DNA from: Ferrovum sp. JA12
GTDB lineage: Bacteria; Pseudomonadota; Gammaproteobacteria; Burkholderiales; Ferrovaceae
Direction of reading: 5' to 3'
Assembly: GCF_001431705.1 (NCBI RefSeq)
Contig: NZ_LJWX01000001.1
Coordinates: 868,001 to 932,000, forward strand
DNA length: 64,000 nucleotides
Numbering within the stretch: position 1 is the first letter of the stretch; every line of letters starts with the position of its first letter. Under the pieces are notes generated by a model. It saw only the letters and a program-made list of their open reading frames with translations, had not been told where the DNA came from and searched no databases. Below are positions 1 through 64,000 of this stretch, piece after piece. A program made the position numbers and the translations under genes.

Positions 1-601
1 ATAGCTTATTCTTGAAGCTATTTAACGCATCAGGCAGTTTTTGTCGGTGAAGATCTTCTGGAATAATCGGGTAATTAGCCGCTTTAATGCCAAATTGCAT
101 GGCTAGATAGAGACTAGTAGGGGTTTTACCACAACGTGATACCCCCACTAAAATAATTTCCGCTTCATTGAGCCCCCTAGCACTAACCCCATCATCATGG
201 GCCATGGTGAAATTAATGGCTTCAATTCGTTGAGTGTAAGTCTTTGAATCGCCAGTGCCATGGGAGCGACCAATGGCATGGGACGAGGCAAGACCCAGAG
301 CATTTTCTAAGGGGGAGATGAAAATTTCAAAAAAATCAAAGACTAAGGCCTGTGAGAGACGAACTATCTGACGTAGGTCATCATTGATTAAGGTACTAAA
401 CACAATAGCTTGGTTGCCATCTTCAAGTCCGGCTTGGTTAATAATTTGGACCGCCTCTTCAGCCTTTTCCTTGGAGGCGATAAAAGGCAGAGTCCGTCTC
501 TTAAAAGAAACGGATTCAAATTGAGTGATTAAACTCTGTCCCAACATTTCTGCGGTGATACCGGTTCGATCGGAGACGTAAAAAACACTTCTTTTGGGCA
601 T
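1..601 (-). CDS. ppsR: PEP synthase regulatory protein (kinase/pyrophosphorylase), partial
   Basis: This reading frame runs off the left edge, so only about the first 200 residues are present; the family is usually about 270. The ATG is at 599-601 and the protein begins MPKRSVFYVSDRTG, the usual start of the DUF299/PSRP family. A P-loop-like stretch GVSRCGKTPTS is visible near residue 150, followed by the family's conserved YPIIPEDL. PSRP is a bifunctional enzyme that inactivates PEP synthase by ADP-dependent phosphorylation of a threonine and reactivates it by phosphorolysis. It is divergent from ppsA, its known target, across an 81-bp gap, which supports the call. The C-terminus is not visible. 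Confidence 0.95.
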   Translation of the reverse strand, partial: MPKRSVFYVSDRTGITAEMLGQSLITQFESVSFKRRTLPFIASKEKAEEAVQIINQAGLEDGNQAIVFSTLINDDLRQIVRLSQALVFDFFEIFISPLENALGLASSHAIGRSHGTGDSKTYTQRIEAINFTMAHDDGVSARGLNEAEIILVGVSRCGKTPTSLYLAMQFGIKAANYPIIPEDLHRQKLPDALNSFKNKL

Positions 602-682
602 AGGAAAATCTCTTTATTTGTGTAACCTATTATTTCATGAATATTTTATAATAGAAGTTTTTGTGGTGGTTAGGGGAAAACT

Positions 683-3055
683 ATGTCTGGGGAATATATT
701 CGTTGGTTTGAAGCATTACGTATGACTGATGTTGACTCAGTGGGAGGAAAGAATGCTTCTCTAGGTGAGATGATTAGCCAGTTAAGTCATGCTGGGGTTC
801 GAGTTCCCGGTGGCTTTGCCACCACCGCACTGGCCTTTCGGGATTTTCTGAAGGAAGGCGAGTTGGAAAAAAGGATTCAGGATGTTCTAAGCAGTTTAAA
901 TGTGGATGATGTGAATGCACTGGCTCAAGCGGGTAAACAAATCCGTCAATGGGTTCTAGATGCCCCTTTACCTAAAAGATTATTAGATGAGATTGCTCAT
1001 GCCTATCAAAATCTGGCTGTGGGCAGTGAAGCCAATCCCTCTGTAGCAGTGCGCTCTTCCGCCACGGCAGAGGACTTACCAGACGCTTCCTTTGCGGGAC
1101 AACAAGAGACATTTCTTAATATTTCAGGATTAGAGAACGTTATTGAAGCCGTCAAGCATGTGTTTGCTTCGCTGTATAACGATCGCGCTATCTCTTATCG
1201 GGTCCACCAAGGGTTTTCTCATGCTGAAGTTGCCTTGTCAGCGGGTATTCAAAGAATGGCAAGAAGTGATATGGGGGCGAGTGGCGTACTGTTCACCATG
1301 GATACTGAGTCAGGTTTTGAGCAAGTGGTTTTAATTACCGCAAGTTGGGGTTTGGGTGAGAGTGTGGTTCAGGGAGCAGTAAATCCCGATGAGTACTATG
1401 TAAGTAAAATAGCTTTAAACCACAACAAACCTGCTGTACTGATGCGTAACTTAGGCTCTAAGTCCACAAAAATGATTTACAGCGCCGATAAAACTGCTGG
1501 AAAAACAGTGGCCACGGTAGAAACGGAGGAAAAAGATCGTCAGCGTTTTTGCTTAAATAACGACGAACTTGAGGAATTAGCCCGATATGCCATGATCATT
1601 GAGAAGCATTATCAACGTCCTATGGATGTGGAGTGGGCCAAAGACGGTGTTGATGGGAAGTTATATATTCTTCAAGCTCGACCAGAAACTGTAGCCTCTC
1701 GTAATAATGCTGATACGCTAGAGCGTTATCAATTACAACAGCAAGGCGAAGTACTGGTTACAGGCCGCGCTATTGGTCAAAAAATCGGTGCCGGTAAAGT
1801 TAAGATTATTTTTGATGTTAGTGAAATGGACCAGGTTCTGCCTGGCGACGTATTGGTTACCGATATGACGGATCCTAACTGGGAACCTATTATGAAACGT
1901 GCCTCCGCGATTGTCACTAATCGTGGAGGGAGAACCTGTCATGCTGCGATTATTGCCCGTGAATTAGGTATCCCTGCGGTGGTGGGTTGTGAAAATGCTA
2001 CTGAGGTTCTGAAACATATTGAGCAAGTAACGGTCTCTTGCGCAGAGGGAGAAACGGGGCAGATTTATAAAGGTATACTTGATTTCAAAGTGAACTCTGT
2101 CACCTTGGATAGTATGCCTTCCATTCCAGTTAAAATCACCATGAATGTCGGGAATCCGCAATTGGCATTTGCTTTTCAACGTTTACCCAATGATGGGGTA
2201 GGTTTGGCGCGTTTAGAATTTATTATCAGTGCCATGATTGGAGTGCATCCCCGCGCTTGTCTTGATTACCCTAATCTACCAGCCGAGTTAAAAGATGAGG
2301 TGGAAGAAAAATCGAGGGGTTACACAAACCCTGTGCATTTTTACCGGGAGAAGTTAACAGAGGGTATTTCAACTTTAGCGGCGGCTTTTTGGCCCAAAAA
2401 AGTTATTGTACGTTTGTCTGATTTTAAATCCAATGAATATACTAATTTAATTGGTGGTAAGCAGTATGAACCCCATGAAGAAAATCCTATGTTAGGTTTT
2501 AGGGGGGCGGCTCGTTATATTTCTTCTTCCTTTAAAGAATGTTTTGAACTGGAGTGTCAAGCCCTTAAGCATGTCCGAGATGTGATGGGTTTTACCAACG
2601 TTGAGATTATGGTACCCTTCGTCAGAAGTTTATCTGAAGCTGACCGCACTCTGGCCTTATTAAGCGAACTCGGTTTAAAAAGAGGTGACAATGGCTTACG
2701 CATTGTGATGATGTGCGAGATTCCAGCCAATGCCATTCTGGCTGATCAATTCTTAGAGCGTTTCGATGGATTTTCCATTGGTTCTAATGATTTAACGCAA
2801 ATGACCCTCGCTGTGGATCGTGATTCAGGGTTGGTGGCCCATGCCTTTGATGAGCGCGACCCTGCCGTTAAAGCGATGCTGCACCTTGCTATCAGTGCTT
2901 GCCGTCGTGCTAATAAGTATGTAGGAATTTGCGGCCAAGGGCCCTCAGATCATCCAGACCTTGCCCAATGGTTAATGGCGGAGGGTATTGAGTCCATGTC
3001 TCTTAACCCAGATTCAGTTATCTCTACTTGGTTATTTCTGGCTAAACCCGTTTAG
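683..3055 (+). CDS. ppsA: Phosphoenolpyruvate synthase
   Basis: The enzyme converts pyruvate, ATP and water to PEP, AMP and phosphate, the entry step of gluconeogenesis from pyruvate. At 790 aa it is the usual length. Domains in order: N-terminal ATP-grasp nucleotide-binding region (about 15-340); swivelling phosphohistidine domain with GGRTCHAAI, whose catalytic His is residue 420; and a C-terminal PEP/pyruvate-binding barrel with [16 protein letters not shown] and SIGSNDLTQ. The catalytic Cys is residue 750 ([11 protein letters not shown]). A GGGG ribosome-binding site precedes the ATG. The divergent neighbour is its regulator ppsR. A hairpin terminator follows. Confidence 0.98.
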
Positions 3056-3079
3056 TCAAAAAGTGAACAAGTAATACTG

Positions 3080-3110
3080 CGCTTCACTCGTCAAGGGTGA
3101 AGCGTTTCTT
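3080..3110 (+). terminator. Rho-independent terminator after ppsA
   Basis: A perfect 8-bp stem CGCTTCAC/GTGAAGCG (3080-3087 and 3097-3104) with a 9-nt loop is followed by TTTCTT. It lies 25 nt after the ppsA stop and would separate ppsA from the reductase gene downstream. Confidence 0.8.
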
Positions 3111-3143
3111 TATCGATTATGGACGATCATTAACACAGATGTT

Positions 3144-4019
3144 ATGAAACTTAAATGTGCACTAATTGGGACTGGTCTTATGGGAACCCCCATGGGCATG
3201 AGGTTACTTGATCATGGTTATCAGCTGTTCGTCTGGAACCGTACGCCGGAGAAATGCCAACCCTTAATCGATGCTGGAGCCTTATGGTGTGACTCTCCTT
3301 ATGTGGCGAGCACGCAAGCAGATGTCATTATGACTATGTTAAGTCATGCCCATGCGGTGAGTGAAGTTTTAGAAAAAGGGATATTGCAAGCACTCAACGC
3401 AAAGAAAATATTTATTGATATGAGCTCTATTCCTCCGCAGAATGCAAAACAGCATGCTGCCTGGTGTCATGATCAGGGAGCCTTGGTTTTAGATGCTCCG
3501 GTGTCAGGGGGAGTGGTGGGTGCAGAGCAGGGTACTTTGGCCATTATGGCTGGGGGCGATAGGTCAGCTTTTGATCAAGCCTTGGCTATTTTTACTGTTT
3601 TAGGTAGAGCAACCTACATTGGTGAGGCTGGGGCAGGAGCCTTGGCTAAATTAGCGAATCAAATGATTGTGGGGATTTCTATTGCGGCAGTTGCCGAGGC
3701 CATGACTCTTATGGCCCAAACTGGGGCTAATCCTAGAGCGGTGCGAGAAGCTATACGCGGAGGTTTTGCGGAAAGTCGCATCTTGGAACTTCATGGACAA
3801 CGTATGATTGAGCGCTCTTTTATTCCTGGAGCCCATGCTTCAACGCAGCTGAAAGATTTAAATACAGCCTTGTCTGTCGCGCAGGAAGTCCATGTTGATT
3901 TACCTTTACTAAATAAGACGCGCGATTTGTTTGCAACCATGGTAGAAAATGGTTTTGCAGATCTTGATCATAGCGCTTTAATACTGGAGATTGAGCGCCT
4001 GAATCATATTCTCCGATAA
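3144..4019 (+). CDS. 2-hydroxy-3-oxopropionate (tartronate semialdehyde) reductase, GarR/GlxR-like
   Basis: This is a beta-hydroxyacid dehydrogenase of 291 aa. The N-terminal Rossmann motif is GTGLMGTP (residues 8-15). The substrate-binding motif DAPVSGG is near residue 117. The catalytic-lysine helix reads GALAKLANQ, near residue 170. The stretch GGFAESRILELHG and the final LDHSAL closely match E. coli GlxR/GarR, so tartronate semialdehyde reductase is favoured over 3-hydroxyisobutyrate dehydrogenase; the family is hard to separate from sequence alone. In the glycerate pathway it reduces tartronate semialdehyde to glycerate, salvaging glyoxylate. The convergent neighbour is a CbbR-like regulator, which fits a role in photorespiratory salvage, but that is inference. 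No strong ribosome-binding site is visible. Confidence 0.85.
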   Translation: MKLKCALIGTGLMGTPMGMRLLDHGYQLFVWNRTPEKCQPLIDAGALWCDSPYVASTQADVIMTMLSHAHAVSEVLEKGILQALNAKKIFIDMSSIPPQNAKQHAAWCHDQGALVLDAPVSGGVVGAEQGTLAIMAGGDRSAFDQALAIFTVLGRATYIGEAGAGALAKLANQMIVGISIAAVAEAMTLMAQTGANPRAVREAIRGGFAESRILELHGQRMIERSFIPGAHASTQLKDLNTALSVAQEVHVDLPLLNKTRDLFATMVENGFADLDHSALILEIERLNHILR

Positions 4020-4066
4020 CAAGATCTTTGTCGTTGTGAAGGCTGCCTGTTTACGCCGAAGAAGGT

Positions 4067-4999
4067 TTAAGACAATTGATTCCTCAAAGGTGTGAAGTCA
4101 CGCACTAAATTTTTGCCTTTCAGATGTACAAAATTTATAAACTCTTGTGTAATGGGCGGCAACAATTTTTCTTTTCGATAGACCAAATACCAATAACGCA
4201 TGGCAGGAAAATCTTTGACATCTAATATGGTTAAGTGTTTGAGAGCGATTTCTAAATTAATATTAAACGCTGAGATAAAGGCAATACCCATGCCTGAGCG
4301 CACAGCTTGTTTAATTGACTCGGTACTTTGAACGGCTAAGGTAATATTCAGATCTTTTGAATTGTCTTTGAATTTTTCAATGATGGCTTCTCTGGTATCG
4401 GAGCCCATTTCACGAGTAATGAATGGTTCCTCGAGAAGCCGTTTAATGGGAATCTCTTTCTGATTAGCCAAGGGGTGATCAGGTCTTGCTACAATCACGT
4501 AAGGGTGAGGTGCAAACTTTTCCAATATCACTTCGAATTCAGTTGGCGGGGTGCACATAATGACTAAATCTATCTCATTTTCACTTAATTTTTCAATTAA
4601 ACTAGCACGGTTAGCAATGGTTAACTCCACCTGTTTGGTGGCAGTGAGCGTTTTGAATTCCGCCAGAATATGGGGGAAGAAATAGTCCGCAGCGCTATTG
4701 ACCCCAACATTCAACGTTCCACTGGAATTACCTTTAAACATATCCATGGCCGCTTCCGCATCGCGAAATTGATTAATAATGAGGCGGGAGTGTTTTAGCA
4801 TGGCTTCCCCGGCTTGGGTTAAATAGACTTTCTTACCCAATTGCTCAAGCAAGGGAATGCCAACGTGGTTTTCAAGTTGTTTGATCTGAGTGGAAACGGC
4901 TGGCTGAGATAAACTCAATTCTTCAGCTGCTCGAGAATAAGAGAGTCGCCTCGCCACGGTTTCAAAAATTTTAAGTTGACGTAGAGTTGCGTGGCGCAT
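4067..4999 (-). CDS. LysR-family transcriptional regulator, CbbR-like
   Basis: LysR-type regulator of 310 aa from the ATG at 4997-4999. A TTG 27 nt upstream would add nine residues, but LysR/CbbR proteins normally begin M(R/H)xTLRQL, so the ATG is preferred. The N-terminal winged helix-turn-helix (about 4-65) contains SYSRAAEEL and SQPAVSTQI. The periplasmic-binding-protein-like effector domain follows; YWYLVYRK near the C-terminus resembles CbbR proteins of other betaproteobacteria. CbbR activates Calvin-cycle operons, but no RuBisCO gene is in the window. The target could instead be the adjacent reductase, the PanE-like gene or frc. LysR family: high confidence; CbbR subgroup: moderate. Confidence 0.9.
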   Translation of the reverse strand: MRHATLRQLKIFETVARRLSYSRAAEELSLSQPAVSTQIKQLENHVGIPLLEQLGKKVYLTQAGEAMLKHSRLIINQFRDAEAAMDMFKGNSSGTLNVGVNSAADYFFPHILAEFKTLTATKQVELTIANRASLIEKLSENEIDLVIMCTPPTEFEVILEKFAPHPYVIVARPDHPLANQKEIPIKRLLEEPFITREMGSDTREAIIEKFKDNSKDLNITLAVQSTESIKQAVRSGMGIAFISAFNINLEIALKHLTILDVKDFPAMRYWYLVYRKEKLLPPITQEFINFVHLKGKNLVRDFTPLRNQLS

Positions 5000-5072
5000 A
5001 TTTTTTTGTTTTGACCGCAGTCTCAAATAGTATTATTACTGAGTCTGTAGTGATGTTTAAAATTAATTATTG

Positions 5073-5092
5073 GTTACAATTTTTATTGTAAC
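5073..5092. promoter_or_regulatory. Inverted repeat upstream of the LysR gene, candidate operator
   Basis: GTTACAA and TTGTAAC form perfect 7-bp arms with a 6-bp spacer, centred about 80 bp upstream of the regulator's start codon. Size, position and dyad symmetry fit a LysR autoregulatory site. It is not followed by a T-run on either strand, so a terminator is unlikely. Confidence 0.5.
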
Positions 5093-5140
5093 ATTCCATT
5101 TTTTTTGATTGCAAACTATTTGTATCTTTGACCCCAAGTC

Positions 5141-6163
5141 TCAGTGTTGATTACCAGGTCTCGTGAGAGAAATCCCTGTTCTGGCATCCTGGATGCATTC
5201 CATGAGAAGGGTGGTCAGTGCGTAAACGGTCTCTAGTCGCGCAGTGGGAACATTGACAAGTTTACCGAGTTCAATGACTGAGCCCAATAGCGCGTCGACT
5301 TCGAGTTCCCTCCCGGCTTCCACATCTTGCAGCATGGACGTTTTATGTCGGCCCACTTTTTCCGCCCCATCAATGCGTTTTTCAATACTGACGCGGAAGG
5401 TAACATCTAATTGATGGGCAATGTTTTGAGCTTCGGTCATCATTTCCTTTGCCAACTCTCTTGTTTTGGGATGTTGGCAAATTTCTAATAGAGTACCGTG
5501 AGTCAAGGCGCTGATCGGATTGAAAGTTAAATTTCCCCACAATTTCAGCCATATTTCTGAACGAATATCCTCGAGTATGGGGGATTTGAAACCTGCCGCA
5601 GTCATGACAGCAGAGATTTTTTGGATTCGTTCCGTCATGGCACCATCGAGTTCACCTAAGGGGAAGCGCACTCCTTCCACATGTTTAATCACCCCCGGTG
5701 AAACACTCATGGCAGCAGGATAGACAACGCAGCCAATGATTTGATTGGGATTTAGGGTTTTCATGATCAGGCCCTGTGGATCAACGGTCTCTATTATATG
5801 ATTTTGATAGGGACCGTCTTGACGTTGAAAATACCAGAATGGGATACCGTTTTGCATGGGGATAATGACCGTTTCTGGTCCCACTATTTGATTTATTTGA
5901 TTCACAATGGGACTTAGTTGATGGGCTTTGATCGCCAGAATAATTAAATCTACCACGCCCACTTCACTGAAATTTTCCACCGCTCGAACAGGGCCTTGAA
6001 TGCCCTCCGGGTGTTCCTCGCTGATCAGAGTCAACCCTTTTTCTAATATAGCTGAGAGTGTTTTGCCCCGAGCTACTACCGTAACTTCATTGCCAGATCG
6101 GGCTAATTGAACAGCTAAAAAGCCACCGATAGCTCCACCACCACCGATAATACAAATTTTCAT
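5141..6163 (-). CDS. 2-dehydropantoate 2-reductase family protein (PanE/ApbA-like)
   Basis: Family oxidoreductase of 340 aa. The N-terminal nucleotide-binding motif GGGGAIGG (residues 7-14) is followed by the two-domain ketopantoate reductase fold. IPMQNGIP and KLWGNLTFNP carry the conserved Asn and Lys regions; GRELEVDAL is in the C-terminal helical domain. Ketopantoate reductase makes pantoate for CoA synthesis. However, many longer paralogues near LysR and CoA-transferase genes act on other 2-keto acids, so the substrate is uncertain. It is transcribed toward the LysR gene and diverges from frc across a 411-bp gap. Confidence 0.8.
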   Translation of the reverse strand: MKICIIGGGGAIGGFLAVQLARSGNEVTVVARGKTLSAILEKGLTLISEEHPEGIQGPVRAVENFSEVGVVDLIILAIKAHQLSPIVNQINQIVGPETVIIPMQNGIPFWYFQRQDGPYQNHIIETVDPQGLIMKTLNPNQIIGCVVYPAAMSVSPGVIKHVEGVRFPLGELDGAMTERIQKISAVMTAAGFKSPILEDIRSEIWLKLWGNLTFNPISALTHGTLLEICQHPKTRELAKEMMTEAQNIAHQLDVTFRVSIEKRIDGAEKVGRHKTSMLQDVEAGRELEVDALLGSVIELGKLVNVPTARLETVYALTTLLMECIQDARTGISLTRPGNQH

Positions 6164-6574
6164 GATTTATCCTAAGAATTTAATATCACTATAAGCAACT
6201 TATGTTTTCTATGCATAATATTTTTTAATATACCCATTTGCCATAATTTGTTGGGAATTAAATGTTAACATCGGGTTTTTAATACATTATTAACTTGTAC
6301 TGAACCGCCCCGTGGCCAAAGTCAGGAGTTTCTCGTGGTTTGGAGTTGAGTCTTTTGTCAGTTAATCTGTAGCGTCATAGAATGTTTTAACTATGACTTA
6401 AGTAAACACTATTAATTATTACTCATTATCGAATTTACCCCCCCAATATTACCCAAACTTGGCAGAATTTGTCTGAATTAATGCGAAAGAATTGACATAT
6501 GTACTTGACATTTTTCCGTGAAAGCGACAAAAAGGTAAGGTGAGATTAAAACATTATTTTTCAAAGAGGGATTT
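6164..6574. promoter_or_regulatory. 411-bp divergent promoter region between the PanE-like gene and frc
   Basis: No open frame of note. The region is AT-rich and holds a 24-bp palindrome, GTCATAG-N10-CTATGAC, at 6374-6397. Two TTGACA boxes (6492-6497 and 6505-6510) lie near frc, but neither has a convincing -10 at normal spacing. The frc start has an AGAGGG ribosome-binding site. The length and palindrome suggest regulated divergent transcription, possibly by the nearby LysR protein. Confidence 0.45.
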
Positions 6575-7816
6575 ATGGAAAACGCTTTATCCGGTATTCG
6601 TATTCTTGATATGACCCATGTTCAGGCGGGCCCAACGTCGTCACAACTACTGGCTTGGCTTGGAGCGGATGTCATTAAGTTTGAACCGCCTACAGGAGAC
6701 ATTACACGTGGGCAGTTGCGAGATATCCCTGATGCAGATAGCTTGTACTTTACTATGCTGAATTGTAATAAACGGTCTATCACGGTTAATATGAAAAACC
6801 CCTCTGGTAAAGAGGTATTTGTTGAGTTATTAAAACAATGTGATGTACTGATGGAGAATTTTGGGCCCGGCGTCTTAGATCGTTTTGGTTTTACATGGGA
6901 AACAGTGCATAACATCAATCCCAGGATTATTATGGCTTCTATAAAAGGTTTTGGGTCAGCAGGGCCTTACTCTGAATTCAAAGCCTATGAGAATGTTGCG
7001 CAAGCCATGGGTGGATCTATGAGTACCACAGGTTTTGATGATGGTCCACCTTTGGTCACTGGCGCTCAAATCGGTGATTCAGGTACAGGGTTGCATTTGG
7101 CTATTGGGATTTTGGCTGCCTTGCAAGCCAGACACACAACAGGCAAAGGACAATATGTGGAAGTTGCCATGATGGATTCTGTTATGAATTTATGTCGTGT
7201 TAAGTTCAGAGATCATCAGCGACTCAGTCACGGTATCCTGCCGGAATACTCTGTAGATACTGCAAACCGCTCTGCTGCTCCGCGCAGTGGTAATGATTCA
7301 GGCGGAGGGCAACTGGGTAATGCCATTCAATGTAAGCCTGGGGGTCCCAATGATTATATTTATGTTGTGGTTCAAGAGGCTGTGTGGGAAAACCTAGCTA
7401 AAAAAATAGGTGGTGACACGCTTGTACAAGACCCTCGCTTTAGAACTATTCAAGAGAGAAGGCGTCACCAAAACATCATGTGGCAACTGATTACTGATTA
7501 TGCTAGCCAGTACACCAAACGAGAGTTTATGGCCATTCTTAATAATATCGACGTACCCTGTGGTCCGATTATGAGTACCGAGGATTTAGCGCAAGATGAT
7601 CATGTTAAGTTACGACAAATGTATGTTGAGTTAGATCATCCACAACGCGGGAAATGGTTTAATGTGGGGATGCCCATTAAATTGTCCGATAACAAGGTAC
7701 CCATCAAACGCTCTCCTTTATTAGGGGAGCATACTGATGAAATTCTTAAGGAGATTCTGGGTTGGGATGAGGATAGAATTACGCAGCATAAACAAGCAGG
7801 AGCCTTTAATAAGTGA
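6575..7816 (+). CDS. frc: Formyl-CoA:oxalate CoA-transferase (class III CoA transferase)
   Basis: Class III CoA transferase of 413 aa, very like Oxalobacter FRC throughout: THVQAGP at residues 14-20, SLYFTMLNCNKRSI at 56-69, NFGPG, and PCGPIMS late. The catalytic Asp, which forms aspartyl-CoA anhydrides, is residue 168 in IGDSGTG, matching Asp169 of Oxalobacter FRC. The mobile glycine loop reads SGGGQ instead of GGGGQ. FRC moves CoA from formyl-CoA to oxalate to give oxalyl-CoA. The usual partner oxalyl-CoA decarboxylase is not in the window, so the physiological substrate is unproven. The neighbouring keto-acid and tartronate semialdehyde reductases suggest C2 acid metabolism. Confidence 0.87.
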   Translation: MENALSGIRILDMTHVQAGPTSSQLLAWLGADVIKFEPPTGDITRGQLRDIPDADSLYFTMLNCNKRSITVNMKNPSGKEVFVELLKQCDVLMENFGPGVLDRFGFTWETVHNINPRIIMASIKGFGSAGPYSEFKAYENVAQAMGGSMSTTGFDDGPPLVTGAQIGDSGTGLHLAIGILAALQARHTTGKGQYVEVAMMDSVMNLCRVKFRDHQRLSHGILPEYSVDTANRSAAPRSGNDSGGGQLGNAIQCKPGGPNDYIYVVVQEAVWENLAKKIGGDTLVQDPRFRTIQERRRHQNIMWQLITDYASQYTKREFMAILNNIDVPCGPIMSTEDLAQDDHVKLRQMYVELDHPQRGKWFNVGMPIKLSDNKVPIKRSPLLGEHTDEILKEILGWDEDRITQHKQAGAFNK

Positions 7817-7880
7817 TGACTGTCAGTGCGGGCGGGGGCTAGATCTCTGCTCGTTTTGCTTAAAGCATTGTCGGTAATGT

Positions 7881-10415
<2,535 letters not shown>

Positions 10416-10419
10416 TTGA

Positions 10420-11715
<1,296 letters not shown>

Positions 11716-11733
11716 ATTACGGTCAGGGATGTA

Positions 11734-12075
11734 ATGAGGGATCCTAGTAAGATAGTCTCATTTGTTTTATTACTATTAATCACTATGCTCAGCTATTCCC
11801 TTTTTATTGGTAAAGGGGGGTGGCTGAGAATTCGTAATTTAAATCAGCAGATCAGTCAGCAACGAGACGCTAATGTGCAACAAAAAACACGTAATGATGC
11901 TTTAACTGCTGAAGTGAGGGATCTAAAAAAAGGCACCGATGCCTTGGAGGAACACGCCCGAACAGATTTAGGCATGGTTCGACAAGGAGAAACTTTTTAT
12001 CGTTACGTGCCTCCTCCCTCACAAAATGATTCCCAATCAGTTAATCCTGCCGCTCAGTCATCAAAGAATAAATAA
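11734..12075 (+). CDS. ftsB: Cell division protein FtsB
   Basis: Small bitopic membrane protein of 113 aa, DivIC/FtsB family. One membrane segment (about residues 7-25) is followed by GGWLRIRNLNQQI and a heptad-patterned coiled coil to about residue 70, then the family signature ALEEHARTDLGMVRQGETFYR. FtsB forms the FtsQLB complex that activates septal peptidoglycan synthesis. The extreme C-terminus is a low-complexity Ser/Asn/Gln tail. It lies 18 nt after eno and ends 10 nt from the convergent bamD. Confidence 0.95.
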   Translation: MRDPSKIVSFVLLLLITMLSYSLFIGKGGWLRIRNLNQQISQQRDANVQQKTRNDALTAEVRDLKKGTDALEEHARTDLGMVRQGETFYRYVPPPSQNDSQSVNPAAQSSKNK

Positions 12076-12085
12076 GTCTTATTCC

Positions 12086-12886
12086 TTAAAGAATTTTTTT
12101 CCACCAGGGGGTGTTGATAGACGGTTTGTTTTTTAAAAAGCGACTATTCGGGAAGTCGCGATTTAATACTCTGAAGGCATCCTCTGAGAGTTTTGTTAAG
12201 TGCATGGCTTGATAACTTTTTGCCATAATATAGATGGCTTCTTCCACCTGTGGGCTTTTAGGGTATTGACTAAGTACTTCCTTAGCTCGATCTACGGCAG
12301 CGAGGTAGGCTTGACGCTTATAATAATACCTGGCCGTAATGACATCACCCTTCGCTAGGGCGTTGACGATATAACGCATGCGAACAACGGCATCGGGCGT
12401 GTATTTACTCTTCGGAAATCGGGTTACTAACTCCTTAAAGGTTTCAAATGCATCACGATAGGGTTTGCTATCGCGTTGAGCCAGATCTGATTGGGAGTAC
12501 ACTCCAAAAAGACCTAAGTCATCATCAAAGTTAGCCAGTCCTTTCATATAGTAGGCATAATCCACTCCCGGATGACTGGGATGGGCCTTAATGAAGCGAT
12601 CAGCCTCGCTGATGGCGGAGGCTTTTTCCCCTTGCTTGTAATAAGAGTAAATTTGCTCAAGTTCTGCTTGCTGTGAATAAATACCGTAGGGGTAACGAGT
12701 TTGCAGCGATTCGTAAAGTTTGGCTGCTTGTTCGTAGTTACCATCAAGCATTTGTGCTTTAGCTTCGGTATAAATTTTAGAAGCCGACCAGTTTTTGGTA
12801 GGATCCAAGTCATCTGTAGCACTACTACAACTCACTATAGCCAAAGATAAGGTAAGGAGTAAAAAACGAGTTATACTAATGTTCAT
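12086..12886 (-). CDS. bamD: Outer membrane assembly lipoprotein BamD
   Basis: Lipoprotein of 266 aa from the ATG at 12884-12886; a TTG nine bases upstream is less likely. A signal peptide ends in the lipobox AIVSC. Five TPR-like repeats follow, with AKAQMLDGNYEQA, YPYGIYSQQA and YYKRQAYLAAVDRA typical of BamD/ComL. BamD is the essential partner of BamA in the outer-membrane beta-barrel assembly complex, anchored to the inner leaflet of the outer membrane. It diverges from rluD, a common betaproteobacterial arrangement. A good promoter lies inside the first codons assigned to rluD. Confidence 0.95.
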   Translation of the reverse strand: MNISITRFLLLTLSLAIVSCSSATDDLDPTKNWSASKIYTEAKAQMLDGNYEQAAKLYESLQTRYPYGIYSQQAELEQIYSYYKQGEKASAISEADRFIKAHPSHPGVDYAYYMKGLANFDDDLGLFGVYSQSDLAQRDSKPYRDAFETFKELVTRFPKSKYTPDAVVRMRYIVNALAKGDVITARYYYKRQAYLAAVDRAKEVLSQYPKSPQVEEAIYIMAKSYQAMHLTKLSEDAFRVLNRDFPNSRFLKNKPSINTPWWKKIL

Positions 12887-12887
12887 A

Positions 12888-13874
12888 ATGTCCAAAGTAT
12901 TTGTTAATTTAATAGATTATACCAGTCTTGATGAGCTTGACTCAATGGAAGTCATGATACCTCACGATTTGGCAGGTTATCGTCTTGATCAAGCCTTAGT
13001 GGCTCTTTTTCCAGATTATTCTCGCAGTCGCTTACAGCAATGGATTAAAAATGGTGACGTGAAGCTTAACGGTCAGGTAGCGCAACCCAAAGGGAAGGTA
13101 TGGACCGATGACAAAGTTAGCATGCTTATTCCTGAAGAGGTAGATCCTGAGGTAATCATAGCCCAACCCATTCCGTTACACATTGTTTTTGAAGATGAAG
13201 ACCTGATTGTTATCAATAAGCCCGCTGGATTGGTGGTTCATCCAGGGAATGGCAATTGGACAAACACCTTACAAAATGGCTTGTTGTTTTATAACGATCA
13301 ATTAAAAATGGTCCCTCGTTGCGGTATTGTGCATCGTCTGGATAAAGACACAAATGGTTTAATGGTTGTGGCCAAGAACTTATCCACTCACCAGGATTTG
13401 GTGCGGCAATTACAGGCAAGGACCGTTAAACGACATTATTGGGCCTGTGTTCAGGGGATGCTAACTATGCCCGGTCAAGTGGATGCTGCCATCAGTCGTC
13501 ATCCCACTCAACGCATTAAAATGGCGGTGGTGGCCACGGGGAAAGAAGCCTTAACGTATTACAATATTCTTGAGCGGTTACCTTGTCACACATTGGTTGA
13601 GTGTCACCTTGCCACGGGGCGAACCCATCAAATTAGAGTACATATGCAGTTTATTGGTCATCCCTTGGCAGGGGACCCGGTTTATGGGGGGAAACCTGCC
13701 CGCTTTGATGATAACAGTATGCAGGCTTTACAATCCCTTCATCGACAGGCGCTACAGGCTTTTCGCTTAGGACTCATTCACCCAAGAACTAAGGAGTATT
13801 GTGAATGGAGTATTCCTTTGGCGGCGGACTTGGTCGCGCTTGTGGAGGCGCTGAGACAGTGTCGTTATGAATGA
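12888..13874 (+). CDS. rluD: Ribosomal large subunit pseudouridine synthase D
   Basis: Pseudouridine synthase of 328 aa. An N-terminal S4 RNA-binding domain (GYRLDQALVALFPDYSRSRLQQWI) is followed by the RluA-type catalytic domain with HRLDKDTNGLM, whose Asp is catalytic, and TGRTHQIRVH. RluD modifies U1911, U1915 and U1917 of 23S rRNA helix 69. The start is uncertain: 12888 gives an acidic N-terminal extension like other betaproteobacterial RluDs, while an ATG at 12945 would leave room for the divergent bamD promoter. The last 8 nt overlap pgeF. Confidence 0.92.
   Translation: MSKVFVNLIDYTSLDELDSMEVMIPHDLAGYRLDQALVALFPDYSRSRLQQWIKNGDVKLNGQVAQPKGKVWTDDKVSMLIPEEVDPEVIIAQPIPLHIVFEDEDLIVINKPAGLVVHPGNGNWTNTLQNGLLFYNDQLKMVPRCGIVHRLDKDTNGLMVVAKNLSTHQDLVRQLQARTVKRHYWACVQGMLTMPGQVDAAISRHPTQRIKMAVVATGKEALTYYNILERLPCHTLVECHLATGRTHQIRVHMQFIGHPLAGDPVYGGKPARFDDNSMQALQSLHRQALQAFRLGLIHPRTKEYCEWSIPLAADLVALVEALRQCRYE
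12916..12945 (-). promoter_or_regulatory. Sigma-70 promoter of bamD
   Basis: On the minus strand, TTGAGT (12940-12945), an 18-bp spacer and a perfect TATAAT (12916-12921), placed 30 bp from the bamD ATG. It overlaps the 5' end assigned to rluD, so either rluD starts at 12945 or the promoter is inside its coding sequence. Confidence 0.65.
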
Positions 13875-14622
13875 ATTCATAGTTAATTGGCCTGCTCCTC
13901 AATGGGTAAAAACCTTTACCACAGTGCGTCAAGGTGGAGTAAGTGTAGGTCCTTGGGCCAGCCTTAACTTGGGTGATCATGTGCAGGACGTGCCTGAGCA
14001 TGTGGCCATTAATCGTCAACGAGTTGAGCAATATATAAAAGTTAAGCCCCATTATCTAAAACAAGTTCATGGTACAACAGTAGTGAGGCTTGACGATCGT
14101 CATGATAGTGCCCCTCCTGAAGCGGACGCAGCGATACTGTCTACACCGGGTAAGGCTGCCGTAGTCTTAACAGCGGATTGTATGCCCTTACTGTTTTGTC
14201 ATGCAACAGAAAAAGTGGTGGCGGTAGCCCATGCCGGATGGCGAGGTTTAGCGCAAGGGGTTATTGAAAAAACCATTCAGGCTATGGGCGTTACAACTGA
14301 CCAGCTTTTGGTATGGATTGGCCCTACTATTAGTCAGTCAAACTTTGAAGTAGGGCAAGAAGTCAGGGATGTCTTTATGCAACACAACAGGCAAGCCGCA
14401 AGTGCTTTTAAGCAAACGTCAAAACCTGGAAAATGGCAGGCGAATTTAGTGGCACTCGCTAAACAGCAGTTACACCAACTTGGAATTACAGCCATTTATG
14501 GGGGCGAAACCTGCAATTATCAACAGGCAGATTTGTTTTATTCTCACCGGCGTGATGTGGGCTTGACTGGACGAATGGGGTACTTCATTTGGATCGATGA
14601 CCCCATGCAAAGCAACGTATAA
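13867..14622 (+). CDS. pgeF: Peptidoglycan editing factor / multicopper-oxidase-fold purine nucleosidase (YfiH)
   Basis: Member of the laccase-domain YfiH/PgeF family, 251 aa. Zinc-site and active-site motifs are present: LTADCMPLLF near residue 107, AHAGWRGLA near 125, and CNYQQADLFYSHRRD near the C-terminus. In E. coli the protein prevents mis-incorporation of L-Ser into peptidoglycan stems; relatives act as purine nucleoside phosphorylase or adenosine deaminase. It is translationally coupled to rluD (ATG at 13867, 8-nt overlap), the conserved neighbour in most proteobacteria. Confidence 0.93.
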   Translation: MNEFIVNWPAPQWVKTFTTVRQGGVSVGPWASLNLGDHVQDVPEHVAINRQRVEQYIKVKPHYLKQVHGTTVVRLDDRHDSAPPEADAAILSTPGKAAVVLTADCMPLLFCHATEKVVAVAHAGWRGLAQGVIEKTIQAMGVTTDQLLVWIGPTISQSNFEVGQEVRDVFMQHNRQAASAFKQTSKPGKWQANLVALAKQQLHQLGITAIYGGETCNYQQADLFYSHRRDVGLTGRMGYFIWIDDPMQSNV

Positions 14623-14654
14623 TATTGAACCATTAACACTAAGAGTAACGATCA

Positions 14655-15428
14655 GTGATCACGAGTCCTTTAATTAATACCGTCATAGCAAGTTTGGCTG
14701 CGGGTTCGCTATCGGTGGTGTGTGCAATATTTGTGGTGCTCACTGCTCGTCCCACCTGGGTTCCTTTACTGGTTAGTTACGCTATTGGTGCACTGTTAGG
14801 CGCTGTTTTTTTGGAAATACTGCCCCATGCCTTTACTCTCTCGCATAATGCTGACTTAGTCTCTATGACTGTGTTAGCGGGAATTTTATTGTTTTTTCTG
14901 TTAGAAAAGCTGGTCTTATGGCGTCATGTTCATGCCCATGACATGACAGAGCATACACGTGAAGCTCACGAGAGCCACCATCGTACCGGTGCCATGGTGG
15001 TGGTGGGCGACTCTGTTCATAATTTTGTGGATGGGATTATTATTGCTGCGGCTTTTGTTGCTAATACTCAACTAGGTATTGTGACAGCTTTGGCTATTAT
15101 TGCTCATGAAATTCCGCAAGAGGCGGGAGATGTTTTGGTACTTTTACATTCTGGATTGTCAAAAAGAAAAGCATTATTATTTAATCTGTTAACTAGCGTA
15201 GCCACTTTAGTAGGTGGAGTGTTTGCTTGTCTCGCGCTACAGTCTTTACAGCACAGTGTCCCTTATTTATTAGCTATGGCAGCTGCAAGCATGATTTATG
15301 TGGCTGTGGCTGACTTGATTCCAGGGCTCCACCGCCGAATTGATGTTAAAGAGTCAGTTTGGCAAGTGATACTGATTGCCTTAGGTGTCGCCTCTATTCA
15401 TTGGATGCATATACTGGTGGGAGAGTAG
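14655..15428 (+). CDS. ZIP-family divalent metal transporter
   Basis: Inner-membrane ZIP transporter of 257 aa starting with GTG at 14655. About eight membrane segments are predicted by hydrophobicity. The metal-binding helices read HNFVDGIIIAAAF (TM4) and AHEIPQEAGDVLVLL (TM5), the diagnostic ZIP signature. A histidine-rich cytoplasmic loop (about residues 92-115, with several HxH pairs) lies between TM3 and TM4 and probably senses or binds zinc. ZIP proteins import Zn2+, Fe2+ or related ions; specificity cannot be told here. It stands alone between pgeF and the efflux operon. Confidence 0.92.
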   Translation: MITSPLINTVIASLAAGSLSVVCAIFVVLTARPTWVPLLVSYAIGALLGAVFLEILPHAFTLSHNADLVSMTVLAGILLFFLLEKLVLWRHVHAHDMTEHTREAHESHHRTGAMVVVGDSVHNFVDGIIIAAAFVANTQLGIVTALAIIAHEIPQEAGDVLVLLHSGLSKRKALLFNLLTSVATLVGGVFACLALQSLQHSVPYLLAMAAASMIYVAVADLIPGLHRRIDVKESVWQVILIALGVASIHWMHILVGE

Positions 15429-15462
15429 AATATTTAATAATTCTTTAACCAATATTAGATTA

Positions 15463-15494
15463 ACATAGTAAATTAACTTAACTTAAAACTATGT
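15463..15494. promoter_or_regulatory. Inverted repeat ahead of the efflux operon
   Basis: ACATAGT (15463-15469) and ACTATGT (15488-15494) are perfect 7-bp arms separated by 18 bp. It lies about 105 bp upstream of the TolC-family start in an AT-rich 171-bp gap. It may be an operator; no T-run follows, so it is not an obvious terminator. Confidence 0.35.
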
Positions 15495-15599
15495 GACTAT
15501 ATTAAATAAAAATAAGAGCCATAGTTGTTTTTTGTTTTAAGTGAACTTTAAGCTGTGATAGTTAAAATCTACGCTCCAATTATCTCGTTGATATGACTA

Positions 15600-16952
15600 A
15601 TGAACGTTAAAGCCATAGTTTTTTCTGTAGTCTTACTTGTATCCGGATGCGCTACCTATGAGAGTCAGCCGTTACCAGATAAACCGCTTTGGCCTCAAAA
15701 TATAAATCGTCTTGAGAGTTCTGATTTACGTCTTTTGACTCAGACTTCGGGTCCCTTTATTTTTAATCCTAATGATGGATTGAATGTACTTGAGGTGGCT
15801 GCCGTGGCTGTGACCCATAACCCGGGATTGCAACTGGCCAGGGACGCTGCTGGAGTTACTAAAGCGCAGGCTTTTCAAGCGGGTCTGTTACCCGACCCCA
15901 CCTTGATTCTCTATCCTCAAGCCCCGATTAATGGAGGGGTTGGATCGAATTCCATGGCCTCGGAGTACGGTATTTTTTATAATATTTCTGCACTAATTAC
16001 TCATTCCACGGTGCTACATGATTCCCATAGTACCGCACAAAAGGCTGATTTAGATTTGCTCTGGCAAGAATGGTTAGTGTTGTCACAGGTTCAAGTGCTG
16101 TTTGAGAAAATTTGTACTAATGAAACCATATTGGTATGGCTAAATAAAAAAGAAGCGATTCTAAAGCAAATTGAAGAAGCGCAGCAACAGGCGCTGTTAA
16201 GAAAAGATGTAGAGTTAAGCGCAACTGCGGTCAATACCTTATTACTTAAAGAGACAGCTAAGCAACGTCTTGAACTGCAAAGAGTCATTATGCAGGATCG
16301 TTATTTACTGAATCAACTATTAGGGTTACCCCCAGAGACAAAATTGCAATTGACGAATGACTTAACCTTACCAGTTTTGGCAGCAGATCATATAAAAAAT
16401 CAATTAGATCAAGTGACCCGTATCAGACCGGATTTGCTGGCGCTACAAAAGGGTTATGAGGCGCAAGATTATCGTTTGCGAGAAGCGATTCTGTCACAAT
16501 TCCCTTCCATTAACTTTGGCTTTACGAAACTAAGAGATAATGGCGCTGTTAATTATAATGGCTTTGATTTATCGATCTCATTACCGATATTTAATCGTAA
16601 CCAAGGTAACGTTGCTATTGCCAAAGCCACCCGTCAGCAGCTATACGATGAATACCAAAATCGGTTAAATATGGCCTTTAGTGATGTGCATCGTTTATCC
16701 CATGATTTAGCTTTGTTACAACAACAAATTCCGTTGATGACTGATTCACTGCACACTCTTTCCGTGTTGTCGGTAGGTGGACAATCAGCCTTTCAGCGTC
16801 AAGATTTAGATATCCCGTCATACGGGCAATTAAGTATTAACGAACTGGATAAAAAAATAGAATTAGAGATAATCAAGCAAGTCTTACTTGAGCAAAATAT
16901 ACAGCTATCAATGCTGATAGGTGAACCTTTATCAAATTGGGTGGAAAAGTGA
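15600..16952 (+). CDS. TolC/OprM-family outer-membrane efflux lipoprotein
   Basis: Outer-membrane factor of 450 aa. A signal peptide ends in lipobox LVSGC, so the protein should be lipidated at about residue 17. Two long alpha-helical repeats follow; GLLPDPTLILY and DLSISLPIFNRNQGN mark the conserved turn and barrel segments of the OEP family. It would form the exit duct of the RND pump encoded next. Its stop TGA shares a base with the ATG of the adaptor gene (16952), so translation is coupled. No regulator gene is adjacent. Confidence 0.88.
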   Translation: MNVKAIVFSVVLLVSGCATYESQPLPDKPLWPQNINRLESSDLRLLTQTSGPFIFNPNDGLNVLEVAAVAVTHNPGLQLARDAAGVTKAQAFQAGLLPDPTLILYPQAPINGGVGSNSMASEYGIFYNISALITHSTVLHDSHSTAQKADLDLLWQEWLVLSQVQVLFEKICTNETILVWLNKKEAILKQIEEAQQQALLRKDVELSATAVNTLLLKETAKQRLELQRVIMQDRYLLNQLLGLPPETKLQLTNDLTLPVLAADHIKNQLDQVTRIRPDLLALQKGYEAQDYRLREAILSQFPSINFGFTKLRDNGAVNYNGFDLSISLPIFNRNQGNVAIAKATRQQLYDEYQNRLNMAFSDVHRLSHDLALLQQQIPLMTDSLHTLSVLSVGGQSAFQRQDLDIPSYGQLSINELDKKIELEIIKQVLLEQNIQLSMLIGEPLSNWVEK

Positions 16953-17956
16953 TGCGTTTAATGATTATGACATGGCTTTTTTGGGCGATGTTTGCTAACG
17001 CCGAGGAAGCGGGAACTGCCTGGGTTAAAACGGAACCGATTCGTTACGCTGATATGAGTTATCAGTTATCAGGTTATGGTTCCATTACAGCTCTTCCTAA
17101 TTCGCAACTTAATATGAATATTCCACGTCCAGGGCAGGTTAGTAAGGTGTATGTATTTGTGGGCAAGAAGGTAAAAAAAGATGATCTTCTTTATGAGCTC
17201 ACCACGGCAGCAACGGTATTAAAAAACTATCAACAAGCAGAGTTACAACTTAATACAGTTAAAAAAGAATTACAAAGAGTAGAAAGAATGTATCAAGCAA
17301 ATCTTGCTACGAATAGCCAATTAATGACAGCTAGAAAAAACATGTTTGATGCGCAAAGTAGTCTTAATGCGGAAATAAAGTTGGGAAATAATATTGCCCA
17401 TGATACGGTCCGCTCTCCTATTGATGGCGTGGTAACTCTAGTACAAGTGGAGCCTGGGATGCGGGTTCAGCCAGCGCAAGCTGCTATATCACTGGTTGTC
17501 AACAAGGGACTGTATTTTCAGATGGGCGTGATTCCAGAGCTCATCTCCTCAGTGAGTGTGGGGTTGCCAGTGCATATATCTTCGGTTTTTGATCCGGGGG
17601 TAGTGATTAACGGGCACATACAATTTATTACGGGTATGGTTGATCAAAACACGGGATTGGTGAGTGTTTACAGTGATTTAAAAGATACTCATGTATCCCC
17701 TGGTATGAGAATGCAAGGGGTGATTGAAATTGGCTTGGGGAAAAAATGGCAAGTCCCGCGTTCTGCAGTGCTCCTTGATAGCCAAGGATACTATATTTTT
17801 CAGGTCATTGATCATCACGCTAAAAGAGTTAATGTTGTAGCTAAAGAATATGATGACATTACTACTATAGAAGGATCATTTAATAAAGACTTACCAGTGG
17901 TTGTTTTAGGAAACTATGAGTTAAAAGATGGCATGGCAGTAAAGGTTAATCAATAA
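16952..17956 (+). CDS. RND efflux periplasmic adaptor (membrane fusion protein)
   Basis: HlyD/AcrA-type adaptor of 334 aa. The ATG at 16952 is preferred to an upstream TTG at 16937 because it is coupled to the preceding stop and starts a good signal peptide (MRLMIMTWLFWAMFANAEE). Barrel-sandwich halves are visible around PGQVSKVYVFVGKKVKKDDLL and RSPIDGVVTLVQVEPGMRV, flanking an alpha-hairpin. A beta-barrel and membrane-proximal domain follow. It links the inner-membrane pump to the outer-membrane channel. The stop overlaps the pump gene's ATG by one base (TAATG). Confidence 0.9.
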   Translation: MRLMIMTWLFWAMFANAEEAGTAWVKTEPIRYADMSYQLSGYGSITALPNSQLNMNIPRPGQVSKVYVFVGKKVKKDDLLYELTTAATVLKNYQQAELQLNTVKKELQRVERMYQANLATNSQLMTARKNMFDAQSSLNAEIKLGNNIAHDTVRSPIDGVVTLVQVEPGMRVQPAQAAISLVVNKGLYFQMGVIPELISSVSVGLPVHISSVFDPGVVINGHIQFITGMVDQNTGLVSVYSDLKDTHVSPGMRMQGVIEIGLGKKWQVPRSAVLLDSQGYYIFQVIDHHAKRVNVVAKEYDDITTIEGSFNKDLPVVVLGNYELKDGMAVKVNQ

Positions 17957-20900
17957 TGCGTATAGATTTATGGATTCAAAGGCATCAACGCTCATTATTA
18001 TTTTTAATTCTTTTGCTGGTGATTTCTGGCATCTATAATTCAATCAAATTACCTGTTGCATTATTTCCTAATATTGATTTTCCACGCGTTGAAATTTCTG
18101 TTAGTTCAGGAGACATGACTGCTGAACAAATGATTTTCCAGGTCACAAAGCCAGTTGAGGAGGCCATTCGCTTAGTTCCCCATGTCAGAGATGTTCGCTC
18201 TAAAACCACTCGAGGGGAAGCCCAGGTTTCGGTATATTTCCCCTGGAAGACAGATATGGCCAATGCTACTCTAGAAACCAACGCCGCCATTTCTAGAATT
18301 ATGTCTACCCTGCCCAAGGGGACTACTATGTTAGTGAGACGCATGGATACCACCGTGTTTCCCATTATCTCTTATAGTCTCACTTCGAACTCTGAAACGT
18401 TAACAAAGTTGCGAGAAGTTGCTGAGTATCAATTAAAGCCTCTCTTATCCTCGGTTGAAGGTGTTTCCCGGATTCAGATTACAGGCGGAACACAAGAAGA
18501 ATTTCATGTAACAATTAAGCCTGCCAAATTATTGGCCTATGGCTTAACGATCAATGATGTGATGAATGCCATCAATGCCAATAACGTCATCACGGCAGTT
18601 GGAAAAATTGAAGATCATTATAAGTTGTACCTCACTGTTACCGATAATCGTTTGTCCGATATTAATAAAATCAAACATACCATCATTCGTAGCGGAAAAA
18701 ATGGCTTCATTACTGTTGATGAAGTGGCCAACGTGACAGACAGCACGGTTCCTCAGTGGATCAGGGTAAATGCTGATGGTAAAGATGCTGTATTAATTAA
18801 TATCTTTCAGCAGCCAGATGCCAATACGGTCTCCATTGAACAAGACATTCGACAAAAATTAGATACATTCAAATTTCAGGGACATATTAAGCTTGCTAAT
18901 TGGTACGATCAAAGTCAGTTGGTGATTGATTCTGCAGTGAGTGTTCGTGATGCAATACTGATTGGCGTTGTGTTGGCGGCAGGAGTCCTATTTTTATTTT
19001 TAAGAAACTATAAAATAACTTTAATTGCTATAGTGGTGGTGCCAGCAGTGTTGGCCTCCACCGTGACGATTCTAGCCATTTTTGGTATGACTTTTAATAT
19101 CATGACGCTAGGAGGGATGGCCGCGGCTGTGGGTCTTATTATTGATGATGCTATTGTGATGATTGAGCACATTATGCGTCGCTTACGAGATCATTCTGGG
19201 AACCATTCTGCTACGATCATGCAGGCAGCGCGAGAGTTTACTTTGCCGTTGGTAGGATCTTCTTCGGCCACGGTGATCATTTTTATTCCGCTGACTTTTT
19301 TGGACGGTGTCACAGGGGCTTTCTTTAAAGCGCTTTCTTTAACCATGGCGGCGAGCTTGGTGATATCGTTTCTAATAACATGGTTAGTTATTCCTCTTAT
19401 TAGTAACTTTTTATTAACGACCGAAGATGCGCAAGCAGAGCAGCAACATGACGGGTTCTCTGTTGTGTACCAAAAGTATGAATATTGGTTAACACGTTTT
19501 CTACGCCAACCACTGCAGCTAGCTGTTTTTTTAGTTCCTTTGTTTGTTTTAGGGGGCATTGGCTATTACGCCACGGGTTCAGGATTCATGCCAGAGACCG
19601 ATGAGGGAGGATTTACAATTGACATCAGAACGGAGCCCGGTACTTCTCTCACAGAATCTGTACGTCTTGGAAATCAGGTTGAGGCTATCATTAAAGACAA
19701 TCCCAATGTATTAACTTTTTCTCATCGTACAGGAACGCAAATGGGGGGGTGGATCACAGAGTCCTATCAAGGCGATTTTTTTGTACGCTTAAAATCTGGA
19801 TCTAGGGATCCTATTAATCAGGTGATGGAGACCTTACGCCAACACATCACACAAAAGGTCCCAGGTGTCACGGTGGAATTTGCGCAATTGATGGAAGATA
19901 GAATTGGTGATTTAACTTCCGTACCACAACCCGTGGAGATTAAAATATTTGATAATAATCAAGAGAGTTTACTTCAAACTGCAGTAGAGGTGAGCCAACT
20001 TATTAAGAGCGTACCTGGTATTGTGGACATTAAAAACGGGATCAACCCGGCAGGCGATGCGCTACAAATCAATATCGATCCGGTTAAGGCCGCATTCGAA
20101 AAAATGGATCCTCTGAGTGTTAACCAAATACTCTCTGACTATATGACAGGAGTTGTGGTGACCTCAGTACAAACCGAGTTGAAAATGGTGGGGATTCGTG
20201 TGTGGCTCCCGCAAAATCTCCGGAGTAACGAGTATCTGCTTAAACAATTACTCATAAAATCTCAAGATGGTCATATCTTTCCATTAAGTCGCATTGCCAC
20301 AATTAAAGTTTTATCAGGGCAACCTCAGATTCAAAGAGAAAACTTTAAACAAATGGTAGCGGTTACGGCACGCATTAATGGCCGTGATTTAGGTTCTGTG
20401 ATGCAGGATGTGCAAAAGAAACTGGTTCAATCTAATTTGTTTTCCAAGGGGTCTTATTATGAGTTGGGTGGTTTATATCAGCAACAGCAAATTGCCTTTC
20501 ATGGATTGTTAATTGTATTTATCTCAGCCTTGGCGCTGGTCTTTTTATTACTGGTTTTTTTGTACGAGAATTTCAAGATTGCCTTGTCTATATTGCTTAT
20601 GCCCATAGCGGCTATTCCTGCGATTTTTATCGGGTTATGGGTAACTCATGTGGAGTTTAATATTTCAGCCATGATGGGTATGACGATGATCGTAGGCATT
20701 ATTACTGAAGTGGCAATTTTGTTTTTTACAGAGTTTCAAAGTTTAACAATCAGTGATGATGTTGAGGTCTTGATTCAATCTGGCAAGAATCGTATGCGGC
20801 CTATCGTCATGACTACCATGGCGGCTATTATTACCTTGCTTCCCTTGGCATTGGCAATTGGGCAAGGAGCGGCTATGCAGCAACCCTTAGCCATTGCTAT

Positions 20901-21006
20901 CGTCTCTGGCTTAATAGTACAAATACCTTTGGTTTTGTTTGTGATGCCGGTCATTTATTATAAACTGAGTAACCAGTCATGGCGTTTTATTAAATTTAAA
21001 AAGTAA
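17956..21006 (+). CDS. RND efflux transporter permease subunit
   Basis: AcrB-superfamily proton-driven pump of 1016 aa. TM1 (about 13-30) precedes a large periplasmic loop, TM2-TM6 follow (about 330-480), then a second periplasmic loop and TM7-TM12 at the end. TM4 contains GLIIDDAIVMIEH with paired Asp397-Asp398, the proton-relay pair of hydrophobe/amphiphile exporters; heavy-metal pumps have a different motif. Substrate cannot be assigned. It is the last gene of a three-gene operon in the unusual order channel-adaptor-pump. Confidence 0.93.
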   Translation: MRIDLWIQRHQRSLLFLILLLVISGIYNSIKLPVALFPNIDFPRVEISVSSGDMTAEQMIFQVTKPVEEAIRLVPHVRDVRSKTTRGEAQVSVYFPWKTDMANATLETNAAISRIMSTLPKGTTMLVRRMDTTVFPIISYSLTSNSETLTKLREVAEYQLKPLLSSVEGVSRIQITGGTQEEFHVTIKPAKLLAYGLTINDVMNAINANNVITAVGKIEDHYKLYLTVTDNRLSDINKIKHTIIRSGKNGFITVDEVANVTDSTVPQWIRVNADGKDAVLINIFQQPDANTVSIEQDIRQKLDTFKFQGHIKLANWYDQSQLVIDSAVSVRDAILIGVVLAAGVLFLFLRNYKITLIAIVVVPAVLASTVTILAIFGMTFNIMTLGGMAAAVGLIIDDAIVMIEHIMRRLRDHSGNHSATIMQAAREFTLPLVGSSSATVIIFIPLTFLDGVTGAFFKALSLTMAASLVISFLITWLVIPLISNFLLTTEDAQAEQQHDGFSVVYQKYEYWLTRFLRQPLQLAVFLVPLFVLGGIGYYATGSGFMPETDEGGFTIDIRTEPGTSLTESVRLGNQVEAIIKDNPNVLTFSHRTGTQMGGWITESYQGDFFVRLKSGSRDPINQVMETLRQHITQKVPGVTVEFAQLMEDRIGDLTSVPQPVEIKIFDNNQESLLQTAVEVSQLIKSVPGIVDIKNGINPAGDALQINIDPVKAAFEKMDPLSVNQILSDYMTGVVVTSVQTELKMVGIRVWLPQNLRSNEYLLKQLLIKSQDGHIFPLSRIATIKVLSGQPQIQRENFKQMVAVTARINGRDLGSVMQDVQKKLVQSNLFSKGSYYELGGLYQQQQIAFHGLLIVFISALALVFLLLVFLYENFKIALSILLMPIAAIPAIFIGLWVTHVEFNISAMMGMTMIVGIITEVAILFFTEFQSLTISDDVEVLIQSGKNRMRPIVMTTMAAIITLLPLALAIGQGAAMQQPLAIAIVSGLIVQIPLVLFVMPVIYYKLSNQSWRFIKFKK

Positions 21007-21090
21007 TAAATGATTCTTCTTAAGAAAATTTAAGCATTTAATTTTATTGATACTTTTTATTGCTAAGAAAGAGCAAATTGTTTTTTTAAT

Positions 21091-21117
21091 ACTCTTGTAT
21101 TTACCTAATACAAGAGT
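21091..21117. promoter_or_regulatory. Stable hairpin between the efflux operon and phaC
   Basis: ACTCTTGTATT and AATACAAGAGT make a perfect 11-bp stem with a 5-nt loop. It is not followed by a T-run on the plus strand; a T7 run (21081-21087) precedes it. It could be part of the efflux-operon terminator or a structure in the phaC leader; the ATG of phaC is 35 nt downstream. Confidence 0.5.
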
Positions 21118-21152
21118 TAATCTAGTTTGACAATAACTTTACTATATTCTCT

Positions 21153-22919
21153 ATGAATAACGACTCTGAAACGCCAGTCATGCACACGGACTCTGTTCAG
21201 AAACTCACTTCTGTACTCACTGATGCCAATTATAAGATGGCGGAAAATGTTGGTAATTTGCTTGCTGGATACAAACCAGAGGAATATGAGGCTTTGTTGA
21301 TCAAATTCAATGAGGCCGTACTTCAGGATCTTCCTCTGTGGCAAGAATTACAGTCCCGTTATTATCAACATCAATTGGCTTTGTGGATTAATATGGCCGA
21401 AAAAGCGGCTACAGGAGAGAGTAAATCTAATGTAATAGAAGCTAGTGCCGAGAAAGACAAACGTTTTGCTTCTCCGTTTTGGCACGATAATTTATTGTTT
21501 GACTATTACCGTCAGTCATACTTGCTGACCTCTCAATGGCTAAAGGAAGTGGTGACGTCCATTAGTGTTGACGAGACTACTAAAGAGAAGCTAACTTTTT
21601 TTACCCAACAATTTGTGGATGCCCTCTCGCCCAGTAACTTTTCTGCCACGAATCCCGAAGTATTGATGAAGGCTGTTGAGACCGGAGGGGAGAGTCTGCG
21701 TAAGGGTTTTGAAAATCTTCTTCAAGACATAGAAAAAGGTCATATCACCATGACCGATGAGTCTGTCTTTGAGGTGGGAAAAAATATTGCCACAACACCA
21801 GGAGCGGTGGTTTTTCAAAACCACTTGTTTCAGCTAATTCAGTATTGTCCCGTAGAGCAAGAGGTGTACCAGCGACCTATTCTAATCATTCCGCCCTGTA
21901 TTAATAAATTTTATATTATGGATTTGGGAGAAGATAACTCTTTTGTGCGTTTTGTGGTGGGGCAAGGGCATACGGTTTTTATGCTTTCCTGGAAAAATAT
22001 CTCGATTGAGCAAGAACAGTTGCGTTGGGATGACTATATTGAAGATGGTATTATTCAAGCAATCAAAGTCGTTCAATCCATTAGCCAATGTGACACCATG
22101 GATATATTGGGTTTTTGTATTGGCGGAGCGTTGCTTGCTACCGCTGTGGCGGCTTTTCAGAAAAAAGAAAAATTACCTATTGCTAGCCTGACTTTCTTAA
22201 CCACTTTGCTGGATTACAGTGATGTTGGGGATATTGGCATGTATATCGATCGTAATTTTGTAGAAAGCCGTGAGAAGCAATTATGCTCAGGTGGACTTGT
22301 ATCCGGTAAGGAACTGGCCATGGCCTTTTCAAGTTTACGACCTAATGATTTGATTTGGCCCTATGTGGTCAATAATTATTTGAAGGGGGAGACGCCACCG
22401 GCTTTTGATTTGTTATTTTGGAACAGTGATGGGACTAATTTGCCGGGCCCAATGTTTGCTTGGTATTTGAGACATTTTTATTTGGAAAACCAGTTGCGTA
22501 TTCCTAATGCCTTAACCCTGTGTGGGGAGTCCATTGATCTGGGGGTTATTAATTACCCTACCTACATTTTTGCGGCCAAGGAAGATCATATTGTTCCTTG
22601 GAATACGGCCTTCTCATCGATTAATTTATTGGGTGGAAAAAAAGAGTTTGTATTAGGGGCAAGTGGTCACATCGCCGGAACCATAAACTCTGCTAAAAAA
22701 AATAAACGTAATTACTGGATAGATGGCGAAACATCAATGGGGGCGCAACATTGGTTTGAAACGGCCGTGGAGAAAAAGGGTAGTTGGTGGTGGCATTGGA
22801 TTGAATGGTTACACCTGCAACATCGAGAGCCTAAGGTACCCGCTTCATTAGCGCTTGGTAATAGTGAGTATGTGAGTATCGAGGAGGCGCCTGGTCAGTA
22901 CGTAAAAGAAAAAAACTAG
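21153..22919 (+). CDS. phaC: Class I poly(3-hydroxyalkanoate) synthase
   Basis: Polymerises (R)-3-hydroxyacyl-CoA into polyhydroxybutyrate at the granule surface. The 588-aa length fits class I. The lipase-like box GFCIGG carries nucleophile Cys322; Asp478 (KEDHIVPW) and His506 (SGHIAG) complete the triad, matching Cys319/Asp480/His508 of Cupriavidus necator. The N-terminal PhaC_N region spans about 80-280. It is followed 67 nt later by phaB, with phaP, phaR and a thiolase beyond, forming a full PHB locus although phaA is not directly adjacent. Confidence 0.97.
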   Translation: MNNDSETPVMHTDSVQKLTSVLTDANYKMAENVGNLLAGYKPEEYEALLIKFNEAVLQDLPLWQELQSRYYQHQLALWINMAEKAATGESKSNVIEASAEKDKRFASPFWHDNLLFDYYRQSYLLTSQWLKEVVTSISVDETTKEKLTFFTQQFVDALSPSNFSATNPEVLMKAVETGGESLRKGFENLLQDIEKGHITMTDESVFEVGKNIATTPGAVVFQNHLFQLIQYCPVEQEVYQRPILIIPPCINKFYIMDLGEDNSFVRFVVGQGHTVFMLSWKNISIEQEQLRWDDYIEDGIIQAIKVVQSISQCDTMDILGFCIGGALLATAVAAFQKKEKLPIASLTFLTTLLDYSDVGDIGMYIDRNFVESREKQLCSGGLVSGKELAMAFSSLRPNDLIWPYVVNNYLKGETPPAFDLLFWNSDGTNLPGPMFAWYLRHFYLENQLRIPNALTLCGESIDLGVINYPTYIFAAKEDHIVPWNTAFSSINLLGGKKEFVLGASGHIAGTINSAKKNKRNYWIDGETSMGAQHWFETAVEKKGSWWWHWIEWLHLQHREPKVPASLALGNSEYVSIEEAPGQYVKEKN

Positions 22920-22986
22920 GGGCTTTTGTATAATAACAATAATTAATTAAAATTAGTCATCGCATCAATAAAGGAGAGGAGACAAC

Positions 22987-23730
22987 ATGAGTCAAAGGTT
23001 GGTTTTAGTTACTGGCGGGATGGGCGGCTTAGGGGAGTCTATTTGCGTTAAACTGGCAGAGCTTGGTTATAGAGTTATCACCACATACTCCCACTCGAAC
23101 ACTACTTCAAAGGTTTGGCTTCAGGCCATGAGCGACAAAGGCTACCATTTTCATGGCTACCCTGTGGATGTCTCTGACGCTGAGGATTGCGCTAACATGG
23201 CGGCAAAGATTGAGTCGGAGGTAGGACCTGTAGATGTATTGGTGAATAATGCAGGGATCACCCGCGATATGACTTTTAAGAAAATGACTAAAGTTGATTG
23301 GGATGCGGTGATTAATACTAATTTGAACAGTGTTTTTAACATGACCAAACCCTTTGTGGATGGCATGGTTGAACGAGGCTGGGGACGTATTATCAATGTT
23401 TCTTCTGTGAATGGCCAAAAAGGCGCCTTCGGGCAAACGAACTATGCTGCAGCCAAGGCTGGAATGCATGGTTTTACCAAGTCCTTGGCTCTTGAGGTTG
23501 CCCGTAAAGGGGTAACTGTGAATACAATCTCTCCTGGTTATATTGGTACCAAAATGGTCACTGCTATTCCAGCGGAAATTCTTGAAGCAAAAATTCTTCC
23601 CCAAATTCCTGTGGGGCGATTAGGTAAGCCTGAAGAAGTAGCAGGGTTGATCGTTTATTTGGCTTCAAATGAGGCGGCGTTTATTACTGGAGCTAATATT
23701 TCAATTAATGGCGGCCAACACATGTTTTAA
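22987..23730 (+). CDS. phaB: Acetoacetyl-CoA reductase
   Basis: NADPH-dependent short-chain dehydrogenase of 247 aa reducing acetoacetyl-CoA to (R)-3-hydroxybutyryl-CoA, the PhaC substrate. The cofactor motif is TGGMGGLG (residues 9-16), NNAG is at 87-90, and the catalytic triad is Ser140, Tyr153 and Lys157 (YAAAK). The stretches ITRDMTFKKM and SVNGQKGAFGQTNY are specific to PhaB. A strong AGGAGAGGAG ribosome-binding site precedes the ATG. A bidirectional terminator follows, separating it from the convergent phasin. Confidence 0.97.
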   Translation: MSQRLVLVTGGMGGLGESICVKLAELGYRVITTYSHSNTTSKVWLQAMSDKGYHFHGYPVDVSDAEDCANMAAKIESEVGPVDVLVNNAGITRDMTFKKMTKVDWDAVINTNLNSVFNMTKPFVDGMVERGWGRIINVSSVNGQKGAFGQTNYAAAKAGMHGFTKSLALEVARKGVTVNTISPGYIGTKMVTAIPAEILEAKILPQIPVGRLGKPEEVAGLIVYLASNEAAFITGANISINGGQHMF

Positions 23731-23737
23731 ATAAAAA

Positions 23738-23766
23738 AACCCGCAAGAAACGAGTCCTTGCGGGTT
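23738..23766. terminator. Bidirectional terminator between phaB and phaP
   Basis: A perfect 10-bp stem AACCCGCAAG/CTTGCGGGTT (23738-23747 and 23757-23766) with a 9-nt loop. The A-tract on the left gives a U-run for the minus-strand phasin transcript; the plus-strand tail is weaker. A second, bulged hairpin (about 23770-23798) follows. Confidence 0.85.
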
Positions 23767-23812
23767 AAGCCTTTATTGAAAGGGAACCTTTCGAATAAAG
23801 GAGGAGGAGCCT

Positions 23813-24349
23813 TTAAGCAACTGGTTTAATGGCAGCGCTGGCTGCGTCAACAGTGGCTTTGATACTAGCATCAGTGAAACTTGCAACTTGCTTTGCTGTT
23901 TTAGTCACTCCGTCTAGGGCTGCAGTGGTTGCGGCCACGGAAGATTTCAATGCAGCAATGGCTACGTCAGCACCGGCAGGAGCAGATTTCACTGCTTTAT
24001 CGATATTGCTAGTTAAAGATTGGTTTAAACTGGCAATATGGTTCTCTACCAAAGCGCTAATTTGAGCTTGTGCGTTGGTGGTTACATCATAAATGCTACG
24101 TGCATAACCAGTTGATTTTTCAACTAGTTTTTCATTAATCTGGTTGCGAACAGTGGTTAACGCTTGGGCGTCACGGGCTTCACCTAAATTTTTCAAGGTA
24201 TCGCTTATGTGGGCAAAGTTTTCTTTACCGGCTTCAAGATTTAAACCCATAAGACGCTCTACGGTGTCCATAGAAATTTTAGCCATTTGTAGTGCAGAGT
24301 TAAGCATAGATTTGTTAAACTCAGTGTAGTGTTCGTTTGCGTTAAACAT
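23813..24349 (-). CDS. phaP: Phasin (PHA granule-associated protein)
   Basis: Phasin_2-family protein of 178 aa, coating PHB granules and limiting their size. The ATG at 24347-24349 has an AGGAG ribosome-binding site; the longer frame upstream lacks one. The protein is almost wholly helical, amphipathic and Cys-free. EFNKSMLNSALQMAKISMDTVERLMGLN is the recognisable N-terminal phasin region (residues 10-37), and the C-terminal third is rich in Ala, Val and Lys. It diverges from phaR, with palindromic sites in between, so PhaR repression is likely. Confidence 0.93.
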   Translation of the reverse strand: MFNANEHYTEFNKSMLNSALQMAKISMDTVERLMGLNLEAGKENFAHISDTLKNLGEARDAQALTTVRNQINEKLVEKSTGYARSIYDVTTNAQAQISALVENHIASLNQSLTSNIDKAVKSAPAGADVAIAALKSSVAATTAALDGVTKTAKQVASFTDASIKATVDAASAAIKPVA

Positions 24350-24623
24350 GGTGTTACTCCTATTCAAAAAATGTTCTTTGTTAATATGAATTAGGTCGGT
24401 ACACCATATTGTGCACCGCACAATTGTTAATTTACCTAATGTCAATTACGTTGTCAATGTTTTTTTTGCAACGCAACAAAAAATATTTTTTATATAAGTG
24501 AATTAATAGTCACGAATATATTGATTAATACAAACAAAACTTGATTAATTTGATACCATATTATCATGCTTTTTGTGTAACGCAACATTTTTTTGACGTT
24601 TTGCAACATTTTTGAGGCTTGTT
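24350..24623. promoter_or_regulatory. phaP-phaR divergent regulatory region with palindromes
   Basis: Two perfect dyads of TGC-N3-GCA type are present: ATTGTGC-acc-GCACAAT (24408-24424) and TTGC-aac-GCAA (24466-24476). An imperfect one, TGT-aac-GCA, is at 24576-24584. An 11-nt direct repeat GCAACATTTTT occurs at 24582-24592 and 24603-24613, exactly 21 bp apart, just before the phaR ribosome-binding site. PhaR proteins are known to bind TGC/GCA-rich dyads at phaP and phaR, so these are likely operators. Confidence 0.65.
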
Positions 24624-25256
24624 ATGACGCAAATTGTAAGATTAATAAAGAAGTATCCTAATCGTCGGCTCTACGATACAGAAACCAGCAGTTACATAAC
24701 CCTGACAGAGATAAAACAACTTGTTATTGATCAGGCTGAATTTCAAGTACTCGATGCAAGAACCAATCAAGATTTAACACGTAGTGTCTTAATGCAAATT
24801 ATTTTAGAAGAAGAGTCGGGTGTCTCTCCTTTTTTTACTGCAGACATGTTATCGCAGATGATTCGCTCTTACGGCAATACGATGCAAGGATTCATGGGGA
24901 ATTACTTTGAGCAAGGAATGAAAGCTTTTGTGGAATTACAAAAGAAGGTTCAAGATCAATCCCTGCAATTTAAAGATCCTAATAAGACTGCCGTGGGTAA
25001 TGAGATATGGCAGCAATTTTTGAATGCTCAAGCGCCGGCTATTCAAGGGTTAATGGGCAATTATTTAGAACAAACAACAAATATGTTTGTGGATATGCAA
25101 AATCAAATGCAAAAACAGGCACAGACTATCTTTGGTGCGTCTCCATTTCCCTTTAATCCGCCAGGTTTTAAGGAACCCTTAACCCCCCAGGATGAAGTAG
25201 AGCCAGAGCCCAAGGACCATTCCACTCACTTTACCTCAGATAAACATCATGAGTAA
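24624..25256 (+). CDS. phaR: PHB synthesis repressor PhaR
   Basis: Repressor of 210 aa. The ATG at 24624 with GAGG 7 nt upstream is preferred over a TTG at 24612. The N-terminal DNA-binding domain (PHB_acc_N, residues 1-65) reads [19 protein letters not shown]; the PHB-binding accumulation-regulator region follows ([19 protein letters not shown]). PhaR represses phaP and itself and is released when it binds nascent PHB. The C-terminal tail is acidic and Pro-rich. It overlaps rimO by 8 nt. Confidence 0.95.
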
Positions 25257-26601
25257 CCCCACGTTTGGGAGTAATCCAAGTAGCGTCCCTAAGAACCCGA
25301 AGGTGGGTTTTGTTTCACTGGGTTGCCCTAAAGCTCTCGTTGATTCAGAGCAAATCTTAACGCAATTGCGCGCTGAAGGATATCAAATCTCTGGCAGTTA
25401 TCAAGAAGCTGATATTGTTGTGGTGAATACCTGCGGATTTATTGATTCGGCTATTGATGAATCCCTGGAGGCCATTGGTGAAGCCCTTGAGCAAAATGGT
25501 CGAGTTATTGTGACGGGATGCTTAGGAGCGAATCAAGAAAAAATCAGGCAAGCTCACCCCGGTGTTCTGGCTGTGACAGGTCCCCATGATAAACAAGCCG
25601 TCATGGAGGCTATCCATCAAAGTTTACCCGCTGTGCATGATCCGTTCATGGATTTAGTGCCTCCACAGGGAATTAAGCTAACGCCTAATCATTACGCCTA
25701 TTTAAAAATAAGTGAAGGATGCAATCACCGATGTACCTTTTGTATCATTCCATCTTTACGGGGGGATTTGGTCAGTCGTCCCATTCATGAGGTGATGCAA
25801 GAAGCTGAAAACTTAGTTAAAGCCGGCGTGAAAGAGCTATTGGTTATCTCTCAAGATACCAGCGCTTATGGTGTTGATATAAAATATCGAACTGGTTTTT
25901 GGAATGGTCGCCCTAGAAAAACCCGTATTACTGAATTATGTGAAGCCTTAGGTGAGCTAGGGGTGTGGGTGAGATTGCATTATGTCTATCCCTACCCCCA
26001 TGTGGATGAACTCATTCCCTTGATGGCTTCGGGTAAAATATTGCCTTATCTGGATATTCCCTTGCAACATGCCAATCCAGAGATACTCAAAGCCATGAAA
26101 CGTCCTGGAGATATTGAAAAAACCCTAGATCGTATTCATTCCTGGAGAAAAATTGCGCCAGAGCTCACCCTCAGGAGTACCTTTATCGTCGGGTTTCCTG
26201 GGGAAACTGAGGCGCAGTTTAATGACCTATTGTCTTTCTTGAAGGCAGCACAATTGGACCGTGTGGGATGTTTTACCTATTCTCCTGTGGAGGGGGCAGC
26301 TGCCAACAATATTGGACAATTTATTGCTGATGAAATTAAGTTAGAGCGCCAAGAAAGATTGATGAGCTTGCAACAGGAAATCAGTGAGCAACGTTTAAGA
26401 TCCTGGATAGGCAAAAGACGACAAGTGCTAGTCGATGAGGTTGGGGAGGATTGGGCGATTGCACGAAGCGCCAGTGATGCTCCGGAAATTGATGGATTGG
26501 TTTTTATCCATCCTCACGAGGCGCTCAAGGTAGGACAATTAACCCACGTGTTGATTGAGGATACAAAAGAGTATGACTGTATTGCGAGAAAAGTAGAATA
26601 G
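25249..26601 (+). CDS. rimO: Ribosomal protein uS12 methylthiotransferase RimO
   Basis: Radical-SAM enzyme adding a methylthio group to Asp88/89 of S12. The 450-aa protein has the N-terminal MTTase domain with cluster cysteines Cys26, Cys62 and Cys91; the radical-SAM motif Cys158-x3-Cys162-x2-Cys165 ([10 protein letters not shown]); and a C-terminal TRAM domain. [15 protein letters not shown] is diagnostic of RimO rather than MiaB. It overlaps phaR by 8 nt; this linkage is common in betaproteobacteria and has no obvious link to PHB. Confidence 0.97.
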
Positions 26602-26630
26602 TTCGTTCAATTACCATGAGGAGAGGGGAA

Positions 26631-27809
26631 ATGACTAAAGAGGTTGTTGTATTAAGTGCTGCTCGTTCAGCAATTGGAGCGTTTGCTGGGTCACTGTCAG
26701 GGTTTGAACCGGGGGTGTTAGGAGGGATAGTCTTAAAAGAGGCAATCAGTCGTGCCAAAATTGACCCACAACACATCACTTATGCCACCGTAGGTAACAC
26801 CATTCCTACCCATTATCGTTTTCCCTATCAAGCACGAGTAACTTGCATTGAAGCGGGAATGTCCATGGACTCCACGGCCTTTGCAGTGAATCGTTTATGT
26901 GGTTCTGGTTTACAGGCCATTGTATCCACGGCCCAAAGTATCATGTTAGGTGACGCAGAGTTTGGCGTAGGGGGTGGGGTTGAGGTGATGTCTGCTGGCG
27001 GTTATTTATCTCCAGCCATGCGTTTTGGTGCACGCATGGGCGATACGCAAATGCTGGATATGATGGTGGCCGCACTCACGGATCCCTTTGGTGTAGGACA
27101 TATGGGAATTACTGCTGAGAACGTTGCCACAAAATGGAATATTTCCCGTGAAGAACAAGATGCTTTTGCTCTTGAATCTCAAAATAGAGCGGCTAAAGCC
27201 ATTGCTGAGGGACGTTTTACATCACAAATTGTACCGATTACTATTAAATCTAAAAAAGGCGATGTAGTATTTGATACCGATGAACATCCAAGAAGTACTT
27301 CCCTTGAAAAGTTAGCCGCCATGAAACCGGCTTTTAAAAAAGATGGCTCAGTCACCGCCGGTAATGCTTCTGGTATTAATGATGGCGCATCCTTTTTAGT
27401 GCTCGCTGAGGCAACAGCGGCTCAGCGTTCTAACCTAACCCCCATGGCACGATTGGTCTCTTATGCTGTGGCTGGAGTACCCAGTCATATTATGGGTGAG
27501 GGACCTATTCCTGCCACTCAAGGTGCCTTAAAGAAGGCAGGACTTCGTTTGGATCAAATGGATGTCATTGAATCCAATGAGGCCTTTGCAGCGCAAGCTC
27601 TAAGTGTCATGAAAGGATTGGGGTTAGACCCGCAAAAAACCAACCCTAATGGGGGGGCTATTGCTTTGGGTCACCCGATTGGTTGCACGGGAGCCTTTTT
27701 AACCACTAAAGCACTGTATGAATTACAACGTATTAACGGTAAATATGCGTTAGTGACTATGTGTATTGGTGGTGGACAGGGTATTGCTGCTATTTTTGAA
27801 AGACTCTAG
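26631..27809 (+). CDS. Acetyl-CoA acetyltransferase / beta-ketothiolase, BktB-like
   Basis: Thiolase of 392 aa condensing two acetyl-CoA to acetoacetyl-CoA, the first PHB step. The ATG at 26631 is preferred since the GAGGAGAGGGG ribosome-binding site overlaps an upstream in-frame ATG at 26616. The nucleophile Cys90 sits in NRLCGSGLQAIV; GGAIALGHPIGCTGA carries the His, and CIGGGQGIA the second Cys. Similarity to C. necator BktB is stronger than to PhaA (ARMGD, HMGVTAENVA-like, FDTDEH). Its place after phaR-rimO supports a PHB role. A hairpin terminator follows. Confidence 0.93.
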   Translation: MTKEVVVLSAARSAIGAFAGSLSGFEPGVLGGIVLKEAISRAKIDPQHITYATVGNTIPTHYRFPYQARVTCIEAGMSMDSTAFAVNRLCGSGLQAIVSTAQSIMLGDAEFGVGGGVEVMSAGGYLSPAMRFGARMGDTQMLDMMVAALTDPFGVGHMGITAENVATKWNISREEQDAFALESQNRAAKAIAEGRFTSQIVPITIKSKKGDVVFDTDEHPRSTSLEKLAAMKPAFKKDGSVTAGNASGINDGASFLVLAEATAAQRSNLTPMARLVSYAVAGVPSHIMGEGPIPATQGALKKAGLRLDQMDVIESNEAFAAQALSVMKGLGLDPQKTNPNGGAIALGHPIGCTGAFLTTKALYELQRINGKYALVTMCIGGGQGIAAIFERL

Positions 27810-27831
27810 TCCCTAAAAAGAGTGCATGAAT

Positions 27832-27865
27832 AAAATCTCGACCAATACACATTGGCCGGGATTTT
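27832..27865 (+). terminator. Terminator after the thiolase gene
   Basis: A 15-bp stem with one G-U pair and one mismatch (27832-27846 and 27851-27865) around an ACAC loop, followed by ATTCTTT. It begins 23 nt after the thiolase stop. Confidence 0.7.
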
Positions 27866-27966
27866 ATTCTTTGAAGGGGCCACTGAAGTCGCTCTCACGT
27901 TGATTTTAAACATAAATTGCCCTACCACTCTTCTCGTTCAGGAGGGGAAAGGATCATCAATTTTGA

Positions 27967-29196
27967 CTAAAGAGGCTCTCGAAGGATTTGCTCGGTAATG
28001 ATTTTGGCGCTACCAGCACTTAGCGTCCAGCCTAAAGTTCCGTGACCGGTATTAAAATAAAGCCCAGGTAATTTAGACTCACCAATATAAGGGTATCCAG
28101 AGGGCGTTACAGGTCGCAATCCTGTCCACGCGTTGAGTTGACTAAAATCTAATCCCTTAGGAAAGTATGCTTGACAACGCCGCACCAGAGAATCAACGCG
28201 CTTGTTATTTAATGTATCATCCCAACCAATAAATTCCGCGGTACCAGCAACCCTCAAATAATTACCTAAGCGTGACATGACTATCTTACCTTGATCATCG
28301 GTTAAACTGATGTGAGGGATGACAGAGGGATCGGTGATAGGTAGGGTAATGGAATATCCCTTAACTGGGTAGATGGACACCGACAAACCCAGGGGTTTAA
28401 TAAGAGATATAGTCCTGATTCCTGTACATAAAATAACCCGCCCAGCCTCTAATTGTTCTTGGTTTTCAAGAACAATTCCTTGGATACGTCCTCTGCCACG
28501 AACAAAAGACTGAACAGTTGATTGAGTTAGAAACTTACCGCCCTTTGTTATAAAGTCCTGACATAGAGCCTGCGCCCAGGCTCTGGCATCCCCTGAAGCA
28601 TCTTGAGGACAGTAGGTGGCACCAAAAATCGGTGTTGGACTGTGCTCTAACGCAGGTTCAAGGTGAAACAACTCCGATACACTCAAGGGATAGCGAGCAT
28701 AGCCTAGGTCATTGATCACCTCTGCGTGATGGATCCCCAGGCGATAGGCTTCTTGCGTCGCATAAAGATGGATAATTCCTTTGTTTTGCTCAGCATAATC
28801 AATGTGTAATGTTTGTTGTAGTTCAAGATGTGCCTCGCGGGAACGCATGGCGAGTTTCAGCAACTGTTTCAAGTTATGATGATATCGTTGCGTCGTACCT
28901 TCACGCAAAAAGGAAAAGGCCCAGCGCCATTGGGCGAGGTCCCACCTTAAGCGAAACAAAATAGGAGATGTCTCGTCCCATAACGCGCGAAAGATCTGGG
29001 GGTAAGTGTCTTTAGAAGCCCAAGGCTCCACATGTCCATAGGAGAGTTGTGAACCATTGGCAAAGGAGGTTTCTTGTGCTGGGGCAGTGTTGTGATCCAC
29101 AAGTGTCACAGTAAAACCAGCCTGTTGCAGATACCAAGCTGTATGGACTCCCACAATCCCTGCTCCAACAACAATAATTGATGAGGTACGACTCAT
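27967..29196 (-). CDS. dadA: D-amino acid dehydrogenase (DadA-like FAD oxidoreductase)
   Basis: DAO-family flavoprotein of 409 aa. The FAD-binding motif VGAGIVGVHTAWYL is near the N-terminus (residues 11-24); ETSFANGSQLS and YGHVEPWA are typical of DadA, and the C-terminal NTGHGTLGWTLSAGS binds FAD. DadA oxidatively deaminates D-amino acids, mainly D-alanine, passing electrons to the respiratory chain at the inner membrane. No alanine racemase (dadX) is next to it. It diverges from ppa across 108 bp. Confidence 0.9.
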   Translation of the reverse strand: MSRTSSIIVVGAGIVGVHTAWYLQQAGFTVTLVDHNTAPAQETSFANGSQLSYGHVEPWASKDTYPQIFRALWDETSPILFRLRWDLAQWRWAFSFLREGTTQRYHHNLKQLLKLAMRSREAHLELQQTLHIDYAEQNKGIIHLYATQEAYRLGIHHAEVINDLGYARYPLSVSELFHLEPALEHSPTPIFGATYCPQDASGDARAWAQALCQDFITKGGKFLTQSTVQSFVRGRGRIQGIVLENQEQLEAGRVILCTGIRTISLIKPLGLSVSIYPVKGYSITLPITDPSVIPHISLTDDQGKIVMSRLGNYLRVAGTAEFIGWDDTLNNKRVDSLVRRCQAYFPKGLDFSQLNAWTGLRPVTPSGYPYIGESKLPGLYFNTGHGTLGWTLSAGSAKIITEQILREPL

Positions 29197-29304
29197 ATTA
29201 TTAATATCAATGGGTTATTAGCTTTGTTTAATCTATTATTGTAGCAAACACTAAAAAGACTGAGTCCGTTATAATGAATGTTTTTTTGAAGGGGGAGACT
29301 GATA

Positions 29305-29832
29305 ATGATTTTAGATCGTGTACCAGCAGGTAAAGATGTTCCTAATGATATTAATGTCATCATTGAAATTCCAATGAATGGCAGTCCTATTAAATATGAA
29401 CTAGATAAAGAAACTGGTGCCATGTTCGTCGATCGATTTATGTCTACCGCCATGCATTATCCTTGTAATTATGGCTATATTCCTCAAACTCTGTCCGAAG
29501 ACGGAGATCCTGTGGATGTGTTGGTGATCACTCCGATTCCTTTAATCACTGGCGTAGTAGTTCGTTGTCGTCCCATTGGTATGTTGAAAATGACTGACGA
29601 GGCTGGGGTGGATGCGAAACTGTTGGCTGTACCGGTAACTAAGTTATGTAATATTTATGATGCCATTCAAGAGCCTGCAGATCTTCCCGCTCTGACATTA
29701 AAACAAATCGCTCACTTCTTCGAGCATTATAAGGATCTTGAGGTCGGTAAATGGGTGAAAGTGGAAGGGTGGGAAGGCGTTGAGGCTGCCAGAGCAGAGA
29801 TCTTGGCTGGGATAAAGAACTACTCCAAATAG
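29305..29832 (+). CDS. ppa: Inorganic pyrophosphatase, family I
   Basis: Soluble Mg2+-dependent pyrophosphatase of 175 aa. The signature [10 protein letters not shown] with its metal-binding aspartates is near residue 65; NYGYIPQT precedes it and KHYKDLE-like [11 protein letters not shown] follows. It hydrolyses pyrophosphate in the cytoplasm. A GGGGGAG ribosome-binding site precedes the ATG and a TATAAT box lies at 29270-29275, though no good -35 is visible. Confidence 0.97.
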
Positions 29833-29841
29833 AGGAAAACT

Positions 29842-30675
29842 TTATTCGGAGGCCTGTATGGGGATGATTGGCCTCCCGTCAGCTGTTTTAGGTATATCTT
29901 TCTTCCAAGCATGGCCATAGTTGATTTCAACGGTGACATCTAAGGTTGATCTCTGTTGATATTGAAGTTTTAATAACTCCCTTAGCCAAGGAGTGGGTCT
30001 TTTTAAGCTCTGTACCCGCTCCATGGCATAACCCAAATAAGTATAAAAATCGTGAATTAACAGATCATGATTGGTGAAGGTGAGCGTAATATTTTCACGA
30101 TCCATAACGGGATGTTGAAAACCAAGATTAATCAGCGCGTCTCCCACATCGTGCATATCCACCAGTTGTTGTAAGAACTGGTGGGTTTTTATTTGATTGG
30201 GTATTTCTTTTAGGGTATCAGGACCAAAGTTAGAAAAAATTAATAAGCCATTGGGTTTGAGGATTCGTTTTGCTTCTTGCAAGACCTGGTTGCCCTCCAC
30301 CACAGGCAATAAAAGATGGCAGAAGACCACATCAACACTGTTAGATTGAATAGCTAAGTACTCTGCATCGGAGCATAGGTAATGCAGAGTATTTTTTTGA
30401 GTTAAGCGCTGCCAGAGATTGTGTTTGGGACCTCTGCAGGACTCTAACATTAACCAAGACATATCTACGTTAATTAATTGAGCTTGAGGAAAGAGGGTGA
30501 GTAATTCGCGATTACCCCAACCAGGTCCTGAACCCAGATTAACGATGATTGCGGGGGAGATGTTAATGAATTCAAAATGCTCAATCAGACGTTGTGCAAT
30601 ATCTTGACTCCAACTCAGAGATTGTTGGGCATCAATTAGCCTCTGATCGGACTTTCTAAAGCGCATTTCCGCCAT
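29842..30675 (-). CDS. bioC: Malonyl-ACP O-methyltransferase BioC
   Basis: SAM-dependent methyltransferase of 277 aa. The SAM-binding motif is VNLGSGPGWG (near residue 46), followed by VDMSWLML. The stretch FSNFGPDTLKEI and DMHDVGDALINLGFQHPVMD are hallmarks of betaproteobacterial BioC, as is the C-terminal NYGHAWKK. BioC methylates malonyl-ACP so it can be elongated to pimeloyl-ACP methyl ester in biotin synthesis. It follows bioB on the same strand with only 5 nt between, strong support for the biotin role. BioH, BioF, BioA and BioD are not in the window. Confidence 0.88.
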   Translation of the reverse strand: MAEMRFRKSDQRLIDAQQSLSWSQDIAQRLIEHFEFINISPAIIVNLGSGPGWGNRELLTLFPQAQLINVDMSWLMLESCRGPKHNLWQRLTQKNTLHYLCSDAEYLAIQSNSVDVVFCHLLLPVVEGNQVLQEAKRILKPNGLLIFSNFGPDTLKEIPNQIKTHQFLQQLVDMHDVGDALINLGFQHPVMDRENITLTFTNHDLLIHDFYTYLGYAMERVQSLKRPTPWLRELLKLQYQQRSTLDVTVEINYGHAWKKDIPKTADGRPIIPIQASE

Positions 30676-30680
30676 GGCTA

Positions 30681-31673
30681 TTAGGCATTTTCAGCGTGCA
30701 GTCCTAAGCGCGCGAAGAGCTCCTGGTCTCTTAGTACGTCAGGATTGCCAGTGGTCAGTAACTTTTCACCATAAAAAATAGAGTTTGCCCCAGCAAAAAA
30801 ACATAACGCTTGATGAGCATCGCTCAATTGCTCCCGTCCTGCAGACAACCTGACTCTTGAGTGAGGCATGAGAATTCTGGCCACAGCAATAGTTCGAATA
30901 AACTCAAAAGGGTCCAGTTCCTCTATGCCATGTAAGGGGGTTCCCTCTACTTGAACCAGAAGATTGATTGGAACGGACTCGGGTTGCGGTGTAAGACTGG
31001 CTAATTCATGCAATAGACCCGCGCGCATGGCTCTAGTTTCACCCATCCCCACAATACCACCACAGCATACATGTAAGCCTGCATGGCGTACTGCTTGAAG
31101 GGTATCAATACGATCTTGATAATCTCGGGTTTTGATGATTTCTTCGTAAAATTCCGGGGCGCTATCTATGTTGTGGTTATAGTAGTCCAATCCGGCGGCT
31201 TTGAGCTTCTCTGCTTGATGTGGTTTTAACATACCTAAGGTGGCGCAGGTTTCAAGACCTAGTCGTTGAACTTCGATAATCATATCAATGACTTGATCAA
31301 GATCTTTGTCCTTAGGTGAGCGCCATGCGGCGCCCATACAAAAGCGGCTCGCTCCTGCATTTTTAGCCCGTTGTGCCGCCTCACGTACTGCCTCCACACT
31401 TAGTATGGCAGAGTTAGCCACTTGCGTTGGGTGACGAATAGATTGAGGACAATAGCCACAATCTTCTGGGCACCCACCTGTTTTGATGGACAATAAAGTG
31501 GACAGTTGCACGCCATTGGCGTCAAAGTGCTGACGATGCACGGTATGGGCTTGAAAGAGTAGGTCATTAAATGGAAGCTCAAAAAGAGCTTCAATGGCTA
31601 AGCGCTCTTGAATCTTGTTTTGTGAAGCAACGTGGCCGATTGAGCTCACAGGGTTATCAACTAACTGAGTCAT
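30681..31673 (-). CDS. bioB: Biotin synthase
   Basis: Radical-SAM enzyme inserting sulfur into dethiobiotin. The 330-aa protein has the 4Fe-4S motif Cys68-x3-Cys72-x2-Cys75 ([13 protein letters not shown]), and later [13 protein letters not shown] and [10 protein letters not shown] for the 2Fe-2S and substrate sites. It heads a bioB-bioC operon on the minus strand. No clear ribosome-binding site precedes the ATG; a TTGACA box lies just upstream and the leader may be very short. Confidence 0.98.
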
Positions 31674-31683
31674 AATCTATATC

Positions 31684-31713
31684 TTTATGCAAAAACATCT
31701 AACATATTGTCAA
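31684..31713 (-). promoter_or_regulatory. Candidate bioB promoter
   Basis: On the minus strand TTGACA (31708-31713) is followed after 18 bp by CATAAA (31684-31689). The start point would be within a few bases of the bioB ATG, which would make the message nearly leaderless; this agrees with the lack of a ribosome-binding site. Confidence 0.4.
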
Positions 31714-31829
31714 ATTATTCTTGGTTTGTCCATGTTGACGGATGAGTGGTCCAATGAGATATGGGTTGCCCCATAGGGAAGCTTAGTGGTTTAATTCAAT
31801 GTTTCAGCATAAGAGTCGCCACAACACAG

Positions 31830-32291
31830 ATGTTTAATTTAATTCTTTTTCAGCCAGAAATTCCTCCCAACACTGGGAATATTATTCGATTATGTGCGAA
31901 TACAGGGACACAATTGCACCTGATTAAACCCCTTGGTTTTCAATTGGATGATAAACAATTAAAACGAGCTGGACTTGATTATCATGAATTTGCAAGCTTA
32001 TCCTTGTATGACAATTGGCAAGCCTACCTAAGCACTCATCCTCGGCAACGTATCTTCGCTCTCACCACTAAAGGAAGTGGTCATATGCATGATCATCAAT
32101 TTTTAAAAGACGATGCGTTTTTAATGGGGCCTGAAACGCGGGGATTGCCGCCAGACATATTGGAGCAATTTTCGCCAACAATGAGAATTCGTTTACCGAT
32201 GTTGCCAAGTAGCCGTAGTCTTAACTTGGCTAATGCAGCAGCGGTCATTGTTTACGAGGCATGGCGTCAAAATGGTTTTAGAGGCGCGTAA
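31830..32291 (+). CDS. trmL: tRNA (cytidine/uridine-34-2'-O)-methyltransferase TrmL
   Basis: SPOUT-class methyltransferase of 153 aa, methylating the wobble ribose of tRNA-Leu isoacceptors. The ATG at 31830 gives the family start MFNLILFQPEIPPNTGNI; the longer frame from 31761 adds unrelated residues. The knot region is seen as LMGPETRGLP (near residue 100) and MLPSSRSLNLANAAAV (near 125), which bind SAM. It is divergent from bioB and convergent with gpsA, with only 3 nt between the stops. Confidence 0.95.
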   Translation: MFNLILFQPEIPPNTGNIIRLCANTGTQLHLIKPLGFQLDDKQLKRAGLDYHEFASLSLYDNWQAYLSTHPRQRIFALTTKGSGHMHDHQFLKDDAFLMGPETRGLPPDILEQFSPTMRIRLPMLPSSRSLNLANAAAVIVYEAWRQNGFRGA

Positions 32292-32294
32292 TCC

Positions 32295-33278
32295 CTAACT
32301 TTCTCGTTTGGGCTCTCTATTTAACAGTGATAAAAGCGCCTGTTGAGGAGTAATCTGCTCATTGAGTAGGGCTTCAACCATCCTGCTTATGGGTAGATCA
32401 ATATGATATTGGTTAGCAAGCCTCATGACTTCAAGCGCTGCCCCGACTCCCTCTGCTACGTGGCCTAAGCTCTTTAGAATAGCTTCCAAACGTTGGCCTT
32501 CGGCTAATAGTTTGCCCACCCGGTAGTTACGGGAGAGTGGTCCTGTGGCAGTTAACACAAGGTCTCCCAACCCTGAGAGTCCCATAAACGTTTCACTTTT
32601 ACCACCCATAGCCACCCCAAGACGACTGATTTCAGCAAGTCCACGGGTAATGAGAGCTGCGCGCGCGTTGTGCCCTAGTTGCAGACCGTCGCTTAACCCC
32701 GCAGCAATTGCAATAATGTTCTTCATGGCCCCGGCGATTTCTACGCCAACAATGTCCTCGCTGGCATACAAACGCAAGCGGGGATGGTGCAGTTCTCGCA
32801 TTAGTTCTTGAGCTAAGTCAATATTTTTTGCGGCGAGGGTGACTGCGGTAGGTAAACCCTTGGCCAGTTCTTGCGCAAAACTGGGTCCCGAGAGGACGGC
32901 GCATGGATAATCAACTCCCAATATCTCTAGTCCAATTTGATGGGCGAGATAACCGGTTTTGGGCTCAAAACCTTTACAGGCCCAAATGATAGGAACTTGG
33001 GTGAGGGGATGGATTGCTTCAAGGAGAGATCTCAATGAAGCGATGGGGGTCGCTATAATGACAAGCTTAGCGGATAGAAGCGCTTCATTGAGGTGGGTGC
33101 TCAGTATCAGGTTATCGGGAAGAGGGATACCTGGTAAATACAGTTTGTTTTCACGCTCACGCTGAATGTTCTCAAGCGCGTCAGGGTCCCTTCCCCATAG
33201 TGTTGTAGAGTGGCTCTGGCACAAATGAATTGCCAAAGCGCTTCCCCACGCACCATGCCCTAAAATAGTGACTTTCAC
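32295..33278 (-). CDS. gpsA: Glycerol-3-phosphate dehydrogenase [NAD(P)+]
   Basis: Makes sn-glycerol 3-phosphate from dihydroxyacetone phosphate for phospholipid synthesis. The 327-aa protein has the nucleotide motif GHGAWGSA (residues 7-14), WACKGFEP, SGPSFAQE, and the catalytic-lysine helix AGAMKNIIAIAAG; GLSGLGDL is in the C-terminal domain. It is the last gene of a minus-strand group rhodanese-grxC-secB-gpsA, separated from secB by 2 nt, an arrangement well known in proteobacteria. Confidence 0.97.
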   Translation of the reverse strand: MKVTILGHGAWGSALAIHLCQSHSTTLWGRDPDALENIQRERENKLYLPGIPLPDNLILSTHLNEALLSAKLVIIATPIASLRSLLEAIHPLTQVPIIWACKGFEPKTGYLAHQIGLEILGVDYPCAVLSGPSFAQELAKGLPTAVTLAAKNIDLAQELMRELHHPRLRLYASEDIVGVEIAGAMKNIIAIAAGLSDGLQLGHNARAALITRGLAEISRLGVAMGGKSETFMGLSGLGDLVLTATGPLSRNYRVGKLLAEGQRLEAILKSLGHVAEGVGAALEVMRLANQYHIDLPISRMVEALLNEQITPQQALLSLLNREPKRES

Positions 33279-33280
33279 TT

Positions 33281-33748
33281 TTATTGAGTAACGTGTGCGC
33301 TATCTGCTTCAGAATGGGTATTTTGTGCTTTACGTTGCTGATAAAGCGCTTCAAAATTAACTGGATTTAGAATCACAGGAGGAAAGCCTGCGCGGACCAC
33401 GAGATCAGAGATGACTTCTCTCAGGTACGGGAATAGCATGTTAGGACAGGTAACATTCAGCACAATATCCATATCCTCTTGTGGAAGGTTTTCGATGCGA
33501 AATACTCCGCCTTGGGTAGCCTCAACCAAAAACATGGTCTTTTCTTTCAATTTGGCTGTCACGGTAACTTTAACAGTGGTATGGTACAGCCCAGTCTCCA
33601 AAGCGTTATGCTGATTAGTGAGTTCGACTTGTAGCTGGGGGGTGTCTCTTTCTAAAAAAATCTGTGGAGCATGGGGGATTTCAAGTGAAGCATCCACCAC
33701 GTAAAATTTTTCCACTGCAAAAACAGGTTGTCCAATTGCGTCTGACAT
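33281..33748 (-). CDS. secB: Protein-export chaperone SecB
   Basis: Tetrameric cytosolic chaperone of 155 aa that holds presecretory proteins unfolded and hands them to SecA. Family stretches YVVDASLEIPHAP, LETGLYHTTVKVTV, and CPNMLFPYLREVISDLVVRAGFP are present; the last one is the diagnostic SecB core. It lies between grxC and gpsA with gaps of 10 and 2 nt. The C-terminal tail is short and acidic as expected. Confidence 0.98.
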   Translation of the reverse strand: MSDAIGQPVFAVEKFYVVDASLEIPHAPQIFLERDTPQLQVELTNQHNALETGLYHTTVKVTVTAKLKEKTMFLVEATQGGVFRIENLPQEDMDIVLNVTCPNMLFPYLREVISDLVVRAGFPPVILNPVNFEALYQQRKAQNTHSEADSAHVTQ

Positions 33749-33758
33749 AGTTAATTTC

Positions 33759-34019
33759 CTATTGGGTTTGTAAAAGTGGCATTAATTTACCTGATTTATC
33801 GAGTGCAACTAAATCGTCGTAGCCTCCAACATGGGTAGCTCCTATGAAAATCTGGGGAACTGTTCTGCGACCAGTGGCTTCCATCATGCGGGATCGTTCC
33901 TCAGGGTTTTCATCAATTTGTATTTTCTTTATTGCGCCAACCCCTTTACTTTTAAGAAGGCGCTCTGCCATAACACAGTAGGGGCAGTAGCCCGTGGTGT
34001 ACATCAACACATCACTCAT
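33759..34019 (-). CDS. grxC: Glutaredoxin 3
   Basis: Dithiol glutaredoxin of 86 aa. The active site is Cys12-Pro-Tyr-Cys15; RTVPQIFIG carries the cis-proline for glutathione binding, and HVGGYDDL the GG motif. It reduces protein and glutathione mixed disulfides. It sits between a rhodanese-fold gene and secB in a conserved minus-strand operon. Confidence 0.97.
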   Translation of the reverse strand: MSDVLMYTTGYCPYCVMAERLLKSKGVGAIKKIQIDENPEERSRMMEATGRRTVPQIFIGATHVGGYDDLVALDKSGKLMPLLQTQ

Positions 34020-34039
34020 GGATAACTCCTTAATTTTCG

Positions 34040-34459
34040 TTAACTAGTTGTTTTGTTAACAGGTAAACTGGCTTCAATCCAAGCAGTAATACCGCCCTTA
34101 AGAATAAGGATGTCAGTAAACCCTGAATTTTTCAGTGCGTTAATAACCTTTGACGCAACGCTGCCTGCCATTGGAATAATAATGACCGGCCGAGAAGAAA
34201 AACGTTTCATCTCCTTAATCTGCTGCTCTAATTGGTCGAGGTCAAGGCGTTTAGATTGAGGAATATGACCTAGGTCAAAGTCCTGTTGCTTACGACAATC
34301 CAGGATCAGAGCATGTTTCTGATTAATTAATTGCGTTGCTGTGAGCGGGCTAATTTGGTTTTGTTGGCCAAGGAGCGACTGAATTTCAGGCCAGAGTAGC
34401 ATGATTGCACTGGCGGCAACTAGAACCACTAGCGCAAGATGTGAAGTGATAAATTCCAA
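34040..34459 (-). CDS. Membrane-anchored rhodanese-like protein lacking the catalytic Cys
   Basis: YibN-type protein of 139 aa: one N-terminal membrane segment (about 7-25), then a rhodanese fold with LILDCRKQQDFDLGHIPQSKRLDL. At the active-site loop, where rhodaneses have C-x-x-G-x-R, this protein reads IIIPMAGSVASK: the catalytic Cys is Pro and the loop Arg is absent. I checked this in the nucleotides (34165-34195). Sulfurtransferase activity by the usual persulfide route is therefore unlikely. Position next to grxC-secB-gpsA is conserved. Function may be structural or regulatory; not known. Confidence 0.85.
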   Translation of the reverse strand: MEFITSHLALVVLVAASAIMLLWPEIQSLLGQQNQISPLTATQLINQKHALILDCRKQQDFDLGHIPQSKRLDLDQLEQQIKEMKRFSSRPVIIIPMAGSVASKVINALKNSGFTDILILKGGITAWIEASLPVNKTTS

Positions 34460-34581
34460 CTTGAGTCCCTATCTTAGTCTGAAAAAAGATTATTTTACCA
34501 GAGCGTCAATGAATTTTTGATTAAACTTCATCGCTGACCTGTTAAAATATAATATTGACTATTAAATATTTAAACACATTT

Positions 34582-35331
34582 ATGAAGAAACTCATCTTAT
34601 TGCGCCACGGACAAAGTCAGTGGAACGATGAAAATCGATTTACAGGATGGGCCGACGTGCCCTTGACAGAGGCTGGGTTAAAACAAGCAAGCCAAGCTGG
34701 GAAATTGATGAAAGAGGCTGATTTGTTCCCGGATATAGCTTATACATCACTGCTTAAACGCGCCATTAAAACACTTTGTTTATCCCTTGAAGAGATGGAT
34801 AGGCTTTGGATCCCAGTAACCAAGGATTGGCGCCTTAACGAGCGTCATTATGGTGATCTACAGGGGCTCAATAAAGCTGAGACCGCTGACAAATACGGCG
34901 AGGATCAAGTACTCATTTGGCGTCGCAGTTATGATATTCCGCCTCCTTTGATAGCCATTAATGATGCACGCTACGAGATCGTTGATCCACGCTATGCTCA
35001 TGTATCTAGAGATCATTTTCCCCGTGGTGAGAGTCTTCAAGATACCGTAAAACGGGTTCTTCCCTATTGGCATTCGGATATCGCTCCGGATATTCATGCC
35101 GGCAAGCAAGTGTTAATTGTAGCCCATGGCAACTCGATTCGGGCCTTGTTTAAGCATCTGATGAGAATTGACGAAAACAGCATCGTCTCAGTTAATATCC
35201 CCACAGGAATACCTTTGGTGATTGAGTTGGATGAAGAACTAATGGGTACCGCCCATTATTATCTTGGTGATGCGCAGGAAGTCATGAAACAACAGCATGC
35301 CGTAGCAGCACAGGGCAAAGCAACAGTTTAA
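34582..35331 (+). CDS. gpmA: 2,3-bisphosphoglycerate-dependent phosphoglycerate mutase
   Basis: Glycolytic/gluconeogenic mutase of 249 aa interconverting 3- and 2-phosphoglycerate. The ATG at 34582 starts [15 protein letters not shown], the family N-terminus; an upstream ATG at 34555 gives an unlikely extension. The phosphohistidine is in LLRHGQS (His9) and the second His in [23 protein letters not shown] carries the mutase-specific loop. The stop is followed directly by the envC ATG, so the genes are co-transcribed. The ribosome-binding site is weak. Confidence 0.97.
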
Positions 35332-36543
35332 ATGAAACGACTTGTTTGTTTGATGATGGGTTTGCTGTGGCTATCGGTAGCCACAGCGACCCCCAAACAT
35401 GATTTAAATCATGTACAAAAACAAATACATCAATTAAAAAAAGATCTCAATCAAACCCAGCATAATCGAACTGTAGTTCAACACCAAATCAGGCAGCTTG
35501 AAGCTGCCATCAACGCCAGCGCAAAAAAACGCTATCAGCTTCAGTTGCGCGAAACACAACTCAGGCAAACCGTCGCAGATTTAGAACGAGAAACTCAGCA
35601 GGCAAGTTTAGAACAAAGCGTTCATCAATCAAATTTGGGTGCTTTAATCAATCAGCGCTATGAACATGCCCTATCTGTGACCAAGGAAGAAGAAGTACAA
35701 ACGGATCCTCAATTCTGGTTGCGTTTAGAATATTTATCGGCTCTGGCACAAGACCAAGATGTGGCAGCTAGGCTAGCCTTATTTCGGGCAACACGCCTAG
35801 AAAAAATTGCACAACAACAAAAAATTAAAGTGGATGAGCTAAAACAAGTTGAATTAACTTTCAAGCAACAATCTCTGGTTTTAGAGAAACAGAAAAAGAC
35901 CCGTGATCAGTTGTATGCAGAATTGTCTAAAACTGAGCAAGGACAACAGCAACGATTAGATAATTTAATTAAAAATGAAAAGGCCTTAACACAACTGGTC
36001 AGATTGTTAGAGAAAAAAGCACAACAACGCTCCGCTAGGCTCCACAGGAAAAAAATCCAGCATAACAATCAGAATTCTTCGCCATTGCCTGAGGGAAATA
36101 TAGGAAAAAATACACTTTTACCCACGCCAACGGAGGCTAATGATGTCTTTCAACGGTTAAAGGGCCACTTACATTTGCCCCTTGTGGGGGAACTTGGTAA
36201 CCGATTTGGTAGTCCACGTTTAGATACTGGTTTAACTTGGCATGGTATTTTTATCAGGGCGAAAGAGGGGCAACCTGTCAAAGCGGTGGCCACAGGTCGT
36301 GTAGTGTATGCTGACTGGTTGCGTGGTTTTGGAAACTTAATCATCATTGATCATGGTTCAGGATATATGAGTCTCTATGGTGATGCTCAGTCTATAGTGG
36401 TGAGTTTGGGGCAAGAGGTGATGATGGGCGATACCATCGCCACCAGTGGTCGATCAGGCAGTAATTCTCAAACAGGGATATACTTCGAACTACGATATCA
36501 AAGTAAGCCTTTCGATCCATTGAGTTGGGTTGGAGGACGTTAA
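35332..36543 (+). CDS. envC: Murein hydrolase activator, EnvC-like
   Basis: Periplasmic protein of 403 aa. A signal peptide (about 1-19) is followed by long coiled coils (about 22-240) and a C-terminal LytM (peptidase M23) domain. The M23 metal ligands are degenerate: HGIFIRAKEG lacks the usual Asp, and the final H-x-H is YFE, as in E. coli EnvC. The protein should therefore activate amidases at the septum rather than cut peptidoglycan itself. It begins immediately after gpmA and precedes ctpA, a common betaproteobacterial order. Confidence 0.92.
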   Translation: MKRLVCLMMGLLWLSVATATPKHDLNHVQKQIHQLKKDLNQTQHNRTVVQHQIRQLEAAINASAKKRYQLQLRETQLRQTVADLERETQQASLEQSVHQSNLGALINQRYEHALSVTKEEEVQTDPQFWLRLEYLSALAQDQDVAARLALFRATRLEKIAQQQKIKVDELKQVELTFKQQSLVLEKQKKTRDQLYAELSKTEQGQQQRLDNLIKNEKALTQLVRLLEKKAQQRSARLHRKKIQHNNQNSSPLPEGNIGKNTLLPTPTEANDVFQRLKGHLHLPLVGELGNRFGSPRLDTGLTWHGIFIRAKEGQPVKAVATGRVVYADWLRGFGNLIIIDHGSGYMSLYGDAQSIVVSLGQEVMMGDTIATSGRSGSNSQTGIYFELRYQSKPFDPLSWVGGR

Positions 36544-36562
36544 TTAAATAAAGAGGAATGTT

Positions 36563-37963
36563 ATGGGGAGTCATTTTAAAAAAGTAGGGTTAGTATTAAT
36601 GGGTGCATTAATCGGTTTCGCCCTAACTCTGAATTTTTCTGCGGTAGCGGATCGCTCCGCTTCAGTTAGTAACGGCTTGCCAATCGATGAGCTGAAAGCT
36701 TTCACTGAGGTGTACGGACGCATTAAATCTGATTATGTGGAGCCTGTTGATGATAAACAGTTACTCAAACAAGCCATCATTGGCATGGTATCTGGCTTAG
36801 ACCCCCATTCAGCTTATTTGGATCAAGAGGCTTATAAAGAACTGCAACAAGGCACTCAGGGTGAGTTTGGTGGCTTGGGTATTGAAGTGACCATGGATGA
36901 TGGTCTCGTTAAAGTGGTGACCCCTATTGATGACTCTCCTGCCTCAAGAGCAGGTCTTAAAACAGGAGACCTGGTGTTTAAAATTGATAATGCAGCCGTT
37001 AAGGGTATGACGCTTAATGATGCAGTGAAGCGTATGCGCGGAAAACCAGGCACTAGTATTGTGTTGACCGTGTTGCGTAAAAACACTCCCAAACCTCTCA
37101 CTTTTACTTTGGTGAGAGATATCATTAAAACCAAAAGCGTTACCATGACTACTCCTGAAAAAGGCTATGGGGTCATTCGCATCAGCCAGTTTCAAGAGCG
37201 TACCGGTGAAGATTTGGCTAAAGCCATTGATGATCTGTACAAGAAAGACAAAGGCCATGTCAAAGGTATCGTCCTCGATTTAAGAAATAATCCGGGGGGC
37301 TTATTAAATGCGGCGGTTGGTGTGGCTGCCTCTTTCTTGCCCAAGGATACTTTAGTGGTGTACACGGAAGGGCGCATTCCTGATGCAAAAATGCGCTTAA
37401 CGGTTGCGCCACAAAATTACCTACTTTCCGCCAACAGTCCAGACTATATTGAAGGTGAGCCAGAGGCTGCACAACAAGTACCTCTAGTGGTGTTAGTCAA
37501 CGGTGGGTCGGCTTCTGCCTCTGAAATTGTTGCTGGGGCGCTGCAAGATCAGCACCGTGCAACCATTATAGGTACGCAGACCTTCGGTAAAGGCTCTGTA
37601 CAAACCATTTTACCCCTTGGTAATAACACGGCATTAAAGCTAACTACGGCACGCTATTTCACCCCAAGCGGACGTTCCATTCAAGCAAAAGGTATCGCTC
37701 CTGACGTGGTTGTGGCTGAACCGGGTGTGATTGATGAGGCCTTTGGTCTTCATGAGGCAGATCTTGAGGGTCACTTAGCTAACCCTAACGATGGCAAGAA
37801 ACCGGTTGTTACGGCAAAAACTAAGGACGTCCCAGCCACGATGGATCAGATTCATCAAATGGGTAAGAAAACCAATAAGACAGCTAAAACAGACGGCAAA
37901 AAAGATGTTCAGTTGGAAGAGGCCTTGTCTTATTTGAAACAACATGCTAACGCTAAAAGATAG
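36563..37963 (+). CDS. ctpA: Carboxy-terminal processing protease (S41 family)
   Basis: Serine protease of 466 aa acting in the periplasm. An N-terminal signal or anchor (about 7-30) is followed by a PDZ domain (GLGIEVTMDDGLVKV to LVRD, about 95-190) and the S41 catalytic domain with the Ser in GGSASASEIVAGAL and the Lys in FGKGSVQT. CtpA-type proteases trim lipoproteins and peptidoglycan hydrolases. The C-terminus is Lys-rich. It lies 19 nt after envC and 7 nt before the thiF-like gene. Confidence 0.95.
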   Translation: MGSHFKKVGLVLMGALIGFALTLNFSAVADRSASVSNGLPIDELKAFTEVYGRIKSDYVEPVDDKQLLKQAIIGMVSGLDPHSAYLDQEAYKELQQGTQGEFGGLGIEVTMDDGLVKVVTPIDDSPASRAGLKTGDLVFKIDNAAVKGMTLNDAVKRMRGKPGTSIVLTVLRKNTPKPLTFTLVRDIIKTKSVTMTTPEKGYGVIRISQFQERTGEDLAKAIDDLYKKDKGHVKGIVLDLRNNPGGLLNAAVGVAASFLPKDTLVVYTEGRIPDAKMRLTVAPQNYLLSANSPDYIEGEPEAAQQVPLVVLVNGGSASASEIVAGALQDQHRATIIGTQTFGKGSVQTILPLGNNTALKLTTARYFTPSGRSIQAKGIAPDVVVAEPGVIDEAFGLHEADLEGHLANPNDGKKPVVTAKTKDVPATMDQIHQMGKKTNKTAKTDGKKDVQLEEALSYLKQHANAKR

Positions 37964-37970
37964 TATTTAA

Positions 37971-38735
37971 ATGAATGAAGTACTCGGTGACGAGGATTTA
38001 CTGCGTTATTCTCGTCACATTCTTCTCAATGAAGTGGATGTGGAAGGGGTTAAGCGAATCAGGAATTCGAAAATTCTGATTGTCGGGGTGGGAGGATTAG
38101 GTTCCATTGCGGCGCTCTATCTTGGGGCGAGTGGGGTGGGCGAAATCAGTCTTGTGGATGATGATAAAGTTGACCTCACTAACTTACAAAGACAAGTTGC
38201 CTTTTCCACACAAGATATTCAAGAAAATAAAGCGATAGCCTGCCAACAGGCAATTCAAAGAATTAACCCTGCTGTGATTGTTAAGGTTTATGCAGAACGC
38301 TTCACGGCAAGTTTGGGTGCAATGGTTTTGCCATCTGTAGATGTGGTACTCGATTGTTCAGATAACTTCACCACTCGACACCTCGTTAATCGTTTATGTG
38401 TTCAATATAAAATCCCCTTAGTCTGCGGAGCAGCTATTCGATTTGATGGACAGTTAACTGTGTTCGATGCGCGGGATGGAGAGAATCCTTGTTATGAATG
38501 TTTGTTTCCTGATAACAATCACAGTCAAGATGAAGCCTGCGCTACCATGGGAGTTTTATCACCATTAGTAGGGATGATTGGGAGTGCGCAGGCTATTGAG
38601 ACTTTAAAACTGTTAGCCGGAGTCGGACAGAGCTTGGTGGGTCGCCTTGTGCTATTTAATGCTCTAAATTGTGATACACAGACAATGCACTATCGACAGG
38701 ATAAAAATTGTAAGGTGTGTGTCAAATCAACCTAG
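37971..38735 (+). CDS. ThiF/MoeB-family adenylyltransferase
   Basis: E1-like enzyme of 254 aa that adenylates the C-terminus of a sulfur carrier such as MoaD or ThiS. The ATP-binding motif is GVGGLGS (near residue 40), with DDDKVDLTNLQRQ for the conserved Arg/Asp. Zinc pairs CYECLFP and CKVC near the end are present. No ThiS or MoaD gene is adjacent, so MoeB and ThiF cannot be separated. It is the last gene of the gpmA-envC-ctpA operon; its stop is 3 nt from the convergent tsaD stop. Confidence 0.9.
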   Translation: MNEVLGDEDLLRYSRHILLNEVDVEGVKRIRNSKILIVGVGGLGSIAALYLGASGVGEISLVDDDKVDLTNLQRQVAFSTQDIQENKAIACQQAIQRINPAVIVKVYAERFTASLGAMVLPSVDVVLDCSDNFTTRHLVNRLCVQYKIPLVCGAAIRFDGQLTVFDARDGENPCYECLFPDNNHSQDEACATMGVLSPLVGMIGSAQAIETLKLLAGVGQSLVGRLVLFNALNCDTQTMHYRQDKNCKVCVKST

Positions 38736-38738
38736 CTC

Positions 38739-39764
38739 TTAGGTGCGGTAGAGGTCAGAGTAGGCTTGTAGATCCCAGCGTGGATAAATTGAAAAACTGT
38801 GGTTAATAGGTGGTTTTTGTTGAAGCAGTATTTTTTGAGCGCCGGCAAAGGCAATCATCGCGCCATTGTCTGTACATAAATGCAGGGGCGGATAAAATAC
38901 CTCACCACCAAGCCCTCTGATGGTGGTGCCGAGGCGCTCCCTGAGTTTTAGATTGGCACCAACCCCTCCTGCAATTACCAACTGTTTTAATTGAGTTTTT
39001 TCAAGGGCTTTTGCCGCCTTAGAGCATAGGGTGTCTACAATGGCTGCTTCAAAGGAGGCGGCGATATCCGCGTAATCTTTTTCTGTATGTTGTGCCACCA
39101 CTAGGGATACGGCGGTTTTAAGCCCACTAAAACTCATCATTAAATCACCGCTGTGTATCATTGGTCGGGGAAAGTTAAACCGCTGGTCATTGCCCAAGGT
39201 AGCGAGTTTTGCAATATGCGGACCACCAGGGTAAGGAAGTCCCAAAAGTTTGGCTGTTTTGTCAAATGCCTCACCAGCAGCATCATCCACGCTCTCTCCT
39301 AATAACTCATAACGCCCTGGAGAATCCACTCTCATGAACTGGCTGTGACCTCCTGAAACAAGTAAGGCTACAAAAGGAAATTGAGGGGGTGTAGTGCTAA
39401 GACAAGGGGATAACAGATGCCCCTCTAAATGATGAATGGGAAGGGCTGGAATATCTAATGCAAAGGCGAGGGCTTCAGCCACGGAGGCGCCCACTAATAG
39501 AGCTCCGGCCAGTCCAGGTCCCGCTGTGTAGGCGATTGCTGATAGATCAGACAAAGCACAATTGGCCGTTTGCAAAGTATCTTTAATGAGAGGGGAGATC
39601 CGTCGAATGTGATCGCGTGAAGCGAGTTCTGGTACCACACCCCCATATTCATTGTGTAATTTGATCTGTGAGTGAAGATGGTCAGCCATCAAACCGAGAT
39701 GGCTATCATAAATAGCAATACCAGTTTCATCACAGGAAGTTTCAATGCCAAGTACTCTAACCAT
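38739..39764 (-). CDS. tsaD: tRNA N6-adenosine threonylcarbamoyltransferase
   Basis: Transfers threonylcarbamoyl to A37 of ANN-decoding tRNAs with TsaB and TsaE. The 341-aa protein begins with [27 protein letters not shown] holds the metal-binding histidines, and [19 protein letters not shown] and [10 protein letters not shown] line the nucleotide site. It is divergent from rpsU, the usual arrangement in proteobacteria (tsaD | rpsU-dnaG-rpoD). Confidence 0.98.
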
Positions 39765-39867
39765 GCTAAAAATCGAGATAAAATGAAGATTCTAACCTGT
39801 GTAGTGACAAAACTCGAGTTTTAATGTTAAAATTAGAGTTTTTAATGATTACTTTTCCGAGGATTGA

Positions 39868-40080
39868 ATGCCAAACATTCGTGTTAAAGAGAACGAACCC
39901 TTTGATGTAGCCATGCGTCGCTTCAAGCGTGCAGTTGAAAAAACAGGCCTGTTAACCGAATTACGTGCTCGTGAGTTTTATGAAAAACCCACTGCTGAGC
40001 GTAAACGTAAGCTAGCCGCTGCAGTAAAACGACGTTATAAGCGTTTACGCAGTCAAATGTTACCCCCAAAGTTGTTTTAG
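39868..40080 (+). CDS. rpsU: Ribosomal protein bS21
   Basis: Basic 70-aa small-subunit protein; [21 protein letters not shown] and the Arg/Lys-rich C-terminus are characteristic. First gene of the rpsU-yqeY-dnaG-rpoD group. bS21 helps in mRNA start-site pairing near the anti-SD end of 16S rRNA. Confidence 0.98.
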
Positions 40081-40092
40081 ATTGGTTGAATA

Positions 40093-40551
40093 ATGTCCAT
40101 GGCAGGGCTTAAAAATCAAATCACTGAAGACATGAAGAGTGCAATGCGCGCTCGAGACAGTGAGAGACTTGGGGCCCTGCGTTTGCTCTTGGCGGCAATC
40201 AAGCAAAAAGAAGTTGATGAGAGAGTTGATGTGGATGATGTGGCAGTTCTCTCTATTTTGGAAAAAATGCTTAAGCAACGTCGTGATTCGATAGATCAAT
40301 ATACCAAAGCCAATCGTATGGATTTGGTGGAACAAGAAGCCTTTGAAGTCACTGTTCTTGAAAAATATCTTCCAGCGCCCTTAACTGAAACTGAAATTAA
40401 TGATCTCGTCAAACAGGCAGTGGCCGAATCTCAAGCCAGTGTGATGTCTGATATGGGAAAGGTCATGGCTATCCTTCGACCTACAGTGAGTGGGCGCGCT
40501 GACATGGCTAAAATATCCCAACTTGTTAAACAAGTACTTGGCACACATTAA
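40093..40551 (+). CDS. GatB/YqeY domain-containing protein
   Basis: Helical protein of 152 aa. LKNQITEDMKSAMRARDSERLGALR and YLPAPLTETEI are family hallmarks; the C-terminal half resembles the tail domain of GatB, the amidotransferase subunit. Free-standing YqeY-like proteins may aid tRNA-dependent amidation, but the role is unproven. It is 12 nt after rpsU and 22 nt before dnaG, a frequent insertion in this operon. Confidence 0.93.
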   Translation: MSMAGLKNQITEDMKSAMRARDSERLGALRLLLAAIKQKEVDERVDVDDVAVLSILEKMLKQRRDSIDQYTKANRMDLVEQEAFEVTVLEKYLPAPLTETEINDLVKQAVAESQASVMSDMGKVMAILRPTVSGRADMAKISQLVKQVLGTH

Positions 40552-40573
40552 TTATCAACACTAGGAGAGACGG

Positions 40574-42322
40574 GTGATTCCGCGCGATTTCATCCAGACT
40601 TTGCTATCCAGAGTCGATATTGTAGACACGATTGAACGCTATATTCCATTAAAAAAGGCTGGTAGTAACTATGTTGCTCGCTGCCCCTTCCATCAAGAAA
40701 AAAGTCCCTCTTTTTCAGTTAGTCCTGTAAAACAGTTTTATTATTGTTTTGGCTGTGGCGCCACTGGCACGGCCATTAGTTTTGTGATGGAGTATACCGG
40801 TGCAGACTTTGTGGAAACTATTGAAGAGCTCGCCTCTCAAGTGGGTCTTGAAGTCCCGCAAAGTCAAGCACATGAATTTCAGCAGACAAAAGAGCAAGAT
40901 CAATTCACTTCACTGTATGATCGATGTCACACTGCTATGCTCTATTATCGTGAGCAGCTCAAGCTCTCAGCAGAGGCCATTGAATATCTAAAAAATAGAG
41001 GTTTGTCAGGTGAAGTGGCGGCTCGTTTTGGCCTAGGTTTTGCTCCTAATCAGTGGCGTAATCTTGAGGGTTTGTCTCCTGTTTATAGTGATAACTCATG
41101 GGTGGATTCGGGGTTGGTCGTTCAAGCCGACGAAGGCAAGCGCTATGACCGTTTTCGTGGCCGTATTATGTTTCCTATCCTCAATGCCAAAGGGCAAGTG
41201 ATTGGGTTTGGTGGACGAGTTATCAAACAGGATGAACCTAAGTACCTGAACTCTCCGGAAACAGCTATTTTTGAGAAGGGTCACGAATTATATGGCCTAT
41301 CGCAGGCCAAAGAGGCCATCCGCGAACGCTCCCAAGTAATTGTTGTCGAAGGTTATATGGATGTTGTGGCGCTGTCCCAATGGGGCGTGCATTATGCTGT
41401 GGCAACACTGGGTACAGCTACCACGGCAACCCACTTGCAAAAGTTGATGAGACTCGCGCGACGTATTGTCTTCTCTTTTGACGGAGATAAGGCGGGCAGA
41501 AGAGCTGCAAAAAGAGCATTTGAGGTGGGGCTTCCTTTGTTGCAAGACGGGAAAGAGTTCACTTTTCTGTTTTTACCAGAGGGGGAAGATCCTGATAGTT
41601 TTATTCGGGTTAATGGTAAAGAGGCTTTTGAAAGAAAAATTGAAGAGGCACTTCCTTTTTCAGAGTATTTCTTTGAGGTTATTCGTGAGGACGCGGACAT
41701 AGCTACTATGGAAGGCCGCGCTAAGGTGCTAACACAAGCCAAAACCTATCTAGAGCAAATCAAGGCTCCTGCTATGTCGATGTTACTTCGTGAAGCAGTG
41801 GCTAAGCAACTTGGTGTGTCCATAGATTTAGTTAAAAGCGTGGTAGGTGAAGTGAAAGCAGTGCCTACCGCTACCAGATCTCCTTTGGTGCAACGGCGCG
41901 ATCAACCGATGAGTCTTGCTGCGCGAATGATGGTGGCACTGATCATTGATCCGAGCTTACTTGAGCGTTGCGGTTACCCAGGACATACCCTCAAAGGGCA
42001 GGATGAAGAGGCACTGATGACGGTGGTAAATTTATTACGTGAACAAAGTGGCACCATTTCTCCTCAAGGGCTACTTGAATTATTGCGTGGCCATGACCAG
42101 TTTGTATTAGTAGAGAAAGCCATTAGACGCGAATGGATCGCCCTCGAGCATACGCCTCAAGAGGAACTAGATGGATTTTACCAAGATGGCTTATTACGTC
42201 TTGAGGATGCTTATGTTGCAACGAGGGTTCAAGAACTGATGAAATTTTCACGAGAGAGGTCCTTGAGTGAGTTGGAACTTGTTGAATTGCAAAGACTTTT
42301 ATCGCTTAAAAAGAAAGGTTAG
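40574..42322 (+). CDS. dnaG: DNA primase
   Basis: Synthesises RNA primers at the replication fork. GTG start at 40574 with GGAGAGA upstream; 582 aa, typical. The N-terminal zinc motif is Cys37, His40, Cys58 and Cys61 (CPFH...CFGC). The TOPRIM core has VVEGYMDVVAL and SFDGDKAGRRAA with its metal-binding acidic residues. The C-terminal region (about 440-582) should bind DnaB helicase. It is 72 nt upstream of rpoD. Confidence 0.98.
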   Translation: MIPRDFIQTLLSRVDIVDTIERYIPLKKAGSNYVARCPFHQEKSPSFSVSPVKQFYYCFGCGATGTAISFVMEYTGADFVETIEELASQVGLEVPQSQAHEFQQTKEQDQFTSLYDRCHTAMLYYREQLKLSAEAIEYLKNRGLSGEVAARFGLGFAPNQWRNLEGLSPVYSDNSWVDSGLVVQADEGKRYDRFRGRIMFPILNAKGQVIGFGGRVIKQDEPKYLNSPETAIFEKGHELYGLSQAKEAIRERSQVIVVEGYMDVVALSQWGVHYAVATLGTATTATHLQKLMRLARRIVFSFDGDKAGRRAAKRAFEVGLPLLQDGKEFTFLFLPEGEDPDSFIRVNGKEAFERKIEEALPFSEYFFEVIREDADIATMEGRAKVLTQAKTYLEQIKAPAMSMLLREAVAKQLGVSIDLVKSVVGEVKAVPTATRSPLVQRRDQPMSLAARMMVALIIDPSLLERCGYPGHTLKGQDEEALMTVVNLLREQSGTISPQGLLELLRGHDQFVLVEKAIRREWIALEHTPQEELDGFYQDGLLRLEDAYVATRVQELMKFSRERSLSELELVELQRLLSLKKKG

Positions 42323-42335
42323 TTACCCCTATGTG

Positions 42336-42344
42336 TGGTATAAT
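42336..42344 (+). promoter_or_regulatory. Extended -10 promoter ahead of rpoD
   Basis: TGGTATAAT, a perfect extended -10 element (TG at 42336-42337, TATAAT at 42339-42344), in the dnaG-rpoD gap, with no good -35. It would give rpoD its own transcript in addition to operon read-through. Confidence 0.55.
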
Positions 42345-42394
42345 TTAAAGCTTTCTTTATTTGATTTTAACTATAAAAAGGGGTGTCACTGATT

Positions 42395-44278
42395 ATGGCA
42401 AACGATAACTCTAAGTCCGAATCCCGCCAAACTGATCTGGAAGAACAAAGGACACGCCTAAAAAATTTAGTGGTACTAGGTAAAGAGCGTGGATTTCTCA
42501 CTTACGCAGAGATTAATGATCATTTACCTGATGACATGCTAGATGCTGAACAGATCGAGTCTGTTATCGGGATGATTAATGACATGGGTATTGCCGTCTA
42601 TGACGAGGCCCCTGACAGTGAACAGCTATTGATGTCTGATGCTCCTCCAGCGGTCGCTGATGAGGATATCGTGGAAGAGGCGGAAGCGGCTTTATCTTCC
42701 GTCGACTCTGAGTTTGGCAGAACCACTGACCCTGTGCGTATGTATATGCGTGAGATGGGTACTGTTGACCTTCTTACTCGAGAAGGTGAAATTGAAATTG
42801 CTAAACGTATTGAAGATGGCTTGAAGCACATGATTCAGGCCATTTCTTCTTGTCCCTCCACCATTGATCAGGTATTGGAACTCGCTGACAAAGTTGAGCG
42901 AGATGAACTAAGAGTTGATGAGGTTATAGATGGTCTAGTGGACCCCAACGGCGAAGAGGAAGAACTTGAAGCGCAAATGATGTCTAGCGAAGAAGAGTTA
43001 GACATTGAAGAAGAAGGTGAGGATGGTGAAGGTGGTGCCATTAGTAACGCCAATCTCGAGCAACTTAAGGCTGATGCCTTAGCGCGTTTTGCCTCCATTC
43101 GTCGTCTTAGTAAGCGCATGAAAAAAGCCTTGGCTGAAAAAGGGACACGTAGTAGAGCCTATAAAGATTTGCAAGAAAGTATTTCGCAAGAGTTGATGGG
43201 TATTCGCTTTACAGCCAAACAAGTTGAAAGCCTTGCTAATGGATTGCGTCATTTGGTGGAACGCGTTCGTCAACACGAAAAAGAAATTATGAAGTTGTGT
43301 GTGGATATGTCTGGTATGCCCCGTAATCACTTCATCAAATCTTTCCCTGGTAATGAAATCAATACTAAGTGGATAACGGATGAGGCTTCAGGGCGTAAGG
43401 CTTATAGCACAGCATTAACTAGGTTGAAACATAATGTTGTTGAACAGCAAGAGAACTTATTAGCTATACAGAGAGATGTTGGTTTACCTATTAAGGATTT
43501 GAAAGAAATCGCTCGTCAAATGTCCACAGGTGAGGCACGTGCTCGTCGGGCTAAACGCGAAATGATTGAAGCTAACTTGCGTTTAGTGATTTCTATTGCA
43601 AAAAAATACACCAACCGCGGTTTACAGTTCTTGGATCTTATTCAAGAAGGAAACATTGGTTTAATGAAAGCAGTGGATAAGTTTGAATACCGACGAGGTT
43701 ATAAATTCTCAACTTATGCCACTTGGTGGATTCGCCAGGCTATTACTCGATCCATTGCGGATCAAGCTAGAACCATTCGTATTCCTGTGCATATGATTGA
43801 AACTATCAATAAGATGAATAGAATCTCTCGTCAAATTCTGCAGGAAACAGGTATTGAACCAGATCCAGCGGAGCTAGCGCAAAAAATGGAAATGCCTGAG
43901 GACAAAATCAGAAAAATCCTTAAGATTTCTAAAGAACCTATTTCGATGGAAACTCCTATTGGCGATGATGATGACTCCCATTTGGGTGATTTTATTGAGG
44001 ATACAGCAACCTTAGCGCCTTCTGATTCAGCTCTTTATGCCAGTCTGAGAGAGGCCACTAAAGATGTTTTAGATTCATTAACGCAGCGTGAAGCTAAAGT
44101 GTTAAGAATGCGTTTTGGTATTGAGATGAATACAGATCATACCTTAGAGGAGGTGGGGAAACAGTTTGACGTCACCCGTGAGCGGATCCGTCAGATTGAA
44201 GCCAAAGCTCTGAGAAAACTGCGACATCCGTCACGCTCGGAAAGATTAAGAAGTTTCATCGATAATAATGAAAGTTAA
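42395..44278 (+). CDS. rpoD: RNA polymerase primary sigma factor (sigma-70)
   Basis: Housekeeping sigma factor of 627 aa from the ATG at 42395; a GTG at 42383 is a less likely start. Region 1.1 is at the N-terminus, followed by 1.2 ([16 protein letters not shown]), a long acidic non-conserved insert (about 185-220), region 2 with [14 protein letters not shown] and [17 protein letters not shown], region 3, and region 4.2 ([20 protein letters not shown]). Last gene of the macromolecular synthesis operon. The split tRNA-Ile gene lies 135 nt downstream. Confidence 0.98.
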
Positions 44279-44372
44279 TCGGGTAGCAAGATAAAAAACT
44301 GGTGAGAGGATCATAACAGTTAAAATTCCCGATCGTGATGAAGTCAAAACTCATCAAATCAGCACTTTGTTT

Positions 44373-44400
44373 TTGATGATTGCTGGCAATGTTGTATAAT
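44373..44400 (+). promoter_or_regulatory. Promoter of the split tRNA-Ile gene
   Basis: TTGATG (44373-44378), a 16-bp spacer and a perfect TATAAT (44395-44400), 13 nt before the tRNA. The -35 overlaps an inverted repeat TCATCAAA/TTTGATGA (44351-44358 and 44372-44379). Confidence 0.65.
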
Positions 44401-44413
44401 AAACAAGTTATAT

Positions 44414-44735
44414 GGGCCGTTAGCTCAGTTGGTTAGAGCAGAGGACTTAAGTACGGTCGACCTAAAGCGCACGCTATGGTCGACAGTGAATGGGTTGCAT
44501 GTGAGTAAGTTAGCTCTGCTGGCATGTAGAACTACTCAAATTCGGGGAAGCCTGTGCTGTAAAGCGTGGTAATCCCGAGCCAAGCCTCTTAGCATTAAGA
44601 GGAAGGTGTAGAGACTGTACGGGTAGGTCGTAAAGACAAGAGACAGTCCAGACTACAAACTGGAAACAGGCAGTGAAAGCTGTAGTAGTAAGCATAATCC
44701 TTTGGTCCGGGGTTCAAGTCCCTGACGGCCCACCA
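44414..44735 (+). tRNA. ileX: tRNA-Ile(CAU), interrupted by a group I intron
   Basis: The two exons are 44414-44447 and 44693-44735, giving a 77-nt tRNA with encoded CCA. Acceptor GGGCCGT pairs with ACGGCCC; D-arm GCTC/GAGC; anticodon stem GAGGA/TCCTT closed over loop CT-CAT-AA; a 5-nt variable loop; T-arm CGGGG/CCCTG with loop TTCAAGT. The CAU anticodon in a frame like E. coli ileX (CTCATAATC) points to tRNA-Ile2, whose C34 is changed to lysidine by TilS, rather than tRNA-Met; identity as Ile is by similarity. The intron falls between U33 and C34. A promoter precedes and a strong terminator follows. Confidence 0.9.
44448..44692 (+). ncRNA. Group I intron (IC3-like, no ORF) in tRNA-Ile(CAU)
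   Basis: About 245 nt, ending in the expected G (44692). P1: exon GACU with a U-G pair at the splice site to GGUC (44455-44458). P2: GTCGACC/GGTCGAC (44456-44462 and 44478-44484). P3: CTACTC/GGGTAG (44532-44537 and 44621-44626). P4: TCGGG/CCCGA (44542-44546 and 44574-44578). P6a: CCTCTT/AAGAGG (44585-44590 and 44597-44602). P7: GACTGT/ACAGTC (44613-44618 and 44643-44648). P9: GCAGT-GAAA-GCTGT (44670-44683), a GNRA-capped stem. CAAATTCGG, CCGAGCCAAGC and GAAGGTGTAGAGACT match the Azoarcus tRNA-Ile ribozyme. No endonuclease gene is inside. Confidence 0.92.
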
Positions 44736-44740
44736 AAACT

Positions 44741-44775
44741 AAGGACTCAGACATTCTCTGAGTCCTTTTCTTTTT
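44741..44775 (+). terminator. Terminator of the tRNA-Ile gene
   Basis: A perfect 10-bp stem AAGGACTCAG/CTGAGTCCTT (44741-44750 and 44758-44767) with a 7-nt loop, then TTCTTTTT. It begins 5 nt after the tRNA CCA. Confidence 0.9.
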
Positions 44776-45145
44776 CCACAAACCCCGCGCACTGTGGCTT
44801 AATTTCCAATAGGTTGCGGACTTCTCATCTCACCACTGCCCTCAATCTCTGCGGCTATTCTCTCTCCATGGAGGGATATTCTCCGGCGACTCTCTCAAGC
44901 CCTCCAAGTCGAAGTCCGCAAAGGTCAAAAATTACCTCCTTTATTTTCAGAGAATTACGCGCAGACTCGGATAATCGGTTTGAAGGGAAAATGGGTAAGC
45001 AATCTATTCATTTGCCATGCTGTGAGCCACCCATACCAACGGTGAATCAACCGCCATATCGAATAGGATCGCATCGTCTGGCAGCGTATCATCCAAAATC
45101 GCCATAATTATCTACGGAGGTAGCAAGGTTAGGTTGATCATCTAG

Positions 45146-45514
45146 GGCATTATAAAAGCTCTCAATGAGGCCAGCAACCGAGGTGTCAGCATCTCTATGC
45201 TCTTAGAGTCCTCAATGGGTCACGGCGGAAGCATCAACATCGACATAATCGGAAAGATGAGAACATTGGTTCCACCAGCACAACTCTTTGCGTGGCAAGA
45301 CAAGACCGAACTATTTATTGATGGTCGGATGTATGCAAAGGTTGCTATTGCAGATGGCGTAGTGTGTTTCATCACGGGCGCGAATCTGACGGGGCATGCA
45401 ATGGAGAAAAATATGGAAGCTGGGGTGCTCCTCATCTCCGGAGGACGTATCCCCCAATTACTCGACCAGCATCTGTGTTCCTTGATCGACACAAAAGTGA
45501 TCTCGCCAGTCTGA
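45146..45514 (+). pseudogene. C-terminal remnant of a phospholipase-D-family protein, DrmC-like
   Basis: An in-frame TAG at 45143-45145 cuts the frame; the readable part from 45146 gives about 122 residues, IIKALNEASNRGVSISMLLESS onward, the second half of a PLD-family protein. An internal ATG is at 45197. The H-x-K-x4-D active-site motif reads Y-A-K-V-A-I-A-D: the catalytic His is Tyr. ITGANLTGHAMEKNMEAGVL is the conserved segment after it and is reminiscent of DrmC, the PLD protein of DISARM defence systems. No other drm gene is nearby. Loss of the N-terminal half and the active-site His mark it as dead. The DrmC assignment is from memory and moderate. Confidence 0.65.
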
Positions 45515-45602
45515 GTTTTCCCTGATCCAATGAAGCATTTAGCCGCCACTGAACATGCTCTGATCTTTTGGATGTAAATGGGTGTGTTTTTGGATAGCGC
45601 AC

Positions 45603-45630
45603 TTGAAATGGGTGTAATTGGGTGTATCAT
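45603..45630 (+). promoter_or_regulatory. Promoter of the Fic gene with GGGTGT repeats
   Basis: TTGAAA (45603-45608), a 16-bp spacer and TATCAT (45625-45630). The predicted start point is at or next to the Fic ATG (45638), implying a leaderless message. The spacer contains GGGTGT twice (starting 45610 and 45620), with a further copy at 45580; these may be operator repeats. Confidence 0.5.
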
Positions 45631-45637
45631 TGGTTCC

Positions 45638-46687
45638 ATGATTAAAACCGACACAATCCATATCACCCCGGACATTCTGTCACTGATCGCTAGAATTGAT
45701 GAATTCAAGGGGGCTTGGCGTGCCTTGGGGACGCTCTCCCCCGACAGGCTGTCTGCCCTGCGCCGCGTTGCCACTATCGAAAGTATCGGCTCGTCAACCC
45801 GGATTGAGGGCAGTAAATTGTCCGACCGCGAGGTCGAGCGATTGCTGTCCAACCTGCAGATCAAAAACTTCACCAGTCGTGACGAACAAGAGGTGGCAGG
45901 CTACGCAGAGGTCATGGAGCTAGTTTTTTCGTCGTGGAAAGACATCACATTCACCGAAAACTATATTAAGCAGTTGCACCAGAATCTTCTCGTTTACAGC
46001 GAGAAGGATGTATGGCATCGCGGCAACTACAAGACCACATCCAATAGCGTCGCCGCCTTTGATGAAAACGGCACACAGCTTGGGATCGTGTTTCAGACAG
46101 CTTCACCTTTTGACACGCCACGTTTGATGAACGAATTGGTGACATGGGTGCAGGAAGAACGCGATTCAAAATACCTGCATCCGTTACTCATCATTGCGGT
46201 GTGGGTCGTCGTATTTCTGGAAATTCACCCGTTTCAAGACGGCAACGGTCGCCTTTCGCGCGTGCTCACAACCCTGTTGCTATTGCAATCAGGCTATACC
46301 TACGCGCCCTATAGTTCACTGGAGAGCGTCATCGAGCAAAGCAAGGAAGCCTACTATCTGTCACTACGTCAAACCCAAGGGACGATTCGCAGCGATGCCC
46401 CGAACTGGCAACCATGGCTGGTGTTTTTCCTACGTTCGCTGACCGAGCAGGTCAAGCGACTGGAAAAGAAGGTGGAGCGCGAAAAACTGGTGCTGGCCAC
46501 CTTGCCGGAACTTTCACTGCAAATCGTCGAGTTTGCCCGCGAGCATGGTCGCGTCACGATTGGCGAAGCAATTAAACTGACCGGTGCAAGCCGCAATACA
46601 CTCAAGCAACATTTCCGCACGTTGATTGAACGCGGACACTTGAACCAGCACGGTAGCGGACGGGGTGTCTGGTACGAGCTTCGCTGA
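45638..46687 (+). CDS. Fic-domain protein with N-terminal inhibitory motif (class II)
   Basis: Protein of 349 aa from the ATG at 45638. Fic enzymes usually transfer AMP from ATP to a target Tyr, Ser or Thr. The catalytic motif HPFQDGNGR is complete, with His197. The autoinhibitory helix [S/T]xxxE[G/N] appears as Ser53-Thr-Arg-Ile-Glu57-Gly58, so this is a class II Fic whose Glu blocks ATP binding until released. The C-terminus (about 270-349) is a winged helix (TIGEAIKLTGASRNTLKQHF), suggesting DNA binding and autoregulation. Codon use is GC-rich relative to neighbours. No antitoxin gene is adjacent, as expected for class II. Target unknown. Confidence 0.93.
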   Translation: MIKTDTIHITPDILSLIARIDEFKGAWRALGTLSPDRLSALRRVATIESIGSSTRIEGSKLSDREVERLLSNLQIKNFTSRDEQEVAGYAEVMELVFSSWKDITFTENYIKQLHQNLLVYSEKDVWHRGNYKTTSNSVAAFDENGTQLGIVFQTASPFDTPRLMNELVTWVQEERDSKYLHPLLIIAVWVVVFLEIHPFQDGNGRLSRVLTTLLLLQSGYTYAPYSSLESVIEQSKEAYYLSLRQTQGTIRSDAPNWQPWLVFFLRSLTEQVKRLEKKVEREKLVLATLPELSLQIVEFAREHGRVTIGEAIKLTGASRNTLKQHFRTLIERGHLNQHGSGRGVWYELR

Positions 46688-46704
46688 AACACTCAGTCTA
46701 GGAG

Positions 46705-46739
46705 GCGGGTTCAATTCTGATCTCCGCAATTGAACCCGC
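46705..46739. repeat. Perfect 12-bp inverted repeat downstream of fic
   Basis: GCGGGTTCAATT (46705-46716) and AATTGAACCCGC (46728-46739) flank an 11-nt centre, 18 nt after the Fic stop. No T-run follows on either strand, so it is either a factor-aided terminator or part of an element boundary. Confidence 0.6.
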
Positions 46740-47183
46740 GTCCGCATCCACTCTACCGGCAACGAAACAACCGGCGATTTTCTTGTTAAGATGCTTGCCG
46801 AATAAGGGGTTAAGGGGTTTTGGTAGGTTTTCGCAGCGGCCCGCAATAGCTCGCAGGCGTTGGGACAACTTAAATTGACACGGGGTTGCGTCCCACCACC
46901 AATATAATAAGCCAGCCTAGTGCTTTTATTTTTTGTATCCCCTGAAGCCCCAGTAACGGCGGTGACGTATCAAGGTGGTATTTTACCTTGGCAACTGCTG
47001 GTGAATTCCGCCTGCGCCTGTCGCATTCCTCTCTTTTCTACCTTTGACCTTTGGTTAAACTAAGGTTGCACCATCGCGTTTATGGGGGTTGTAGGGCTGT
47101 GGTTGTGAGTTAAGCTTGCACACCAGTACCCGTTAAAACAGCAACTACATATTGAAATTGCCAAACACCTTTCGTTGTTCCGC

Positions 47184-47427
47184 TCAGTTTCGCGACAATT
47201 CATGATTCTTCAGCCAATTGATGTTCAGCATTTTTGGTTGCTTGCCCACGAGGATGTCGCGCACCAGACGCGCGCGCTCGGTTTGATGAGTCGTTGGGCC
47301 GCCTGCCCCGAGGGGCTTTGCCGGCTTCATCGCGGGACCAAGCTTGTAGACGAAGTGGTCCACATCTGTTGCGGTTAGTTCTAAGGCTGGACGGTCCAGT
47401 CTTTGGCAGGAAAGGAGGTCAACATCT
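47184..47427 (-). pseudogene. Unassigned protein-like reading frame at the island's right edge
   Basis: On the minus strand an open frame of about 80 codons ends at 47184-47186. It reads DVDLLSCQRLDRPALELTA, then DVDHFVYKLGPAMKPAKPL and LVRDILVGKQPKMLNINWL. The composition is protein-like but it has no proper start codon and overlaps the end of the MBL-hydrolase gene by a few bases. I do not recognise the family. It is probably the C-terminal fragment of a gene cut by the event that created the island boundary. Confidence 0.4.
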
Positions 47428-48291
47428 TGAATTCATTAAGGGGATTTTAAGATAACTTACTCCGTTACTCTCTGGGGTAGGTATTTTACCCGCACGAATA
47501 TTCAATTGAATGGCAGGGAAGATGAGTTTGGGTAAGGTTAGAGTTTTGTCACGATTATTTCGAATAGTCACAAACTCTGTTTCGCTGACGCCACTGTGAA
47601 GGTGGATATTTTTTTCTTTTTGTTCTTTAACTGTAGATTTGTGTTGAAGGGTCTGTCTGTTTGGTGGAGGATAATCATGGCACAAATATAATAAAGTGTC
47701 ATCGGGATATGACAGTATTTTTTGTACTGAATGATATAATTGTTTTGCATCACCACCCGGAAAATCACAGCGGGCGGTGCCCACGTCTGGCATAAATAAA
47801 GTATCCCCTACAAAAATAGTGTCGCCGATTTTATAAGCCATACAAGCTGGAGTATGACCCGGAACAGACAAAACTTCTAAGGACAATTCACCAAAATTGA
47901 GAACATCTTTATCTTTCAATAGATAGTTAAAGTCTGACCCATCAGTTGGAAAATCATGACTAAAATTAAAAATAGATTTAAATACTTTTTGAACTTCAGT
48001 GATTTTTTCGCCAATAGCGATGGGAGCAGTTGTTTCTTCTTGGATGTAATGACCTGCACTAAGGTGATCTGCATGAGCATGGGTTTCAAGAATATAGTCT
48101 ACAACCAGCCTCTCAGAACGAATAAAGTTTAATAATTCATCCGCAGACTCGTAAGTAATATGCCCTGACTCTTGTTGAAAGTTAAGCACCGGATCAATGA
48201 TGACACAATGCAGATCACGTGAGGAATATACCACGTAAGAATAAGTCCACGTCCCTGGATCAAAAAATGATTTAACGACGTGGTTATCCAT
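47419..48291 (-). CDS. MBL-fold hydrolase, ETHE1/persulfide-dioxygenase-like
   Basis: Metallo-beta-lactamase-fold protein of 290 aa. The metal motif is His71-Ala-His73-Ala-Asp75-His76 (THAHADH), with later ligands in SVPGHTPAC, FVGDTLFMPD and YLCHDYPP. TARCDFPGGDA is typical of ETHE1/Blh-type persulfide dioxygenases, which oxidise glutathione persulfide in sulfide metabolism; relatives include glyoxalase II. The family tail normally ends soon after YLK(I/L)P(L/V)N; here it reads YLKIPLMNSRC, so the last few codons may come from island DNA. It follows FKBP by 7 nt. Confidence 0.88.
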   Translation of the reverse strand: MDNHVVKSFFDPGTWTYSYVVYSSRDLHCVIIDPVLNFQQESGHITYESADELLNFIRSERLVVDYILETHAHADHLSAGHYIQEETTAPIAIGEKITEVQKVFKSIFNFSHDFPTDGSDFNYLLKDKDVLNFGELSLEVLSVPGHTPACMAYKIGDTIFVGDTLFMPDVGTARCDFPGGDAKQLYHSVQKILSYPDDTLLYLCHDYPPPNRQTLQHKSTVKEQKEKNIHLHSGVSETEFVTIRNNRDKTLTLPKLIFPAIQLNIRAGKIPTPESNGVSYLKIPLMNSRC

Positions 48292-48298
48292 TGGCTAC

Positions 48299-48742
48299 TC
48301 AGTTGACTTCTAACAGTTCTACATCAAACATAAGCTTAGCGTTAGGAGGGATCACGCCCCCTGCACCGCGACTGCCATAACCTAAGTGTGAGGGAATAAT
48401 AAGAGTTCGTTTGCCACCCACTTTCATGCCCGCAACGCCCTCATCCCAGCCCTTGATGACCTGACCCGCACCTAATATAAATTGGAAAGGTTGATTACGG
48501 TCCACGGAACTATCAAATTTCTGTCCCTTATGGTCCTTTGCGTTGGCATCGTATAACCAGCCTGTATAGTGCACTGATACTTGTTGTCCTGATTTAGCTG
48601 TGGCGCCTGTACCGATTAAATGGTCAATGATGGTTAATCCATCTAGTGTCATGGTGGTTTTCTCCGTAGATGCTGAAAAACTGTTATTTGCGATAAAAAA
48701 AGAAGACAGTGATACCAATAAAAAATACATGAGTTGTTTCAT
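48299..48742 (-). CDS. FKBP-type peptidyl-prolyl isomerase, exported
   Basis: Protein of 147 aa. A signal peptide (about 1-23, ending SFSA) is followed by one FKBP domain: VSVHYTGWLYD, FDSSVDRNQPFQF, GQVIKGWDEGVAGMKVGGKR and LGYGSRGAGGVIPPNA. It catalyses proline isomerisation in the periplasm and lacks the dimerisation region of FkpA. It lies 31 nt after hrpA on the same strand. Confidence 0.95.
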   Translation of the reverse strand: MKQLMYFLLVSLSSFFIANNSFSASTEKTTMTLDGLTIIDHLIGTGATAKSGQQVSVHYTGWLYDANAKDHKGQKFDSSVDRNQPFQFILGAGQVIKGWDEGVAGMKVGGKRTLIIPSHLGYGSRGAGGVIPPNAKLMFDVELLEVN

Positions 48743-48773
48743 AACTTCTCCTGAACAATGAATATTACCATGG

Positions 48774-51700
48774 TTATTTTAGCTGTTCTGACCAAAATTT
48801 TTCCAGCCTTTGTACAGAAATTGGATAGAGGGTTTTCATGGGTTGAGCATACAATGATAGATAAAACTCTTCCAGCATTTTCATAAACTGTTGACTTGGT
48901 TCGGAGTTCCCTTTTTTATGACGATATTCTTTGAGTCTTGTAGTAAAGGTTATGGTTTGTTTCATTTTATCTTGGTCTTGGCGAGGATCCAAAATACAAC
49001 GTTCCACACGTTTTAATAATCCTTCTACATACCTGGGTCGCAACAGATACTCTTGCAAAGAAATATCCAAGTAAAGAGACCAATTCAGTAACCTATTCAG
49101 ATGATCAATTATGTCACGATAGGAGTCAGGGTAAGCGGCCTTTTTTAATTTCTCTTGCTGTGTAAAAAATTGTTTTAATAGTTCGCACAGTAAGCGGTGT
49201 TTATCGTTTAACAGTTTGATCAGAGTGCTTAATTGAGATCGTATATGTAAGCAAAGCTGACTAAAAGAGGACTCGTTATTAATTTTTCCTGAAAAAGAAT
49301 TAACGAGCTCTTTCAATAAAAGATGTAACCATTGTTTTTTTAACCAACCCTCCACTTGTTGATGAGGGGGAGGAGACAGCTTGCAGAGAAGTAATGCCAA
49401 CTCTGTTGAGTGAGTCAGATTTTTCTCTATAGGGTTCAGCCAACTCTTTAGTTGAATTTCAACTAGGCGGGTAATTCCTGATTGTGTTTTGATTTGTACC
49501 TCAAGAGGAGTGTCCATTGCTCTAATAAAAAGATGGCCCTCTTCATTGACTAAGGCGGGGTATAGGATAATTCGAATCCCCTTTTTGTTTACAATAATTT
49601 CCTCAGGCAGTTCACCAAAGTTCCAACTGGTAATCTCTGGTAAGTGTAAAAGAGGGTTATCTAGTTGTTGTATTTCTTCTTCTATTAAGGGACTTAAGTG
49701 TTGTTTTAGTTGGCTTAAGGATCGTGATTGGGCGATTTCCTCATTGGAATCAGTGACAACTTGCAAATTCATTAAAAGATGTTTGGGTAACGTAGGCCAA
49801 CTTTCCGGTGAAATACTCTGATGGTAAACCTCGGCAATAAATGTTTGTAAACAGGTTAATAATGAACCATCTTTTTCTGAAAACCGACTTAAAAAAAGAG
49901 TAATACAATGAGGCACTGGAACCAGTACTCGTCTAATGGATGGAGGCAATCCTTTAATTAATAGTTGAATTTTTTCACGGATAAGGCCAGGTACGAGCCA
50001 TTCAATATCGCTCTCATTCAGCGAACCCAGTAGAGGCAGAGGAATTCTTAGGGTAACGCCATCTAATGGATGGCCTGGATCGAAGCGATAGAGTAGAGGG
50101 TAATCATTACCATGAATATGTAATGAATCGGGATAGAGTACAAGAGTTGCATTTTCACTACTGTGTTTTTTTAATTGCTCTGGGGTAAATAAAAGGGTCT
50201 CTTTTTCCTGTGACGATAATTTCTGATACCAATTTGTTAACTCTTGAGCTTTGGTGATGAACGAGGGAATGTAGTGCCGATATAATTCAACGATAGCCTC
50301 CTCATCAATCAGAACATCTTGACGTCGGGTCTTATGTTCTAGCAGCGCAACGCTCTCAATGGTGTGATGGTTTTGTGAGACAAAGTTAGGTATCTTTCCA
50401 CTATATTCTTGTAACACACATAAATGTCGCAGTAGTAAAGAATAGGCCTGATCTCTATCACGTTGGTCCAATGATACTTTGCGTCGTTGAATAACGGTCA
50501 ACCCATAGAGTGTGCCATTTTCATAGGCTATCGCCTGACCTTGAATGGGATCCCATTCGCCAGGTGAGAGGGTATAGTGCATTAAACCCTTAGCAAATTT
50601 TTCTATCCAATGACTTTGAATCTGACAGACGGTTCGTGCCTGCAATATGCCCGTATCAATGATTTCTGAAGCCATGATCCATTTGGGTTTTTTCAATGCT
50701 AAGGATGAAGATTTATTGATTTTAAATTTTAAACCACGTACGCCCAGATAACTTTCACTGTCTTGATGATAGTTACCAATTTGACTAATTAATCCGCTAA
50801 GTAGTGCGTTGTGTAGTGAATCATAAGTTGTTTCCTTTTGATTAGGGGTTATTCCAAGCGCTTCAATAGATTGTTTTAATTGATGATGTAAATCATGCCA
50901 TTCACGAACTCTCTTAAAGTTCAAGAAATGTTTATGACACCAGCGTAGTTGGTGTTTTTTGCTTCCATTTAATTCCTTAAGATAGGCATGCCATAAGTTG
51001 ATGATGGACATAAAGTCAGATTGCGGATGGGCAAACTGTTTATGTTGTTGGTCCGCTTGTACTCTCAATTCAAAGGGGCGCTCCCGTGGGTCTTGGATAC
51101 TTAAAAAGGAGGTAATGATCAGTACTTCCGTGACACACTGATATTCTTGGGCCGCAATTAACATGCGTGATAAATGAGGATCTAAGGGAATCTTTGCTAT
51201 TTTCTGACCAATGGGTGTCAAGTTCTGATTACCATCGATAGCGCTAAGCTCCAATAATTCTAACCTTCCACTTTGAATGGCTTTTGGTGAGGGAGGATCT
51301 ATAAAAGGAAAGTCTTCAATAGAGCCTAACTTTAAGTGGATCATTTTTAATATGACTCCAGCCAATGAGCTTCTTAATAACTCAGGGGTTGTAAAGGCTG
51401 GACGGCTATTAAAATCCTCCTCACTATATAGGCGTATACAAATCCCAGGAGCAGTCCTACCGGAACGCCCCGCTCGCTGCTTGGCTGAGGCTTGTGAGTT
51501 CTTTTCAATGAGTAATTGATCGATTTTGTTACGTTGACTAAAACGCTTTACTCTGACCAAACCACTGTCCACAACAAAACGAATTCCAGGAACCGTGAGT
51601 GAGGTTTCTGCTACGTTAGTGGATAAAACAATCCTGCGATATGGGCTAGAACTAAAGATTTTGTCTTGTTCTTGTTGCGAGAGGCGAGCAAATAGGGGGA

Positions 51701-52490
51701 TGATTTCTGTGTGGGCAGGTTGCTGTCTTCTTAAAGAATCGAGAACATCTCTGATATCCCGCTCTCCCGGCAGAAAGACCAACACATCACCTTGATGTGT
51801 TTCTTTCATTAAATCATCTATAACCTGTAGCAGATGACTCTTTGTACTGCCGTTCTCTATGTCCTCATTATCCTCTTGTTCTAATTGCACTGGACGATAC
51901 CGAATATCAACAGGGTAAGTGCGACCACTTACTTCAATAATAGGAGCACCGTGGAAAAAATTAGAAAACTTTTCCGTTTCAATGGTAGCTGAGGTAATAA
52001 TCAGTTTTAAGTCTGGGCGGGAAGGAAGTATTTGTTTAAGATAACCCAGTAAAAAATCAATGTTTAAACTTCTTTCATGGGCTTCATCAATGATGATGAC
52101 ATCATAAGCTGTTAGCCGAGGATCTCGGTTTATTTCGGCCAATAAAATACCGTCTGTCATCACTTTGATGGCACTTGCTGTTGGATTGACTCGGTCTTGA
52201 AAGCGGATTTTAGTGCCAACGCCATGACCTACCTCAGTTTTTAGTTCTTGCGCCAGCCGTTGCGCGACTGATCTGGCAGCAAGACGCCTGGGTTGGGTAC
52301 AACCAATCATTTTATGTTGTCCAAAACCCAAACTGAGACATATTTTAGGGATTTGTGTGGTTTTACCAGATCCTGTTTCACCACACAGAATAAGTGTTTG
52401 ATGCTGAGTAATTAAAAGACGAATTTCATCCAGATGATCATGAATGGGCAATGAGCCGTCAAACTCAGGATTTAAGACGGGTTTTTGCAT
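48774..52490 (-). CDS. hrpA: ATP-dependent RNA helicase HrpA
   Basis: DEAH-box helicase of 1238 aa (E. coli HrpA about 1300). Walker A GETGSGKT is residues 37-44; DEAH is 135-138; SATIETEKFS, QRAGRSGRTAPG (motif VI) and HA2/OB-fold domains follow (about 440-650), then the long HrpA-specific C-terminal region. In E. coli it processes daa fimbrial mRNA and resolves stalled ribosomes. The start is 5 nt from the stop of the upstream glycosyltransferase, so they are probably co-transcribed. Confidence 0.97.
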   Translation of the reverse strand: MQKPVLNPEFDGSLPIHDHLDEIRLLITQHQTLILCGETGSGKTTQIPKICLSLGFGQHKMIGCTQPRRLAARSVAQRLAQELKTEVGHGVGTKIRFQDRVNPTASAIKVMTDGILLAEINRDPRLTAYDVIIIDEAHERSLNIDFLLGYLKQILPSRPDLKLIITSATIETEKFSNFFHGAPIIEVSGRTYPVDIRYRPVQLEQEDNEDIENGSTKSHLLQVIDDLMKETHQGDVLVFLPGERDIRDVLDSLRRQQPAHTEIIPLFARLSQQEQDKIFSSSPYRRIVLSTNVAETSLTVPGIRFVVDSGLVRVKRFSQRNKIDQLLIEKNSQASAKQRAGRSGRTAPGICIRLYSEEDFNSRPAFTTPELLRSSLAGVILKMIHLKLGSIEDFPFIDPPSPKAIQSGRLELLELSAIDGNQNLTPIGQKIAKIPLDPHLSRMLIAAQEYQCVTEVLIITSFLSIQDPRERPFELRVQADQQHKQFAHPQSDFMSIINLWHAYLKELNGSKKHQLRWCHKHFLNFKRVREWHDLHHQLKQSIEALGITPNQKETTYDSLHNALLSGLISQIGNYHQDSESYLGVRGLKFKINKSSSLALKKPKWIMASEIIDTGILQARTVCQIQSHWIEKFAKGLMHYTLSPGEWDPIQGQAIAYENGTLYGLTVIQRRKVSLDQRDRDQAYSLLLRHLCVLQEYSGKIPNFVSQNHHTIESVALLEHKTRRQDVLIDEEAIVELYRHYIPSFITKAQELTNWYQKLSSQEKETLLFTPEQLKKHSSENATLVLYPDSLHIHGNDYPLLYRFDPGHPLDGVTLRIPLPLLGSLNESDIEWLVPGLIREKIQLLIKGLPPSIRRVLVPVPHCITLFLSRFSEKDGSLLTCLQTFIAEVYHQSISPESWPTLPKHLLMNLQVVTDSNEEIAQSRSLSQLKQHLSPLIEEEIQQLDNPLLHLPEITSWNFGELPEEIIVNKKGIRIILYPALVNEEGHLFIRAMDTPLEVQIKTQSGITRLVEIQLKSWLNPIEKNLTHSTELALLLCKLSPPPHQQVEGWLKKQWLHLLLKELVNSFSGKINNESSFSQLCLHIRSQLSTLIKLLNDKHRLLCELLKQFFTQQEKLKKAAYPDSYRDIIDHLNRLLNWSLYLDISLQEYLLRPRYVEGLLKRVERCILDPRQDQDKMKQTITFTTRLKEYRHKKGNSEPSQQFMKMLEEFYLSLYAQPMKTLYPISVQRLEKFWSEQLK

Positions 52491-52495
52491 GGTAA

Positions 52496-54154
52496 TTAGG
52501 GCTTGGTGTAAAGATATAGTCGCTCTTTTTGATCACCAGGACGTGAGCCACTCCATAATAAAGTGCCTTCCCCAATGCGGTAAATGCGATGGCGTGGGTT
52601 GTCTTGTAATAACAACAGAGGACAAGTTGATGAGGGATTTATTTCAAGGCGTTGGGTATGGAGATGTAAATAATATTCCAATAATCCACGTTGTGGTTCA
52701 CCAAGGCCAAGACTCGCTATGCAGCCAGGATGGTGTATAAGATTGTTAGATAGTGAGGTCATAACACTCTCATAACCTCTTGCACGGTCAATAAAGGGTA
52801 ACCACAGCGACATCAACAATAACCAAGATACAGTAAGCCCCACTGACCAATTAATGAGTGCACGCCGGGCATTCTGGTGTGAGCGCATGATCGTGACAAT
52901 CCATAATCCACTGATGAACAAAGCAAATACAAAGGGTAGGAAATGAAATTGTTCACGAAAACCGGGTAATGTTGTATCCAAAAAGTTAACAATACTTGCT
53001 GGGAAATTTAATAACTGTGCAACCCACCCTAGCCATAATAAAAGAGTAATGAGTCCAAAAGTAATCATCCCAAACCAATCTAAGGCGTGGGCAGTGCCTC
53101 TTTTTAACAGATCTATATTTCCACCAGCAAGAATGGACAAGGGGACAAGTAGTGATAGGGTATAAAACTCATTGGGTTGGGTACAAAAGCCTAATACAAA
53201 GTAGAACCATAACAAGCAAAGCATCACGTAGCGTACGGAGGGTCTTGAGCGTAGAGCTCTACCACCATACCAAAGAACACCTAAGGACAATGGTGCTGCT
53301 GGAAAGGCAAACCAAATACTAACAATCAAGTAGTACAAAGGAGTGGTGGTTAAAATAAACCATTGGCTTGGATGAAGGAAAGGATCTGCGAGACGCATCC
53401 ACCACTGATGAAACTCATTAGGATGATGTAAATGCAGGGCATAGGGCCAAATTATAAGAAAGGGGGCTAAGCTGAGAACAATAGCCAGGATATAAATGAG
53501 CGGTCTTTTTGGCATGACTGGTCTGATAGCCAGGGGACTTAACAGAATTAGGGGTAATAATAATCCCGCTGCTAAGGGGCCAATCGATAGGAAAGCAATG
53601 CCTAAACCGGTTCCTGCTAGTAATCCAGCCCACAGGGATTGGTTTCTTGACCAAGGAATGGCCACAAAGACCATGGCCATGCCGGTGATCCATGACAGAT
53701 GAGAGCTCATCTCATGGGCTCTCAATAAAAGCCCGACAGAGCCCATCAATAGAATAACGCTGGCGCGTATAGCTCGCGAACCAAATAAAGTATAGGCTCC
53801 GAGGGCGGTAATAACAAAAGTTAGCGCCATAAAGAGCCCACTCGAGAGTCTTGCTGCATCCGCTGGGTTTAGCCAAGGACTAAAGAGGCGTTGCGTGAGG
53901 GCGGCAACCCAGAAATAAAAGGGAGGGGTATTAAAATAAGGCTCGCCACCTAAAGTTGGATATAACCAGTGACCGCCATGATTGAGATGATAAATAATGC
54001 CTTGACTGACCGCTTCGTCATATTTCCAAGGAGAGTGGCCTGTTAAGCCGGGGATTAGCCAAGCACAGCAAATAAGTAAGAAAAGGACAGTTTTGCCTAG
54101 GGTGAATTCCCCATCAAAACTCAAGGACTTTTTATTGGAGAAGAGTGAAAACAC
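52496..54154 (-). CDS. ArnT/PMT-like glycosyltransferase, family 39
   Basis: Integral membrane protein of 552 aa with about 11-12 hydrophobic segments. The first periplasmic loop carries the catalytic-acid motif PWKYDEA (near residue 43), with GHWLYPTLGGEPYFNTPPFYFW after it, the signature of GT39/ArnT enzymes using polyprenyl-phosphate sugars. It likely adds a sugar to lipid A or another envelope acceptor; the donor and acceptor are unknown and no arn genes are nearby. It lies directly upstream of hrpA. Confidence 0.85.
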   Translation of the reverse strand: MFSLFSNKKSLSFDGEFTLGKTVLFLLICCAWLIPGLTGHSPWKYDEAVSQGIIYHLNHGGHWLYPTLGGEPYFNTPPFYFWVAALTQRLFSPWLNPADAARLSSGLFMALTFVITALGAYTLFGSRAIRASVILLMGSVGLLLRAHEMSSHLSWITGMAMVFVAIPWSRNQSLWAGLLAGTGLGIAFLSIGPLAAGLLLPLILLSPLAIRPVMPKRPLIYILAIVLSLAPFLIIWPYALHLHHPNEFHQWWMRLADPFLHPSQWFILTTTPLYYLIVSIWFAFPAAPLSLGVLWYGGRALRSRPSVRYVMLCLLWFYFVLGFCTQPNEFYTLSLLVPLSILAGGNIDLLKRGTAHALDWFGMITFGLITLLLWLGWVAQLLNFPASIVNFLDTTLPGFREQFHFLPFVFALFISGLWIVTIMRSHQNARRALINWSVGLTVSWLLLMSLWLPFIDRARGYESVMTSLSNNLIHHPGCIASLGLGEPQRGLLEYYLHLHTQRLEINPSSTCPLLLLQDNPRHRIYRIGEGTLLWSGSRPGDQKERLYLYTKP

Positions 54155-54172
54155 GTGGTCTCCAGTTAAAAC

Positions 54173-54198
54173 TTAAGGCAGCACAGCTGCTGCCTTAA
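54173..54198 (-). terminator. Terminator of rpmE
   Basis: Perfect 11-bp stem TTAAGGCAGCA/TGCTGCCTTAA (54173-54183 and 54188-54198) with loop CAGC. On the minus strand it follows the rpmE stop by 17 nt and is trailed by AGTTTTAACT. Confidence 0.7.
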
Positions 54199-54215
54199 AC
54201 GGCTAAAATAAATAA

Positions 54216-54422
54216 TTATTTACGGGCGTATTTCTGACGGAATTTTTCAACACGACCAGCTGTATCAACAATTTTTTGTTTACCAGTGTAAAACGGATGA
54301 CAAGCGGAACAGACTTCCACAGATAAGTTGGGTTTACCAAGGGTTGATTTGGTAACAAAAGAGTTTCCGCAACTACAAGTAACGGTCACATCTTGATAAT
54401 TTGGGTGAATTTCAGGTTTCAT
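54216..54422 (-). CDS. rpmE: Ribosomal protein bL31 (zinc-binding form)
   Basis: Large-subunit protein of 68 aa. The ATG at 54420-54422 gives [10 protein letters not shown], the usual start; the longer upstream frame is not credible. Four cysteines in CSC and [14 protein letters not shown] identify the zinc-containing (C+) form, which also serves as a cell zinc store and can be replaced by the C- paralogue under zinc limitation. It lies downstream of rho on the same strand, a common pairing. Confidence 0.97.
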
Positions 54423-54529
54423 AATCTTTATCCTAAACAAATATGTCGGGGTATACGACACTAAGCCCATTATTATGACTTAAATTAAGCCTTTTGGCAA
54501 TAAAAGAGCAATACTAAACTACGGCAGAT

Positions 54530-55789
54530 TTAGCCTCTGCGCATGGAATCAAAGAAATCAGCATTGTTTTTAGTGGCTTTGATTTTATCCAGTAGGAATT
54601 CCAACGCCTCAATTTCGTCCATTGGATAAAGTAATTTTCGTAATACCCAGATTTTTTGAAGAACCTCTGGCTTCAGTAACATTTCCTCTCGTCTGGTTCC
54701 CGACCGGTTAACATTAATAGCAGGATAAATTCTTTTCTCCGCCATTCGTCGATCGAGGTGAATTTCCATATTACCAGTACCTTTGAATTCTTCGTAGATC
54801 ACATCGTCCATCCGAGAACCGGTATCGACCAATGCAGTAGCAATAATAGTGAGTGATCCCCCTTCCTCAACATTTCTTGCCGCCCCAAAGAAACGTTTTG
54901 GACGCTGTAATGCGTTCGCATCAACACCACCGGTTAACACCTTGCCCGATGAGGGGATGACAGTGTTGTAGGCCCGCGCAAGTCTTGTGATTGAATCTAA
55001 TAGAATCACTACATCACGTTTATGCTCCACCAAACGTTTTGCTTTTTCAATCACCATCTCAGCCACTTGCACATGACGGGTGGCCGGTTCATCAAAGGTA
55101 GAGGACACCACTTCGCCCCTCACTGAGCGTTGCATTTCAGTTACTTCTTCTGGTCGTTCATCAATCAACAAAACAATTAAATGAGCATCAGGGTTATTGG
55201 AGGAAATAGAATGTGCAATATGTTGCAACATGACTGTTTTTCCGCTTTTAGGACTGGCTACCAATAATCCACGCTGACCTTTCCCGATGGGAGCCACGAT
55301 ATCGATGACACGTCCAGTGATATTTTCTTCAGCTTTTATATCACGTTCAAGGGTAAGAGGTTCAGTTGGAAAAAGAGGGGTTAAGTTTTCAAAGAGGATT
55401 TTGTTTTTTGAGTTTTCTGGAGCCTCACCGTTCACTAAATCAACTTTAACTAGAGCGAAGTAACGTTCTCCTTCCTTAGGTATTCTAATTTCACCCTCAA
55501 TACTGTCCCCGGTATGTAAGTTAAACCGTCTGATTTGAGAGGGGGAAATATAGATATCATCGGGACTCGCCAAATAAGAAGTCTCAGGAGACCGAAGAAA
55601 CCCAAAACCATCCTGTAAAACTTCTAAGGTTCCTTCACCATAAATACTTTCACCTTTCTTGGCTTGGTTCTTTAATAAAGCAAATATCAATTCTTGCTTA
55701 CGTAATCGATTGGCTCCTTCAATTTCATTTTTAATAGCCATTTCGACTAGTTCGGTGACATGTAGGGTTTTTAGATCAGATAAATGCAT
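54530..55789 (-). CDS. rho: Transcription termination factor Rho
   Basis: Hexameric RNA translocase of 419 aa that ends transcription at unstructured C-rich RNA. An N-terminal helix bundle precedes the cold-shock-like RNA-binding domain ([17 protein letters not shown], about 51-67). The ATPase core has P-loop ASPKSGKT (178-185), [15 protein letters not shown] (Walker B) and the Q- and R-loop region near 280. It lies between trxA and rpmE, an order conserved in betaproteobacteria. A hairpin separates it from trxA. Confidence 0.99.
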
Positions 55790-55869
55790 AGAATGACCAA
55801 GAATAGAGAAGTGTTAGGTTGGGAAAATTTTTTAAGAATTAATGGGTTAAGATTTTAAGATTAATTAAG

Positions 55870-55897
55870 TTGCACAGTTTTCACAAACTGTGCAACA
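55870..55897 (-). terminator. Hairpin after trxA, probable terminator
   Basis: Perfect 12-bp stem GTTGCACAGTTT/AAACTGTGCAAC (55870-55881 and 55886-55897) with loop TCAC, 13 nt after the trxA stop. The minus-strand tail TTAATTAATCTT is only moderately U-rich, so some read-through into rho is likely. Confidence 0.65.
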
Positions 55898-55910
55898 AAA
55901 TCTACGCTTT

Positions 55911-56237
55911 TTACAAGTGACTGTCAATAAAAGCACTTAGTTGTGATTTAGATAGCGCTCCAACTTTGGTGGCTTCTACGTTACCATTTTTGAATAGTAG
56001 AAGGGTAGGGATGCCGCGGATACCGAATTTTCTTGAGGTCTCGGGGTTATCATCAACATTTAATTTGGCTATTTTCAAACGACCGGAGTAGTCTTTGGCA
56101 ATATCTTCAAGTATTGGTGCGATTAATTTACAGGGACCACACCATTCAGCCCAAAAGTCTAGCAGAACAGGAGTATTGGCTTGTAGTACGTCAGCATCAA
56201 ATGAACGATCGCTAATATGTATTATGGATTCACTCAT
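55911..56237 (-). CDS. trxA: Thioredoxin 1
   Basis: Cytoplasmic disulfide reductase of 108 aa. The active site is Cys33-Gly-Pro-Cys36 in [10 protein letters not shown]; the cis-proline loop is [14 protein letters not shown]. Reduced by thioredoxin reductase. It is upstream of rho on the same strand and diverges from the ferredoxin gene over a 270-bp gap. Confidence 0.98.
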
Positions 56238-56345
56238 GATTTTCCTCTGAAAATAAGTAACGGAATTACGTTAGATGAATAAGGCATTTTTTAGATTACA
56301 TGTATTTTAACTCAATTCAAACTAAGCGCATAGTAGTTAAAAATG

Positions 56346-56366
56346 TATAATAGATCCACTATTATA
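56346..56366. promoter_or_regulatory. Palindrome with divergent -10 boxes between trxA and fdxA
   Basis: TATAATAG (56346-56353) and CTATTATA (56359-56366) form a perfect 8-bp dyad with a 5-bp centre. It places a TATAAT box on each strand. No good -35 is seen for either. The rest of the 270-bp gap (56238-56507) shows no gene. Confidence 0.45.
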
Positions 56367-56507
56367 ATAAAGTCTCTAATGTGTTGCGCCTGGAATAATT
56401 ATAAATTTAATAGACATATTGGGTCTTAATTAATTCGATTTGGGTATTTGTGGAATCCATTTTAGCCCTGTTAAAATAAACGATTTATTGGCTAGGAGAG
56501 TAGTGCC

Positions 56508-56831
56508 ATGACTTATGTGGTAACCGAGTCTTGTATACGTTGTAAATATACAGATTGTGTGGATGTATGTCCGGTAGATTGTTTTCGTGAGGGACCTAAC
56601 TTTTTAGTTATTGATCCAGATGAATGTATTGATTGCACCTTATGTGTCGCGGAATGTCCGGTAGAAGCTATTTATGCTGAAGATGACGTACCTGAAAATC
56701 AACGGGCCTTTATTGCAATCAACGCAGATCTGGCGAAAGTTTGGAAGCCTATTATTGAGCGTAAAGACCCTTTAGAGGATGCCGATGAGTGGAAAGACGT
56801 GAAGGAAAAACGCGAGTTTCTGGAGAAGTAG
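56508..56831 (+). CDS. fdxA: 7Fe ferredoxin FdxA
   Basis: Ferredoxin of 107 aa matching Azotobacter ferredoxin I. Expected 3Fe-4S ligands are Cys9, Cys17 and Cys50; 4Fe-4S ligands are Cys21, Cys40, Cys43 and Cys46; the extra Cys12 and Cys25 are also conserved. The C-terminal helical extension ends [19 protein letters not shown]. It is a low-potential electron carrier. A GGAGAG ribosome-binding site precedes the ATG. The addB-like gene begins 26 nt after its stop. Confidence 0.97.
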
Positions 56832-56857
56832 AGCGACAGTCATGGGCCCTTCAGGAA

Positions 56858-59485
56858 ATGGTCCATGAAGTACAGCATCTCATCAAGGATTACCCGAGTG
56901 GAAAGGGGATTCTTATTATTGTCCCCCATGCAAAACTCATCTCTCAATTAGGTCCATTGATTGCAACCCTTGCCCCTCGCGCTCATATCACCACATTTTC
57001 TATACTCGCTGAGAGGGTTCCGTTAAAAGCGCGAATCATGGGAGAGTTTGAGCGTCAGCAGTTGATCTATGACGCTTTAAATGAACATCAATGGTTTAAT
57101 GCCCGCTACCGTTGGAATTTTGCTGAAGAAGCGGTGAAACTCATGGATGAGCTCAGCTTGCACGGTATAGTATGGCCACACGATGAGAAGTCCTTGGTGC
57201 AAATCCTTGCCAGTGCTTATCAGTCAGCCCTATCTCAACCTTTGGTTTTTGAAGCGAAGGTGGTTTATACCCTTTGGCAATTACTTCACAGCTCTCATGA
57301 GTGTTTATCAGTCGCTATGGCTTATATAGAGCGTCTTCAGCGATTACCTCAGTTTATCGGTGAAGACGCTATTATAGTGATGGAGGCAAGTCTTCATTAT
57401 CCCTCTGAAAAATACTGTATTGAAGAGCTCTCTCAGCAAAAGCCTGTTAAAAGAATCCCAATCATAAATACTTCACCATCAGATTTTAGAGAGTGGTTGT
57501 ATCACTTGTGGATGCCTGAACAACCTCTTAACTTGGTTGAATGGATTCATCGTTACGAAGCTCGGTTTAGGCTGAGTCCCATTACCGGTCGTATCAAAAT
57601 AGCCGCATACAATCATTTTGAAGAGGAGGTTCAATACGCCCTTAACTGGATAGCGGAGAAAATAGCCAGCCAACAGATACCCATTATGGTTGTTGCTCAG
57701 GATCGGCAAGCCGCCAGAAGATTACAAGCCTGTTTATCATCTAAGGGGATTAGTGTTGAAGACGGTACTGGTTGGGTGTTGAGTACCACAACAGTGGTGG
57801 CTGGAGTTCATGTTTGTTTAAGTCTGATTCAACAAGGTATTACTCGACAAGGATTGTTCGAGCTATTTCACTTACCTTGGTTTTTGTCTGCCTTGGCAGA
57901 GCCTGAGAGAGATGTATTGCTCGAACAATTAAAAAACACCATTGGTCAATTTGCTCATCTCTCACAGTTGAATAAATGGTTAAATCAAAGATCTTTAGAT
58001 GAAGAGATTGGGCAAGTATTAGGTGAGGAACAGGTGAAAGCCATTCTTTTGAGAGGCTTGTCCTTGTTTCAACAGACCCAAGCTAGCCTGAGTGATTGGA
58101 TCCATAAGCTGTTTGAATTACTGGAACTCTGGTTAATGTTGGAAGCCATCCAGCAAGATCATGCCGGGCGACAGTTGATGGATTTATTACAGCAGTTGGC
58201 GGCTAATCAACAGCATCAACAGGGATCATATACTTTTAATGAGTGGTTCAAATGGTTAGAGAGAATTCTTGAAATGAATCACTATCAGCCAGATAGCCAG
58301 CAAGCTCAAGTGGTGTTCACGCAATTATCCCAATGTTTATATATTCCCTCCAAAGCCACCTTAGTACTGGGTGCAGACAATAGTCAATTACCCTATATCC
58401 CTAACAATATACTGTTTAGTGATGCAGTAAGATCTCTTTTTCAGTTGCCGATAAGGGAGAATTTTATTCATCAAGCGATACTTGATCTACTTGAACTATT
58501 TGATCATTCTGATTCGATAATAGTGATGTATCGTACAGAAAATGGGGGGATAAAAACCACTCTATCACCCATGTTAGATATCTTAGAGAATACACATTTA
58601 TCCATGTATCATGAGTCGTTAATGCTATGTAATACTGCTCAACATACTACACCCTATTTCAAGACGATAGAGCGACCCAGTGTAGTGATTCCTCCTCAAA
58701 GGCTACCGAAAACTCTCACCGCTTCTTTTTATCAAAGAATTCTGAACTGTCCCTATCAGTCTTTTATATATGATGTGTTAGGATTGAAAAAATCATTCCC
58801 AGTTAAAGAAGAGGTAACCAAAGCTGAATTTGGTCAATTGGTTCATCAAATCTTAAGTCTGTCTGTAGAAACTAAACGCCGTCAATCACAATACTCATGG
58901 TTACAATCTATTCAAGAGAATACCGATAAACTTTGGCAACGAGTCCTAGAGCAGGATCCTTACTGGCGTGCTTGGTTAGTCTATTGGAATTCACTTATCC
59001 CCGCAGTATCACAATGGTTTGAAAAACGTGAATTAGAACATTGGAAAATTCAAGGCAGTGAGCAGTGGTTTAAAAAAATCAAAACGAAGGATCATCAGTC
59101 AACGGAAGTTGCTGGCAGTATAGATAGATGGGATGCACGGATGAAAGAGGATACTCTCTTGGTTGAAATACTGGATTACAAATTAAAAAACAGCAAGCAG
59201 ATTTCCAAAAAAGATATAGAGCTTGGAGAGGAGATACAACTTCCCTTATATGCTCAATTAATGGATGAATATGAAGTGAATGCAAGCTATGTTTTCTTAG
59301 AAGACGACCCGGTAAAAGAGGTGACAGTCAATCATCTAGGGGAACTCAGTCAGCAGATTATTGATCGTTGGTTTACTATTTTACAAGATACTCAAGATGG
59401 GATGGGTTGGCCTGCTCATGCAGAGACTACAATCTGTCAGCGCTGTCAGTATCAAGGGCTATGTCGAAAACAATTTTGGCAATAA
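56858..59485 (+). CDS. addB: AddB-like PD-(D/E)XK nuclease / helicase-fold subunit
   Basis: Protein of 875 aa from the ATG at 56858 (AGGA upstream); a GTG at 56789 inside fdxA is an alternative. The N-terminal part has a helicase-like fold (GILIIVPHAKL) without a complete Walker A. The C-terminal RecB-type nuclease domain shows GSIDRWD, EILDYKLKN (catalytic Asp and Lys) and EIQLPLYAQL (QxxxY). Cys in ILNCPYQSF plus CQRCQYQGLC at the end fit the 4Fe-4S staple of AddB. With AddA it resects DNA ends for RecA. It is followed 3 nt later by addA. Confidence 0.85.
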   Translation: MVHEVQHLIKDYPSGKGILIIVPHAKLISQLGPLIATLAPRAHITTFSILAERVPLKARIMGEFERQQLIYDALNEHQWFNARYRWNFAEEAVKLMDELSLHGIVWPHDEKSLVQILASAYQSALSQPLVFEAKVVYTLWQLLHSSHECLSVAMAYIERLQRLPQFIGEDAIIVMEASLHYPSEKYCIEELSQQKPVKRIPIINTSPSDFREWLYHLWMPEQPLNLVEWIHRYEARFRLSPITGRIKIAAYNHFEEEVQYALNWIAEKIASQQIPIMVVAQDRQAARRLQACLSSKGISVEDGTGWVLSTTTVVAGVHVCLSLIQQGITRQGLFELFHLPWFLSALAEPERDVLLEQLKNTIGQFAHLSQLNKWLNQRSLDEEIGQVLGEEQVKAILLRGLSLFQQTQASLSDWIHKLFELLELWLMLEAIQQDHAGRQLMDLLQQLAANQQHQQGSYTFNEWFKWLERILEMNHYQPDSQQAQVVFTQLSQCLYIPSKATLVLGADNSQLPYIPNNILFSDAVRSLFQLPIRENFIHQAILDLLELFDHSDSIIVMYRTENGGIKTTLSPMLDILENTHLSMYHESLMLCNTAQHTTPYFKTIERPSVVIPPQRLPKTLTASFYQRILNCPYQSFIYDVLGLKKSFPVKEEVTKAEFGQLVHQILSLSVETKRRQSQYSWLQSIQENTDKLWQRVLEQDPYWRAWLVYWNSLIPAVSQWFEKRELEHWKIQGSEQWFKKIKTKDHQSTEVAGSIDRWDARMKEDTLLVEILDYKLKNSKQISKKDIELGEEIQLPLYAQLMDEYEVNASYVFLEDDPVKEVTVNHLGELSQQIIDRWFTILQDTQDGMGWPAHAETTICQRCQYQGLCRKQFWQ

Positions 59486-59488
59486 TTG

Positions 59489-62128
59489 ATGAACCAGCAA
59501 GCGAGACTTAATTATCATGCATTGAATCCACAATTCTCCGTAATGGTGGATGCCTGTGCAGGCACAGGTAAAACCTGGTTGCTGGTATCGCGTATTATCC
59601 GTTTACTTATGGATAACATTGCGCCCAACCGAATACTTGCCATCACTTTCACCAGAAAAGCTGCCGGAGAAATGCAGGATCGTTTGCAACAATGGTGTCG
59701 TCAATTGGCCTTTGAGGACGAATCATGGGTAAAATCTTTTTTAATTGAAAGAGGTATCGGTGAGAGTGAAATAAATCATTATGTACCCAAAGCAAGAGGT
59801 TTGTATCAATTACTCATGCTGCAATCAGGAGTCAGTATATGTACCTTTGATGAATGGTTTTTATCACTCATTCGACATGCTCCTTTATCATCAAACATCC
59901 AATATGACGTCAATCCTGGAATAGATCGATTAGCTCTACGCCATGAAGCCTGGGTGAATATATTAACCCAATTAGCCTTTAACAAAAACTCCTCCCTAGA
60001 AAAGCTTATTAAGGAAAAAGGTACTGAATCGATTAGACGGATTTTATTTGATGCTGCCAATTATCGTGTTGAATGGCAACTGTTAAACCGTCATCTGCGG
60101 CCACAACAATTATGGACTTCTGAAGATAATACACACTATCATGTATCCGAGCCGGATAAATGGTTCTATGATCAATACTTGATATCATTATTAACTTCCC
60201 TCACTCATCAACTCTCACAACTCAGTAATGCATTACGCCAGGCGGGTCTTGCTCTCTCTCAAATGGTGGCAGAACAAGCAACAATCACCGCTCTTTTATC
60301 ATGGACGTTTACCCAAGAGGGGTTTGGAACACCTCGTCAAACATTGGTTAATGGCTTAAACGCTGCACAACAAAATGAGTTGATTAATGATTGGATTGAC
60401 GTGATGGAAAAGTATCGGGAAGGCTATCGATACCAACTGGTATCTGAATTAAATATCAGACTTTATGAATGTGTTGATGAATTTATTCAAGAATTACTGC
60501 GTTTAAAGACGGTACATAATGAAGCAGATTTTTCTGATATATCTTTGTGGGTTTATCAATTACTCTGTGATCCTGTAGAGGCTCCCCATTGGTTTTATAG
60601 ATTGGATGCACGTTATCAGCAGGTGTTAATTGACGAATTTCAGGATACTAGTCCTCTACAATGGCATATTCTGAAACAGTGGTTTTCTAACGCTAAAGAA
60701 GCTGAGTCTGATTTGACGCTTTTTTTGGTTGGTGATCCTAAACAAGCAATTTATCGATTTAGACGCTCTGACAGTCGTATTTTTGAGGAGGCAAGACACT
60801 TATTATTGTCCCAATATAAGGCGCAAGAGTTGACCTTATCGCAGTCCTACAGAAGCCATCATAATATTATTAATTTGGTTAACCGTTTGTTTGAAAATAG
60901 ACCTGACTTTCCACATGTTAACCATTTACCAAAATTTAATGCTACCCACGGCGTAACCAAACTTTTCTTATTTGAGGATGCACCTGATACAGCACAGCAG
61001 ACTCCCTTGGTAGAGCAGGTGGCTTTACGTCATCCACTTAAACAAGCTCGTCAGGATGAAAATAGAAACGCTTCAGAGGCTTTTTTAGTGGCACGTAATC
61101 TATTAAATGCTGTGGGGCAGCGTGAAATTATTACGGCTAATGGGAACAAGTTATTAAGCTTTGGTGATGTGTTGATATTGGCCAGAAGAAGACAGACGCT
61201 GCTTGTCTTTGAAGAGACTTTTCGGGATCATAATATTCCTTTTGTGAGTCAGCAGAAGGGGCAATTACTGTTTTATTTAGAGATTGAGGATTTGTTAAGG
61301 TTACTAAAAGTCTTAGTATATCCTGCCGATAACATTAGCTTGGCGCAGACTCTAAAGTCTCCCATTTTTGGGTTTAAAGATGAGGATTTTTTACAATTCT
61401 CTATAACGGATTCTTGGTGGAATCAACTCTCTGAGTTGACCACTTTTACTAAGGAGTTTGTACTCCTTAAGCACTGGCGAGATCTCTCTCAAAGAGTGCC
61501 TGTTCATGACCTCTTAGAAACTATTATTGATGAAAGCCAACTGCTATTAGCCTATCAGTCCACCTTATCCGCCGAGCGTTTTTTTCAAGTACGCGCTAAT
61601 ATTGAGACTTTTATTGAATTTGCTCTTTCCTGGAATAGTGGACGCTATCCAAACTTGGTGCGTTTTCTTCAAGAAATGGAGGAGTTACGTGAGGACGAAG
61701 CTCAGGCCCCAGATCAGGGAGCCCTTGGGAGTGATGGAGTTAATGCGGTACGATTGATGACAATTCATGGTGCTAAGGGTCTTGAGTCGCCCATGGTATG
61801 GTTGGTTGATCATGATGGTTGGCAAGCAAAAAGTAAAAGTAATTACTGGCATGTTAATTGGTCCCCTGAGTTGCCTTATCCAGATTATTTTGTTTATATG
61901 CCAGAGAAGAAAATGCTGACTAAAAAGCAACTCGCTTATATTGAACAAGAATCCCTACTCCTGGAAAGAGAAGAGAACAATCTTCTTTATGTGGCACTCA
62001 CTCGAGCGCAAAGTGAGTTATATATTGTGGGTGCAGTTGAGGCAAAACAAACTCCTTGGATTAAGGCATTAGTAGAGATTGGCCAAGAGTTTCCTGACTT
62101 AATTTCTGTTGAGCATGTTTTATTGTGA
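59489..62128 (+). CDS. addA: AddA-like UvrD/RecB-family helicase, no nuclease domain
   Basis: Superfamily 1A helicase of 879 aa from the ATG at 59489. Walker A DACAGTGKTWLLVSR lies at about 22-36; AITFTRKAAGEMQ is motif Ia; VLIDEFQDTSPLQW is Walker B; GDPKQAIYRFR motif III; SYRSHHNIINLV motif IV; LMTIHGAKGLESPMVW motif V; and NNLLYVALTRAQSELYIV motif VI. The protein stops about 35 residues after motif VI. Classical AddA carries a further roughly 250-residue C-terminal PD-(D/E)XK nuclease, absent here. It pairs with AddB to form a helicase-nuclease. A strong terminator follows. Confidence 0.87.
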   Translation: MNQQARLNYHALNPQFSVMVDACAGTGKTWLLVSRIIRLLMDNIAPNRILAITFTRKAAGEMQDRLQQWCRQLAFEDESWVKSFLIERGIGESEINHYVPKARGLYQLLMLQSGVSICTFDEWFLSLIRHAPLSSNIQYDVNPGIDRLALRHEAWVNILTQLAFNKNSSLEKLIKEKGTESIRRILFDAANYRVEWQLLNRHLRPQQLWTSEDNTHYHVSEPDKWFYDQYLISLLTSLTHQLSQLSNALRQAGLALSQMVAEQATITALLSWTFTQEGFGTPRQTLVNGLNAAQQNELINDWIDVMEKYREGYRYQLVSELNIRLYECVDEFIQELLRLKTVHNEADFSDISLWVYQLLCDPVEAPHWFYRLDARYQQVLIDEFQDTSPLQWHILKQWFSNAKEAESDLTLFLVGDPKQAIYRFRRSDSRIFEEARHLLLSQYKAQELTLSQSYRSHHNIINLVNRLFENRPDFPHVNHLPKFNATHGVTKLFLFEDAPDTAQQTPLVEQVALRHPLKQARQDENRNASEAFLVARNLLNAVGQREIITANGNKLLSFGDVLILARRRQTLLVFEETFRDHNIPFVSQQKGQLLFYLEIEDLLRLLKVLVYPADNISLAQTLKSPIFGFKDEDFLQFSITDSWWNQLSELTTFTKEFVLLKHWRDLSQRVPVHDLLETIIDESQLLLAYQSTLSAERFFQVRANIETFIEFALSWNSGRYPNLVRFLQEMEELREDEAQAPDQGALGSDGVNAVRLMTIHGAKGLESPMVWLVDHDGWQAKSKSNYWHVNWSPELPYPDYFVYMPEKKMLTKKQLAYIEQESLLLEREENNLLYVALTRAQSELYIVGAVEAKQTPWIKALVEIGQEFPDLISVEHVLL

Positions 62129-62133
62129 AATAA

Positions 62134-62161
62134 AAAAGCCGGAGCAGTAGCACCGGCTTTT
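62134..62161. terminator. Bidirectional terminator between addA and sodB
   Basis: AAAAGCCGG (62134-62142) and CCGGCTTTT (62153-62161) form a 9-bp stem with a 10-nt loop. The A- and T-tracts let it serve both convergent genes. Confidence 0.85.
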
Positions 62162-62208
62162 CTCTCACCATTTTTCTTTATCGTGTAACTAAAGCGTTCA
62201 AAATGGTT

Positions 62209-62796
62209 TTATGCTGCAAAATTGCTCACCGCAAATTCCCAGTTTACAAGGTGATTTAAAAAGGTTTCAACAAATTTAGGACGTAAATTGCGGTGGTCAA
62301 TATAGTAGGCATGTTCCCATACATCAATACATAACAGTGCTGTATCACCGGTGGTGAGTGGGGTACCTGCTGCACCCATGTTAACAATCTCAAGATCGCC
62401 GTTGTCTTTTTTAACAAGCCATGTCCAACCAGAACCAAAGTTCCCTACGGCAGAGGTTTGAAAGGCCTTTTTAAATTCATCTAAAGAGCCCCACTTTTTG
62501 TTAATGGCCTCCAGTAAAGCGCCAGAGGGTGATCCACCACCTTGTGGACTTAGACAATGCCAGAAAAAGCTGTGATTCCATACCTGTGCCGCATTATTGT
62601 AAATGCCACCTGCAGGGGCTTTTTTTACAATAGACTCAAGATCTAAACTTTCAAACTCAGTCCCTTTAATTAAATTATTTAAATTAACGACGTATGCATT
62701 GTGATGCTTGCTATAGTGATAATCAAAGGTTTCTTCGCTCATATGTGGTACTAAAGCATTTTTTGCATAAGGTAGAGCTGGTAATTGATGTTCCAT
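62209..62796 (-). CDS. sodB: Superoxide dismutase (Fe)
   Basis: Cytoplasmic iron superoxide dismutase of 195 aa. Metal ligands are His27, His75, Asp158 and His162 (WNHSFFW and DVWEHAYY). Gln71 in AAQVWNH is the iron-type residue; manganese enzymes place the equivalent Gln later. Detoxifies superoxide. It lies downstream of aceE on the minus strand but is separated by a strong terminator. Confidence 0.97.
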   Translation of the reverse strand: MEHQLPALPYAKNALVPHMSEETFDYHYSKHHNAYVVNLNNLIKGTEFESLDLESIVKKAPAGGIYNNAAQVWNHSFFWHCLSPQGGGSPSGALLEAINKKWGSLDEFKKAFQTSAVGNFGSGWTWLVKKDNGDLEIVNMGAAGTPLTTGDTALLCIDVWEHAYYIDHRNLRPKFVETFLNHLVNWEFAVSNFAA

Positions 62797-62865
62797 TTAA
62801 ATCTCCAAGACAATAAAGTTTAGACTAATTCCATAAATATACTAAAAAAAAGGACACAAAAGAAT

Positions 62866-62893
62866 CCCCCTCAAGATTATTTTCTTGAGGGGG
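62866..62893 (-). terminator. Terminator of aceE
   Basis: Perfect 11-bp stem CCCCCTCAAGA/TCTTGAGGGGG (62866-62876 and 62883-62893) with a 6-nt loop, 6 nt after the aceE stop; the minus-strand tail is ATTCTTTTGT. Confidence 0.85.
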
Positions 62894-62899
62894 TGTTTA

Positions 62900-64000
62900 T
62901 TACACCGACGTAGGAAGAGGCTTTTCTGGATTGATGTTGTATTTCTTAATAGCTTCAACAACCACTTCTGCCTTAATTTTCCCCTCTTCAGCCAAAGCGC
63001 TCAGTGCTGTCACGGTAACGTAGTAACGATCAACTTCAAAGAAGTGTCTAAGCTTTGCTCTGGTGTCAGATCGACCAAAACCATCTGTTCCCAGGGTAAT
63101 ATATTTTCTAGGAACAAAAGCGCGAATCTGCTCAGAAAAGTTTTTCATGTAATCCGTGGCAGCAATAATGGGGCCAGTAGTATTTTGAAGACACGTTTCT
63201 ACATAAGGTAGCTTTCTTGGAGCGGTGGGATGTAGACGATTCCAACGAAGACAGGCTTGCCCCTCACGCGCCAATTCATTGAAGCTCGTGGCACTCCATA
63301 CTTGGCTGTTCACGCCCCAGTCTTGTGCGAGTAATTCGGAAGCAGCAATCACTTCACGCAGAATGGAGCCGCTACCTAAAAGTTGTACCTCAGGAGCTTT
63401 GGCGTTATCTCGACGTGATTGGAATAAGTACATCCCTTTAAGAATGCCTGGTTCCGCTCCCTGTGGCATGGCTGGGTGTGAGTAGTTTTCATTCAAGGTG
63501 GTAATGTAGTAGAAAATATTTTCTTGTTCTTGATACATCCTCCTCAGACCGTCTTGAATGATAACTGCTACCTCGTAGGCGAAAGTTGGGTCGTAGGATA
63601 CACAATTTGGTATGAAACTAGCGTGAATTTGACTGTGTCCATCTTGATGTTGCAATCCTTCTCCGTTTAGCGTTGTTCTGCCGGAGGTACCACCAATTAA
63701 GAAACCACGGCATTGCATATCTCCTGCCGCCCAGGCTAAGTCACCGATGCGCTGGAATCCAAACATGGAGTAGAAGATATAAAAAGGTATTGTTGTTACT
63801 CCATGGTTAGAATAGGCCGTTGCAGCGGCTATCCAGGATGAAAAAGCACCAGCTTCATTAATCCCCTCTTGTAAAATTTGACCATTCACATCCTCACGGT
63901 AATACATTAACTGGTCATGATCTTGGGGCTCATATAACTGTCCCACAGAAGAGTAAATACCAAGGCTTCTAAACATTCCCTCCATACCAAAGGTTCTCGA
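62900..64000 (-). CDS. aceE: Pyruvate dehydrogenase E1 component, homodimeric, partial (C-terminal part)
   Basis: The frame is open through the right edge; only about the last 366 residues of a roughly 890-residue protein are here. RTFGMEGMFRSLGIYSS, GGTSGRTTLNGEGLQHQDGHS, TTLNENYSHPAMP, YITLGTDGFGRSDTRAKLRHFFEVD are strongly diagnostic of AceE. It decarboxylates pyruvate with thiamine diphosphate and transfers acetyl to the lipoyl E2. aceF and lpd are not visible; since aceE is followed here by a terminator and sodB, aceF is not directly downstream. Confidence 0.97.
   Translation of the reverse strand, partial: SRTFGMEGMFRSLGIYSSVGQLYEPQDHDQLMYYREDVNGQILQEGINEAGAFSSWIAAATAYSNHGVTTIPFYIFYSMFGFQRIGDLAWAAGDMQCRGFLIGGTSGRTTLNGEGLQHQDGHSQIHASFIPNCVSYDPTFAYEVAVIIQDGLRRMYQEQENIFYYITTLNENYSHPAMPQGAEPGILKGMYLFQSRRDNAKAPEVQLLGSGSILREVIAASELLAQDWGVNSQVWSATSFNELAREGQACLRWNRLHPTAPRKLPYVETCLQNTTGPIIAATDYMKNFSEQIRAFVPRKYITLGTDGFGRSDTRAKLRHFFEVDRYYVTVTALSALAEEGKIKAEVVVEAIKKYNINPEKPLPTSV

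What the first reader, a model, noticed from the sequence alone, without database searches (positions are those of the whole stretch)
44414..44735. tRNA-Ile(CAU) split by a compact group I intron
The exons join to a perfect 77-nt tRNA with CCA. The intervening 245 nt contains complementary pairs for P3, P4, P6a, P7 and a GAAA-capped P9, and sequence blocks shared with the Azoarcus tRNA-Ile ribozyme. The tRNA is needed for AUA decoding after TilS modification, so viability depends on splicing. Gene finders often miss such split tRNAs.
Basis: partly seen in the sequence, partly recalled or inferred. Interest (0 to 1): 0.85.

Follow-up and report, generated by a model that had tools for sequence, protein, structure and literature searches.

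The report
Isoleucine tRNA split by self-splicing intron
The only gene this bacterium has for the tRNA that reads the isoleucine codon AUA is cut in two by a small self-splicing RNA of a known kind, placed one step before the anticodon at a spot that the literature I could search does not describe, and relatives of the cut gene travel on integrating mobile DNA that breaks this same tRNA gene.

Summary
Window 44414-44735 is a tRNA-Ile(CAU) gene split by a 245-nt group I intron (44448-44692); the exons join to a 77-nt tRNA ending in CCA. No other tRNA-Ile(CAU) was found in the 99.98% complete genome, which encodes TilS and uses AUA codons. Rfam Intron_gpI matches full length but below its cut-off (30.4 bits; E 4.7e-6). 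A 72-sequence alignment of introns at the same site gives overwhelming covariation (91% of cells paired against 32-42% when slid) and an invariant P1 with U33.G, which places the 5' splice site between U33 and C34. This is not the Azoarcus site (U36|A37); a congener carries that other intron in the same rpoD-linked gene.

The intron is not rare: at least 97 loci in five bacterial groups; three viral contigs carry its 3' junction. Introns in tRNA-Ile2 of Acidovorax and Burkholderia were already noted (PMC8450103). In about 20 relatives the split gene sits next to a tRNA-Ile 5' half broken right after the anticodon loop CTCATAA, often with arm-type repeats: it looks like a rescue tRNA of integrating elements. 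Both intron positions interrupt that att core, so the intron may shield the rescue tRNA. The window copy is resident, with no such relics.

The parts
44373..44400 (+). promoter-like TTGATG-N16-TATAAT in front of the tRNA
   Evidence: consensus scan, 10 of 12 matches; 1 found, 0.7 expected by chance
44414..44447 (+). 5' exon of tRNA-Ile(CAU), positions 1-33
   Evidence: contiguous intron-less homologues in the same order
44448..44692 (+). 245-nt group I intron between U33 and C34; last base is the terminal G
   Evidence: Rfam RF00028 E 4.7e-6; covariation on 72 homologues
44444..44449 (+). P1 5' strand (exon GACU plus intron UA); splice after 44447
   Evidence: U33.G pair in 72 of 72 homologues
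44491..44496 (+). P1 3' strand, internal guide sequence (UGGGUU; the guide is GGUU)
   Evidence: invariant GGGUUGC in 72 of 72
44452..44488 (+). hairpin in the P1 loop carrying a CCUAAA...UAUGG element resembling the 11-nt tetraloop receptor
   Evidence: 9 of 10 pairs of the main helix change on both sides; receptor naming is from knowledge
44498..44526 (+). P2
   Evidence: 7 of 8 pairs change on both sides
44532..44537 (+). P3 5' strand (pairs with 44621-44626)
   Evidence: 100% of cells paired, 5 of 6 pairs change on both sides
44542..44578 (+). P4-P5 (P4 44542-44547/44573-44578)
44579..44607 (+). P6 and P6a
   Evidence: P6 C-G/G-C swap in 35 of 72 sequences; the four outer P6a pairs all change on both sides
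44613..44618 (+). P7 5' strand, G-binding helix (pairs with 44643-44648)
   Evidence: 93% of cells paired; one pair shows four standard types
44621..44637 (+). P3 3' strand and P8
44643..44648 (+). P7 3' strand
44652..44689 (+). P9 with two GAAA-capped hairpins (P9a loop 44663-44666, P9b loop 44675-44678)
   Evidence: 94-100% of cells paired
44693..44735 (+). 3' exon, from C34 to the end, with anticodon CAU (44693-44695) and CCA
44741..44767 (+). intrinsic terminator behind the tRNA
   Evidence: 11-pair stem and T-rich tail

Best explanation
The locus is the native, rpoD-linked and only tRNA-Ile2(CAU) gene of a Burkholderiales bacterium, interrupted by a mini group I intron without an endonuclease gene. 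The pre-tRNA should fold so that P1 (exon GACU with guide GGUU) puts the U33.G wobble at the 5' splice site; a guanosine bound in P7 attacks after U33, the freed U33 attacks after the terminal G at 44692, and the exons join with the normal 7-nt loop CUCAUAA. TilS then modifies C34 so that the tRNA reads AUA. Shown: exon fit, no other gene found, conserved ribozyme fold, splice-site pairing. Inferred: the chemistry and its need for life. The near-identical intron in other genera points to recent horizontal arrival.
For: Cut at 44447/44693 gives a 77-nt tRNA with anticodon CAT. Full-length Intron_gpI alignment, E 4.7e-6. Structure on 72 homologues: 91.0% of cells paired against 31.7-42.0% when slid and 75.8% when shuffled; 43 pairs with changes on both sides. 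U33.G in 72 of 72 and terminal G in 99 of 99. Sole gene: 36 other tRNAs found, the only two other CAT genes being initiator and elongator Met. TilS present; 33 of 251 Ile codons in eight window genes are AUA. In 200 genomes of the order, 9 have the split gene and 166 an uninterrupted one, only 1 both (Fisher p 2.6e-6). Window, Polynucleobacter rarus and L154 share 97.5-98% of the gene, all differences inside the intron, while rpoD of L154 is only 77% identical.
Against: The Rfam score is under the gathering cut-off. No RNA evidence exists here. The tRNA-Ile(GAU) and tRNA-Ala(UGC) genes are not found in the assembly either, so gaps exist and could hide another tRNA gene. No clear P10 was seen.
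Confidence: 0.93

Rival explanations
1. It is an orthologue of the Azoarcus tRNA-Ile(CAU) intron, at the same site.
For: Same tRNA and shared core blocks; congener G002 does carry an intron with a GUG guide at U36|A37 in the same rpoD-linked gene.
Against: The window intron splices at U33|C34 with guide GGUU. Its DNA aligns to G002 only in the exons, and the nearest match in the plasmid collection is a Bradyrhizobium tRNA-Leu(UAA) intron, 68.5% over 182 nt.
Confidence: 0.04
2. The copy is a dead, unspliced relic and AUA is read by another tRNA.
For: No expression data; the assembly is not gap-free for tRNAs.
Against: All core helices are intact; no second Ile(CAU) gene was found; split and intact genes are almost mutually exclusive in the order.
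Confidence: 0.03
3. The 5' splice site is one base further on, as in tRNA-Leu(UAA) introns, and the product is a tRNA-Ile(UAU).
For: The boundary GGACUUAAG equals that of the Bradyrhizobium Leu(UAA) intron.
Against: This needs a terminal C instead of the invariant G, five of 99 homologues have C as first intron base, the guide pairs U33.G in all, and TilS, which acts on CAU, is present.
Confidence: 0.02

Closest known systems
Azoarcus BH72 tRNA-Ile(CAU) group I intron
   Same: same tRNA, small ribozyme with the same kind of core and no endonuclease gene
   Different: Azoarcus cuts after the anticodon CAU with a 3-nt guide (PMC6274277); here the cut is before the anticodon, with guide GGUU and an extra hairpin in the P1 loop
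Group I introns in tRNA-Ile2 of Acidovorax and Burkholderia, mentioned in the tRNAscan-SE 2.0 paper (PMC8450103)
   Same: same gene and order; very likely includes this family
   Different: that passage gives no insertion site, structure, distribution or link to mobile elements
tRNA-Leu(UAA) group I introns of cyanobacteria, plastids and proteobacteria
   Same: closest core sequence found outside tRNA-Ile; similar exon boundary GGACUU
   Different: inserted between U34 and A35 of another tRNA, other guide sequence
tRNA-dependent lysogeny of mycobacteriophages (PMC10865867)
   Same: an integrase cuts an essential tRNA gene at a short core, and the element brings its own tRNA to replace it
   Different: applies to relatives such as G001, not to the window; no intron in the rescue tRNA is reported in the passages I read

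Membership tests
Group I intron (Rfam RF00028) | catalytic core P3-P4-P6-P7-P8 with the P3/P7 pseudoknot | tested here: met
   all helices present, covarying in 72 homologues
Group I intron (Rfam RF00028) | U.G wobble at the 5' splice site in P1, and terminal G | tested here: met
   72 of 72 and 99 of 99; the terminal G was part of the search pattern, so it is partly built in
Group I intron (Rfam RF00028) | score above the curated gathering cut-off (a curation threshold, not a biological feature) | tested here: not met
   30.4 against 50 bits, though full-length and E 4.7e-6; the model fits this branch poorly, the structural features decide
Group I intron (Rfam RF00028) | guanosine-dependent self-splicing | not testable with these tools
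   needs RNA
Azoarcus-type tRNA-Ile intron | insertion after the anticodon (U36|A37), GUG guide | tested here: not met
   U33|C34, GGUU guide
tRNA-dependent integrative element | host tRNA broken at a short core, rescue tRNA and integrase on the element | tested here: not met
   for the window: no broken halves, no arm repeats. For relatives G001 and others: met in outline

The most novel reading that the evidence does not exclude
Introns in tRNA-Ile(CAU) are spread and kept because they shield the gene: integrating elements cut this tRNA at the anticodon loop CTCATAA and bring a rescue tRNA, and a group I intron placed inside that 7-bp core (at U33|C34 or, independently, at U36|A37) makes the rescue copy, and resident copies such as the window's, invisible to the integrase while splicing keeps the tRNA normal.
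Probability: 0.3. Interest if true: 0.82.

Novelty: new variant of a known kind. Interest (0 to 1): 0.58.

Why it matters
It shows an essential tRNA apparently depending on a ribozyme in an ordinary betaproteobacterium, at an anticodon-loop position (before the anticodon) not described in the papers I could search, and in a family large enough (about 100 loci) to study by comparison. Rfam's cut-off and tRNA finders both miss it, so AUA-decoding tRNAs can be wrongly scored as absent. The link to elements that integrate into the same anticodon loop gives a testable reason why short introns without endonucleases spread and persist in tRNA genes, an old open question, and may bear on the origin of the classic Azoarcus ribozyme.

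Tried and rejected
A P1 formed by the GGUC at 44455-44458 looked good in the window (4 pairs) but is not conserved; the invariant GGGUUGC downstream is the guide. A homing endonuclease was looked for: the longest open stretch within the intron is 60 codons, so none. Remains of a broken tRNA or arm-type repeats around the window gene were looked for and not found. Integrases close to the Limnohabitans one were found near only 5 of about 120 split genes; of seven further downstream proteins of relatives scanned with Pfam, one was an integrase, the others an HsdM methylase, an ABC-3C protein and unrelated genes, so an adjacent integrase is not a constant feature. The hit in Pelagibacter phage HTVC120P is a related intron core between two capsid reading frames, not a tRNA. 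L158 (Azoarcus-like 5' half joined to a U33-type 3' half, with P3 broken) was set aside as a likely assembly chimera. A tree places the window with P. rarus and L154 (support 99), but deep branches and the Leu/Azoarcus types are unreliable because long branches meet. The founding papers on Azoarcus-type and cyanobacterial tRNA introns were not held, so 'site not described' rests on the papers I could search.

Full report
WHAT IS THERE. Window 44414-44735 reads, without its middle 245 nt, as a complete 77-nt tRNA with anticodon CAT and encoded CCA. ARAGORN finds no tRNA in the unspliced window. It lies 135 nt behind rpoD (42383-44278), with a promoter-like TTGATG-N16-TATAAT at 44373-44400 and a terminator at 44741-44767. 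Rfam at its own cut-offs reports nothing; with a permissive threshold Intron_gpI aligns over its whole length at 44439-44673, 30.4 bits, E 4.7e-6, against a gathering score of 50. It is the only Intron_gpI match in the genome.

ONLY GENE FOR ITS JOB. The genome (1,995,738 bases, 3 contigs, 99.98% complete) has 36 other tRNA matches; those with anticodon CAT are an elongator Met (L015) and an initiator Met (L021). A search for the 3' half with up to three mismatches finds only this gene. TilS is present, and AUA is 33 of 251 isoleucine codons in eight genes of the window. Caution: tRNA-Ile(GAU) and tRNA-Ala(UGC), normally in the rRNA operon, are also missing from the list, so the assembly has gaps. 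In a sample of 200 genomes of the same order, 9 carry the split gene and 166 an uninterrupted one by exact pattern, and only one of the nine has both (Fisher p 2.6e-6). The order is taken as Burkholderiales because G040's contig has the length of, and the same split gene as, a Lautropia record.

STRUCTURE AND SPLICE SITE. A pattern for the 3' junction (TRGTANGCATAATCCNTTGGT) hits at least 120 stretches in the named genome collection; the scan stopped at its limit. In 97 of them a tRNA(CAT) can be spliced by joining GGACT to CATAATCC. They come from Betaproteobacteria (61 rows of the tree), some Gammaproteobacteria, Opitutia, Planctomycetia and Acidobacteria. Seventy-two introns of similar length align well. 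The structure I drew (P1, a hairpin in the P1 loop, P2, P3, P4, P5, P6, P6a, P7 as pseudoknot, P8, P9, P9a, P9b) pairs in 91.0% of cells, against 31.7-42.0% when partners are slid and 75.8% when shuffled; covariation score 0.423 against 0.151; 43 pairs change on both sides. P3 pairs in every sequence although five of its six pairs change. P1 is invariant: G30.U, A31-U, C32-G, U33.G in 72 of 72. The intron ends in G in 99 of 99 (the pattern asked for that G), and starts with T in 94 and C in 5. Together these put the splice between U33 and C34. The CCUAAA...UAUGG element in the P1-loop hairpin resembles the 11-nt tetraloop receptor (knowledge, not tested); two GAAA loops in P9 are candidate partners.

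NOT THE AZOARCUS SITE. The Azoarcus intron uses the anticodon CAU as the end of its 5' exon (PMC6274277), that is U36|A37. In a congener (G002) the same rpoD-linked gene, with identical exons, holds an intron of that kind: CTCAT|AGAAAATTGTGC...AAATCGG|AATCC, 222 nt. So one genus has had two different introns at two sites of one gene. By DNA, the nearest relative found among plasmids is a Bradyrhizobium tRNA-Leu(UAA) intron, 68.5% over 182 nt. A published overview places most bacterial tRNA introns immediately behind the anticodon (PMC4033280). The tRNAscan-SE 2.0 paper mentions group I introns in tRNA-Ile2 of Acidovorax and Burkholderia without details (PMC8450103), so the kind is known.

HORIZONTAL MOVEMENT. 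Window, Polynucleobacter rarus (L161) and a contig labelled Thermoflexus (L154, which carries an rpoD 77% identical to the window's) share 97.5-98% of the split gene; all 6 and 8 differences lie inside the intron. The congener G001 has only 83%. A tree groups the three (support 99).

THE MOBILE CONTEXT IN RELATIVES. In G001 the native gene has been cut. Next to rpoD lie two 5' halves, each ending at ...GGACTCATAA; then comes a complete split gene of the window's type, then a tyrosine integrase; an orphan 3' half (CTCATAATCC...) lies about 35 kb away, next to the genes that follow the tRNA in the window. In between lies the 5' part of a U36-type split gene whose intron is itself interrupted by unrelated, transposase-like DNA. 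The same element left end and integrase (99.85% over 1977 nt) occur in Limnohabitans sp. Jir61. Across the loci, 20 broken 5' halves were found; all diverge from the tRNA directly after CATAA (15) or one or two bases later (5). Loci with such a remnant have paired direct repeats, mostly of period 11, upstream of the split tRNA (mean best length 9.6, n = 17, against 5.7, n = 80), like arm-type integrase sites. The window has neither. Three viral contigs carry the 3' junction of the split gene, and in two of them the whole split gene is in the stretch held; one of these has a phage DNA polymerase nearby.

WORKS LIKE. This matches tRNA-dependent lysogeny (PMC10865867): an integrase cuts an essential tRNA gene at a core of about 10 bp and the element brings its own tRNA. 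Those authors speculated about tandem integration into the rescue tRNA itself. Here both intron positions fall inside the core CTCATAA, which would remove that target. To test this without selecting for introns I searched 399 genomes for broken halves. Three of the 12 hits are U36-type split genes rather than breaks, and two true breaks have no rescue gene in view. Of the seven rescue genes next to the remaining breaks, four are split (two U36 type, two U33 type), two are uninterrupted, and one, uninterrupted, has itself been cut. At most 34 of 200 genomes lack the uninterrupted gene, so 4 of 7 is suggestive (about 2% by chance, my estimate) but small. That no intron-bearing gene was seen broken is uninformative, because such genes are rare.

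VERDICT. A true, conserved, almost surely functional split tRNA; new in site and context rather than in kind. The shield idea is the most interesting reading and is open.

Noticed in passing
L199 and L197 (G001:C4:62000-104500): Native tRNA-Ile(CAU) cut by integrating elements: two 5' halves beside rpoD, orphan 3' half about 35 kb away, a complete intron-bearing tRNA-Ile gene and part of another between.
   Followed up: partly
L043 / L200 (G002:C34:77744-78043): Congener carries an Azoarcus-type intron (U36|A37) in the same rpoD-linked gene, exons identical to the window's.
   Followed up: yes
L198 (G001:C4 near 89400): U36-type intron interrupted in its P3/P4 region by unrelated DNA that looks like a transposase gene, so this copy is probably dead.
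   Followed up: no
L158: Apparent chimera of a U36-type 5' half and a U33-type 3' half of the intron, with P3 broken; assembly artefact or gene conversion.
   Followed up: no
L154: Contig filed under Thermoflexus hugenholtzii carries an rpoD and split tRNA close to betaproteobacterial ones: misbinned or mislabelled.
   Followed up: no
window 45197-46687: Between the tRNA and the conserved downstream genes lie a partial phospholipase D-like reading frame and a Fic family gene; perhaps cargo of an old island.
   Followed up: partly
L219: Viral contig with a split tRNA-Ile(CAU) just behind another tRNA gene and a phage DNA polymerase about 3 kb away.
   Followed up: partly
L221 2501-2649 (Pelagibacter phage HTVC120P): Related group I intron core between two reading frames both annotated as capsid protein: probably an unannotated intron in the capsid gene.
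   Followed up: no
genome G000: tRNA-Ile(GAU) and tRNA-Ala(UGC) are not found in the 3-contig assembly, probably a missing rRNA operon.
   Followed up: no
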